38,955 bases of DNA from a virus. The DNA lies in IMG/VR virus record IMGVR_UViG_3300044814_000035, positions 1 through 38,955 of that record; one strand, given 5' to 3'. The notes beneath the pieces are model-generated. The model saw only the letters and a list, made by a program, of their open reading frames with translations. It made no database searches and was not told where the DNA came from. The translations under genes and the position numbers were made by a program. Positions 1 through 38,955 of the stretch are shown piece after piece. How positions within the stretch are numbered: the stretch's first letter is position 1; every line of letters starts with the position of its first letter.

Positions 1-201
1 GTATCCGACGAGCGCGGCGCCCATCGATCCGAGCATCACGATAAAGAGCATTTTCTTTTCGCTGTCGACGCTGAACCATTTCTTGATACCGAGCATGATC
101 GGCGAAGTTATGATCGCCTGGACAACGGTAGGCAATATAATAGCCCAGGCCGCCGGGGAGATCGAGTTTAATGTATGTAGTATGTGATTGAAATCAGGCA
201 T
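1..201 (-). CDS. Holin-like membrane protein, N-terminal part (cut by window edge)
   Basis: The reading frame opens at ATG (base 201, read leftward) and runs without a stop to base 1, giving 67 residues. A first hydrophobic stretch (about residues 13-38, SPAAWAIILPTVVQAIITSP) is followed by a short charged linker (KKWFSVDSEKK) and a second hydrophobic segment (MLFIVMLGSMGAALVGY). The start lies one base after the stop of the LysM gene, so it is the last gene of the leftward structural operon. Small two-segment membrane proteins in this place are commonly holins, but this one is not recognised by sequence. The partial frame at the right edge (38780-38955) looks like its missing C-terminus. Confidence 0.7.
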   Translation of the reverse strand, partial: MPDFNHILHTLNSISPAAWAIILPTVVQAIITSPIMLGIKKWFSVDSEKKMLFIVMLGSMGAALVGY

Positions 202-202
202 A

Positions 203-1426
203 TTACCCCTTATTATTGTTAGTTTTTATTTTATGCGTGGCGCTTCTTTTAGCGAGCGGAACCCAGATAAATCGTTCTGACCAAGTCAGTGATCGACCTT
301 CGGCCTTACGCGTTGTGGCGTCTGATTTGTCATTATACAAGTCTTTGTCGGCTTGTAATAGCGCCATATCCACGCCGAACCAGTTGCCGGTCTCGCAAGC
401 CTTCAGCGGCCGCCCCATGAGGATACCATCATACTCGAACGTCTGAGCGATCGTCACTTCTTGATTGTGGTATAGCCGGCGATCCGGGCGCCGGGTGTCG
501 ATGTCATGGATCACGACGTACCGGCCGCGCTTATCCATGCCGTCTTCGCGGCCTTCGAGGATCTCGGCAGTACAGGGGATCGGGTACTCGAGGATCTGGC
601 GCGATAGCTTGAAGTAGTCCTTGCCGTCCCGGATGATCTCCGCCAGGCGTTTCTCGATAAAGGCTTGATCGAAGCCGTCCAGGTATGCCGGCGTTGCGGC
701 CGCTTTCTCGGCGACCTTCTTAGCGATCACCTTCGCTTTTTGCTCCTTCAGCTTTTGCTCGGCGAGTGGCGCCGGCTTGCGTTTCGGTACTGGATCGATA
801 TGACCTTCAGCGAGATCGCTCCAGATATAGCCGACCATCCACTTGATCCGCCCTGTTGTAGAATAGTCACCAAGCGCCAGGGAGTCCAGATAATAGCCGG
901 CTTCGATCTCCTCATCGTTCTCATCGAGGATCGGGATCTTGACCGTAGCGACGATCGTGAGGTTGGTATTCTGAGGGAAGAAGCCGGAGCCTTTAGCGTC
1001 CGCCCACTTCTTCATATTGCCGAACGTCCACTTTTTAGCGCCGCCGGGCGTCTGGACGTGCATCGGTAGCGCTTCAGGCAACACTTCGACGACGACCTCG
1101 CGCTTCGAGGTATCCCGACCGGCCACCGGGTAATAGATAGGAATACCGGGCTCGAGTTCTTGCTGGGCTTCGATCTCGTTGTACTCCATCAGCCGCTCGC
1201 GCGTGACGTGCATATCCTGGGCTAGATCGAAGAGACTGTCGCCTTTTTGCCAGATATGAGAGTCGCCGGCCTTGTAAGTGTTAGCCTTGAACGACGTGCC
1301 GGGAAGAGCCGGATCTTCCTCTTCCTCGGAGAATATATCGGGTATCAGCGCGATCTCCTCGCGCTGGTGAGCTTGCCAGGCTGGAGATCCGACCGGCCAC
1401 TCTTCGTGATTTTCGTCGTCCATCAT
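203..1426 (-). CDS. LysM-domain virion or wall-binding protein
   Basis: This encodes 407 residues. After an acidic N-terminus, residues about 50-100 form a LysM-like module (WQKGDSLFDLAQDMHVTRER, then a YNEI turn and an IPIYYP end), the fold that binds N-acetylglucosamine chains of peptidoglycan. The middle is a beta-rich region of unknown family, then comes a Lys/Ala-rich helix near residues 225-250 and an unassigned C-terminal domain. It has no signal peptide or membrane segment. It follows the fibre gene closely and precedes the membrane protein, at the end of the structural operon. A role in adsorption, or in holding the particle at the wall during DNA entry, is inferred. No catalytic residues for wall hydrolysis were recognised. 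Confidence 0.7.
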   Translation of the reverse strand: MMDDENHEEWPVGSPAWQAHQREEIALIPDIFSEEEEDPALPGTSFKANTYKAGDSHIWQKGDSLFDLAQDMHVTRERLMEYNEIEAQQELEPGIPIYYPVAGRDTSKREVVVEVLPEALPMHVQTPGGAKKWTFGNMKKWADAKGSGFFPQNTNLTIVATVKIPILDENDEEIEAGYYLDSLALGDYSTTGRIKWMVGYIWSDLAEGHIDPVPKRKPAPLAEQKLKEQKAKVIAKKVAEKAAATPAYLDGFDQAFIEKRLAEIIRDGKDYFKLSRQILEYPIPCTAEILEGREDGMDKRGRYVVIHDIDTRRPDRRLYHNQEVTIAQTFEYDGILMGRPLKACETGNWFGVDMALLQADKDLYNDKSDATTRKAEGRSLTWSERFIWVPLAKRSATHKIKTNNNKG

Positions 1427-1438
1427 AGGCTCCTTTTA

Positions 1439-2839
1439 TTAGTCGATCTCCACCATCATCACAATCGGCGCCTCTAGGTTAGCAGTACCGGCACCAGGCG
1501 CGGACAGGAAGCCTTGATAGGTCGGGTTAGTCGTGAGAGGGCTGTCGTAGCCGGTGGTATTGGCCGGGATGGTAACACCGCCAGAGTTCGTAAATGTACC
1601 GGGTCCGATCTGGACGGAGTCGGTGTTGTTGTTCATGTTGACGCCGGAGTATTGGCTGGCGGTGGTGTTGTAGTGGTCGCGTGCGTTGAGCGTACCTTTA
1701 ACGCGGCGGAAGGCGATCGGCAAGACAACAGGGCAGAGCGTACCAGGGATGGCGATGCTACCTGTACCGGCGACAGCGGTAGCGGCACCGATACGATAAC
1801 CGAGCAAGCGAGGCAACGGACTCCGGTTGCCGATCAGGTTGCCGATCGAGTCGTTGACGGTTAGCGTACAGGTCGCGACGACCGGGGCATCAGCGCGGAG
1901 CTGGCCGTTATTGACCTTGTTTATAGTGGCGATGTTGGCGGCGGCGGTGACGATGATACCGTTGCGGAGCGTATCGAAGAACGTGCCAGAAGAAGCCAGG
2001 GCAGGTGACGCGGCGTTGTTCGCTACCACCGTATACGTTACGTTAGCGGTGCCGTCACCGTTATCCTTGAAGTCGATGTAGGTATCCGAGCTGAGGGTAA
2101 ACGATCGGCTGACAACGGCGGCGACGCTGAGACGCTTACCACCGATCCAGACAAAGCCGGCGCTCATTGATGCTACCAGTGTCGAGCCGACAGCGTTGGC
2201 AGTCCAGACACAGCCGGACTCGATAAAGTTCCAGGTCGCGGCGTACTTCTGAGGTACGGCACCGCCTACCTTGACGACGCCGGTACCCTTACCGTCGATT
2301 TTGAGGTCGACGTTCGTGTCGGCACCGACGGCCGCGATTGCCGGAGCGGCGCCGGCGATTGCGTTGCTGACCTGGGGATAGTTGACGGCGCTGGCGACTT
2401 GGTTACGGCCGAGCCAGGGGTTGCTATTGTCATCGGTGAGCGTCTGGTGATTGCCCTTACCGTTGTGATCCTGGCGGATCGCGTCGATCAGGTCGTTCTC
2501 ACGCGTGCCGGCTACCGGGATATAGACGCGAGTCAGTGAGCCGGCGACGTAGTTCTGAGGCGTACCGTAGCGGAGCAGGAGGCTACCGATCGTCGTGGAT
2601 CCGGTAACGATACCGAAGAACTCGCCATAAGTGCCAGGTGTTCGAGTAGCGACACCATTGACCACAGTGACGGCGTCCATCGCGAAGATGGTCGGCGTGT
2701 CAGTCGGCCAGTTGGTAGTCGCACCGACGTTGATCGCGGTCGTGACGCCAGTCGTGTATCCTGGCGCGGCGAGAGTTGTCGCGGTACCGGGAAGCCCGAC
2801 TTTTAGTAATTTGTCTGTTGTTGCTGGTGTTAATGGCAT
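1439..2839 (-). CDS. Tail fibre or receptor-binding protein
   Basis: This 466-residue protein is rich in Thr, Ala, Val, Gly and Asn with few charged residues, typical of beta-structured phage fibres. The N-terminal half (about residues 1-110) is a low-complexity beta region, perhaps the virion attachment part. Around residues 113-130 a segment with ENDLIDAIRQDHNGKGNH resembles the linker found in many tail fibres just before the shaft. The C-terminus (MNNNTDSVQIGPGTFTNSGG and after) looks like a beta-sandwich tip. It sits directly after the nozzle-like gene with a good AAGGAG site. Receptor binding is inferred from position and composition, not from a known family. Confidence 0.7.
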   Translation of the reverse strand: MPLTPATTDKLLKVGLPGTATTLAAPGYTTGVTTAINVGATTNWPTDTPTIFAMDAVTVVNGVATRTPGTYGEFFGIVTGSTTIGSLLLRYGTPQNYVAGSLTRVYIPVAGTRENDLIDAIRQDHNGKGNHQTLTDDNSNPWLGRNQVASAVNYPQVSNAIAGAAPAIAAVGADTNVDLKIDGKGTGVVKVGGAVPQKYAATWNFIESGCVWTANAVGSTLVASMSAGFVWIGGKRLSVAAVVSRSFTLSSDTYIDFKDNGDGTANVTYTVVANNAASPALASSGTFFDTLRNGIIVTAAANIATINKVNNGQLRADAPVVATCTLTVNDSIGNLIGNRSPLPRLLGYRIGAATAVAGTGSIAIPGTLCPVVLPIAFRRVKGTLNARDHYNTTASQYSGVNMNNNTDSVQIGPGTFTNSGGVTIPANTTGYDSPLTTNPTYQGFLSAPGAGTANLEAPIVMMVEID

Positions 2840-2855
2840 CGAGTTATCTCCTTGC

Positions 2856-4832
2856 TTAGCCGTTATAAATTAAATCTGGGTGGCCTATGCCTCGAGTGTT
2901 TACGGTACTCAAGAAATAGTCACAGTTCGCGTCTTCGGTGATGATCTCCCAGTCGAGCTGATTGATCAGTCCCTTCGGCCGTACCTTCAGGATCGCCATC
3001 GGTTTACCGAAGTTAGAGATCGCTCCCGGGTCGTCGCCATACTTGTAATTACCCGAATAGTCCCACTGGCCGATCCCAGTGAACGACGTCTCGGTCAAGA
3101 AGGTGTCGGTTACGGCCGAGGTGCTGATGCCCTTCCTGGACAGGCCGTAGGCGTTCATAACGATCCTACCTCGGGGACTGAGGAGCTTAGCGTATTGCTT
3201 GCGGATAGTGGCGAGAGTGATGCCGTCGACGTCCCAGACGAGGGAGCTAAAGGCCAGGCGAGTACGGAACGGAGTGCCGTCGTCAGTCGTAGGCGTGGAT
3301 CCGGCGCGAGTAAGCTCGAGGATGATGTTGTTGATCAGGACACAGAAATGCGTATAGCCGCTGTTGTCTTCGTACAGCCACATATCCTTAATCGCCAGCG
3401 GCCAGCGGAGTACCCAGAGCCCCTTCCTGGACAGATCGAGGTACCAGAGCTCGTTATTCTCGGTTGAGCCGCCAGTTGGGAAGGCGAAGAAGAGCTGATC
3501 CTTGAGCTCGAGGCCACAGGCTTTATACAGATATTGAAGGTTGAGCGTGTCGACGTCCGGCTGAATATCCTGACTGGTGGTATTGGTGGTGAGGATGTTG
3601 ACGACGTTCTGAGACGTGCCGGTGGTTTTGATCTCCTGGCCGGTCGGATACCAGATATTATCGTGAGCGACGATCGTAGCGCGTGGAGCATAGGTACCGC
3701 TCTGGCCGTTCGCCTCGAAGACGTTCGGATAGGTGAGCGACTGGTTGCCGATCGTCAGCGTATCGAAGGTGACGTGGTTCAGTTTGCCCTTACCGGCCGC
3801 GCCCCGGCTGGAGACGGTGATTACTGGATCGCCCTTACCAGTACGGAAGCCGGTGACGAAGTTGAGCGTCGTGTCGCCGTTGACGTCGATGCCGACGGAT
3901 CCGCCGCCGTTGAAAGGCGAGAAGTCGCCGGTGCCGGGAGCTGAGTAAAAGAGGTTATTGGCGTTGTCGATGCCGTAGATGGTGGAGTTCTTGGTGTCGT
4001 TGTACATCCAGTTAAAGATCGCGCCTTGCGTCGAGTTGCCCTCTGGTGCCAGGTTGAAGGGGTTGACCGCGATAGAGCCGTCATCGGTGAAGCTGGTACC
4101 GGCGATCGTGATCAGCTCGTTCGTCTGAGTTGTGACGTCGCCGACATATACGGTGTAGCTTGTGGCGCCGGCCACAGCGCCCCAGGAAACGGTCGTCGAG
4201 TCCGTACCGACAAGCCAGGCGTCGCGGATCTTGCCGACCTGGACAGAGCCGACGATCGAAGCAATAGACTCGCCGTTGCCGTTATTGGCGCTGATCCGGT
4301 AGTAATAGGTATAAGTTGTCCCGACGAGCCCGGTCTTCGTGACGCCTGATATAACAGGGGTAGCGAGTGAGGTATAGGTGACGATTGTCATGGTCGCCAG
4401 GTCGATATAGCTCAGGTTGTCGGTGCCGTTGTAGACGTAAGCGCGGCCGGATGATTGGCAGAAGCCAGCCCAGTTTGCCGTCACGGAGTAGTTGCCGCCG
4501 ATCAGGTTCATCGTGCCGCCGTCAGTTTGCCAGTAGACCTTACCGACACCGCCGACGTTTTGCATAAAGAACATACCGCGTACACCGCTCCAGCGATAGT
4601 TACCTCGGCCGATAATTGGGTTCGCGGCTTGAGTTCGGTAGCGTACTAGGGGTGGCCTCGGGCGCGGCGTGTTGTCGAGCTCGATGCACATATTGGTCAT
4701 ATCAGACAGGGAAGTCGGGCGGCGCCGGGCGTTCGGGATCGTCGACACATAACCGTCCGGGAACTTGTTCTGGTGGACGTTGATCTCGGTTCGAGGGCGC
4801 TTCGGGCGCGTACCGGATGGCTTATACGGCAT
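2856..4832 (-). CDS. Tail nozzle-like protein (podovirus tail tubular B type)
   Basis: The protein has 658 residues. The N-terminus carries a conserved-looking start (basic arm, then ELDNTPRPRPPLVRY) followed by repeated aromatic beta-blades such as VYWQTDGG and AYVYNGTDNLSYID, suggesting a propeller. Residues about 155-260 resemble a fibronectin type III domain (TYTYYYRISANNGNGES, then SWGAVAGATSYTVYVGD). More beta-blades follow (NELWYLDLSRKGLWVLRWPL). Size, order (adaptor, then this protein, then fibre) and beta-propeller look match the short-tail nozzle of T7/P22-like phages. Assignment to that role is inferred, since sequence identity to gp12 of T7 is not evident by eye. Confidence 0.65.
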   Translation of the reverse strand: MPYKPSGTRPKRPRTEINVHQNKFPDGYVSTIPNARRRPTSLSDMTNMCIELDNTPRPRPPLVRYRTQAANPIIGRGNYRWSGVRGMFFMQNVGGVGKVYWQTDGGTMNLIGGNYSVTANWAGFCQSSGRAYVYNGTDNLSYIDLATMTIVTYTSLATPVISGVTKTGLVGTTYTYYYRISANNGNGESIASIVGSVQVGKIRDAWLVGTDSTTVSWGAVAGATSYTVYVGDVTTQTNELITIAGTSFTDDGSIAVNPFNLAPEGNSTQGAIFNWMYNDTKNSTIYGIDNANNLFYSAPGTGDFSPFNGGGSVGIDVNGDTTLNFVTGFRTGKGDPVITVSSRGAAGKGKLNHVTFDTLTIGNQSLTYPNVFEANGQSGTYAPRATIVAHDNIWYPTGQEIKTTGTSQNVVNILTTNTTSQDIQPDVDTLNLQYLYKACGLELKDQLFFAFPTGGSTENNELWYLDLSRKGLWVLRWPLAIKDMWLYEDNSGYTHFCVLINNIILELTRAGSTPTTDDGTPFRTRLAFSSLVWDVDGITLATIRKQYAKLLSPRGRIVMNAYGLSRKGISTSAVTDTFLTETSFTGIGQWDYSGNYKYGDDPGAISNFGKPMAILKVRPKGLINQLDWEIITEDANCDYFLSTVNTRGIGHPDLIYNG

Positions 4833-4834
4833 GG

Positions 4835-5518
4835 TTAGAAGCCTCGGATCCTGGGTACGTTATAGGCACTCTGGCGAGGTTGGCCGCGAGATCCGCGCCG
4901 GTTTGTTCGTGCCATGTTGCGATAAAGTACGTTAGCCTGTCCCTGGATATCTGGGAACTTATCCTGATATTCGATGTCGTTTTCGGCGACACTGGCGGCG
5001 ACGGCCATAGCGAGCCAGTGGGGATCGTCGACCGGGATGAAGGCACCAACGAGCGTGGCGTCGATATCAGCCGGCTCATAAAAGCCGGGGAGGTACAGCG
5101 TGCCGCCGATATCAAGATCGCCGGTGACGATTGACTGGCTCCAGTAGAGCTTCATCGGGTTCTGGCCGGCTACATAGAGCTGTTTGGTCGTGTAGTCGCG
5201 CTCTGATGGCTTGACGACCGGGATATCGTTATAAGAGCCGTCAGTGTGCTTCACATAGGCATGATCGGCGGCGGCCAGGAAGTTCGCCGGTAAGCTGAAG
5301 CTGAGCGTGTCGACGTTGCCGGCGGCGACAACACCGAGACTCTGAGCTTTCACGAAGGAAGACGCCCAGGACTGCTTTACATCGCGGTACATCTCGGCCT
5401 TCTTTTTGTTTGCCACGACGACCCAGTACACCCAGTCGTCATCACCCAGGACGGGCGCCGTATCATCGGTGCCCTTTAGGTTGTAATTTACCTCTGTTAT
5501 GAAGTTTTGTAGCGTCAT
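4835..5518 (-). CDS. Head-tail adaptor (podovirus tail tubular A type)
   Basis: This encodes 227 residues. The N-terminal part is helical with aromatic residues (VYWVVVANKKKAEMYRDVKQ). A middle beta-rich part (LYVAGQNPMKLYWSQSIVTG) and a C-terminal helix (HWLAMAVAASVAENDIEYQD) then end in a basic tail. This helix-beta-helix order and length resemble the gatekeeper/adaptor proteins that dock below the portal of short-tailed phages. The gene lies between the large internal protein and the nozzle-like gene, its stop two bases from the next start. The function is assigned from fold pattern plus gene order. Confidence 0.65.
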   Translation of the reverse strand: MTLQNFITEVNYNLKGTDDTAPVLGDDDWVYWVVVANKKKAEMYRDVKQSWASSFVKAQSLGVVAAGNVDTLSFSLPANFLAAADHAYVKHTDGSYNDIPVVKPSERDYTTKQLYVAGQNPMKLYWSQSIVTGDLDIGGTLYLPGFYEPADIDATLVGAFIPVDDPHWLAMAVAASVAENDIEYQDKFPDIQGQANVLYRNMARTNRRGSRGQPRQSAYNVPRIRGF

Positions 5519-5587
5519 CGCCGATCTCCTTTTATGGACAGGTCGGCGACGCGATTTCTGTAGTTCTTATGGTTAATATAGCACATC

Positions 5588-8500
5588 TTAGACCCTCGCC
5601 GCATCCAGTAATGATCGGAGTGATTTCTCGTATGAGCTCGGGTTGAAGAGTTTGTAGCTGATGCCGTTGCTGGACTTGCCACGAGACGATCCGGACTTCG
5701 GCTTCGTGAACTGGCCGCCATAGCCGTCGTACTTGGTCATATCGTCCTGGATCGACATAGCCTGTTTCTGGAGGGCGTACAGCTTGTCGGCTTCAGTTAC
5801 TGGATCATAGTGATTTGCCTCACTCTGGAGCTGATCGAGCTTCTGATTAGCGGCCGCCTTCCACGCTGAATAGTTGTCGTTCGTCTTGAAGCGGTCGAGC
5901 TGGTAGGATAGCCGGGCGCTATCCTGGGCGTTATTGTAGGTGAAGGTATCGGTGCTCTTGACGGTGCCGTCGCCGGCCTTGTAGTACGTTTTACCGCCGA
6001 TCTCTTTGGTCTTGTCGCTGGACTTCTTGAAAGCGGCGACAGCGGCCGTGTCGGTGTTACCGGACTTCGGTACATAAGCATCGGGGTTGATCGTACCGCT
6101 GAGGATATCTTGCTCTTTGGCGCTGGCCTGGGACTGATTGCCCTTGTAGCTTGGATCGTACTCGCCGAGGTTATTCTTCGAGCTGAAGTCGCGAGCGGTG
6201 GCGCTGGTGATATTGCTCTTGAGCTGAGACAGCATCGTCGCCTGATCGTTCGGCTTGGCGTTCTTGTAGGCGTCGGAGCTGGTGAGTTGTTTCGTCAGTG
6301 TATCGGTGTTGGACTTGAGCGCGGTCTGGTAGGCCTCGGACTGCTTATCGTTCAGAGTGACGTTGACGCCGTTCAAGTTCTGAGTGTTGTCGGGGTTCGG
6401 CTTGGCCTTGAAGCCGATCACATTAGCGACAGCGGCGGCCGGCGCTTGCTTGCCGGTGACGGTGTTAGTGGCCTGGCCGAACGGTATCGGGAGAACAGTC
6501 TGGGCGACATTGAGTCCGGCTTGTGGCGCGGAGATCTTCGAGCCGCCGTTCTTCTTGGTGTTCGTGCCATACAGCGGTTGGTCGTAGTAGTTCTTATTAC
6601 TGAGGAGCTGGATCGCTTCGGAAGGCAAGGCGGCCGAGCGGTTCTGGACATAGCTCAGGAGGCCGGAAGCGTTCCAGGCCTTGCCGGTCTTATTGGTAGG
6701 CTTGACCGCGTCGACGACTTCGGAGATGTGAGTTTTTGGTAGGCCGACTTTATAGCCGCCCATCTCGAAGCTCGGATCGATAAGGTTGCCAGCGGCGTCA
6801 GTTGCGACTTGCTTAGCGCTTTTACCCTTGTAATCGCCTCCAGCGGCGGCGCCAGCACTCGCCAGGACTCCGAAGAGGAGCGCTTTACCGAGTACAGCTT
6901 GCCGGGCTGTAGTAGCGGCGGCGGAGCCGTCCTTGAGGTTGGCGGCCTTGAATAGAGTGGCGAACTTGCCCTCGGTGAAGTCGGTAGCCAGGAGGCCGCG
7001 CTGTAGCCAGCGGAAGTTAGCCGGCTTGATGCCCTGGACTTCGCGATTGATACCGCCGAAGAGGTTATTGATCGAGTCGGCCTGTTGGCGGATCTTAGCC
7101 AGATCAGCCGGGACGGTAGGATCGAGGCCTTGAGTTTTTTGCTCGAAGATCTTGAGCTTAGCATAAGGGATCTCGCGCTGGAAGGTGGCGTCGTGCATCG
7201 CCTGGATGCCGGTGTACTTGGCCGCTTTCTCGCCGGCACCGCCCAGAGCGTTCGGATCAGTCTTATCCAGGCCTTTAATGTTGGCATCGGCGAGGATATC
7301 CTTCGAGCGGATCGTCAGGCCGCCGAGGTGAGCCTTGTCGAGTACGCCATCATCAGCCATACGCGAGAGCTCGTGGTGCATAGCGTCGTCGCTAAAGAAG
7401 ACCTTAGCCAGTCGACCAGTCGCGGCAGGATCAGTAAATAACTTGCCGGACGCGATCTGTTGACCGACGAAGTTGCCGCTCTCGGTGAAGGCGTGGAAGA
7501 GGCCACCGGATAGCTTGACGTACTTGAGACCTCGGTTGACCTTATCGTAAGTGTCGAGGATCTTGCTGTCGTTCGGTTGCCAGGTACGGCTATTGATCTC
7601 CCGGGCGATATCTTTCGGAGCGCTGAGGTCGTTACCGAAGGGATGCTGGATCTGGACGTACTTGCCGTCATTACCGGAGCGTGGGATCTCACCGTTGGCG
7701 ATCTTGCCGGGGAAGGCCTCATTGAGACCCTTCTCATAGGCGAGTTTGGCGTGGTTGAAGCTGGAGCCCATGATATCGCGCTCGAGGGCATCACCGACGT
7801 CCTTAGCCTGTGACTCGATCGTTCGAGCTTTGGTATAGCCGGGCGTCTTATTGGCGCCGCCGCCGTGAAGTTGCTCGTCGCCGGTCGGTACAATATCGCC
7901 CTCTTCGGCGACTTTATCGAAGAAGTGGCGGATATAGTTCGTGCGGTAGCCGACATCGAGGCCGAGCTTGGTGTCATACGCGTGCCGGGTATCGAAGTAA
8001 TTACGGAGCGACTCCTGGGCTTGCTTGAAGGCGGCAGGATCCTCGGCAGTTTTGGCGACCTTCGTGACGGTGTTTTGCTCGATATCCTTGAGGAGCATCT
8101 GATCGTGAGCTGATAGCGATCGGTAGTCCTGGAGCGCGTGGGATCCGAGCTCTTGCTCTTTGGACTGGACGAAGCGGCTATTGAGCGTCGCTTGCTTATA
8201 ATCACCCTCGCCGACGGTAGGCAAGTCTTGAGGGGCGTTCTTAGCACCTTCAGCGAGCAAGGGGTTCTTACCGAGGCCGGTCTCGATGTTGGCTTCTTTG
8301 GCGACGCGGCTGACATCTTTGACGGCCTTCTGGAGTGTCGTGCCGGTATCTTTCATGTATTGCTCGAGGATAGTGTCGTTCGATGTACCCTTGTTAAGAC
8401 TGTTGAGAACGGTGCGCTCAGCGTCAGGGTTGCGGACTTCGGCCTTTGGATCGATAGTCGGGATCTTCTTCGTGGTAAGTGAGGCGCGGCCTTCGGGGGT

Positions 8501-10528
8501 GTTCATAAGCGACTCGAACTCGCCCTGATCCATAGCGGCCGGCGCTTTCGTATTGACCTTGACCTGGGCTTTCGTGCCCTTCGGGTACTGGCTGAGCTCG
8601 TCCTGGCGAGCCTTGAGAGCATCATCGATCTGCTTGAAGGCGCCAGACATCGGGTGAGAGCCGGACGTCAGTTGCTTCTCGGCCTCGACCAGAGCTTCGG
8701 CCTTCGTCATGCCCTTTCTTGGGGCGTTGTCCTGGATCGCCTGGAGGAGATCGTCTTCACTATGGAAGCCGAGGTTTGTCGCCCACTCGTCGAGCGCTTG
8801 CTTGTTTGGATCCAGGCTTCTCATAAACTTCGGTAGCGACTGATAGTCTTCGGGGAGGCCGCCCTTACCGACATAGACGCTGTTACGCCCCATCTGATCA
8901 TATACGCCAGGCTGTCGCTCTTGAGCCTGGCGTATCTCATCGGCGACTGATCCGACGGCACTCTTGCGAGCCTGTTCGATCTGCTGGACGAGTGGATCTG
9001 AGACGCCGGTCTTCTTCGGGGTAGCCTTCGGAGTCTCGATATTGCCGACATCAGCCGGGGTTTGATTGAGGTTTTCGACGTTCTTCGTGCCCTGGATGCC
9101 GTCGAGTTCGTTCATAAGCGCGTCGCTTTTCGCCATCTGAGTATCAAGCGCGGCGACTTTCTTCTTGCCATCACTGAGGAGCTGATCGACAGGATCGGCT
9201 TGCTTAGCAACGACGTCAGCGTTCGGAGGTGCTGTTTTGGCGGCCGCCTGTGCGTTCTTAGCCTCTTGCGCGACCTGGATGATCTTCGGGGCGTTTGGAT
9301 CGACTGGCGTCCTGAGAGCGCCTCCAGCGAAGCCGAAGCCGGCACCGAGTTCGCCACCCTGGATCGCGGCGGCCTCTGCTTCTTTAGCGGTGACGTTCGG
9401 ATGATCGCCGTATACCATGCCTGTATTGATCGCGGCACCTTGCGGAGCGCCGGCGGCGGATTCGATGCCACCAGTAAGAAGACGCTGAGCGGCGGCACTC
9501 TCGAGCGTTGGAGCGACCTCTTTACTACCATAGCCGAGCGTTGCCTGGATAGCGGCTTCGGTGGCTGGCGTCGATACATCTGCTCCGAGCAAGGCGGCGG
9601 CATAAGGTGAAACGACGTCAGTGGCCGCACCGGCGACAGATGGAGCGGCTACCATAGCGATTTCGGCGGCGGTATTGCCGGCGATCTGCTTGGCTATCTC
9701 TCCGGAGTCAGTGGTACCGAAGACGCGCTTTTGAGCCCTGGTGGTTCTATCGATACCGGACTGGCGGATCGTCGGATCGCTACTCATGGCATCGAACTCG
9801 CCCCGGAGTGCATCCGGTACGTTGCCGAGACCATAGGCGGTTTTCGCGAACGGCTTGACGATCATCTGAGGCAGGGAAGCGGCTTGATCAGCCTGGGCTC
9901 GAGCGTCAGCGGCGGCCTGAGCCTGTTTATTGCCGGTAGCTTCGGCGATGATTGATCGGCTTGGCTCGACGATATCGCCAGTGACAGTATTGACGATCGG
10001 CTTGGCGATCACGTTGCCGGCGGTGTTCGTGATGCCGTTATGGGTAATAGCGTGGATAACAGAGTCATTTTGCTTCGTGGTGCTGTCTTGACTGAAGGAG
10101 CGGCCAGAGTCGGCCGGGTTGATCTGATCCCAGAGTTTTGACCTCAGCGACCGGGTGTCGCCGTTGCTTTTAGCTTGCGCGGCCTGGCCTGTTGGCGTTA
10201 GGTGTGAGCCGGTAGGATCCTCCCATCCGGTGACGTTGCCGCTGTTATCGTGATAAACCTTCGTCGCGGTAGCCGGGACGCCTGGCGCTGGAGGCGCTTG
10301 AATAGGCGTCGGCGGCGCGACGTGGAAGGCTGGAGCTTGCGGAGTACCGAAGGTGAGGTGAGGAGCTTGAACGCCGGGGATCTGGGGCGCTTGTTGTTGT
10401 GGTGCCTGGAGGTTACGCAAATTAGTACCCGGTGGCGGTGTGACTGCCGGGCGATTATTTTGGTTGTTATTGTTGCCCTGACCAGGGTGAACGATGTCAT
10501 TGAAGACACGTTGTAGGCTCCAGCCCAT
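5588..10528 (-). CDS. Very large internal virion / DNA ejection protein (1646 aa)
   Basis: This is the longest gene in the window, with start ATG at 10528 preceded by AAGGAG. The N-terminus (about residues 20-90) is rich in Asn, Pro and Gln and likely disordered. Residues about 200-420 are Ala-rich helices with Gly-rich hydrophobic stretches (GAGFGFAGGALRTP). Long helical linkers follow. Near the middle is a segment GYRTNYIRHFFDK, of the kind found in large polyvalent and ejection proteins of many phages. Around residues 1000-1290 there is a conserved-looking block with hydrophobic segment GKALLFGVLASAGAAAGG. The last 350 residues are Lys/Asp/Gln-rich helices. Such proteins are packaged in the head and form a conduit for DNA into the cell. 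No lytic transglycosylase or protease motif was recognised. It lies between another internal protein and the tail adaptor. Confidence 0.7.
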   Translation of the reverse strand: MGWSLQRVFNDIVHPGQGNNNNQNNRPAVTPPPGTNLRNLQAPQQQAPQIPGVQAPHLTFGTPQAPAFHVAPPTPIQAPPAPGVPATATKVYHDNSGNVTGWEDPTGSHLTPTGQAAQAKSNGDTRSLRSKLWDQINPADSGRSFSQDSTTKQNDSVIHAITHNGITNTAGNVIAKPIVNTVTGDIVEPSRSIIAEATGNKQAQAAADARAQADQAASLPQMIVKPFAKTAYGLGNVPDALRGEFDAMSSDPTIRQSGIDRTTRAQKRVFGTTDSGEIAKQIAGNTAAEIAMVAAPSVAGAATDVVSPYAAALLGADVSTPATEAAIQATLGYGSKEVAPTLESAAAQRLLTGGIESAAGAPQGAAINTGMVYGDHPNVTAKEAEAAAIQGGELGAGFGFAGGALRTPVDPNAPKIIQVAQEAKNAQAAAKTAPPNADVVAKQADPVDQLLSDGKKKVAALDTQMAKSDALMNELDGIQGTKNVENLNQTPADVGNIETPKATPKKTGVSDPLVQQIEQARKSAVGSVADEIRQAQERQPGVYDQMGRNSVYVGKGGLPEDYQSLPKFMRSLDPNKQALDEWATNLGFHSEDDLLQAIQDNAPRKGMTKAEALVEAEKQLTSGSHPMSGAFKQIDDALKARQDELSQYPKGTKAQVKVNTKAPAAMDQGEFESLMNTPEGRASLTTKKIPTIDPKAEVRNPDAERTVLNSLNKGTSNDTILEQYMKDTGTTLQKAVKDVSRVAKEANIETGLGKNPLLAEGAKNAPQDLPTVGEGDYKQATLNSRFVQSKEQELGSHALQDYRSLSAHDQMLLKDIEQNTVTKVAKTAEDPAAFKQAQESLRNYFDTRHAYDTKLGLDVGYRTNYIRHFFDKVAEEGDIVPTGDEQLHGGGANKTPGYTKARTIESQAKDVGDALERDIMGSSFNHAKLAYEKGLNEAFPGKIANGEIPRSGNDGKYVQIQHPFGNDLSAPKDIAREINSRTWQPNDSKILDTYDKVNRGLKYVKLSGGLFHAFTESGNFVGQQIASGKLFTDPAATGRLAKVFFSDDAMHHELSRMADDGVLDKAHLGGLTIRSKDILADANIKGLDKTDPNALGGAGEKAAKYTGIQAMHDATFQREIPYAKLKIFEQKTQGLDPTVPADLAKIRQQADSINNLFGGINREVQGIKPANFRWLQRGLLATDFTEGKFATLFKAANLKDGSAAATTARQAVLGKALLFGVLASAGAAAGGDYKGKSAKQVATDAAGNLIDPSFEMGGYKVGLPKTHISEVVDAVKPTNKTGKAWNASGLLSYVQNRSAALPSEAIQLLSNKNYYDQPLYGTNTKKNGGSKISAPQAGLNVAQTVLPIPFGQATNTVTGKQAPAAAVANVIGFKAKPNPDNTQNLNGVNVTLNDKQSEAYQTALKSNTDTLTKQLTSSDAYKNAKPNDQATMLSQLKSNITSATARDFSSKNNLGEYDPSYKGNQSQASAKEQDILSGTINPDAYVPKSGNTDTAAVAAFKKSSDKTKEIGGKTYYKAGDGTVKSTDTFTYNNAQDSARLSYQLDRFKTNDNYSAWKAAANQKLDQLQSEANHYDPVTEADKLYALQKQAMSIQDDMTKYDGYGGQFTKPKSGSSRGKSSNGISYKLFNPSSYEKSLRSLLDAARV

Positions 10529-10543
10529 AGAGTGATCTCCTTG

Positions 10544-11680
10544 TTAAGCGGCGGCCGGTGTAACGGCCTGTCCCTGGAACTTCTTGAGTAGCGATGACAG
10601 GATCGGCGTGTTGTCGCCGTTCGTGTCAGTACCGGCTCCGGCGCCAGTGTTGAGCGCTGTCGGGTTGACGGTATAGCTGTCGGTGTTAGCCGCCACTGGT
10701 GCGGTATCGCCGACAGCGTAAGGTGTTCGGAACTGACCGAAGAGCGCGTCGATCTTCGACTGATTGTCGGCGACGGCGTTCTGAGACGGTGCGATCGCGG
10801 CGTGCGCGGCGGCATAGCCTCCACCATTGATTTGAGTACGAGTGAGGGCGTTCTGGCCGAGCTGACTCTGAATATCCTGCTCCTGTTGAAGGATGCCGGA
10901 TCGGAGACCTTCCTCTTTTTGCTTGCGCTGATCGGCAAGGTCTTGAAGGGCTCTCGAGAACTTGGTATCGGTGGCGTTCTGAGACGAGTCGATCGTGCCA
11001 TAGTTACGCGTGAAGGTGTCATTGATACCCTGGCGCTTGCTAGTCGTGTCGTCAGCGATGAGCTTCGGAGCGGCGACCTGGAAGGCTGAGCTGTTCGATC
11101 CGCCGGCAAGTCCGAGGATCCGCCGGACGCTGTTCGCGAGCGTATAACCGCCCATGTTGGCGCTATCGACAGCCTTGAGCTTGTCTTGCGTGGTCTGAGT
11201 ACGCTGAGTGTTGAAGCCATCGTCGGCCGTTGCCTGATCAGCGGTCGTTCGGCCGTGTTGCTGATTGTAGGTATCCTCGAGCTGAGTGAGACCATCGTTC
11301 AGGCCTTGATCGGCGCTGGTGAGCTGTTGGCGAAGTGATCCGTCCTGGCTATCGAGATAAGCAAGGTCTGACTGACTTGTGTCAGGCGTGGTGGATCCGC
11401 CGGTCGAGTTGCTGGCGCCGAGGACGTTATTTTGCCAGTTGTTATACAGGTTCGAGACGTCGCCCTGGACTTTACTAGCGCCATTGGAGCCGGCTGAATA
11501 ACCGAAGGGGGTATCGAGCCCCTGGAAGTTGGAGGTGTTTAGTTTTCCGTCGTTACCGACGACGCCGAGTAGGTTCTTATAGCCGGCCGCTTCGACTGGG
11601 TTGCTGGTGTTGGCGGCAAGATAACTAATGTACCCTCGAAAGTCATTGTTACCTACATATTGTGGTGTTGCGGTTGCCAT
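10544..11680 (-). CDS. Probable internal virion protein, helical
   Basis: This encodes 378 residues. Between about residues 105 and 290 it is rich in Gln, Asp, Lys and Leu with a heptad-like pattern (ADQRKQKEEGLRSGILQQEQ region), suggesting a long coiled coil. The ends are rich in Asn, Thr, Ala and Gly. It ends 15 bases before the 1646-residue protein starts and is probably co-transcribed with it. Short-tailed phages usually place two or three internal core proteins here, so a partner of the ejection apparatus is the likely role. The family is not recognised. Confidence 0.55.
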   Translation of the reverse strand: MATATPQYVGNNDFRGYISYLAANTSNPVEAAGYKNLLGVVGNDGKLNTSNFQGLDTPFGYSAGSNGASKVQGDVSNLYNNWQNNVLGASNSTGGSTTPDTSQSDLAYLDSQDGSLRQQLTSADQGLNDGLTQLEDTYNQQHGRTTADQATADDGFNTQRTQTTQDKLKAVDSANMGGYTLANSVRRILGLAGGSNSSAFQVAAPKLIADDTTSKRQGINDTFTRNYGTIDSSQNATDTKFSRALQDLADQRKQKEEGLRSGILQQEQDIQSQLGQNALTRTQINGGGYAAAHAAIAPSQNAVADNQSKIDALFGQFRTPYAVGDTAPVAANTDSYTVNPTALNTGAGAGTDTNGDNTPILSSLLKKFQGQAVTPAAA

Positions 11681-11789
11681 AAATTACCTCTTATAGAAGT
11701 TGCTATTGAGAGGTAACGGCTTTGACAGGCTAGTTACTGACGACGACGCGGACTTTTCGCTCTTTAGCTCGAATTATATCACTTTAATA

Positions 11790-12059
11790 TTATTTGATGA
11801 CGCCGCGCTCGTGGCCGGGTGCGCCTTTGCTGAAGTTCATCTTGCCACTGGCGATTTTTGTCGCCTTGCCGAAGGAGCCAGTTGCCGCGCTCGGGCTGGT
11901 TTTCTTCTTGGTATTGACGTTGGTGGTCTTTTTGGTCGTACCCTTGAAGGTGCCCTTGCGGTCGATGTTGGCGTTGGTACTACCATGCCCCATGACGTGC
12001 GCTGATTTTGGTGATGTGGTCAGTGGGTTCTGGTTCTGACCCTTCTTGTCGCTGAACAT
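11790..12059 (-). CDS. Small basic protein, possible DNA-binding internal protein
   Basis: This 89-residue protein is very rich in Lys, Thr, Ser and Asn (for example KGTTKKTTNVNTKKKT) with no hydrophobic core, so it is likely disordered and positively charged. It has a clear AAAGGA site 8 bases before ATG. It is the first gene after a 167-base non-coding interval that holds a strong hairpin and a promoter candidate. A nucleic-acid-binding or packaged head protein is possible. No family was recognised. The 109 bases after it (11681-11789) hold no other gene that I can support. Confidence 0.5.
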   Translation of the reverse strand: MFSDKKGQNQNPLTTSPKSAHVMGHGSTNANIDRKGTFKGTTKKTTNVNTKKKTSPSAATGSFGKATKIASGKMNFSKGAPGHERGVIK

Positions 12060-12086
12060 AATGCTTGTCCTTTCGTTAATGATTTT

Positions 12087-12092
12087 ATAGTA
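12087..12092 (-). promoter_or_regulatory. Extended -10 promoter candidate for internal virion protein genes
   Basis: Read leftward the sequence is TGTTACTATAAAATC, giving TACTAT with the upstream TG of an extended -10. No good -35 is seen at 16-18 bases. It would start transcription about 20 bases before the Shine-Dalgarno site of the small basic protein and serve the genes to its left. Confidence 0.45.
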
Positions 12093-12159
12093 ACAGAGAG
12101 CCCATAAAGTCCCTAAAGTCCGCCACTGGTGGAGCTCAGGGGCTTATAAAGACCCTCGA

Positions 12160-12216
12160 GAGGGCGGTTGTCGCGTCCCGGCACAATGCCGGAGATCGAT
12201 GCGATATACCGCCCTC
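12160..12216 (-). other. Long structured hairpin between capsid and internal protein genes
   Basis: The arms GAGGGCGGT (12160-12168) and ACCGCCCTC (12208-12216) are perfect 9-bp inverted repeats. Inside, TCGC/GCGA (71-74 against 201-204 of the 12100-12200 block) and CCGGCA/TGCCGG (12178-12192, 3-base loop) stack into one long, three-tier stem. It starts just after the stop of the decoration-like gene. In the transcribed (leftward) strand it is followed by TCGAGGGTCTTT, which could compete for the 3' arm. It could be an imperfect terminator, an RNA-processing site or a stabiliser of the capsid mRNA. Confidence 0.6.
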
Positions 12217-12226
12217 GGCCGTAAGA

Positions 12227-12583
12227 TTACGGTGTTCGAGTGGCTGTGCCGAGTAACTTGCTGATGTGCCAAGTCGCGGCGCCAGATACGAGCTCGACGA
12301 GCGAGCCGGCTGGCTGGTTGGTGAACACTACACCCTTCAGGGCGGTCGGCGTGAAGCCGTTACCCGTCACGGTGTCGGCACCGACTGGCAGGACTGAAAC
12401 AGTCAAGCCTTCCTTACCGATACGGACTTTGGCCGTCTGACCGGCGGCGGCGGCTGGCAGGGTAATGACGGCTGACGCTGTCACGTTCTGCACGATGCCT
12501 TCGTCGGTTAGGGCTAGAGTCTTCGCGCCTGCTACAGCGACGAACTCATTGTGGCCGGATGCTGGGAACTCAATGCTAGGCAT
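12227..12583 (-). CDS. Capsid decoration-like or head fibre-like small protein
   Basis: This 118-residue protein has alternating beta segments rich in Val, Thr, Ala and Gly (AVITLPAAAAGQTAKVRIGK, then VSVLPVGADTVTGNG). This pattern is seen in small beta-roll capsid decoration and head-fibre proteins, in which a repeat reads like ITLPAAAAGQT...V.PVGADTI.G. There are no Cys residues or membrane segments. It lies two genes after the major capsid gene. The assignment is by composition and position, and a tail fibre accessory protein is an alternative. Confidence 0.5.
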   Translation of the reverse strand: MPSIEFPASGHNEFVAVAGAKTLALTDEGIVQNVTASAVITLPAAAAGQTAKVRIGKEGLTVSVLPVGADTVTGNGFTPTALKGVVFTNQPAGSLVELVSGAATWHISKLLGTATRTP

Positions 12584-12588
12584 ATGGG

Positions 12589-12876
12589 TTATTTACCTTT
12601 CTTGCCGTCGTTAGAGTTAATGACATTACCGTCGTCGTCGACATCTGACTCGGCAAAGTCAGCGTCAGTTCCGGTTAGACGGCCGGCCGATTTCAAGGCC
12701 TCGAAGCGCTTCTTTTCGGCTTCTTCTCGTTCGCGGCGGCGGTGATTAAAATCAGCGTCAGCTTTGACTTCGTCGAAAGAATTGAGCGGCTTGCCCTGCT
12801 CGAGCTTATCTTTCCAGGTAAGCTCTTTTTTGGCCTGGGTGGTTGTCCCCTCGATCTTTGGATCGTGTTGTGCCAT
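12589..12876 (-). CDS. Hypothetical charged protein next to major capsid gene
   Basis: This 95-residue protein is mostly Lys, Glu, Asp and Arg, with a predicted helix around residues 45-70 (NHRRREREEAEKKRFEALKS) and an acidic tail (SDVDDDGNVI). It has no known motif. It lies between the capsid protein and the decoration-like gene, with a GGAG site before the ATG at 12876. A head-associated or assembly role is only suggested by position. Confidence 0.5.
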   Translation of the reverse strand: MAQHDPKIEGTTTQAKKELTWKDKLEQGKPLNSFDEVKADADFNHRRREREEAEKKRFEALKSAGRLTGTDADFAESDVDDDGNVINSNDGKKGK

Positions 12877-12950
12877 AGGAGTATCTCCTGATTACATTTA
12901 TTGAATTGGAGCGGAAGGTGCGAGCAAAAATTGCTAGTGATCCGAAGGAT

Positions 12951-13796
12951 CTAGGCTACGGCGTGGAGACCGATACACTTGACACGGTTCGCGTCAACGA
13001 AGGTGTCATAGCGGTGTCGGTACTCGAGCAAGTCGCCGCTGATGCCCGGAGGGTTGTTGTGGAGTGTGTAGTCCTCCAGCTTTTCCGGAGCTACGGTCGC
13101 GCTTGGGTGAGTGATCACCAGGTCGATCGCGCCAGATGTGGCCGGCATACGGTTCGATGGGATGATTTGGACAGGCACGCCGTCGACAGAGCCGAGGTTG
13201 CCAGTCTTGCGATCCTCATACGCGTTGTCAGCGTTCAGCACGAAGCCGGACTGCTTGAGCAAGTTGTAGTAGTTCGCGGTCATACCACAGACACGACCCT
13301 CGGTAGGGCACTCGTCGTCGGTGATCTGAGCGTTAATGGTGGTGAAGTTGCTGAAGGCGTTCGCCGAGGTTGTTACCGCTTTGGCAACGATAGCGTCGCG
13401 AGACGAACCGGCACCGGCGGTAGCGATGGTCTGGAGGATGTAGGTGTCCATTTCTGGTACAAGTACGTTCTTCGTCGCTTGCGCTAGGAAGGCTCCAGGG
13501 TTGCGAATAGCAAGCGTGTCCTGCTTATTCTTCTTGTCCATGATCTTCGCCCACGATCGGTCACGGACAAGCGTGAAGGTCTGGATCGTGTCTTCGACTT
13601 CGGTCGGGTTGCCGTAACGGTTTCCTGAACCGTTGGCGTTGTAGTTACCCATGATCGGATCAGCGAGGGTGTAGACGTTGATCGCGCCGACTCCGTCCCA
13701 GTCCCAGTCCTGGTTCACCATGCCCTCAGTCTTACGACGTGCTTTCAACAGGTCGGATGTGACTGGGGCAAACTTGGTAGCTAGGTTAATAGGCAT
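12951..13796 (-). CDS. Major capsid protein (HK97 fold)
   Basis: This encodes 281 residues. It has the layout of the capsid family common in phages of Gram-positive bacteria: a short N-terminal helix (NLATKFAPVTSDLLKARR), then a VNQDWDWDGVGAINVYTLAD stretch, then RYG.PTEVEDTIQTFTLVRDRSW leading into the spine helix with PEMDTYILQTIA. The C-terminal half carries a substrate-like VDGVPVQIIPSNRMP segment and an EDYTLHNNPP turn near the end. It follows the scaffold gene by 33 bases. The capsid is probably built with a separate scaffold protein rather than a fused delta domain. Protein identity is well supported by both pattern and position. Confidence 0.85.
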   Translation of the reverse strand: MPINLATKFAPVTSDLLKARRKTEGMVNQDWDWDGVGAINVYTLADPIMGNYNANGSGNRYGNPTEVEDTIQTFTLVRDRSWAKIMDKKNKQDTLAIRNPGAFLAQATKNVLVPEMDTYILQTIATAGAGSSRDAIVAKAVTTSANAFSNFTTINAQITDDECPTEGRVCGMTANYYNLLKQSGFVLNADNAYEDRKTGNLGSVDGVPVQIIPSNRMPATSGAIDLVITHPSATVAPEKLEDYTLHNNPPGISGDLLEYRHRYDTFVDANRVKCIGLHAVA

Positions 13797-13829
13797 AGCT
13801 CTGTTTTACCTTTCTTAGGTGGTGCAAGT

Positions 13830-14780
13830 CTAGTAACGAGCGGCTTCGGCCTTGAAAGCGTCCATCGCTGGATCGGTTTTCTCTTTTTTCGGTGCGCGTA
13901 CTGGCGGTGTCATCGTGCGCGATTTTTCTTTCGATTTCGCGCTCACCTGTTTCGTCGCACCGTCGCCTTGAAGTCGTTCGATAGACTTAGCTTTAGCTTG
14001 TAAAAATTGCACCACATCGGCCGGCTGACCTGTCGCTGGATCGTTACGGATCGCGGTAGGCCGCCCTTTTTCGTCTTTGACTATGAAGCGAGCCTCAAAG
14101 TCGTCGAGTGAAGCAGATAGCTCTTCCTTAGCGGCATCCGATCCTGTGTTCAGCATCGGTACCTGTGCAAACGCTCGCTGGATACCAGCATCAAGGCGTT
14201 CTTGGTTAAGTTGGATCCGTTCCTCTTTGACGCGCCAGGCGTCGACATTAAGTTGCCGCTGGGCTTTCTCAGCCTCATCATCACCGGCATCTTGCAAATA
14301 GCGCTCGATAGTGGCTTCCTGAGCTTGCGTCTCAGCTTGCCGGGCGCGGTTTCGAGCTTCGCGCTCGGCAATCCGAGCCTTAGCCATTTCGTCATTGTGG
14401 CGCTTTTGCTCTTCGGGGGATAGAGTGGTGCCCTTATCCTTATCTGAAGATTTGTCGTCCTCTTCGGAGGCGGACTCGTCGGACTCATCGCCCTCGGTTT
14501 TCTCATCCTCTTCGGTGGTTTCTTCGTCATCGGAGGCGCCCTCATCGGTAGCCTCTTCTTCGGAAGAGTCGTCAGCCTTTTCATCTGACTCGTCGCTTTC
14601 ATCAGAGTCGTCGGAAGCATCGTCATCGGTCGTGGCCTTGACCAGATTACCTTTGCTGTCGAGCGTTTTTTCTTCGGCTTGCTCGCCGTCAGACCAGTCA
14701 CCCCGGAAGGCTTCGAGATCTTTTTCGGTGAGTTCACCCTCTGCTGAAAATGATGTAGTGTCGGCTTCTTTATCAGCCAT
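13830..14780 (-). CDS. Scaffolding protein
   Basis: The 316 residues open with an extremely acidic region (residues about 20-125, runs of Asp, Glu and Ser). A long charged helix follows at about 125-215 (EEQKRHNDEMAKARIAEREA, then further Arg/Glu/Gln repeats), and then a more mixed C-terminus with basic residues (RTMTPPVRAPKKEK). This acidic, coiled, Cys-free composition directly upstream of the major capsid gene is the hallmark of phage scaffolds. The basic C-terminal tail would contact the capsid protein. The start at 14780 has a strong AAAGGAG site. Confidence 0.8.
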   Translation of the reverse strand: MADKEADTTSFSAEGELTEKDLEAFRGDWSDGEQAEEKTLDSKGNLVKATTDDDASDDSDESDESDEKADDSSEEEATDEGASDDEETTEEDEKTEGDESDESASEEDDKSSDKDKGTTLSPEEQKRHNDEMAKARIAEREARNRARQAETQAQEATIERYLQDAGDDEAEKAQRQLNVDAWRVKEERIQLNQERLDAGIQRAFAQVPMLNTGSDAAKEELSASLDDFEARFIVKDEKGRPTAIRNDPATGQPADVVQFLQAKAKSIERLQGDGATKQVSAKSKEKSRTMTPPVRAPKKEKTDPAMDAFKAEAARY

Positions 14781-14917
14781 AATTCACTCCTTTACTTAGC
14801 AAGGCGGACGAGTCCTCAATATCAGTCCATTTCAACCGTAACGTGGCGATCCGGGGGGCGGAGGGGCTCCCTATCTGATGCCGCTGTACTGTTCGGCACC
14901 AGGTAGCGAGCTCCTGG
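14781..14917 (-). other. Non-coding interval upstream of scaffold gene with a 9-bp stem
   Basis: The 137 bases between two structural genes hold no convincing gene. CTGATGCCG (14875-14883) pairs with CGGCACCAG (14894-14902) across a 10-base loop, with one G-U pair in the transcribed strand. A GC-rich run (14852-14870) lies next to it. A frame of 63 residues crosses the interval but has atypical composition. The segment lies at the 5' side of the capsid module, as the structured element at 12160-12216 lies on its 3' side. Confidence 0.45.
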
Positions 14918-15172
14918 CTAGTGTCTCTTCCAGATGTGGTGATTGGGGTGAGTTGCTCCTTCACAGCTTAATTTAAGACCGCGATCGACCCAGTGATGCT
15001 GTACCGGCGTGGCAGTCTCCGGATCGAAGGTCGACTCCGACTGTTCTTTCATCATGGTCGCGACTTGCTCCCGGCTTAAACCCTCTTGGGCGGCGTGAGC
15101 TTCGGCCAGTTGATTGACGTACGGCACCGGCTTCGGGACGTCTAGCTTGATCGACTCGTCGCGGTTACTCAT
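14918..15172 (-). CDS. Conserved small phage protein with Cys/His C-terminus
   Basis: This encodes 84 residues. The C-terminal part (VQHHWVDRGLKLSCEGATHP, then NHHIWKR) carries clustered His residues and one Cys, which resembles a motif found in small phage proteins near portal genes and may bind metal. The N-terminal part contains a short helix (VNQLAEAHAAQEGLSREQVA). The start overlaps the stop of the previous gene by ATGA. Function is unknown; a head assembly helper is possible. Confidence 0.6.
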   Translation of the reverse strand: MSNRDESIKLDVPKPVPYVNQLAEAHAAQEGLSREQVATMMKEQSESTFDPETATPVQHHWVDRGLKLSCEGATHPNHHIWKRH

Positions 15173-15624
15173 TTCTTGGGCTCCGGAGCTGGCGTCTTAG
15201 CGGCGTCCTGCCATGCTTGAGGTAGTTCGGCGTTGCGAGCTTCCTCGGCCTCTTTATCGGCACGCTTGGCGACTCTGAGGGTGTTCTTGAGCCGGTTCTT
15301 GGCGGACTTGAGCCACTCGATGTGCATCGCCTGGGCGAGTACCTGAGCCATCAGGAGATCTTTATTGTCGACGTTCATACGAGCGGCCAGTGGGATCATG
15401 GATCGGAGCTCGTCGAAGTCCATGCCGAGGATCTTCGTCTCCATACTGCCGACGTCCTTGATATCCTTGTTGATCCAGGCGATCAGGATCTCGGCGCCGG
15501 GCGTCAGTTGATCGCGTTCACCGGAGCGCTTGCGAAGCTGTTCGTCCAGGCGTTCTTTAGCGCGGCGCTCGACGGCGCTACTCATGCCAGTATTCAGGGA
15601 TCCGTCGTTTCGTTCTCCAGCCAT
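15169..15624 (-). CDS. Hypothetical helical protein between portal and scaffold genes
   Basis: These 151 residues are almost all helical and highly charged. A first helix covers about residues 15-35, a second block is IPLAARMNVDNKDLLMAQVL, and a long basic helix follows (KSAKNRLKNTLRVAKRADKE). It ends with a Pro/Lys tail. ATG overlaps the portal stop. No family was recognised. The place between portal and scaffold suggests a head-assembly role. Confidence 0.55.
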   Translation of the reverse strand: MAGERNDGSLNTGMSSAVERRAKERLDEQLRKRSGERDQLTPGAEILIAWINKDIKDVGSMETKILGMDFDELRSMIPLAARMNVDNKDLLMAQVLAQAMHIEWLKSAKNRLKNTLRVAKRADKEAEEARNAELPQAWQDAAKTPAPEPKK

Positions 15625-18140
15625 TACTGAGCACCTCCAGCGGCGACCGGGACGCCTGAGTTACGTTTCATGCCGGCAATAACTTCTTGGATAGGGTAGC
15701 CCTGGCGTTCAGCTTCGAGGGCGGCGGCGGCAACGTGAGCGTCGACGTGGTAAAGCTCCATGACTTGCTTGATGTGAGCCTGGGCGGTAGCCATATCAAG
15801 CGCCGGGGCGTTGCTAGGCTTGGTCGGAGCGGCGGCACCTTGCGGCTCAGTTGGAGCGCCGGCGGCTTTTGGATCGGTAGGAGCGCCATCTTTCTGAGGT
15901 GGGTTGAAGGTCTTGTGGGCTTCGAGCATGAGCTTACCCTTGTCAATCTTCAGTCGCTCAGCTTCGAGGGCTTGCTGGTGAGCCTGGGCGTCGGTCTTGA
16001 GGGCACGATCGGTCTCGGCGTTAGGATCGGGCGTAACCGCTACAGCGCCTTCGGGAGGCTGTTCTTGAGCGTTAGGATCGGGCGTAATACCGGCCATCTG
16101 CTTGATCTGAGCCTTCTCCTGGACGGTAGTGCTGGCGTCTTTCATAATGTCGCCATAGTCGATATTCTCTTCCATGAGGTTCGCGTTTTGAGGTAAGTTG
16201 ACACCACCACTTTGTAACGCGGCGCCCATAGCGGCGGTCGGGATCTTGCCGGTAAGTCGGATCTGAGGAGGATCGATAATCGGGAAGGGTTGCTGTTGTG
16301 CTTTTTGCTTGTCTTCGTCGGTCATCTTCTGGATGACAGCGTTGAAGTTCACGAGGTTCATCTTGGAGAGCATGGCATACAGCGTCTCACCCATATCGAA
16401 CTTCCAGCCGGCCTGTGCCAGGTAGTAAATCGTCTGAGGTGTCATGGTCTTTATGACGTCCTGGAGCACCGTCACCTGTTCGGCGTCGCTGGTGAGGTTG
16501 TTGGTCGATGGATCGATCTCGAAGTCGAAGGTAGCGCGTGAGTTGTCCCAGATGATCTGTAGCTGTTTGGTAGGCTGGCCGGTCTGATCGAGAGGGAACT
16601 CGAGGCCGGCTTTCATAAGCTGATCGCGCTCGTCAGTTGAGAGCTGGAGGAGATCGTTGCCTTGCATATTGGCGAACTCGGTATTGATCATCGACTTGGA
16701 GACGGCGGCATAGGCCTCTTCGACGTTCTCAGAGAAGTCCTCGTCGTCGATGGATAGGTTAGCGGCGGCGAACTTGACGCCAGCTGGTGTCTTGGAGGCG
16801 TTAGGATCGCCATTGTCGGCCGCGATGCTGGTGTCGCCCTGTGGCAGTAGGTTATTGAGCGACTGCTTGTACATATTGATCCTGCCGGGGAGCTGAGAAT
16901 AAACGCCGTTAGCCATCTCCATACGCTCGACTTTGGCGTTGCCGACATACCAGTTCGCATCTTGAGCGTAGACAAGTGAGTCTTCGTCGACCTCGTCTTC
17001 GTCGCCGATGATCTGCTTCGGTGGGCGGAGTCCGAGCTGAGTCGCCAGGACGTCAGCTTGCCTCATGTAGTCGAGGACGTTCTGAGTACCGCCGGCCAGC
17101 TTGACGATGCCGATGCCGTAAGGGTTGACGAAGTCCTGGTAGCAGTAGAGATAATGGACTGGCACGTCACCAGTTGGATCGGGGTTGTTCCACTCGCGGA
17201 CGCACTTCTTACTCGAGAGGTGCATCATGCTAAACGGCGCATCGACGCCACGCTGGAAGGCGATGACGAAGTGGTGGCCGGTCTTGCGTACACCCTTGCC
17301 AGTTTCACCCTTTGGAGTTTCGCGGCCGGAGCGTGATTGCTTGGCGTCAGACTTACGGATGGCGATGAGAGCATCGATATCCCAGCGGTTATAAGGTTCG
17401 GTGACTTGATCATCAGGCTCATCATCTTCGGTCTTGGAGTCGTACTTCTCGATCTGAGCGCCAGTGTTGGTGACTTGACTGGAGTTGACCTTGCGATCGC
17501 CCTTCTTGGGCTGTTTATCACTGTCTCCGTCATTGTCTGAGTCTTTGGTTTTAGCGTTGGCGACGTAAGGCGTGCCGGCATCGGCGAGCTCTTCTTTGGC
17601 CTCCTCGATCATGTTGTCGATCTGGAGATCGGAGTAATACACGTCCCAGAAGATGATATCTGAGTCTTCGTCGGAGTCCTTGCCGGCTTCGAGCTTGACG
17701 TCTTGAGCATAAGGGACGATGAAGTCAGCGCCTCGGTAGTTGCCGCGCTGGACGAACAGGGTGATGATCGGTTGACCGCCGAAGATGGCGGCTTTACGGA
17801 CAGCATCCTTCCACTTGCGACGCGGTGTTGCCTTGCTCTTGGCGTTCGGCAAGATCTTCTTGTTCCAGTAGATATTCGCGAGGGTTGTGATCCACTCGTC
17901 GTCGCGATCGAGAGCGACGGCCTGGCCGCCCAGGTTCTTTTTGATAACGCGCTTCGCGAGCTTGAAGAGCGAGGCGGCGAGCGAGCCGTCGTTGACTTCG
18001 GGAAGGTTCTCGTCGAGATCCTCGAGGAGACCGTTGTCCGCTAGTCGTTCGTACTGTGGATAATCGATACGCCATTGATCGGCTTCAGAGGTTGAGTCTT
18101 CATATGCCTGTAGTATTTCTTCTTCGTCGAGGTAAGCCAC
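15624..18140 (-). CDS. Portal protein (podovirus-size, 838 aa)
   Basis: The start is GTG at 18140, 7 bases after AAAGGA. Residues about 40-330 hold the clip/wing region, with HFVIAFQRGVDAPFSMMHLS and VPVHYLYCYQDFVNPYGIGI typical of portals. The stem/crown part follows with YMRQADVLATQLGLRPPKQI. A region KTPAGVKFAAANLSIDDEDF then leads into the FANMQGNDLLQLS segment. The last 200 residues form a Gln/Ala/Pro-rich helical tail that could be a barrel reaching into the head, as in long podovirus portals. It docks the terminase and the adaptor. Position between terminase and scaffold is canonical. Confidence 0.85.
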   Translation of the reverse strand: MAYLDEEEILQAYEDSTSEADQWRIDYPQYERLADNGLLEDLDENLPEVNDGSLAASLFKLAKRVIKKNLGGQAVALDRDDEWITTLANIYWNKKILPNAKSKATPRRKWKDAVRKAAIFGGQPIITLFVQRGNYRGADFIVPYAQDVKLEAGKDSDEDSDIIFWDVYYSDLQIDNMIEEAKEELADAGTPYVANAKTKDSDNDGDSDKQPKKGDRKVNSSQVTNTGAQIEKYDSKTEDDEPDDQVTEPYNRWDIDALIAIRKSDAKQSRSGRETPKGETGKGVRKTGHHFVIAFQRGVDAPFSMMHLSSKKCVREWNNPDPTGDVPVHYLYCYQDFVNPYGIGIVKLAGGTQNVLDYMRQADVLATQLGLRPPKQIIGDEDEVDEDSLVYAQDANWYVGNAKVERMEMANGVYSQLPGRINMYKQSLNNLLPQGDTSIAADNGDPNASKTPAGVKFAAANLSIDDEDFSENVEEAYAAVSKSMINTEFANMQGNDLLQLSTDERDQLMKAGLEFPLDQTGQPTKQLQIIWDNSRATFDFEIDPSTNNLTSDAEQVTVLQDVIKTMTPQTIYYLAQAGWKFDMGETLYAMLSKMNLVNFNAVIQKMTDEDKQKAQQQPFPIIDPPQIRLTGKIPTAAMGAALQSGGVNLPQNANLMEENIDYGDIMKDASTTVQEKAQIKQMAGITPDPNAQEQPPEGAVAVTPDPNAETDRALKTDAQAHQQALEAERLKIDKGKLMLEAHKTFNPPQKDGAPTDPKAAGAPTEPQGAAAPTKPSNAPALDMATAQAHIKQVMELYHVDAHVAAAALEAERQGYPIQEVIAGMKRNSGVPVAAGGAQ

Positions 18141-18214
18141 TAATTACATCCTTTTGAGGATCGGGCAGGGCTTCGTCGAGGTATTCTGCTGACTCCGTTT
18201 GTTTATCTGTAAGA

Positions 18215-18220
18215 AATATA
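18215..18220 (-). promoter_or_regulatory. Extended -10 promoter candidate before portal gene
   Basis: Read leftward, TGTTATATT matches an extended -10 (TG-n-TATATT), about 75 bases before the portal GTG. It sits in the 103-base gap between the portal gene and the 98-residue gene to its right. No -35 consensus is seen. Confidence 0.4.
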
Positions 18221-18243
18221 ACATAACCGCTTGTGGTTGCCTA

Positions 18244-18540
18244 CTAGCGCCCATAGTATTCTTTGTTCACGAGCCAGGTAACAACAATGAAGCGCGGCTC
18301 GCCGGTCTTCTTGTCGGTTGTGATCTTCAGGTCGAGCTCCGGGGTCTCGGCATTACGGATCATCTCGGAGTGCATGATCAAGTCAGCGGCCAGGGTATCG
18401 CGGCTAGTGTCGAAGGTGCGAGTGATCTCCTGGCTGGTGCTCGATAGATCCTTGAAGGTCGAGTGACTGTCGATGACGGTCGAGCCATCGTCTTGAGGGC
18501 GGAAGGTTTTAACTTTGGTATGTGGTGGCGTTTGCAACAT
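18244..18540 (-). CDS. Hypothetical protein between terminase nuclease and portal
   Basis: This 98-residue protein has an N-terminal polar part, a Ser/Thr-rich centre (FKDLSSTSQEITRTFDTSRD) and a C-terminal beta hairpin (TGEPRFIVVTWLVNKEYYGR). It has a GGAG site 7 bases before ATG. No family was recognised. It belongs to the packaging cluster by position. Confidence 0.55.
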   Translation of the reverse strand: MLQTPPHTKVKTFRPQDDGSTVIDSHSTFKDLSSTSQEITRTFDTSRDTLAADLIMHSEMIRNAETPELDLKITTDKKTGEPRFIVVTWLVNKEYYGR

Positions 18541-18551
18541 GAGTGATCTCC

Positions 18552-19202
18552 TTAGATATGCATCTTTAAGCGCTTATTTTTGTCCGGACGACGGTGTTTC
18601 TTCGTGATCGGGTTCTCAGTCTGGAAGAGTTGCCACATCCCGGCGGCCGACATAACGGCGTCATCGTGGGTATTCGGAGCGGCTTCGGGCTTGCCGTTCT
18701 TGGAGACGATGAAGGTGTTATGCTGAGCGATCGTCTCTTCGTCGTAGATAGTGATCGCCTGGGACTCGAAGGCCTTGAGCCAGTCACCGAGCATCTTCGG
18801 CCGGGTGCCGGTGCCGAACTGACCGCCGGTCGTATCCCATCCAGGCTTATCACCGTCAGGCTTGCCGAGTTCGTCCCTCATGTAGTAGATCCGGTACGAT
18901 CCATCATTGTACTTGATGAGGTTGTGCATCTCGCTCGAGCCGCCATTGTTGCGCTCCAGGGCGACGACAGGCTTGACGCCGGTCTTCTTGTAGATCCAGT
19001 TCAGACCGTCACGAAGGAAGGGTGTCATCTCACTGGCGACGCCTTGCATCTGTAGGATCAGCGGTATATCGCGGCTAGTCTTCGAGCCGAACTGTACGAA
19101 GTTGGAGTCGATGCCGCCTTGAGAGGTATCACCGAACACAACGAAGAACTCGCCGGGCTTGATGTTACGGAAGAGTCTGAAGCCGTTGACTACTTCGCTC
19201 AT
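18552..19202 (-). CDS. terL: Large terminase subunit, nuclease half (separate gene)
   Basis: The 216 residues form a stand-alone RNase H-like terminase nuclease. The three metal-binding acidic positions are visible: D25 in VVFGDTSQGG, E83 in VVALERNNGG and D180/D181 in NTHDDAVMSAAG. This domain cuts concatemeric DNA at the ends of packaging. In nearly all tailed phages it is the C-terminal half of one large-terminase chain. Here it has its own ATG (overlapping the preceding stop as ATGA), and the ATPase half is encoded 540 bases upstream with two small genes in between. The two halves probably assemble as a complex. No catalytic residue is missing, so it should be active. Confidence 0.85.
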   Translation of the reverse strand: MSEVVNGFRLFRNIKPGEFFVVFGDTSQGGIDSNFVQFGSKTSRDIPLILQMQGVASEMTPFLRDGLNWIYKKTGVKPVVALERNNGGSSEMHNLIKYNDGSYRIYYMRDELGKPDGDKPGWDTTGGQFGTGTRPKMLGDWLKAFESQAITIYDEETIAQHNTFIVSKNGKPEAAPNTHDDAVMSAAGMWQLFQTENPITKKHRRPDKNKRLKMHI

Positions 19203-19501
19203 TTAAGCTTGTCCTTGCCTGATAGCTTGCGTATCAGTGGGAAGAGCGTGCCATCTTCGACCTTTGGCATAGGCATATAGACCGATCGGGGCTGGCCGGT
19301 GAAGTCATGGACGACAAGTGGATCGACACCGTTGGCGATGTACGTCTTATCGTCGAGCTTGGCGAAGCGGACATCCGGGCGGATATCTGAGCTGGCATCG
19401 TCGGTACGGTGAAGCGTGACCATAGCGCGGCCGTTGCGATCCCGGACGATCGTGAGGTTCTTGAGGATGCCGAGGCGGTAGAGTAGGCGGCTAAATAACA
19501 T
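19199..19501 (-). CDS. Small protein inserted between terminase halves (second)
   Basis: The 100 residues begin with a basic amphipathic helix (MLFSRLLYRLGILKNLTIVR) and continue into a beta-rich domain (FAKLDDKTYIANGVDPLVVH, then RSVYMPMPKVEDGTLFP) with a basic end. Its start overlaps the end of the previous small gene by 11 bases and its stop overlaps the nuclease start, so translation is coupled. No family was recognised. It could be a bridge that joins the two terminase halves or a docking factor. Confidence 0.6.
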   Translation of the reverse strand: MLFSRLLYRLGILKNLTIVRDRNGRAMVTLHRTDDASSDIRPDVRFAKLDDKTYIANGVDPLVVHDFTGQPRSVYMPMPKVEDGTLFPLIRKLSGKDKLK

Positions 19502-19748
19502 CGAAGTCCTCCGGCGGCAGTACGCCTTCGATCAAGTTGTGAAGCACTTCGAGCTCTTCTTCAGTGATGCCCTGGTCGTGATTGTGCTGATACTCGGTGT
19601 TGACGAGCTCATGGAGACCCTGGCGGAAGATCTGAGTCGCGGTCTCATGGTCGATCGGCTCAGGCGTGACGATCTGAACCGTCCCATTTTTGAGGTTGAT
19701 GATCTGGGCTTTGGCTTTGAGATAGCCGAGTGAGTGTTGCATGGTCAT
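19491..19748 (-). CDS. Small protein inserted between terminase halves (first)
   Basis: These 85 residues have an N-terminal beta part (KAKAQIINLKNGTVQIVTPE) and a helical, acidic C-terminus (ITEEELEVLHNLIEGVLPPE). The start ATGA overlaps the stop of the terminase ATPase gene. No homing-endonuclease or intron-type motif is present, so a selfish insertion is not indicated. The function is unknown, though its coupling to both terminase genes suggests a packaging role. Confidence 0.6.
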   Translation of the reverse strand: MTMQHSLGYLKAKAQIINLKNGTVQIVTPEPIDHETATQIFRQGLHELVNTEYQHNHDQGITEEELEVLHNLIEGVLPPEDFDVI

Positions 19749-20749
19749 CCTAACGCCTCCGCGTAAGTGGCGGTCTTGATTGGTGTTTTGATCCGGTTAG
19801 TATGCCAGATCCGGGCGAAGTCATCGAAGAACGTGGTGCCGGCCATCATAAAGGCTTCGTAGTCATAGGTCGGGTACTCGCGCATCCGCTTCTTGTTGGT
19901 GAGCTGGCGAGTCTTCTGATAGTGCCAGTAACACTGATCGGGTGTTGCCATGCCCTCTTCGATCAAGCGGCTGTAGTATTCAGGTGCAACCCATCCGGGC
20001 TCGGCTGGAGTGGTGTACTCCTTGTGAAGATACCAGGCGAGGAAGCGACTCTTGAACTCAGACTTGCCGTCCTTGCCTGACGTGTACTCGCGGCTGAAGA
20101 AGTCGCCGGCCATGTTGCCAGTAGTTTCGCGGAAGATCTTGCCATAGTTTTGAGGCACTTGCTCTTCGGCACCAGTGACGAGCGTCTCAGCGTCGAGGAT
20201 CGTGGTGTTGGAGTAGAAGGCGACCTCTGACCAGTGGATGTTCTGCTTGGTGCTACCACGTCCGGCAACCTTAGCGCCAGCGGTAGCGGTCTGGATCTGA
20301 GTGCTATTCTTGGCGACGAGTAGGTTCGTGGTGTCGGTCTTGAGGATAGTGTTGCGGAGCTTGAGCCCTTCGAGCCGTTGCTTAGCGTCGCGGTAGTCGC
20401 CGCCGACTTCAGTGACGAGGTAGCTGTCCAGGAACATATTGACGCGTTGGAAGTGCGCCTCGGTGTCTTTATCGCGGTAGGAGTAGATCTCGGAGTCAGT
20501 CAGTGGGATCCAGCCTCGAGCTGACATGATGAAGTCGGTGGTGAAGATGCCGGCGATCACAGTGGAGATACCGAACTGTCGACCTTTGAGATCGTTCTCG
20601 CGGATGCCCTGGAGTGGCTTGCCATAGCTCTCGAGGAGCTGGTCATACCACATATTCTGTACGGCGTTGAACTTGAACGGTATGATCTCGCCCTTCTTAG
20701 TCTTGAGGAAGAAGTATTGCTCGATGAAGCCTTTGTAGTCGATATCCAT
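19745..20749 (-). CDS. terL: Large terminase subunit, ATPase half (separate gene)
   Basis: These 334 residues cover the DNA-translocating ATPase. The Walker A-like loop is GRQFGIST at residues 56-63, preceded by the adenine-contact region PFKFNAVQNMWYDQ. The Walker B/catalytic segment is IHWSEVAF at 171-178, with the glutamate in the SEVAF form seen in P22-like terminases. The chain ends soon after YDYEAFMMAGTTFFDD, exactly where other large terminases pass into the nuclease domain. The start at 20749 was chosen because it overlaps the stop of the 51-residue gene as TAATG. A longer frame to 20929 runs through that gene in another frame and has atypical composition. Confidence 0.85.
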   Translation of the reverse strand: MDIDYKGFIEQYFFLKTKKGEIIPFKFNAVQNMWYDQLLESYGKPLQGIRENDLKGRQFGISTVIAGIFTTDFIMSARGWIPLTDSEIYSYRDKDTEAHFQRVNMFLDSYLVTEVGGDYRDAKQRLEGLKLRNTILKTDTTNLLVAKNSTQIQTATAGAKVAGRGSTKQNIHWSEVAFYSNTTILDAETLVTGAEEQVPQNYGKIFRETTGNMAGDFFSREYTSGKDGKSEFKSRFLAWYLHKEYTTPAEPGWVAPEYYSRLIEEGMATPDQCYWHYQKTRQLTNKKRMREYPTYDYEAFMMAGTTFFDDFARIWHTNRIKTPIKTATYAEALG

Positions 20750-20904
20750 TACAGCCCCGATCCGAGTAGCTTGATCGGTGACGGTATGAGCATGGCGGTG
20801 ACTCGTCGCTCCCAGTCTTGCTTCAGCCATAGAGCTCGAGCGTGTCGACAGACTTGATGACCTGGACGCGCATAACATAGGTAATTGCCAGGCTTGACCT
20901 TCAT
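20749..20904 (-). CDS. 51-residue micro-gene upstream of terminase ATPase
   Basis: The frame MKVKPGNYLCYARPGHQVCR... is 51 residues, with two Cys and two His in the first half and a basic helix (RALWLKQDWERRVTAMLIP) after it. Start and stop both overlap neighbours (ATGA with the gene before, TAATG with the terminase ATPase), which is strong support for real translation. A small metal-binding protein is possible. Nothing is known of the family. Confidence 0.55.
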   Translation of the reverse strand: MKVKPGNYLCYARPGHQVCRHARALWLKQDWERRVTAMLIPSPIKLLGSGL

Positions 20905-21149
20905 GCTCGCCCCCAGAGCTGGAAGCCATAGCTGAAGATGATCACTTGAGCATAGATCACCCGGTCGATCATCCGTCGCTTGCCGAAGGAGCAGTCGATC
21001 AGGCGGTACCAGTTGAAGCCGATGAAGGGGTGGCGCTGGAGTGGCACATAGTCATTTATGACTGATAGTCTCATATGTGAGATAGATTTGAGCCAGTCGG
21101 GAATAAAACGCCGGCTTTTTTGGACACTGTAGGCAGTCTTTGACGTCAT
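20901..21149 (-). CDS. Hypothetical small basic protein in packaging cluster
   Basis: This 82-residue protein is basic and aromatic-rich (KSRRFIPDWLKS, PLQRHPFIGFNWYRLIDCSF). The ATG follows the previous TAG with no gap and its TGA overlaps the next start. It has a weakly hydrophobic C-terminal stretch (RVIYAQVIIFSYGFQLWG) that could touch a membrane. No family was recognised. Confidence 0.5.
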   Translation of the reverse strand: MTSKTAYSVQKSRRFIPDWLKSISHMRLSVINDYVPLQRHPFIGFNWYRLIDCSFGKRRMIDRVIYAQVIIFSYGFQLWGRA

Positions 21150-21368
21150 CTATGATATCTCCGAGTGGGGTTTGAGCGCCGGGCGTACATTGTCGTCCCG
21201 GGTTACGGCATAGGTAACAGAGTAATCATCACAGTCGCGATCGACCATACGCTCGGCGACGCGATCATATCCGAGGTCGATGTTCTTGAGAGTGCTGGCA
21301 CCGTTGACCTTCACCGTCTCGGCTACATCGTGCGGCCGGCACCTGATCTCGAAGACTAGGACTTTCAC
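21150..21368 (-). CDS. Hypothetical small protein after small terminase
   Basis: These 72 residues hold a beta-strand start (MKVLVFEIRCRPHDVAETVK), a region KNIDLGYDRVAERMVDRDCD and a TYAVTRDDNVRP end. The start overlaps the stop of the small terminase. No family was recognised and the protein lacks distinctive motifs. Confidence 0.5.
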   Translation of the reverse strand: MKVLVFEIRCRPHDVAETVKVNGASTLKNIDLGYDRVAERMVDRDCDDYSVTYAVTRDDNVRPALKPHSEIS

Positions 21369-22081
21369 TCTTCAGACTCCCCGGGCGTGATGAACATCTG
21401 GCCGCCAGTGAACAGATTGAAGTTGACGCCGCCGCCGTTGTCAGCCTTCGTCAGATGGCCTTTGAGTCGATACGCTAGTTCGAGGGCGTTGTGCTGAGAC
21501 TTTGAGTCGTCAGCCCAGTAATAAACGTGCCGGGCGGTCTCGCCGTGTACGATCTTCCGTACGGTACAGTTGACCTCGATCAGCATCTCAGTGATGTCAT
21601 CATCGGACAGGCTGGCACCCTCGACGACCTTATGCTTGCGCTTGAGAGATCCGCCATGCCCTTGAGCCTCGAGATACTCTTCGGGGATATCACCCTCGAG
21701 AGGAACTTCAGCGTCGGGATCCTGCCAGAGTGGGAAGACCATATGCTCGATCTTCTTGGCGGTGAGGAGCTTTTTGTGAGTCTTTTGGAGGAGATCATCG
21801 GGTAACATTTCAGCTAACAGATCTTGAAAGCTGTCAGCGTTGATGATCCTGCCCGGCTGTTGTGATATTGACGGTGCGTACCCAGCCTCGCGCAAAATCT
21901 CACCGGCGGCTTTGGGCGAGCCTTTTCTAACATTATCGGTAAATAACTGAGCGGCTTTTATCTGTCGCGGTCTTGGAGCTCGCTTTTGCTTTGCTTTGGC
22001 AATCACCTCCCCTTCCGCGACTGCCCTGCCCTGCTCCAGTTGAGCTTTATCGCCGGACACGAACGATTGAGCATCACTCAT
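21365..22081 (-). CDS. terS: Small terminase subunit
   Basis: These 238 residues start at the ATG at 22081, which overlaps the previous stop as ATGA. A basic stretch (KAKQKRAPRPRQIKAAQLF) precedes a helix-turn-helix-like region (PKAAGEILREAGYAPSISQQ) followed by FQDLLAEMLPDDLLQKTHKK and KKIEHMVFP, a run of features usual in small terminases of phages of Gram-positive bacteria. The C-terminal part has a helix with NALELAYRLKGHLTKAD, likely the oligomer/ATPase-contact end. It recognises phage DNA and hands it to the large subunit. The order small terminase, then large terminase, then portal is standard. Confidence 0.75.
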   Translation of the reverse strand: MSDAQSFVSGDKAQLEQGRAVAEGEVIAKAKQKRAPRPRQIKAAQLFTDNVRKGSPKAAGEILREAGYAPSISQQPGRIINADSFQDLLAEMLPDDLLQKTHKKLLTAKKIEHMVFPLWQDPDAEVPLEGDIPEEYLEAQGHGGSLKRKHKVVEGASLSDDDITEMLIEVNCTVRKIVHGETARHVYYWADDSKSQHNALELAYRLKGHLTKADNGGGVNFNLFTGGQMFITPGESEE

Positions 22082-22491
22082 CTCGCCCACCGGCTATTCG
22101 GCTTTACATCACCGCCTTCGATCAGACCTGGTTCGTTGCCGGCGGCTAGTACCATCGGATCAAACGTCTCGAGCACTTCCCCTTCATGGACTGTATCGTC
22201 TTCGATGTTGACCACGATCTCCATGACGTTGAGCGCTGTTTTGTAAAAACGATCCTCGGTGTACATCATCTCAGCGGTGTACGGCATGATCGAGACGAAC
22301 TGTCGATGAGTGAGGAGTAGGAACGAGGGTAGCTCGGTAATCATCCACTGTTGCGTTGCGGCTACTGAGCCGATGATCACTTGATGGAGATCTTCACCCA
22401 GGAACTCGCCGACATCGCGGAGATCGAGTTGCTTCTGGATAACGCCGCCGCGAAATGTTTCTGTTGGCTTGATAATCGGGTAGTTCTTCAT
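22078..22491 (-). CDS. Hypothetical protein, first gene of packaging operon
   Basis: The 137 residues contain a helical section (LRDVGEFLGEDLHQVIIGSV), a hydrophobic section (ITELPSFLLLTHRQFVSIMP) and an acidic C-terminus. GAGG stands 4 bases before the ATG. It is the first gene after a promoter candidate at 22533. The family is unknown. Its place at the head of the operon before the small terminase suggests a packaging or regulatory role. Confidence 0.55.
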   Translation of the reverse strand: MKNYPIIKPTETFRGGVIQKQLDLRDVGEFLGEDLHQVIIGSVAATQQWMITELPSFLLLTHRQFVSIMPYTAEMMYTEDRFYKTALNVMEIVVNIEDDTVHEGEVLETFDPMVLAAGNEPGLIEGGDVKPNSRWAR

Positions 22492-22532
22492 AGTCCTCGT
22501 CGGGGTGTTACGTTCACAAGTTGTTAAAGAAC

Positions 22533-22538
22533 ACTATA
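22533..22538 (-). promoter_or_regulatory. Extended -10 promoter for packaging and structural operon
   Basis: Read leftward the motif is ATGCTATAGTGTT: TG-C-TATAGT. The same 11 bases TGCTATAGTGT occur before the membrane gene at 31227. Transcription would start near 22526, giving a leader of about 35 bases to the ATG at 22491. It lies in the 66-base gap after the replication pair of genes. There is no -35 consensus. Confidence 0.55.
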
Positions 22539-22557
22539 GCATAATCGCGATGCCTGG

Positions 22558-22965
22558 CTAGGCAATCGCTGGCACCGGATCGACACAAGCACACGTCCCG
22601 GCTTTGGCATCACACCAGATCTGACCGTTGGCTTTGAGCTTCTTGGTCTCGGCCGCTCGCCACTTCGGATCGCGGAGCAAGTTGAAGTCTTTGGCTACTG
22701 TCGCGATACGCATCAGCTCCTTCGCGAGTGACTTCTCGGCGCGGCAGACTTTGCCAGTTGGTAGCTCGCCGGCTGTTGGCTGATGGAATAAATCAGTCCG
22801 GGGATCCACGCCGCCCGGTTCGAGCTTGGAGATCGAGGTCTTTTTGATCGTGACGCCGCGCACAGTGACGAAGCCCTCGCTCGACTTGGTAAGTGCCGCT
22901 TTGACGGCCGCGCCTTCACGCTCGTCGATGAACATCTCCGTCCGATCTGTCATTTTGAGTATCAC
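22558..22965 (-). CDS. Hypothetical protein coupled to replication initiator
   Basis: These 135 residues have a beta-rich N-terminus (EGFVTVRGVTIKKTSISKLE), a helix KSLAKELMRIATVAKDFNLL, and a C-terminal cluster of three Cys in IWCDAKAGTCACVDP that could hold a metal. The likely start is GTG at 22965, which overlaps the stop of the initiator gene, with ATG at 22953 as alternative. Function is unknown. Coupling suggests a partner of the initiator, for example a loader, but no loader motif (Walker box) is seen. Confidence 0.55.
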   Translation of the reverse strand: MILKMTDRTEMFIDEREGAAVKAALTKSSEGFVTVRGVTIKKTSISKLEPGGVDPRTDLFHQPTAGELPTGKVCRAEKSLAKELMRIATVAKDFNLLRDPKWRAAETKKLKANGQIWCDAKAGTCACVDPVPAIA

Positions 22966-23813
22966 GATATCACCTCCACCGGACTCGAGCCGTGTTTCTT
23001 ACGTCCCCATACTATCAGATCAGGGAGCTTTTGCTGAAGAGCACAGAAGTCCGAGATCCTGGGCGCGTATTGATCCGAGTGAGTGAGTGCCACGCCATCG
23101 ATGAGCTGGTGCATCTTCTCGGTGCCGTATTTCTTGAAGAGGTTCGACGCCGCCCGGCGATTAGCCTGGACTCGGCTTTCGATATTGAACTGACAGGCTT
23201 GAGCCCAGTATGAAAAGAGCTCGGAGATTTCCGGTTTACCATAACTAGGTAATGGAGGAAGTCCCGAGCCATCGGCTACTACGCTAGTAGTATTTGTATT
23301 GTTAATTGTATTGTCTTGTATTGTCTTATTAGATCCGCCATATTTGTCGGTCTCGGCGCCACTTTTGGCGGTTCTCTCCGCCATATTTGGCGTATCTCTT
23401 TTGGAGTGTTCCGCCACTTTTGGCGTAACTGATAACTTCTTAGATACGCCACTTTTGGCGGTTCTCTTTGAGGAGAAAATCTTCTCGGCTTTATTGACCG
23501 TGATGACTAAACCGTAAGGCGTCCGGATCGTCTTGATGTAGCCGGTCTCGCGGAGCTTGGACACCCACCGCTGATAAGTACGCTCGGATAGTCCGAGTTC
23601 GGCATTGATGAGCGAGTAAGTGATCGGCTGTCCGCCCAGGACTTTACCGACTCCGTTTTCGTTGACGCTGGTCATTTTGTCCAGGAGCCATAAATACAGC
23701 CATACGGCCGCGTCCATATTCTCTATGTGTTTTGGTTCGAGCAGATTGTTCTTGACGTATATGCCGAAGCCCTTCATGTAAAACGACGCCTTTCTGGGGC
23801 GCCGCTTTGACAA
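22962..23813 (-). CDS. Replication initiator (lambda O / replisome organiser type)
   Basis: The 283 residues open with a basic arm and a winged-helix domain, about residues 20-105 (MDAAVWLYLWLLDKMTSVNE, then LGLSERTYQRWVSKLRETGY and IKTIRTPYGLVITV). A low-complexity middle (about 115-190) follows, in which repeats such as RTAKSG and MAERTAKSG are encoded by the iteron array. The C-terminal domain (SELFSYWAQACQFNIESRVQ to ISDFCALQQKL) is helical, like the partner-binding part of replisome organisers. Such proteins bind repeats inside their own gene and recruit host helicase. No polymerase or helicase is encoded in the window, so this is probably the only phage replication starter. Confidence 0.75.
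   Translation of the reverse strand: MSKRRPRKASFYMKGFGIYVKNNLLEPKHIENMDAAVWLYLWLLDKMTSVNENGVGKVLGGQPITYSLINAELGLSERTYQRWVSKLRETGYIKTIRTPYGLVITVNKAEKIFSSKRTAKSGVSKKLSVTPKVAEHSKRDTPNMAERTAKSGAETDKYGGSNKTIQDNTINNTNTTSVVADGSGLPPLPSYGKPEISELFSYWAQACQFNIESRVQANRRAASNLFKKYGTEKMHQLIDGVALTHSDQYAPRISDFCALQQKLPDLIVWGRKKHGSSPVEVIS
23280..23460. repeat. Iteron array and AT-rich segment: probable replication origin
   Basis: Five copies of a 14-base palindromic repeat CGCC-N6-GGCG lie inside the initiator gene at 23336 (one end degenerate), 23357, 23379, 23412 and 23447. Three read CGCCACTTTTGGCG exactly, one CGCCATATTTGGCG and one CGCCATATTTGTCG. Start-to-start spacings are 21, 22, 33 and 35 bases, close to two and three helical turns, so all would face the same side of DNA. 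Directly left (23280-23335) is an AT-rich stretch with repeats of TTGTATTGT-like words, a plausible unwinding region. The layout is that of lambda-type origins. Confidence 0.75.
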
Positions 23814-24168
23814 TTTTGGGGTGAGTGGTGGCTCAATGTTTCGCTATCTGATAGATTAGCATACCCTAGTGATCGTGTAAAGCATATGCCCCTGTTAATT
23901 TACAGAGGTGGATCCGATCGGTCGCCAGTCGCGAAACATTGAACCTATCGGACTCTCATCATAGCACAAAATCAGGCATAAGAGCGTTGTAAGTTTTGCG
24001 TGAATATCTGGGGATATGTGTATAAAATTGGGGATAACTTGGCAGAGGCGCCGGTTACATTTTCCTCACTGGCAGAGCACAAAACGCGGCCGCGCGTGTA
24101 CCAGTTGGCGACTATATATCAAGGCAACCCGTCGTCTATATATTCGCGCCTCGGGAGCAGTATATCAC
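23814..24168. promoter_or_regulatory. Control region of initiator gene: two promoters, twin operators, DnaA-like boxes
   Basis: The 355 non-coding bases hold two leftward promoter candidates. One is TGCTATGAT (-10 at 23958-23963). The other is TTTACA (23876-23881), 17 bases, TAATCT (23853-23858) with TGC before it. A perfect 12-base inverted repeat, TCAATGTTTCGC (23833-23844) and GCGAAACATTGA (23931-23942), puts one copy just downstream of each promoter. At 24009-24037 three tandem words resemble DnaA boxes: TGGGGATAT, TGTGTATAA (fits the TTATnCACA consensus) and TGGGGATAA. An imperfect palindrome centred near 23898 (CCCCTGTTAATTTACAGAGG) lies between the operators. The rest (24040-24165) shows nothing I can assign. 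Confidence 0.6.
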
Positions 24169-24483
24169 TTACGCTTCGGCACGCGGATCTTCGGGATCGG
24201 ACTCGAAGATGTTCGGGGCTTGAGCAGTTGTGTCAGCGCTTGCTGTTGGAGCGGCGACAGTTTGAGGATCGGCGGCGCTTGCTGGCTGATCGGCTGGGGC
24301 TTCTTCTGGCTCATCGTTACCCTTGCTGGTGATAGTTTTACAGATCTGGATAGCTGACTCGAGGAGGTTCGTCAGATCCTCGATCTCTTGCGGAGGGTTC
24401 TCGTGGTTGTCGAGCGCGTTGATAATCGCCTCGAGCTGGCCTTCACAGCCGGCCGCGACGTTCAGGAGCTCGCGGTAGGCCAT
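24169..24483 (-). CDS. Hypothetical acidic protein
   Basis: These 104 residues begin with a helical part (MAYRELLNVAAGCEGQLEAI, then LTNLLESAIQICKTITSK) and end in an Ala/Pro/Asp/Glu-rich disordered tail. The start overlaps the stop of the gene before it as TAATG. No family was recognised. Confidence 0.5.
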   Translation of the reverse strand: MAYRELLNVAAGCEGQLEAIINALDNHENPPQEIEDLTNLLESAIQICKTITSKGNDEPEEAPADQPASAADPQTVAAPTASADTTAQAPNIFESDPEDPRAEA

Positions 24484-24815
24484 TATCGGACGCCGCCGGC
24501 CTGGATGTGGTCGAGCCGATCTTGATCGTCTTCGGCGAGTTGCTTGAGTTCTGGGTCGTGAGTTGTTGCGTGGAGATCGGCGATCCGCTTGTCTTCGGCG
24601 GCCTGGGTTTCTTCGGCTACTTTCTGGGCTTCGATTTGTTCGGCTTCGAGATCAGCCTGGGCTTGCCGAGCGGCATCGAGCTCAGTCTTCTCGCGGATCG
24701 TGTAAGTATGATAAGGATCGGCGCCATCGGCCGTATGCTCACTAGTAGCGACGACCTCGAAGCTACCCTTTGCGGTACTGAAAGTGTCACCGACGCTATG
24801 AAGTATTTTTGACAT
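24483..24815 (-). CDS. Hypothetical helical protein
   Basis: These 110 residues begin with a short beta part (KILHSVGDTFSTAKGSFEVV) and continue as a long charged helix rich in Ala, Gln and Glu (AEQIEAQKVAEETQAAEDKR), likely a coiled coil. A GGAG site stands 7 bases before ATG, and the TGCTATAAT promoter lies about 30 bases before it. Function is unknown. Confidence 0.5.
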   Translation of the reverse strand: MSKILHSVGDTFSTAKGSFEVVATSEHTADGADPYHTYTIREKTELDAARQAQADLEAEQIEAQKVAEETQAAEDKRIADLHATTHDPELKQLAEDDQDRLDHIQAGGVR

Positions 24816-24843
24816 GAGTGTTCTCCTGCTAGTTGATACCCGA

Positions 24844-24849
24844 ATTATA
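24844..24849 (-). promoter_or_regulatory. Consensus extended -10 promoter
   Basis: Read leftward the sequence is TAATGCTATAATTCGGG: TG-C-TATAAT, a perfect extended -10. It overlaps the stop of the 37-residue gene and drives the two genes at 24483-24815 and 24169-24483. Confidence 0.6.
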
Positions 24850-24852
24850 GCA

Positions 24853-24966
24853 TTAGTACGAACGGAGGATATTGACGATAGTGCCGAGCTGAGCCTGGAA
24901 GCTAGGTAGATCGGTAAAAGTCACGAGTTTCGGCGACTGGCCGCCGCGCTTGAATATAAAAGTCAT
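24853..24966 (-). CDS. 37-residue micro-protein with leaderless start
   Basis: The frame reads MTFIFKRGGQSPKLVTFTDL... and ends LRSY, 37 residues. It has no Shine-Dalgarno site. Instead, a TGGTATGAT extended -10 ends exactly 6 bases before the ATG, so the transcript should begin at or next to the A of ATG. It has a basic first half and an amphipathic second half. No family was recognised. Support comes from the promoter, which is a repeated pattern in this genome. Confidence 0.5.
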   Translation of the reverse strand: MTFIFKRGGQSPKLVTFTDLPSFQAQLGTIVNILRSY

Positions 24967-24972
24967 AAGCGC

Positions 24973-24978
24973 ATCATA
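24973..24978 (-). promoter_or_regulatory. Leaderless extended -10 promoter fused to upstream terminator
   Basis: Read leftward, the U-tract of the hairpin at 24985-25002 runs straight into TTTTTGGTATGATGCGCTTATG. TG-G-TATGAT is followed by 6 bases and the ATG at 24966. One short segment therefore ends the upstream unit and starts the next. Confidence 0.55.
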
Positions 24979-24984
24979 CCAAAA

Positions 24985-25002
24985 ATAGCCCCGGAGGGCT
25001 AT
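24985..25002 (-). terminator. Rho-independent terminator of the 59-residue gene
   Basis: Read leftward the stem ATAGCCC and GGGCTAT (7 bp, 4-base loop TCCG) is followed by TTTTT (24981-24985). It lies about 50 bases after the stop of the gene at 25055-25234. Confidence 0.7.
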
Positions 25003-25054
25003 CAATGGATAAGCATAAAAACCAGTGGCGGCATTTACGCTTACGATTATATCA

Positions 25055-25234
25055 CTAGCTACTGTAGTGCGTAAATTGGTAAAGTGCGGCTTCGCGGTGC
25101 TTCAGGATCCAGCCGATCCGGTACTTGTGGAACTCGCGCTTGTTAATCAGCTCGTCACCGGAGTAAACCGGGAAGAACTCGCCGGGCTGATATGTGTAGT
25201 ATTTGCTTTTGATTGTTTGGGTTATTGATTTCAT
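25055..25234 (-). CDS. 59-residue conserved-looking small protein
   Basis: The frame MKSITQTIKSKYYTYQPGEF... is 59 residues and ends with LKHREAALYQFTHYSS. Codon use (many TAC, AAG, GAC, GAG) fits the neighbours. It stands between an excellent promoter (25244-25272) and a terminator (24985-25002), so it is a single-gene transcription unit. It has a basic N-terminus and mixed beta/helix look. No family is known. With only about three leader bases and no Shine-Dalgarno site, translation would be near-leaderless. Confidence 0.6.
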   Translation of the reverse strand: MKSITQTIKSKYYTYQPGEFFPVYSGDELINKREFHKYRIGWILKHREAALYQFTHYSS

Positions 25235-25243
25235 AACAAGCTC

Positions 25244-25272
25244 ATTGTAGCACGAACTTGCTTTTTTGTCAA
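25244..25272 (-). promoter_or_regulatory. Strong sigma70-type promoter, near-leaderless
   Basis: Read leftward: TTGACA (25267-25272), 17-base spacer, TACAAT (25244-25249) with TGC before it. This is the best -35/-10 pair in the window. The ATG at 25234 follows 9 bases after the -10. It marks the left side of the divergence between the leftward and rightward halves of the genome. Confidence 0.75.
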
Positions 25273-25402
25273 TGACTAGATTTGACAGCTTGACTTTATG
25301 ATTATGGGTCGTGAAAACCGAGTATTCACCACAACGGCCGTGTCAAGTTTTACGCCTATTAGAACATATTATGACATCTTACCCCCGTTAAAAAACTGGT
25401 GC

Positions 25403-25408
25403 TATAGT
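25403..25408 (+). promoter_or_regulatory. Leaderless extended -10 promoter
   Basis: TGCTATAGT is followed by 6 bases (ATGTTT) and ATG at 25415. It is the same TGCTATAGT word as at 22533 and 31254. The 100 bases to its left, up to the divergent promoter, show no gene with normal codon use. Confidence 0.5.
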
Positions 25409-25414
25409 ATGTTT

Positions 25415-25627
25415 ATGCCAAGACATGCAAAAAAATATGTGAGGAAGATGAGGTACTGTACCTTTTGCGGATGCCGCTATGACAGCACCGGCGGTAGCAA
25501 GCTGTTCTGTATGCCGGCACACTCATCGCGCTACCGGCTCGATCAAGATCGGGCGCTTAAACGTGCGCTAAAACTTGAGCCGTCCACTTCCCCACCATCC
25601 GCCACTCGCGGCCGCATGAGCATTTAG
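25415..25627 (+). CDS. Small basic zinc-binding protein, leaderless
   Basis: These 70 residues contain MRYCTFCGCRYDSTGGSKLF followed by C, with a Cys-x2-Cys-x-Cys cluster and a later Cys/His (FCMPAHS), a zinc-ribbon pattern. The surrounding chain is Arg/Lys-rich, suggesting nucleic-acid binding. The start at 25415 (ATG, with a second ATG at 25409) was chosen because an extended -10 lies 6 bases before it and because the longer frame to 25298 has foreign codon use. The last 70 bases overlap an antisense small gene (25557-25664), so its C-terminus is less sure. Confidence 0.55.
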   Translation: MPRHAKKYVRKMRYCTFCGCRYDSTGGSKLFCMPAHSSRYRLDQDRALKRALKLEPSTSPPSATRGRMSI

Positions 25628-25664
25628 TTGACTTGGTCTTTTTGTTTTGGATGAGAACGTGCAT
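25557..25664 (-). CDS. 35-residue Cys-containing micro-protein, antisense to its neighbour
   Basis: The frame MHVLIQNKKTKSTKCSCGRE... ends WTAQVLAHV. The Cys-x-Cys-Gly start and helix ending in W.A.VLAHV resemble small zinc-binding phage proteins. AAGGA lies 10 bases before the ATG and a TGCTATTGT promoter candidate (25699-25704) about 35 bases before. It overlaps the 3' end of the rightward gene at 25415. I cannot exclude that only one of the two is real. Confidence 0.4.
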   Translation of the reverse strand: MHVLIQNKKTKSTKCSCGREWRMVGKWTAQVLAHV

Positions 25665-25698
25665 ATCAGCATAGTCCTTATGTTTAGTTGATGATCGA

Positions 25699-25704
25699 AC
25701 AATA
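25699..25704 (-). promoter_or_regulatory. Weak extended -10 promoter candidate
   Basis: Read leftward: TG-C-TATTGT, 28 bases before the Shine-Dalgarno-preceded ATG of the 35-residue gene. The hexamer matches four of six consensus bases. Confidence 0.35.
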
Positions 25705-25731
25705 GCACATAAAATAGTTGGGTGCAAGTAG

Positions 25732-25760
25732 TTTACAAAGTGGGTGCTGTTTGGTACTAT
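25732..25760 (+). promoter_or_regulatory. Promoter of accessory/lysis operon, leaderless
   Basis: TTTACA (25732-25737), 17 bases, then TACTAT (25755-25760) with TGG before it, and ATG at 25767 after exactly 6 bases. The same TTTACA-17-TACTAT pair drives the early operon at 31978. The transcript should start at the first codon of the CAP gene. Confidence 0.65.
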
Positions 25761-25766
25761 AAGCGT

Positions 25767-26291
25767 ATGAAGAAACAAGAGCTATCAATCATCCTCGTAC
25801 TCATGGTCGCGCTGTTCGGCTATTTTATGTTTACGATCGGTCATCAGCACCCGGTCATTAAGACTGTCACCGTCCAGGCACAACAGCCGACGGCGGCAAG
25901 TGAAGCCTCACAGAAGCCCCAGATCGACTACGTCAACGCGATCCGGGTACAACACGGCCTCCCAGCCCTTAAAGCCGACAGCCGGCTCGACGTGAGCTCG
26001 AAGGCTAAAGCTGACGACCTGATCGCCGGGCAATACTGGGATCACACGAACTCGATCGGCCGGCCGTTCTATTCCTGGATCTATGAGCAGATCCCTACCC
26101 TTCACACGTCCGGCGAAAATCTCGGCAAGTGCTACCAGGGCGACGAAGATCAGCTCTTCCAGGCGTTCGCTAACTCCCCGGAGCACCTGGACAATATCAT
26201 CAACCCTAACTATACGATCTTCGGATCCGCGATCGAGTGGGACAATACCCGGCATTGTGAGATCTTCGTCGATCAGTTTGGAGGCTTTTAA
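25767..26291 (+). CDS. Secreted or membrane-anchored CAP (SCP/YkwD-like) domain protein
   Basis: These 174 residues have a positive start (MKKQE) and a hydrophobic segment at about 7-25 acting as signal anchor. A short linker follows, and then a CAP domain from about residue 53 (DYVNAIRVQHGLPALKADSR) to the end. Visible CAP landmarks are H93 in QYWDHTN, E117 in SGENLG, E139/H140 in NSPEHLDNI and the closing FVDQFGGF. C122 and C164 could form a disulfide outside the cell. The domain acts on or binds cell-surface ligands in bacteria, but its biochemical role is usually unknown. It is the first gene of the rightward operon that ends with the endolysin, and its start is leaderless. CAP proteins are rare in phage lysis operons, so host capture is plausible. 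Confidence 0.8.
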   Translation: MKKQELSIILVLMVALFGYFMFTIGHQHPVIKTVTVQAQQPTAASEASQKPQIDYVNAIRVQHGLPALKADSRLDVSSKAKADDLIAGQYWDHTNSIGRPFYSWIYEQIPTLHTSGENLGKCYQGDEDQLFQAFANSPEHLDNIINPNYTIFGSAIEWDNTRHCEIFVDQFGGF

Positions 26292-26689
26292 TGGGCTACC
26301 GGAGCACCTTCGTCACCGAAGACATCTATTACGAACTGCCTGAGTGGTTCATCGAGAAGTACCAGGATCAGATCAACTTCAGCGAGAAGAAGCTCGAGGG
26401 CTATGACAAGCTGACCTTCCCTCTGTCGTCAAAGTACGAGCGCAAGTTTTACAGTGGCGCCGAGGATGAGCTCTTCGTCGACCTGGCGAAAATGCTCCAG
26501 CAAGTCACCGAGTCGTATCCGCGAGATATCACGATCGCGCTCATGCACGAAGACGGCGAGATCGATCGCGTCATCATCACGCCGGAGAAGGTTACGATCC
26601 AGCGAAGCCTCGAGAATACCGGAGGCTATAACCCTCAGCTCGGATCTGGAAATGATGAGTTTATCGTAAATAAGGAGCCTACTACATGA
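26291..26689 (+). CDS. Hypothetical protein, accessory operon
   Basis: These 132 residues start MGYRSTFVTEDIYYELPEWF. A helical and acidic core follows (ELFVDLAKMLQQVTESYPRD), then a beta segment (ITIALMHEDGEIDRVIITPE). GGAGG precedes the ATG by 7 bases and the start overlaps the CAP stop (TAATG). The pattern of a compact alpha/beta fold is clear but no family was recognised. Confidence 0.6.
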   Translation: MGYRSTFVTEDIYYELPEWFIEKYQDQINFSEKKLEGYDKLTFPLSSKYERKFYSGAEDELFVDLAKMLQQVTESYPRDITIALMHEDGEIDRVIITPEKVTIQRSLENTGGYNPQLGSGNDEFIVNKEPTT

Positions 26690-27024
26690 AAACGATCACT
26701 TGCCCGGTACACCCGAACGGCAAAGCCCACTGGTGGAGCTTGCACCGGCACCAGGCCGTCCTCTTCGAGTATGGCGAACAGTTCGCCGGGATCTGGGAGT
26801 GCCTGATCACCGGGGACTCTGATAGTTGTGAGCACGAAAACGGCTATGACACCGAGACCTTCACCACTATGTATATGCGCGATGGCGAAGCCGACGATTA
26901 TGACACTGAGGGCTATGTTTGCGTCGACTGCCGGATGCCGATCGACTTCGACGTGGCTAACCCTGCCGAGGATCGAGCCGACGCCCTGGCTGATATGCAA
27001 ATTATGGAAGCGCTCGGAAAATGA
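26686..27024 (+). CDS. Cys/His-rich probable zinc protein
   Basis: These 112 residues hold three Cys/His groups: TCPVHPNGKAHWW near the start, WECLITGDSDSCEHE in the middle and YVCVDCRMP near residue 80. They probably form one or two zinc-binding knuckles. The rest is strongly acidic. The start ATG overlaps the previous stop. Its role is unknown. It may be a small regulator or adaptor. Confidence 0.55.
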   Translation: MKTITCPVHPNGKAHWWSLHRHQAVLFEYGEQFAGIWECLITGDSDSCEHENGYDTETFTTMYMRDGEADDYDTEGYVCVDCRMPIDFDVANPAEDRADALADMQIMEALGK

Positions 27025-27377
27025 GTACCACAGTCGACGACAAAGACGGCCGGACGATCAGCTTCAAGCACTCTGTCAGCCTGGACGGACTCGGTAAGGC
27101 GCTGAAAGGTTTCGGCAACGCCTATAAGATACTGAGCGGCCGCGAGGCTAAATATACCGATTTCACAGACTGGCTGGCTACCCAGGACTTCGTCGAAGTC
27201 AGCCCGAGCCTCAAAGATGTTGAGGAGGCTGTACCGTTCCTGGCCGTAGGCAATTCTGAGCCGATCCCTGAACACCTGCCCGAAAAGCTCAAAGAGGTTA
27301 TCCGAGAAGGTCGGCGTGAAGCCGGCTGGTGCGATCATGGTAATAAACCGGGCGATTGCCCGGAGGGGTGTAAGTGA
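27021..27377 (+). CDS. Hypothetical protein with Cys-rich tail
   Basis: These 118 residues have a helical N-terminal half (SVSLDGLGKALKGFGNAYKI) and a C-terminal WCDHGNKPGDCPEGCK tail with three Cys and one His, which could bind zinc. ATGA overlaps with the gene before; the stop overlaps the next GTG. No family was recognised. Confidence 0.55.
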   Translation: MSTTVDDKDGRTISFKHSVSLDGLGKALKGFGNAYKILSGREAKYTDFTDWLATQDFVEVSPSLKDVEEAVPFLAVGNSEPIPEHLPEKLKEVIREGRREAGWCDHGNKPGDCPEGCK

Positions 27378-27592
27378 TCTCCGCCATCAATCGCGAAGTA
27401 GCCGTCTATAAGGGCGAGGTGCTACTGGCCGAGGGTAGGATCAAAGACGTCGCTAAAGAGCTAAAAGTCCGCACCGGGACGATCCGCTTCTATCTTACGC
27501 CGGCATACGAGCGGCGCCTGGCGAAGCGGAGAACTCTCGACCACTCTATAACAGTCGTCAGGCTTGACGACGAGGAAGATTTTCAATTATGA
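27374..27592 (+). CDS. HTH-containing phage protein
   Basis: These 72 residues start at GTG 27374, overlapping the previous stop. The core VYKGEVLLAEGRIKDVAKEL followed by KVRTGTIRFYLTPAYERR matches a small family common in phages of Gram-positive bacteria. It pairs a short beta hairpin with a helix-turn-helix (IKDVAKELKVRTGTIRFYLT). It may bind DNA and regulate phage genes. No target is visible. Confidence 0.65.
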   Translation: MISAINREVAVYKGEVLLAEGRIKDVAKELKVRTGTIRFYLTPAYERRLAKRRTLDHSITVVRLDDEEDFQL

Positions 27593-28167
27593 CCGAAGCA
27601 TATCCGTTACAGTGGCCGATCGGCTGGAAGCGCACCGAATACCCGACCTATTCTCAGTTTAAGAACCCGACCGTCGCCTCAGCTCGCAACCTGACGCTAC
27701 ACGAACTCGACCGCCTGGGCGCTACTGAGGTAGTAATCAGCTCGAACATGGAGCTCAACCGTGACGGCTTCCCTTCCGCTCGCCAGCGCCGGATGAACGA
27801 TACCGGCGTCGCTGTTTACTTCAAGATGAACGGCGAAGAGCGCTGTATACCCTCTGACAAGTATTTCACTGTCGAAGAGAACCTACACGCCGTCGGCCGT
27901 ACGATCGAGGCGCTCCGGGCGCTCGAGCGATGGGGTACCGGTCAGATCATGGAGGCGGCCTTCCGAGGCTTTACCGCCCTGCCCGAGTTCGCCAGCACCA
28001 GCTCGAAGCGAGCCTGGTACGAGGTGCTCGAAGTATCACAGACCGCCAGCCCGGAGATGATCCGCGCGGCATACAAAGTAATGGCTCTGAAGACTCACCC
28101 GGATCACGGCGGCACCGTCGAAGCGTTTCAAGAAGTCCAGGACGCTCTTAAAGAAAGTGGAATATAA
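27589..28167 (+). CDS. Phage J-domain (DnaJ-like) protein
   Basis: These 192 residues have two parts. Residues about 5-135 form a domain that recurs in phages, with PLQWPIGWKRT at the start, ATEVVISSNMELNRDGFPSA in the middle and WGTGQIMEAAFRGFTALPE at the end. Residues about 141-192 form a J-domain (YEVLEVSQTASPEMIRAAYK) with the essential HPD at 170-172 and a following GG. The J-domain stimulates the ATPase of host DnaK, so the N-terminal domain probably chooses the client. The gene is coupled to its neighbours by a 4-base overlap. Domain identity is firm. The client is unknown. Confidence 0.8.
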   Translation: MTEAYPLQWPIGWKRTEYPTYSQFKNPTVASARNLTLHELDRLGATEVVISSNMELNRDGFPSARQRRMNDTGVAVYFKMNGEERCIPSDKYFTVEENLHAVGRTIEALRALERWGTGQIMEAAFRGFTALPEFASTSSKRAWYEVLEVSQTASPEMIRAAYKVMALKTHPDHGGTVEAFQEVQDALKESGI

Positions 28168-28168
28168 T

Positions 28169-28354
28169 ATGGCAAAGCTATACCCCTATAAATCGATCAA
28201 GTTCACTCCGACCGATCACGAAGTTATTACCGAAGTGGCGAAAGAGATCCAGGGCGAGCGCGGCACCCCGAACGCCTACTTGCCGCCGATCGTCATGGAA
28301 GCGATCAAGTTCTTCAAGGAACACCGCAACAACCCCTATATCACCAAGAAATAA
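28169..28354 (+). CDS. Small ribbon-helix-helix-like protein
   Basis: These 61 residues show a short basic strand (PYKSIKFTPTD) followed by two helices (HEVITEVAKEIQGERG and IVMEAIKFFKEHRN), the order of ribbon-helix-helix DNA-binding proteins. The start ATG at 28169 is preferred. A GTG at 28157 would extend it by four residues. It could be a small regulator of the accessory operon. Confidence 0.5.
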   Translation: MAKLYPYKSIKFTPTDHEVITEVAKEIQGERGTPNAYLPPIVMEAIKFFKEHRNNPYITKK

Positions 28355-28365
28355 CGGAGCGCTTA

Positions 28366-28770
28366 ATGTCTGATAATATCGAAGATCGTGAAACTAAAAA
28401 TGATACCTCCGTCGGCTACGGCAGTATGTATATGGACTCCGGCGAAAAGTACGAGAGCGCCGAGCACCTAGTCCGGGAGGTCTCAGAGAAATCGAAGCCG
28501 TTCATGTTCTTCTTCGATATCATCTGTACCCCGAACCAAGTGCCGGCCGCGCAAGAAATGGCCGTGAAGATCTCACACCTGATCGAAGACACGAACCCCG
28601 ATATGAAGATGGGCGCCTGTGTCGTCGGCATCACCACGAAGGATAAAGAGCGCACCGCTCAGACGTTGCTCCAGCGGATCGCGTCTCAGTACAAAGGCGA
28701 CAAGCTCCAGGGCTTGAAGCTGGACGACGGCCGGCACTTCATCTATGTCGACGGCGAGATCCGGAAGTGA
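28366..28770 (+). CDS. Hypothetical protein, accessory operon
   Basis: These 134 residues have an acidic, disordered start, then an alpha/beta core (KPFMFFFDIICTPNQVPAAQ, MAVKISHLIEDTNPDMKMGA, CVVGITTKDKERTAQTLLQR) and a beta end (GRHFIYVDGEIRK). GGAG stands 7 bases before ATG. No family is recognised. It has no membrane segment. Confidence 0.6.
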   Translation: MSDNIEDRETKNDTSVGYGSMYMDSGEKYESAEHLVREVSEKSKPFMFFFDIICTPNQVPAAQEMAVKISHLIEDTNPDMKMGACVVGITTKDKERTAQTLLQRIASQYKGDKLQGLKLDDGRHFIYVDGEIRK

Positions 28771-29201
28771 TTGAGTTCACCGTCCACGCTTCATCGCATG
28801 GAAAAGATCGCGCCTATAAGGTGTATGTTTATGACTCGCTGGAGGATATGTACGCCGCAACCGATCGCTGGCACTTCAAGCGCGGCGAGACTGGAGGCGA
28901 TCATAATTATCACGGTATCACCCATAGCTACCAGCGCATCGAGTACGATAAAGACGGTCACGAACTCTCGTATCCGAACGTCGGTATTATCCGCTATTGC
29001 AAGGGGTATCTGTCGAGCTACATCATAGCTCACGAGATTGCTCACGCTACCATAAACATCTATCAGATGGACTGTGTCGGCGACACCGATCTCGCGCTCG
29101 ATCACCTGGATCCCAGTAATGAGGTGTTTTGCCATATTCTAAGCGAGCTCGAGCATAACATTGTCAGTAAACTTAATAGATTAGGAGCCTATGATGAGTA
29201 A
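28767..29201 (+). CDS. HEXXH zinc protease-like protein
   Basis: These 144 residues start at GTG 28767 with a 4-base overlap. The centre contains a zincin signature: GYLSSYIIAHEIAHATINIY with H89-E90-x-x-H93. N118-E119 in SNEVFCHILSELEHNI is a possible third ligand, as in small phage zincins. The first 80 residues are beta-rich with several His. The fold is probably a compact metalloprotease without signal peptide, so it would act in the cytoplasm. Substrate and need in infection are unknown. It could inactivate a host regulator or defence protein, but it may also have lost activity. Confidence 0.7.
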   Translation: MIEFTVHASSHGKDRAYKVYVYDSLEDMYAATDRWHFKRGETGGDHNYHGITHSYQRIEYDKDGHELSYPNVGIIRYCKGYLSSYIIAHEIAHATINIYQMDCVGDTDLALDHLDPSNEVFCHILSELEHNIVSKLNRLGAYDE

Positions 29202-29412
29202 ATTGAATATCCCCGATAATATGACGGAGCGCCCTCTGGACTGGATCCTGAAAAGCAACGCGGCCGTACAGGTGAACTTCGACGGTGCCTCCGCGAAGGA
29301 CTTCCCGAAGCTGAAGGAAGATCTGAAGGAGCTCATTTTGCAAACAGTCACCGCCTCTCGCGATCACGCTCTTCCCCTTGCCTACATCGAGAAGACCGTC
29401 CAGAGCTGGTGA
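29191..29412 (+). CDS. Hypothetical small protein before Fic gene
   Basis: These 73 residues contain a helix-rich part (KDFPKLKEDLKELILQTVTA). The ATG overlaps the stop of the HEXXH gene region and has a GGAG site at 8 bases. Its TGA overlaps the Fic start (TGATG). A small gene immediately before a Fic gene can be an antitoxin, but no class I inhibition motif (S/T-x-x-x-E-G/N) is visible here. Confidence 0.55.
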   Translation: MMSKLNIPDNMTERPLDWILKSNAAVQVNFDGASAKDFPKLKEDLKELILQTVTASRDHALPLAYIEKTVQSW

Positions 29413-29909
29413 TGCAACGGCTCACCGATGAAGAGATCGAGTTTCTAACTCAGTCGAACTACATCGAGGGCGAAGACGACAACATCATCCAGCCGGCGAG
29501 AGCCTGGGATCTGATAAAGTCGCTCGATCACCTCAGCAACGTCGATATCTGCCGGGCTCATAAGATCCTAATGCTCGATAAGCCCTACCCTCCTCCACGC
29601 GGCTACTATCGAAGCGTACCTCAGATAAACGTCACGATCGGCGGACGTGCCGCGCCCGGCTGGTGGCTTGTCGACGGCCTGATGAGTAACTGGTGCCTGG
29701 ACTATGAAGAGCTCGGCTGGATGGAAGCTCATATCCGCTTCGAGCACATACACCCCTTCGCGGACGGTAACGGCCGTATGGGGCGGATGCTTATGAACTG
29801 GCAACGTCGGCACGAAGGCCTCCCCTTGCTGATCGTCCACGAGGGCGAAGAGCAACAGCGGTACTATAAGTGGTTCAAGGGCAACGCCGAAGGTGATGTG
29901 TTATCATAA
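29412..29909 (+). CDS. Fic-domain protein (probable AMP-transferase) with own inhibitory helix
   Basis: These 165 residues carry the complete Fic motif HPFADGNGRMGR at 114-125, in which H114 is the catalytic base and the D118-G-N-G-R part holds the nucleotide phosphates. Upstream, GYYRSVPQINV near 64-74 is the flap that positions the target. Residues 15-20 read SNYIEG, matching the inhibitory S/T-x-x-x-E-G/N helix, placed N-terminal as in class II Fic proteins. E19 would block productive ATP binding until released. It is short for a Fic protein and has no extra domain. The gene lies between a 73-residue protein and the endolysin. Modification of a host protein (shutoff or defence evasion) is inferred. 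Confidence 0.85.
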   Translation: MQRLTDEEIEFLTQSNYIEGEDDNIIQPARAWDLIKSLDHLSNVDICRAHKILMLDKPYPPPRGYYRSVPQINVTIGGRAAPGWWLVDGLMSNWCLDYEELGWMEAHIRFEHIHPFADGNGRMGRMLMNWQRRHEGLPLLIVHEGEEQQRYYKWFKGNAEGDVLS

Positions 29910-29923
29910 GCGCAAAGGCAACT

Positions 29924-30937
29924 ATGTCAGAAACAGCGCAACAATACTTCGATAACTATCAAGGCCAGTCGCTCCTCTACGCTCCGAGTCCGGCTCGAGA
30001 GTATCTTCGCGGTCAATGTGTCCAGGGCGTCAGTTTTTTCGTAACGGATAACGGCTTCCCGGTCATCTGGGCGGATGCTTATGAGTGGTTCTCTGACGGA
30101 CTATTCCCTGATCAGTATGAGCGGATCCCCTACACTCCCGGCATGGTATTACAGCCGAACGACGTCGTCGTCTGGTTGCCTACTCTGCCGGGATCCGGAG
30201 GTGCCGGTCATATCGCGGCCGTACTGACAGCGAACGCTCAGACGTTCGTATCGGTTGATCAAAACTGGGGCGGTAAAACTATTCATAAAGTAACGCATAA
30301 CTATAGCTATGTGGCCGGCGTGCTCCGCTTTAAGGGCGGTCGAGGCGGCGGCGCACCGGCACCATCAGGAGGAGAAGAAGATATGATCGGAGACACAGAT
30401 AACGAATACGCACGCTGGGAGAAACTCGGCCAGGAAGTTCGCGGACGTACTCTAAGCCGGGACGAGTTCCGGGCGGCGGCAGTCGGCAAGACGTGGCTGA
30501 ACGCGATCGAAATACTATGTGATGATGCCGAAGCTGATCGAACTCAGCAAGCTCAGGATCTCGGACAGCTCGCCGAAACGCAAGGCTGGCAAGGCAATAT
30601 GAGCTCGATGCAAGACACGATCAATAATCAAAATCAGACCATCACCGACCTCACTACAAAACTCAATGATGCTAATGTGAGCAACGCCGATAAGCAAAAA
30701 GCGCTGACCGACTCGCTGGATAAAATCGCTAACGACAACGCGAGCCTGGCGACCACTCACGACAAAATCACTGACCTAATGTCAAAGGTAACTGGCTATG
30801 AAACTAACCCGATTATTAAAGCTCAGAACGCGGCAAAAGCGGCGGCGCAAAAGCCCAGCAAGATCGCCAGCCTTTTCGCCTCGATCATGGCTTCAGTCGG
30901 AAAATATAAAAGCGGCGCGGCTAAGAAAAAGACATAG
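29924..30937 (+). CDS. CHAP-family endolysin with long C-terminal region
   Basis: These 337 residues begin with a CHAP-like amidase/endopeptidase domain (about 1-140): C32 in RGQCVQGVSFF, H96 in GAGHIAAVL and N114 or D112 in VDQNWGG form the catalytic set, with PNDVVVW between them. A Gly/Pro linker (about 140-152) leads to a second module with RTLSRDEFRAAAVGKTWLNA and IEILCDDAEADR. A coiled coil (about 210-285) follows, and the end has a hydrophobic Ala/Ser stretch and Lys residues. No signal peptide is present, so release needs a holin. The stop is joined to the start of a 33-residue membrane protein. The C-terminal module is not a known wall-binding domain to me and may dock to the wall or oligomerise. 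Confidence 0.8.
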   Translation: MSETAQQYFDNYQGQSLLYAPSPAREYLRGQCVQGVSFFVTDNGFPVIWADAYEWFSDGLFPDQYERIPYTPGMVLQPNDVVVWLPTLPGSGGAGHIAAVLTANAQTFVSVDQNWGGKTIHKVTHNYSYVAGVLRFKGGRGGGAPAPSGGEEDMIGDTDNEYARWEKLGQEVRGRTLSRDEFRAAAVGKTWLNAIEILCDDAEADRTQQAQDLGQLAETQGWQGNMSSMQDTINNQNQTITDLTTKLNDANVSNADKQKALTDSLDKIANDNASLATTHDKITDLMSKVTGYETNPIIKAQNAAKAAAQKPSKIASLFASIMASVGKYKSGAAKKKT

Positions 30938-31039
30938 ATGAACTCGCCGGATGACGGCATAATTAAGTTCATATTTTGGGTGACGGTTGCTTGTGCGGCC
31001 GTCATTTTTTATAACATGACGCGCGGCCGGAAGCCCTAG
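30938..31039 (+). CDS. 33-residue single-span membrane protein next to endolysin
   Basis: The frame MNSPDDGIIKFIFWVTVACA... starts directly after the endolysin TAG. It has an acidic N-terminus, one hydrophobic span (about residues 9-24) and a basic end (TRGRKP). A pinholin or spanin-like partner of lysis is possible. The stop overlaps the stop of the opposite-strand gene in the palindrome CTAG. Confidence 0.5.
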   Translation: MNSPDDGIIKFIFWVTVACAAVIFYNMTRGRKP

Positions 31040-31227
31040 ACTCGCGGCGCCCGGTTGCGTAAGACTTCGCGCCGGATGATGCCGAGCCACTCCGCGAGCC
31101 GGACTACTATGTACACGATCCCGACTATGAAGATAGCCCAGCTCAAGCTCACGCTGACGACCCAGCCGCGAGCCGAAATTGATACCAAGAACACCCAGAT
31201 CATAAGTACGATTGTTGATAGCGACAT
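31036..31227 (-). CDS. Two-span membrane protein, leftward, convergent with lysis genes
   Basis: The 63 residues have two hydrophobic segments (about 3-20 with STIVLMIWVFLVSIS, and about 26-46 with SLSWAIFIVGIVYIVVRLAE) and a basic cytoplasmic end (RREVLRNRAPR). ATG at 31227 follows AGGAGGT by 5 bases, the strongest Shine-Dalgarno site in the region. Class II holin topology fits. It is transcribed against the endolysin operon from its own promoter (31254-31259), which would let its timing differ. Confidence 0.6.
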   Translation of the reverse strand: MSLSTIVLMIWVFLVSISARGWVVSVSLSWAIFIVGIVYIVVRLAEWLGIIRREVLRNRAPRV

Positions 31228-31253
31228 AAGCACCTCCTCACGTTAATGGTTAC

Positions 31254-31259
31254 ACTATA
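31254..31259 (-). promoter_or_regulatory. Extended -10 promoter for the membrane gene
   Basis: Read leftward: TG-C-TATAGT, then GTAACCATTAACGTGAGGAGG, and ATG 26 bases further. The same word TGCTATAGTGT occurs at 22533. No -35 consensus is seen. Confidence 0.55.
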
Positions 31260-31462
31260 GCACTCTACCCTTCCCTCCCTATGGCACTCCCCCGATTTGC
31301 GTTCTCCACCTTAGCCACTTATTTGACAGGGCGTCAAGCAGGGCAGGGGAGTCCCCTACTACCCCTGTTAAATTATATTTTACTCAAAATTGGTATAAAC
31401 GAGTTATTTTTGCCGGGGAAGTGGTAAAATAGCACCAAAGCACCTAAAACAAAGAGATCAAA
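31260..31462. promoter_or_regulatory. Intergenic control region with nested palindromes and two rightward -10 candidates
   Basis: The 200 bases hold no gene. TTGAC-N5-GTCAA (31323-31337) is a perfect palindrome. AGGGGA-G-TCCCCT (near 31346-31358) is nested in CAGGGG...CCCCTG. Two rightward extended -10 candidates follow: TGGTATAAA (31394-31399) and TGGTAAAAT (31425-31430). The second would drive the 41-residue gene at 31463. The region looks like a regulated promoter with operator candidates. Confidence 0.4.
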
Positions 31463-31588
31463 ATGAAGAGGAAGCCCTACAAGAAGCAGGACGATCGGTT
31501 GCTGAAACAACTGTCCTATGCTGAGCGCCGCCGACAGGTCTATTACCGTCGCATGATATACAAAGAACTAAACTTGACGACTGTATAA
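31463..31588 (+). CDS. 41-residue very basic micro-protein
   Basis: The frame MKRKPYKKQDDRLLKQLSYA... has 41 residues, rich in Lys, Arg and Tyr (ERRRQVYYRRMIYKEL). It lies about 30 bases after a TGGTAAAAT promoter and is closed by the shared hairpin at 31611-31631. A weak GAG-type site precedes ATG. Such a small basic protein can bind nucleic acid. No family was recognised. Confidence 0.5.
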   Translation: MKRKPYKKQDDRLLKQLSYAERRRQVYYRRMIYKELNLTTV

Positions 31589-31610
31589 AATAGTTATACA
31601 CAAACAAAAA

Positions 31611-31631
31611 CACCGGCTATTTTGGCCGGTG
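31611..31631. terminator. Bidirectional terminator between convergent small genes
   Basis: CACCGGC (31611-31617) pairs with GCCGGTG (31625-31631). On the leftward strand the stem is followed by TTTTTG, a good rho-independent terminator for the gene at 31722-31928. On the rightward strand it lacks a U-tract but can still stop or protect the 41-residue gene transcript. Confidence 0.65.
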
Positions 31632-31721
31632 CTCTTGACTCGCATTTTTGTAGTTTTGGTTTTTGTTTAGTGTTGTTGCGAGTGAGGGCGTTTTAGTTTT
31701 ATATCAACAACAAGCTAATCA

Positions 31722-31928
31722 TTACACGACTGATACGCGTAATGCAATAGTCGGCTCAGTGATACTTGTCACAATGAGCCCGGCCTTCATTTTGAGGAAC
31801 TTGAACGTCGTCCCGGACTCGTACAGTCGATCGTGTGAACGCGTGTGTACGGCCGGCTCGAACTCGGCGCCCTGGATGCCAGAGTTTAGGTATCGAAGAT
31901 CGATATGAGTGCCGACGTCGTAAGTCAT
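31722..31928 (-). CDS. 68-residue leaderless protein, leftward
   Basis: The protein MTYDVGTHIDLRYLNSGIQG... is mainly beta with a hydrophobic C-terminal half (FKFLKMKAGLIVTSITEPTI, then ALRVSVV). No Shine-Dalgarno site precedes it. A CATAAT -10 ends 6 bases before the ATG, with TTGATG as -35 at a 16-base spacer. It is a single-gene unit, ending at the hairpin at 31611-31631, and its promoter is divergent to the early operon. A regulator of the early promoter is possible from position, but no DNA-binding motif is seen. Confidence 0.6.
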   Translation of the reverse strand: MTYDVGTHIDLRYLNSGIQGAEFEPAVHTRSHDRLYESGTTFKFLKMKAGLIVTSITEPTIALRVSVV

Positions 31929-31934
31929 ACGCCC

Positions 31935-31962
31935 ATTATGAGCCGCTCAGAACGAGCATCAA
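31935..31962 (-). promoter_or_regulatory. Leaderless leftward promoter
   Basis: Read leftward: TTGATG (31957-31962), 16 bases, CATAAT (31935-31940), 6 bases, ATG (31928). Confidence 0.55.
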
Positions 31963-31977
31963 CTTACACAAAAAGTC

Positions 31978-32006
31978 TTTACATTTTCTGTAAATACATT
32001 TACTAT
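31978..32006 (+). promoter_or_regulatory. Early operon promoter with overlapping palindrome
   Basis: TTTACA (31978-31983), 17 bases, TACTAT (32001-32006). The -35 is one arm of a perfect palindrome TTTACA-N5-TGTAAA (31978-31994), a likely operator. The leader of about 27 bases carries GGAGGAG before the TTG start at 32040. Confidence 0.65.
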
Positions 32007-32039
32007 TATTGGGTGTAACAATTTTGGGAGGAGCACATA

Positions 32040-32198
32040 TTGAAGATGCCTAAAGTATTAAGGCGCGATGCCTTGCTGTTTCAGCTCGGCACGACCTACA
32101 GGCAAAAACGAAAAGATCGTGATGGGTGGGAGCTTGTTGATCGTACTGACGACACAACCGTCCTATACTATGAAGACATCCGTCCAGTAACAACATAA
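32040..32198 (+). CDS. 52-residue protein, first gene of early operon
   Basis: The frame is 52 residues from TTG 32040 (or 50 from ATG 32046), containing LRRDALLFQLGTTYRQKRKD and a beta end (DTTVLYYEDIRPVTT). GGAGGAG lies 6 bases before TTG, which decides the start. It looks like a small beta-rich protein with a basic N-terminus. No family was recognised. Confidence 0.5.
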   Translation: MKMPKVLRRDALLFQLGTTYRQKRKDRDGWELVDRTDDTTVLYYEDIRPVTT

Positions 32199-32216
32199 GC
32201 AGAAAGGTTAAATCTA

Positions 32217-32882
32217 GTGGCAGATTTACGCAAAGCACAAACGACGACGATCGGCGGCGGAGCAATTTACGCGAAGGTCGCCGAGCGTCTCAAACTATTC
32301 CGGGAAGACAACCCCAAAGGCAAGCAGGAGTCAGCGTTCGAGCCGGACGTTGACGGCAGTATGGTATTCACGGTCTGGCTCTGGAAAGACAAGACCGACC
32401 TTATCGATTTAATGAAAGCCGGCGTCACGGACAAGGACGTGCTACATAGTAGCGCCGACGCAAACGGCAACGCCAAAGGTCAGCTCGGCGGCAAGGAGAA
32501 GGACTTCGAGAAGCTCGAGTCCGTTGCCCTCGGCCGCGCCCTGGCGATGCTCGGGTACCTAGCGTCCGGCGAGATCGCGTCATCCGAAGAGATGGAGCAA
32601 TTCGAGGACTATAAAGAGCAGAAGGCTCTCGAAGAGGCTGAGGACTTCATCAAGCAGATCGGCGACACGAAGAGCAATCAGGAAATGAATAAGATCCTAG
32701 CCGGCAATCAGGGGATGCTCAAAAATCGCCTAGTGGTCGAAGCGGCAAAGGTCAAACAGGCCGAGTTCGCTGAAGCTGATAAATTGAAGAAGCCGGCCAC
32801 GCCGCCGGCAAAGAGCAAAACTCCGGAAGCCGTCGCGCTACCTAAAGACTTAAAGGAGCCGGCTGATGTCAAGAATAATTAA
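32217..32882 (+). CDS. Single-strand annealing protein-like (ERF/Sak type)
   Basis: These 221 residues start at GTG 32217 (AAAGG 9 bases before). The N-terminal domain holds YAKVAERLKLFREDNPKGKQ and a beta region (GSMVFTVWLWKDKT). LESVALGRALAMLGYLASGE then leads into IASSEEMEQFED, the order seen in phage annealing proteins (a T-x-x-GRAL helix followed by a SxEEM segment). The C-terminal third is Lys/Ala/Pro-rich and flexible. These proteins coat and pair single DNA strands in phage recombination. The next gene is an exonuclease, giving the standard exonuclease-annealase pair. Confidence 0.7.
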   Translation: MADLRKAQTTTIGGGAIYAKVAERLKLFREDNPKGKQESAFEPDVDGSMVFTVWLWKDKTDLIDLMKAGVTDKDVLHSSADANGNAKGQLGGKEKDFEKLESVALGRALAMLGYLASGEIASSEEMEQFEDYKEQKALEEAEDFIKQIGDTKSNQEMNKILAGNQGMLKNRLVVEAAKVKQAEFAEADKLKKPATPPAKSKTPEAVALPKDLKEPADVKNN

Positions 32883-33819
32883 GCTCAAGCAAAATACGGA
32901 TGAGTGGATGGAGTTCAGAAAGGGCAAGATCGGCGGATCCGGGCTCGGCGGCATCTGGTCGACACCTTCATATAAGGAAGAGGACATCCGGGCGATGCTC
33001 GAGACTCGAGGCTTCGACTTCGATCAGTTCCTCCTAGAACTCAAGAAAGAGAACCCTCGCAAGCGTACCGTCACCGCCGACGATCTCAAGACTTTACTGA
33101 CTGACGACGATCGGGACGAGCTACACGCCCAGGCTGAACGCAAGATCGGCTATTATGAGACGCTCGCCGAACAGGTATCGATCGCGCCGGAAGACGACGA
33201 GGACGAGGCTCAGTGGGCGAACGCGATGGATCGCGGTCACGGCCTGGAGGACTCAGCGGCTCAAAGGGCGGCGGAGATCCTGAAGGTGAACGTCGCGAAA
33301 GTCGGCTGTTTCGTCGTGGATCCGCCAGAGGGCACGAAGAAAGAGGATCTCGCTATATATGACAGCATCTATAACTCTCCGGATCGGATCGTACTGCCGA
33401 AGGGCATCAAGCCGGTCGAGTACCTGGATATCGAAGGTGAGCTGGACGTCGATGCCTACGATCGTAAGCCGTTCAAGATAACCGAGATGATGGAGGTCAA
33501 GAACCTCAAGGCCTCAAAGCACCTCATGGCCTGGGATACGCGCCGGGTGCCAGAGGACTACTGGACTCAGAAGATCCAGTATTTCGTCACGAACGAAAAC
33601 CTCGAGACGCTGTACTGGGTATTTAATAACCCTCTCGTGCCGATCATGCCGACGTTCGTCCTGGTGATCAAGCGTGAGGATCTCGGCCACTGGCCGGCAA
33701 CGATGCTCCGCTATCAGCGCCGCACTATTAAGGCGATGGGCGAGTTCCGGGAGCGACTGATCGCTGAGTCTGATAATTTAATACTGCCGGCTAAGCCGGA
33801 GAAGGGGATCGAGGGATGA
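32866..33819 (+). CDS. YqaJ / lambda Exo-type recombination exonuclease
   Basis: These 317 residues show the family signature through the chain: EWMEFRKGKIGGSGLGGIWS near residue 13-32, E128 in GHGLEDSAAQ, D173 in SPDR, E210-x-K212 in MEVKN, and Y232-x-x-Q235 in YWTQKIQYF. Together these form the PD-(D/E)xK nuclease core that digests one strand of double-stranded DNA ends. An acidic insertion (about 105-118) is unusual. The gene overlaps the annealing protein by 17 bases and the next gene by 4. It most likely supplies 3' overhangs to the annealing protein for concatemer formation. Confidence 0.85.
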   Translation: MSRIIKLKQNTDEWMEFRKGKIGGSGLGGIWSTPSYKEEDIRAMLETRGFDFDQFLLELKKENPRKRTVTADDLKTLLTDDDRDELHAQAERKIGYYETLAEQVSIAPEDDEDEAQWANAMDRGHGLEDSAAQRAAEILKVNVAKVGCFVVDPPEGTKKEDLAIYDSIYNSPDRIVLPKGIKPVEYLDIEGELDVDAYDRKPFKITEMMEVKNLKASKHLMAWDTRRVPEDYWTQKIQYFVTNENLETLYWVFNNPLVPIMPTFVLVIKREDLGHWPATMLRYQRRTIKAMGEFRERLIAESDNLILPAKPEKGIEG

Positions 33820-34547
33820 TACGCTGGTACGATCGCAAGGGCGGAGTAATCGCTGATAGTAGCGATCCTAAAGAAAAGCACATGAAGGATATGGCCGCTG
33901 TCGAAGCGAAGCTCACAGATCCGGAATATAAGGTGATCAGCCAGGACTATACGCCGCGCAAGAAGTTCTTCGTGTCGACAGTCTGGCTCGGCCTGGATCA
34001 AAACTTCATGGCGAAACCCGAGGATCCTAAATATAAGCCGACGATCTTCGAGACTATGGCCTGGGAAAATGGTCGCAAGGGCAGGGGTGAAGACATACTC
34101 CAGCGCCGCTATCAGACCGAGCAACAGGCTCTCGATGCTCACTCGGAGATAATGCACGACCTGACTGATCTGGAGTGGAATAAATCGTTGCAAGGACACC
34201 TCGCGCGGATCTATAAGGCGCTCTGGAAGCCTACCGTTCGCTGGTCAAAACTCCCCGATATGATCTTCTGGGGCGTCTGGCTGACTAGCTTGTCAGTATG
34301 GTTTATGCCTAAAGACGATAATCACATCGGCGAGAAGCTGGCGCTCGACGTCATACTGTACGGCACTTTTTTGCTGTACTTCATATATGAAGCTGTTCGG
34401 ATGCACCACCGAAACAAACAGTGGAAGTGGGATAAAATCGAGATGTACGTCACTAATCTAGTCCTCGAGCTCGAGATGCTCAAGGCCGGCGACAAAAAGG
34501 GCGCCGAGATGATGAAAGACCTCCGTAAGATGCTGGAGAAAATGTAA
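33816..34547 (+). CDS. Phage 'VSTVWLGLDQ' protein with two-span membrane extension
   Basis: These 243 residues join two parts. Residues about 45-115 hold a known phage pattern (FVSTVWLGLDQNF, then FETMAWENGR and RYQTEQQALDAHSEI), normally a soluble protein of about 90-110 residues and unknown function. After that come two hydrophobic segments (about 147-165 and 172-192, with DMIFWGVWLTSLSVWFM and LYGTFLLYFIYEA). A C-terminal charged helix follows (about 200-243). A membrane-anchored form of this protein is odd and could tether an early complex to the membrane. The gene is fully coupled to its neighbours. Confidence 0.7.
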   Translation: MIRWYDRKGGVIADSSDPKEKHMKDMAAVEAKLTDPEYKVISQDYTPRKKFFVSTVWLGLDQNFMAKPEDPKYKPTIFETMAWENGRKGRGEDILQRRYQTEQQALDAHSEIMHDLTDLEWNKSLQGHLARIYKALWKPTVRWSKLPDMIFWGVWLTSLSVWFMPKDDNHIGEKLALDVILYGTFLLYFIYEAVRMHHRNKQWKWDKIEMYVTNLVLELEMLKAGDKKGAEMMKDLRKMLEKM

Positions 34548-34789
34548 TGAATACCCAGCGCGACGAACTCGCAAAACACGGCATTGACCACGATAAGTAC
34601 GATATTCTTTTAGAGCATAATCGTACCATCGACGACGAGACAACTGGCATAAAAATTGTCCGACTTAGTGACGGAAAAGCAGTCGAAGCAGTTATGAGTA
34701 AATCACGGCGGCAACTGGCCGAAGATGGTGATACGACCTACATCGACACTATCGTTGCTCTAGTACATGAATTGGAGGCTGAAAAGTGA
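34547..34789 (+). CDS. Hypothetical protein, early operon
   Basis: The 80 residues contain KYDILLEHNRTIDDETTGIK and a helical end (TYIDTIVALVHELEAEK). ATG overlaps the previous stop as TAATG, and the stop overlaps the next GTG. No motif is seen. Confidence 0.55.
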   Translation: MNTQRDELAKHGIDHDKYDILLEHNRTIDDETTGIKIVRLSDGKAVEAVMSKSRRQLAEDGDTTYIDTIVALVHELEAEK

Positions 34790-35271
34790 GCCTGTACAAT
34801 CAGCTTCACGGCCAAAACCCGGACTCGGCGATCCTCTGTAGTTGGTTCAATATCGACCAGGGCAAGAACAGCTTCAACTCCGGCCGCTTCCGCGATATCT
34901 ACCTGGCCGACAATGGTACGAAGGTCATATTGTATACGCGCAACGGCGGCGGCAATCGCGAAGAGTATGCTGAGGTAAACGCTAAACTTGCTAAGCATCC
35001 GGAGTACGTCCGGGACTGGGACGACGACTTCGATAACACCTATGCCTATTTCGAGTTCAACGTGCCGGCAAAGTTCAAGAAGGTCGCCGCGCTGATGTGG
35101 AAGGGCGAAGAGCCGAAGAATATCAGCGAGAAGTTTCAGGCTACCATGAACGAGATGAGCGCGATGACGCCGGATCAGGTGCAAGCCGATCCACGCTTCG
35201 CGCCTACTTTTAAGCTCCTCAAGAAGATCGAAGATGGTGACGTCCCGGAGGATGGAGTCTTTAAGGTATGA
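34786..35271 (+). CDS. Conserved phage protein of unknown function
   Basis: These 161 residues contain SGRFRDIYLADNGTKVILYT, RNGGGNREEY and DWDDDFDNTYAYFEFNVPAK, a set that recurs in phages of many hosts as a single small domain. The end is helical (FKLLKKIEDGD). No catalytic motif is evident. It lies between the recombination genes, so a role in DNA metabolism is possible but unproven. Confidence 0.65.
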   Translation: MSLYNQLHGQNPDSAILCSWFNIDQGKNSFNSGRFRDIYLADNGTKVILYTRNGGGNREEYAEVNAKLAKHPEYVRDWDDDFDNTYAYFEFNVPAKFKKVAALMWKGEEPKNISEKFQATMNEMSAMTPDQVQADPRFAPTFKLLKKIEDGDVPEDGVFKV

Positions 35272-35708
35272 GGTACAACCTTGCCGACGAAGCTGAGCGC
35301 GGCAAGGCACTCGACCGCCTGATGTCGCTGATGAAGCTGGAGAAGGAGGTCGAGCTCCTTGAAGTCCGCAAGACGCGATCGCTCAAACAGAACGCGTACT
35401 TGCATTTGATAATGGGATATCTCGGCATGGAGATCGGCGAGCCTATGGACGTCGTAAAAGAGATGTACAAGATGGTCAACAAAAATATATACTACCGTCA
35501 GCACGAAGTCTTCGGGGTGAAGTTCAAGGCTCCCAGATCGTCAGCCGATCTGGATGTTAATGAGATGCGTATGAGCATCGATAATTTTCGTGAGTGGTCG
35601 GACAAAAACGGCTATCCGTTGCCGCTCGCTACTGACAACGAGTGGCTCCGAAGCATTGAAAATAAGATGGAAGAGTCAGGTTATAACAATAGGAGTGAGA
35701 AGGTATGA
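35268..35708 (+). CDS. NinB-like recombination protein
   Basis: The 146 residues contain the pattern RSLKQNAYLHLIMGYLGMEI (residues 37-56), which is typical of the lambda NinB/Orf family, with a preceding helical dimer part (LMSLMKLEKEVELLEVRKT). The C-terminal half has REWSDKNGYPLPLATDNEWL. Lambda Orf helps single-strand-binding protein exchange during recombination. The order annealase, exonuclease, NinB-like fits one recombination module. Confidence 0.75.
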   Translation: MRYNLADEAERGKALDRLMSLMKLEKEVELLEVRKTRSLKQNAYLHLIMGYLGMEIGEPMDVVKEMYKMVNKNIYYRQHEVFGVKFKAPRSSADLDVNEMRMSIDNFREWSDKNGYPLPLATDNEWLRSIENKMEESGYNNRSEKV

Positions 35709-36232
35709 TTTATACACCAGAACAGATCGAAAAAATGCTCAGGCCACTACTGGAGACGCTCCAGGCCGATAAACGCCCGGAGGCTGTTGATCAGGCGCTC
35801 GGAGCCCTCTCGGGCTTCATAGCGCAAGATCGGATCGCTTTCATGGATAACGCGCCCAGCGAGACCAGTGACGGCTACCACACTTTCCGGGATCTGTATC
35901 GCTTCAGGCTGTTGTACAATGCCGCGCTGTTCAACGAGTGGGCTGACAAGGGCTTGTATGACACGAGTAAAAGCTACCGGCACTCGGACGGCGAGCTGTG
36001 TTTTGGCAAAGAGAACTATTTCGTCGTCATGGCCGAGCTTCCGACCGGGCAGATCAGCAATCACTACAAGGGCGAACACTGGGATCTGTTCGCGGTACCG
36101 GAAGTCGCTCAAGCGCCGATCTGGGACGGCCATACGGCTCAGATGGTAGCCGATCGGCTAGAAGAGTTTCTCAAGAGTCGCTATCCTAAAGTACAATCAA
36201 AGGATGAAAGTAATGTCAGTCCGTCCCGATAG
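35705..36232 (+). CDS. Conserved phage 'WDGHT' protein
   Basis: These 175 residues include GYHTFRDLYRFRLLYNAALF, KSYRHSDGELCFG, NYFVVMAELPTGQISNHYKG and WDGHTAQMVADRLEEFL. This is a widespread phage protein of unknown function with conserved His and Asp. The N-terminal 50 residues form an extra helical part (MLRPLLETLQADKRPEAVDQ). It could be a metal-binding enzyme, but no activity is known to me. Confidence 0.65.
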   Translation: MIYTPEQIEKMLRPLLETLQADKRPEAVDQALGALSGFIAQDRIAFMDNAPSETSDGYHTFRDLYRFRLLYNAALFNEWADKGLYDTSKSYRHSDGELCFGKENYFVVMAELPTGQISNHYKGEHWDLFAVPEVAQAPIWDGHTAQMVADRLEEFLKSRYPKVQSKDESNVSPSR

Positions 36233-36440
36233 CATCCGAGCCAAAGGCCTCGAGGCTCACGTCAACGCCTACTGTATGAAGGTGACGTCACCTTATCGCT
36301 ACAAAAATCTGGTCGACTGGATCACCCAGGGCGATGAATATGGTGAGCCGGTAAGTGCTGAGTGGCTCCGCCGCCGCTTCGAGGTATCCCGGCCGACTAT
36401 GGAGAAGTGGCTCGCGATCTACAAAGAAGAGCACTCGTGA
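36213..36440 (+). CDS. HTH-type small regulator
   Basis: The 75 residues from ATG 36213 (AAAGGA 8 bases before; ATG 36204 lies in the Shine-Dalgarno itself) contain a helical fold with VSAEWLRRRFEVSRPTMEKW, a good helix-turn-helix, near the end. It likely binds DNA and may regulate the early operon. Confidence 0.6.
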   Translation: MSVRPDSIRAKGLEAHVNAYCMKVTSPYRYKNLVDWITQGDEYGEPVSAEWLRRRFEVSRPTMEKWLAIYKEEHS

Positions 36441-36619
36441 GGTGCTACGCGAACGAGCTCGCGGCCTGGAGCCCTTGCCACTCTCAAGGCACGAAGGACG
36501 GCTATTGTGATCGCCACTGGGATGAGATTTTCAAGGGCATGACGAGCCGCCAGCGGATGATTGAAAAGAAGCATTTAAGTAAGATCCGAAAGGAGAAACA
36601 ACGTGCCAAAATATCGTAA
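36437..36619 (+). CDS. Small Cys/His zinc-binding-like protein
   Basis: 60 residues start at GTG 36437, overlapping the stop before it. The first half, RCYANELAAWSPCHSQGTKD then GYCDRHWD, holds C-C-C-H spacing of a small zinc motif. The second half is basic (KKHLSKIRKEKQRAK), suited to nucleic acid. It ends 17 bases inside the next gene. Confidence 0.5.
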   Translation: MRCYANELAAWSPCHSQGTKDGYCDRHWDEIFKGMTSRQRMIEKKHLSKIRKEKQRAKIS

Positions 36620-36854
36620 AAAGCCAGTAGTCATCGAGGCTATCGAGTTCGTCGATGGTAATGAGCCAGCAATCAGCGAGTTCGTTACTGTGCATGGCGC
36701 TATGTTCGTCAGCCGAGACGAGTTCGTAATTCCTACACTCGAAGGCGATATGACAGCTACTAGAGGCGACTACATCATCAAGGGCGTCCAGGGCGAGTTT
36801 TACCCCTGTAAGCCTGACATCTTCGAGGCCACTTACGAACTTGTATCAGAATAG
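36603..36854 (+). CDS. Conserved small phage protein (KYRKKPVVIEA family)
   Basis: The 83 residues begin with PKYRKKPVVIEAIEFVDGN and end TLEGDMTATRGDYIIKGVQG followed by EFYPCKPDIFEATYE. This is a well-spread phage family of unknown function with an all-beta fold. Start GTG 36603 has AGGAG 7 bases before. It is the last coupled gene of the early operon before an independent leaderless promoter. Confidence 0.75.
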   Translation: MPKYRKKPVVIEAIEFVDGNEPAISEFVTVHGAMFVSRDEFVIPTLEGDMTATRGDYIIKGVQGEFYPCKPDIFEATYELVSE

Positions 36855-36867
36855 ATACCGCTTATGA

Positions 36868-36873
36868 TATAAT
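36868..36873 (+). promoter_or_regulatory. Leaderless extended -10 promoter
   Basis: The sequence TGATATAAT (TG-A-TATAAT) is followed by 7 bases and ATG at 36881. An earlier ATG (36872) overlaps the -10 and cannot be in the transcript, so the start at 36881 is preferred. Confidence 0.6.
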
Positions 36874-36880
36874 GCCGAAT

Positions 36881-37198
36881 ATGAAGAAGCTATTGCTTTC
36901 AGTAGTCGGCATCGTGGCGCTAGTCGTAGTCGTCTCAGCCGGCGTATCGGTAGCGGAGAACCGCTATCACGATCATCAAAAACAAAAACAGGCACAAGCT
37001 GTCGTCTATGTACCAAAAACGTACGCCGATCAGCAAGTGACAAACGTCAAGACTGCCGCCGCCGGCGAATATCAGTCTCTAGTTGTACAGTACAACGGAC
37101 AAGTCGCTGAGTGCCAGAAAGGGCTAGTCGCCTATGGAAAGCTCACTCCGGCTCAAAAAGCACAAACAGCCGCTCCGACGTGCGGCGCTCAGCAATAG
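36881..37198 (+). CDS. Signal-anchored protein, leaderless
   Basis: These 105 residues start MKKLLLSVVGIVALVVVVSA, an N-terminal signal or anchor segment, followed by a basic/polar linker (RYHDHQKQKQAQAVV) and a soluble part of about 65 residues with two Cys (VAECQKGL and APTCGAQQ) that may pair outside the membrane. The overall shape (short cytoplasmic start, anchor, periplasmic/extracellular tail) could be a spanin-like or surface protein. Family not recognised. Confidence 0.6.
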   Translation: MKKLLLSVVGIVALVVVVSAGVSVAENRYHDHQKQKQAQAVVYVPKTYADQQVTNVKTAAAGEYQSLVVQYNGQVAECQKGLVAYGKLTPAQKAQTAAPTCGAQQ

Positions 37199-37424
37199 CG
37201 ACCTCTTCGATTGGCCGCAAGCTAGTCTCGAGGCTATTGTTGGTATTCCTGACATATTAAACGAAACCCTGGCCGACAACTTCGTCGCCGCCGTTCGCAA
37301 AAGAGAAGCACTAAAACAAAAAGGACTAAATTATGACCAAGATACTACACCTATTAAAGCACCGCGAAAAATTGAACTTCGACGATTTGGCCTTCACGGA
37401 CTACTTCGACCGAGCCGAGGGTAA
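37134..37424 (+). CDS. Hypothetical protein overlapping two neighbours
   Basis: These 96 residues overlap the gene before by 65 bases (AAAGGG 10 bases before ATG). The stretch SLEAIVGIPDILNETLADNF to KREALKQKG has good codon use. The last 30 codons (many CGA) do not and overlap the 31-residue gene. The start of the real product may therefore lie later, or translation may end differently. No family was recognised. Confidence 0.4.
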   Translation: MESSLRLKKHKQPLRRAALSNSDLFDWPQASLEAIVGIPDILNETLADNFVAAVRKREALKQKGLNYDQDTTPIKAPRKIELRRFGLHGLLRPSRG

Positions 37425-37428
37425 ATGA
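37333..37428 (+). CDS. 31-residue micro-protein
   Basis: The frame MTKILHLLKHREKLNFDDLA... ends FDRAEGK. AAAGGA stands 7 bases before the ATG, and codon use (TTC GAC GAT, GAC TAC TTC GAC) fits real genes better than the overlapping frame. The next gene starts two bases after its stop. Confidence 0.45.
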   Translation: MTKILHLLKHREKLNFDDLAFTDYFDRAEGK

Positions 37429-37429
37429 T

Positions 37430-37735
37430 ATGTTATCTGATCCGTTCGAGCACTTCTACTCTCACTTGCCCTGGATCCTCCAGCTCCCGGTCTATATCAT
37501 CATAAACGTCGTCCTGATACGCGGCATTATCGGCAACGGTATAATGCAAGAAATCAAACAGCGGAAGGTGCTAGAACATCGTATAGTCGTCAGTATGAGC
37601 AAGCATATCGACAAGTGGACGTCACTCGCTCGCAAGGCGGCGATCGTTCAACATTATCGACTCCATGCACAAGGCGCCGGCCACGACTCGGATAATATCC
37701 TGGACTGTGGTCAGGGTCGATGCGCGATATTGTAA
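37430..37735 (+). CDS. Membrane protein with one span and helical tail
   Basis: These 101 residues contain a hydrophobic span (about 15-35, LQLPVYIIINVVLIRGIIGN) followed by a basic helix and a Cys/His-containing end (HYRLHAQGAGHDSDNILDCG, then QGRC). It ends shortly before a terminator, so it is the last gene of the rightward early unit. Role unknown. Confidence 0.55.
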   Translation: MLSDPFEHFYSHLPWILQLPVYIIINVVLIRGIIGNGIMQEIKQRKVLEHRIVVSMSKHIDKWTSLARKAAIVQHYRLHAQGAGHDSDNILDCGQGRCAIL

Positions 37736-37754
37736 ACGTGCTGGAGTAGTTTAC

Positions 37755-37774
37755 AGCCCCTTCGGGGGCTTTTT
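37755..37774 (+). terminator. Rho-independent terminator ending the early unit
   Basis: AGCCCC (37755-37760), a TTCG tetraloop and GGGGCT (37765-37770) are followed by TTTT. It stands 20 bases after the last stop and leads straight into the next promoter. Confidence 0.85.
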
Positions 37775-37776
37775 GC

Positions 37777-37782
37777 TATACT
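37777..37782 (+). promoter_or_regulatory. Extended -10 promoter fused to the terminator
   Basis: TTTTTGCTATACTG: TG-C-TATACT directly after the U-tract. Start of transcription near 37789, leader about 28 bases with GGAGG before ATG 37817. Confidence 0.6.
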
Positions 37783-37816
37783 GTGCTCACTAACTTAAAT
37801 AGTGGAGGTCAACACT

Positions 37817-38056
37817 ATGTCTGAAGATCAGAAAACTTTATCATTTGGGGAGAAGGCCGTCGGTCTATCGTTCAACCCCTCGAGCAACGAGAACGTGCAA
37901 AAGCTGAAGGAGCAATCGGCCGCGCTGATTGATACGCTCAACACGCTCCGCGAAAACAGCACCGATAACGAAGAGAAGCGGATGTACTCTGTAGCAATAA
38001 CCGAAACCCAGACAGCCCAGATGTGGGGCGTTAAAGCCGCCACCTGGAGCCTATAA
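37817..38056 (+). CDS. Acb2-like cyclic-nucleotide sponge (candidate anti-CBASS)
   Basis: The 79 residues contain GEKAVGLSFNPSSNENVQKL, a charged mid part and AITETQTAQMWGVKAATWSL at the end. That is the pattern of the small helical-hairpin family that includes Acb2 of Pseudomonas phages and Vs.4 of T4 (FNPS...V..LK...A.LID.L..., then a final helix with T..E.A.MWAVKA). Acb2 binds cyclic di- and trinucleotides made by CBASS systems and so stops the abortive response. Start ATG 37817 follows GGAGG by 8 bases. A GTG at 37802 is the Shine-Dalgarno region itself. The gene has its own terminator-fused promoter, in keeping with an independently expressed defence-evasion gene. Family placement is by eye. 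Confidence 0.7.
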   Translation: MSEDQKTLSFGEKAVGLSFNPSSNENVQKLKEQSAALIDTLNTLRENSTDNEEKRMYSVAITETQTAQMWGVKAATWSL

Positions 38057-38283
38057 TGCCCGATACCAGAAAGCCAGAAGACAAGGATCAGTCAGCCAGC
38101 ACAGGCGCGGAAGATGAACAGCGAACATCGCCGACCGCTCAGCCGGTGCCCGATGTGGCTCCCGGGACGGTAGATCCGCCAGAGCAGGGTAATGTCGCCG
38201 GCGATCCCGACGTGGACACGAGCGACGACGCGGAACACAACCCTCCTCAAAACGGCAACGATCCGGCTGATAAAGCCGCCTAG
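38056..38283 (+). CDS. Hydrophilic, probably disordered protein
   Basis: 75 residues, almost all Asp, Glu, Pro, Ala, Gln, Thr and Lys with no hydrophobic core (for example QPVPDVAPGTVDPPEQGNVA). ATG overlaps the Acb2-like stop (TAATG). The stop forms a CTAG overlap with the convergent nuclease gene. The role is unknown; DNA-mimic-like acidity is noted but not strong. Confidence 0.5.
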   Translation: MPDTRKPEDKDQSASTGAEDEQRTSPTAQPVPDVAPGTVDPPEQGNVAGDPDVDTSDDAEHNPPQNGNDPADKAA

Positions 38284-38762
38284 AACGGCATATCGTCGTC
38301 GAATAACTCGACTTTTACACCGAGATATTTGTCGATCATACGCTTAGTCTCGGCATAACCGACACCAAACTCGGCTTTATAGCCTTTGGCGCGTTGCCTT
38401 TCGAGGAACGCGCCCTCTTTTTGTATTTGCGGATCCGCTGATAATGAGCCGTTCTTGAGGATCGGCCGGACGCCTTCGCGCTTGAGCTCTATAAAGAGGC
38501 CGTGATAGCCCTCACGCGGCTCAGCGATAAAGATATCGACCCAGCCGTTACGACTAGCCATAGCCAGCCGAGCGTCGTTCTGGCCTTTAGTTAGGAAGGC
38601 GCCCGAAGCCCAGTCACAGTAAAAGTCCACCTGAACCGGGTACGCGTTCAGGTCACTTACGAGGGTACGCTGAATAATGCGCTCGCGTTGCTTAGCGGTA
38701 CCACGACCGCCCTCTTCGGCGCTTTTACGGATGTACTGAACTGACTGGCGATGCTGAGGCAT
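38280..38762 (-). CDS. VRR-NUC domain nuclease, leaderless
   Basis: The 160 residues from ATG 38762 show a VRR-NUC core: a basic start (MPQHRQSVQYIRK), G73-W-V-D76 in NGWVDIFIAEP, E92-L-K94 in GLFIELKREG, and a helix with EGAFLERQRAKGYKAEFGVG. The D-...-E-x-K residues are the PD-(D/E)xK metal site. Such nucleases act on branched DNA, for example Holliday junctions. The ATG at 38762 was chosen because a TATAAT ends 6 bases before it; the longer frame to 38894 runs across the neighbouring gene and is compositionally poor. The gene converges on the acidic-protein gene. Confidence 0.8.
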   Translation of the reverse strand: MPQHRQSVQYIRKSAEEGGRGTAKQRERIIQRTLVSDLNAYPVQVDFYCDWASGAFLTKGQNDARLAMASRNGWVDIFIAEPREGYHGLFIELKREGVRPILKNGSLSADPQIQKEGAFLERQRAKGYKAEFGVGYAETKRMIDKYLGVKVELFDDDMPF

Positions 38763-38768
38763 AGCGCC

Positions 38769-38774
38769 ATTATA
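38769..38774 (-). promoter_or_regulatory. Leaderless promoter of the VRR-NUC gene
   Basis: Read leftward: GTTATATAATGGCGCTATG, with TATAAT followed by 6 bases and ATG at 38762. No TG extension and no -35 consensus. Confidence 0.55.
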
Positions 38775-38779
38775 TAACG

Positions 38780-38955
38780 CTAGTGGCTGAAGTCTTCGGT
38801 AGGTGCGGCGGTGATCGGTAGGCCGCCGGCTGGAACAGCGGCATTTTTGGCCTCGTTGATAGCAGTAGCTTCGGCGATCTTGCCAGTGAACCATCCGCCG
38901 ATGATCTTATAGAGCGGCTTGACGGCGTAGATGTACACCGGCTGAGTGGCCGCGT
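38780..38955 (-). CDS. C-terminal part of a small membrane-associated protein (cut by window edge)
   Basis: The frame enters at the right edge and ends with TAG at 38780-38782, giving about 57 residues: AATQPVYIYAVKPLYKIIGG, WFTGKIAEATAINEAKNAAV and a Pro/Ala-rich end to FSH. The aromatic/hydrophobic start suits the end of a membrane segment. It is leftward like the N-terminal piece at 1-201, and joined to it would make a holin-sized protein of about 125 residues. The frames fit if the circle lacks one base (or 4, 7 and so on) between the two window ends. Confidence 0.6.
   Translation of the reverse strand, partial: AATQPVYIYAVKPLYKIIGGWFTGKIAEATAINEAKNAAVPAGGLPITAAPTEDFSH

Follow-up and report, generated by a model that had tools for sequence, protein, structure and literature searches.

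A large terminase encoded by separate ATPase and nuclease genes in a lineage of environmental tailed phages

How the ATPase and the nuclease of the large terminase (TerL) cooperate during DNA packaging is still argued. A natural form of this question is raised by the 38,955-base IMG/VR virus record analysed here as a whole (hereafter, the window), whose minus strand encodes the two TerL domains in two genes with two small genes lying between them. Is this locus a damaged gene, a gene whose halves are joined again during expression, or the blueprint of a motor that works as two proteins? We examined the catalytic residues of both halves, the distribution of the split among relatives and the structure of the junction.

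Gene layout and catalytic residues

Four ORFs follow one another on the minus strand, namely the 334-aa ATPase half of TerL (20749-19745), two small ORFs of 85 aa (19748-19491) and 100 aa (19501-19199), and the 216-aa nuclease half (19202-18552). The ATPase ORF overlaps the 85-aa ORF by an ATGA, the two small ORFs overlap by 11 bases, and a second ATGA connects the 100-aa ORF to the nuclease ORF; SD-like motifs are present upstream of the starts of both small ORFs (GGAGG) and of the nuclease ORF (AAGGA). These places and overlaps are those given in an initial annotation of this DNA, and the stop/start overlaps bear out its reading of the genes as one overlapping operon.

Relatives were found by single-protein and alignment searches (viral contigs and one MAG contig), classed according to whether or not both halves lie in one ORF, and cleared of near-copies, leaving 122 non-redundant rows, of which 108 are split (window included) and 14 fused. 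These counts should not be read as a survey, because split halves served as the search seeds, which inflates the share of split members. The nuclease half used in a single-protein scan of viral contigs yielded no confirmed relatives.

The ATPase half carries terminase-type ATPase motifs, as judged from their conservation and from a profile match to T4 gp17 (see below). Its Walker A motif (K55-GRQFGIST, 20561-20587) is of the deviant type, the lysine opening the motif and I-S standing in place of the K-T of T4; K55, R57 and G60 are invariant across all 104 split rows aligned there, and position 62 is either S or T. The Walker B region (IHWSEVAF, 20216-20239) contains the catalytic glutamate E175, and the motif III, or coupling motif (ETTGN, 20114-20128), contains T210, both being invariant (108/108 split rows); the residue following T210 is G or A, and N212 is kept in 100 of the 108 rows. 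The motif positions first proposed (K55...S62, E175, T210) therefore stand, with one small correction, namely the deviant P-loop just described. Relatives of the ATPase half with 45-57% identity share its start methionine. The fold model of this half is poor (pLDDT 60), but T4 gp17 accounts for the four best PDB matches.

The nuclease half displays an RNase H fold with an acidic triad. Its model is confident (pLDDT 85), the best PDB matches being the TerL nuclease domains of G20c, P74-26, T4 gp17 and RB49 (E 5e-8 to about 1e-6), and the protein matches the terminase family phrog_24361 (E 3e-8). The catalytic residues D25 (19128-19130), E83 (18954-18956) and D180/D181 (18660-18665) are found where they had been placed; D25 and E83 are invariant in 108/108 split rows, and D181 and D180 are kept in 106/106 and 105/106, respectively, of the rows aligned there. 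As catalytic residues are kept in nearly all split rows, their conservation argues for continued selection on both the ATPase and the nuclease activities. Neither half reaches any Pfam-A family at E 0.1, which explains how short TerL halves escape annotation.

A family profile built from the split members joined in order and from the fused relatives aligns with T4 gp17 over the full length (probability 99.9%, E 3e-30). The arrangement resembles that of T4 gp17 (Terminase_6N + Terminase_6C), an ATPase followed by an RNase H nuclease with the catalytic residues in register, D25, E83 and D180/D181 aligning with T4 D401, E458 and D542. The nuclease half starts opposite T4 residue 384 and the cut falls at about residues 376-384, hence within about 20 residues of residue 360, which we take, from T4 structures, to be the domain border of gp17. 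The initial annotation had described a TerL in which ATPase and nuclease are each complete but are separated at the domain linker, and this description is confirmed.

Distribution of the split among relatives

The window shares its split with 107 other non-redundant loci, all cut at the same linker and encoding the two domains as separate polypeptides. In the tree of rows, all split rows fall into one clade (SH-aLRT 99), the nearest outgroup of which is fused (L171, L175, L181, L182 and L184). Two fused rows, L177 and L178, are nested deep inside this clade, and their sequence runs directly across the junction. Indeed, a single clade of split rows that leaves out L177/L178 is rejected in a smaller tree of the ATPase half (p-AU 5e-32). 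One ancient gene fission, then one or two re-fusions, would be the simplest reading of the tree; a history of repeated, independent fissions at one point is possible too, at the price of more events. The split is an old trait of the whole lineage and not a quirk of the window phage.

The split recurs in more than 100 contigs, which rules out chance and sequencing error as well as the assembly error that had been named earlier as a possible refutation. The idea that the split reflects decay or misassembly, the real TerL being encoded elsewhere, is accordingly left with a negligible probability, since the recurring split is identical and comes with conserved active sites, and no other terminase family match was found among the window ORFs searched. 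As initially claimed, the locus is not a damaged gene.

A nucleotide search of isolate phages gave no match, and protein searches of isolates gave distant matches only, among which the inspected annotated TerLs are single-gene, save that of Vibrio phage Va1. In a sample of 395 Bacteroidota genomes, the one match was the MAG contig already in the set. Our literature search, which covered the field incompletely and included few subscription papers, returned no account of a TerL divided in nature into an ATPase and a nuclease. Two further observations were made on individual relatives. The fused TerL of Bacteroides phage BS-TP4 (L018, 3698-5794) is annotated as a tail spike protein, as is that of BF1-TP2, which is probably a mis-annotation. 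An intein-like insertion with LAGLIDADG similarity is seen in the ATPase half of two loci (L192:2977-4935 and L194:2995-4911), in which the TerL is nonetheless split at the usual junction.

The junction between the halves

Junction geometry could be measured in 107 split loci, one locus being without a usable start. The halves are adjacent or at most 60 bases apart in 79 of these loci (71 pairs share 1 to 56 bases, and the other 8 are separated by no more than 60), and the gap exceeds 60 bases in the other 28, reaching about 1.3 kb. SD-like motifs precede 59/107 nuclease starts, versus 17% of random positions and 30% of ATPase starts, an enrichment that fits separate initiation of the nuclease half.

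Joining of the halves after transcription or translation, through an intron, a split intein or a programmed frameshift, has precedents among phages. The terL gene of phage ICP1 is interrupted by a spliced intron (PMC10448857), and the TerL of Vibrio phage Va1 (L110:3327-6744) is encoded by two ORFs that overlap, with intein-like ends and a segment resembling a DUF559 endonuclease; this TerL looks like a gene fractured with a split intein, the product of which should be rejoined. The window resembles ICP1 in having two coding parts, but splicing restores one protein in ICP1 (PMC10448857), whereas in the window other genes lie between the halves and an Rfam search of positions 17900-21500 gave no match up to E 0.5, thus detecting no group I or group II intron. 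It resembles Va1 in that the TerL coding sequence is broken into two ORFs, but instead of intein-like ends it has a cut at the domain boundary: Pfam searches found no intein domain in either TerL half and no intein or homing-nuclease domain in the window, and neither the alignment of rows nor the profile alignment with T4 gp17 leaves spare residues at the junction. These empty searches agree with the earlier statement that the locus is devoid of intron and homing nuclease motifs. As for a frameshift, the nuclease ORF does lie in one common shifted frame in 59 of the 79 adjacent pairs, but the pairs as a whole show mixed offsets (59/18/2), and gaps of more than 60 bases occur in 28 loci. Rejoining of the halves is, on this evidence, very unlikely.

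Splitting by a homing endonuclease offers a different comparison. A ribonucleotide reductase gene split in this way is described, in work cited in PMC10448857, as functioning as two peptides; it is similar to the present case as an essential gene expressed as two polypeptides without splicing, and differs in the enzyme concerned. HNH_3 nuclease genes occur at the TerL junction in three relatives (L074, L121 and L161), but no homing nuclease is found between the halves in the window.

Are the two small genes, then, parts of the motor? The initial annotation had suggested that their products might bridge it, and their translational coupling to both halves is in line with such a role, as is the presence of similar ORFs at the same site in other loci. 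For the 85-aa protein these are found in L023 and L024, the nearest kin of the window (z about 6.2 over shuffles); for the 100-aa protein there is one partial relative, in the distant L066 (44% over 50 aa; E 3e-8, from a small set). Against this role, no gene lies between the halves in 79 of the 107 measurable split relatives, and a bridging gene is not needed where the halves are adjacent or at most 60 bases apart. Other relatives hold unrelated cargo: besides the HNH_3 genes, DNA methylases (L077, L154), an NTP transferase (L071), a NinG-like protein (L104), an M24 peptidase (L189) and, elsewhere, methyltransferases, a HAD-like protein and small unknown proteins. Moreover, the 85-aa family is restricted, among the loci seen, to the three-row clade of the window. 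The bridging role is consequently unsupported and we regard it as quite improbable. The 85-aa ORF has no Pfam or PHROG match above the cut-off, and scans of viral contigs with the 85-aa and with the 100-aa protein returned no confirmed relatives. The best reading is that the junction serves as a cargo site, and neither small gene is a requirement for the split.

Proposed assembly and exchange of the halves

We propose that an ancient single fission at the hinge produced two TerL halves that assemble non-covalently and are encoded in a joint operon with the small genes as passengers, a reading to which we give a probability of about 0.8. A two-subunit TerL in the lineage of the window is very likely. 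The window phage belongs to a large environmental tailed-phage lineage in which TerL would have been split once at the ATPase/nuclease hinge. Both proteins would be made from one operon. The ATPase half would assemble on the portal as a ring; docked on it non-covalently, the nuclease half would cut DNA as packaging starts and ends. The 85- and 100-aa genes would sit in a permissive gap, outside the motor.

Non-covalent function is not a given, since T4 gp17 split at its linker keeps its ATPase and nuclease activities and loses DNA translocation (PMC3012670, PMC9958956). This artificial split lies near the natural cut of the window lineage. The T4 nuclease domain bears the proposed DNA-moving groove, and translocation requires both domains in one chain (PMC9958956). 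Gp17 is a single chain with a hinge reported as essential for translocation (PMC9958956), whereas in the window the hinge is a gene boundary. We nevertheless lean towards a packaging motor without a covalent ATPase-nuclease link, in which the hinge regarded as essential in T4 would be dispensable and the subunits would evolve and be swapped as modules.

The relatives provide several cases that bear on such exchanges. Pairwise identities of the ATPase and nuclease halves correlate (r 0.69), with clear outliers. The nuclease half of L069 is 72% identical to that of L076 and falls inside the L076 clade (support 100/99); its ATPase half groups elsewhere. For groups chosen after the identity outliers had been noticed, the ATPase tree rejects the grouping of L069 with the L076 clade (p-AU 0.0015) and, in a second mismatch, the nuclease tree rejects the ATPase grouping of L073/L084 (p-AU 0.0008). 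L069 alone could be a chimeric contig; the L073/L084 case rests on several contigs. Judging from these trees, at least two lineages seem to have acquired new combinations of halves by independent re-pairing. In L150:793-2223, a 477-aa protein combines an ATPase of the TerL family of the window with a nuclease of another family, Terminase_3C.

These re-pairings and the L150 fusion suggest loose coupling, and it is possible, if rather unlikely, that the ATPase half translocates DNA alone while an independent nuclease half visits only to cut, the hinge being dispensable in this lineage. The need for both domains in one chain in T4 (PMC9958956) speaks against such independence, as do the maintenance of the halves in one operon and the correlation of their identities. 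We infer that the halves cooperate as one motor, with docking on the ATPase ring as our first choice and independent cutting as the main alternative. A natural lineage that combines an ancient split with conserved active sites provides a ready test of the need for a covalent hinge, and a two-gene TerL lets each subunit be expressed, mutated and swapped singly.

The surroundings of the locus contain other probable packaging and head genes on the same strand. The gene upstream of the ATPase half (21365-22090) is a probable small terminase, judging from this position and from a similarity of its C-terminal stretch to the corresponding upstream gene in relatives, and a putative portal-like protein is encoded downstream of TerL (15624-18140), with by-eye similarity to the 676-696-aa ORFs found there in relatives; neither has a Pfam or PHROG family match. 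The major capsid protein (12951-13796) matches phrog_422, a major head protein (E 1.6e-35). A 1646-aa ORF (5588-10528) is matched by neither Pfam nor PHROG at E 0.001. Among the relatives, L003 and L006:6932-7501 carry an extra 189-aa ORF, by eye similar to an HNH/AP2-type homing nuclease and missing at that place from the near-identical L004 and L005. Finally, between its nuclease half and portal-like gene the window has a 98-aa ORF (18244-18540) that looks, by eye, similar to ORFs placed much alike in L007 and L008.
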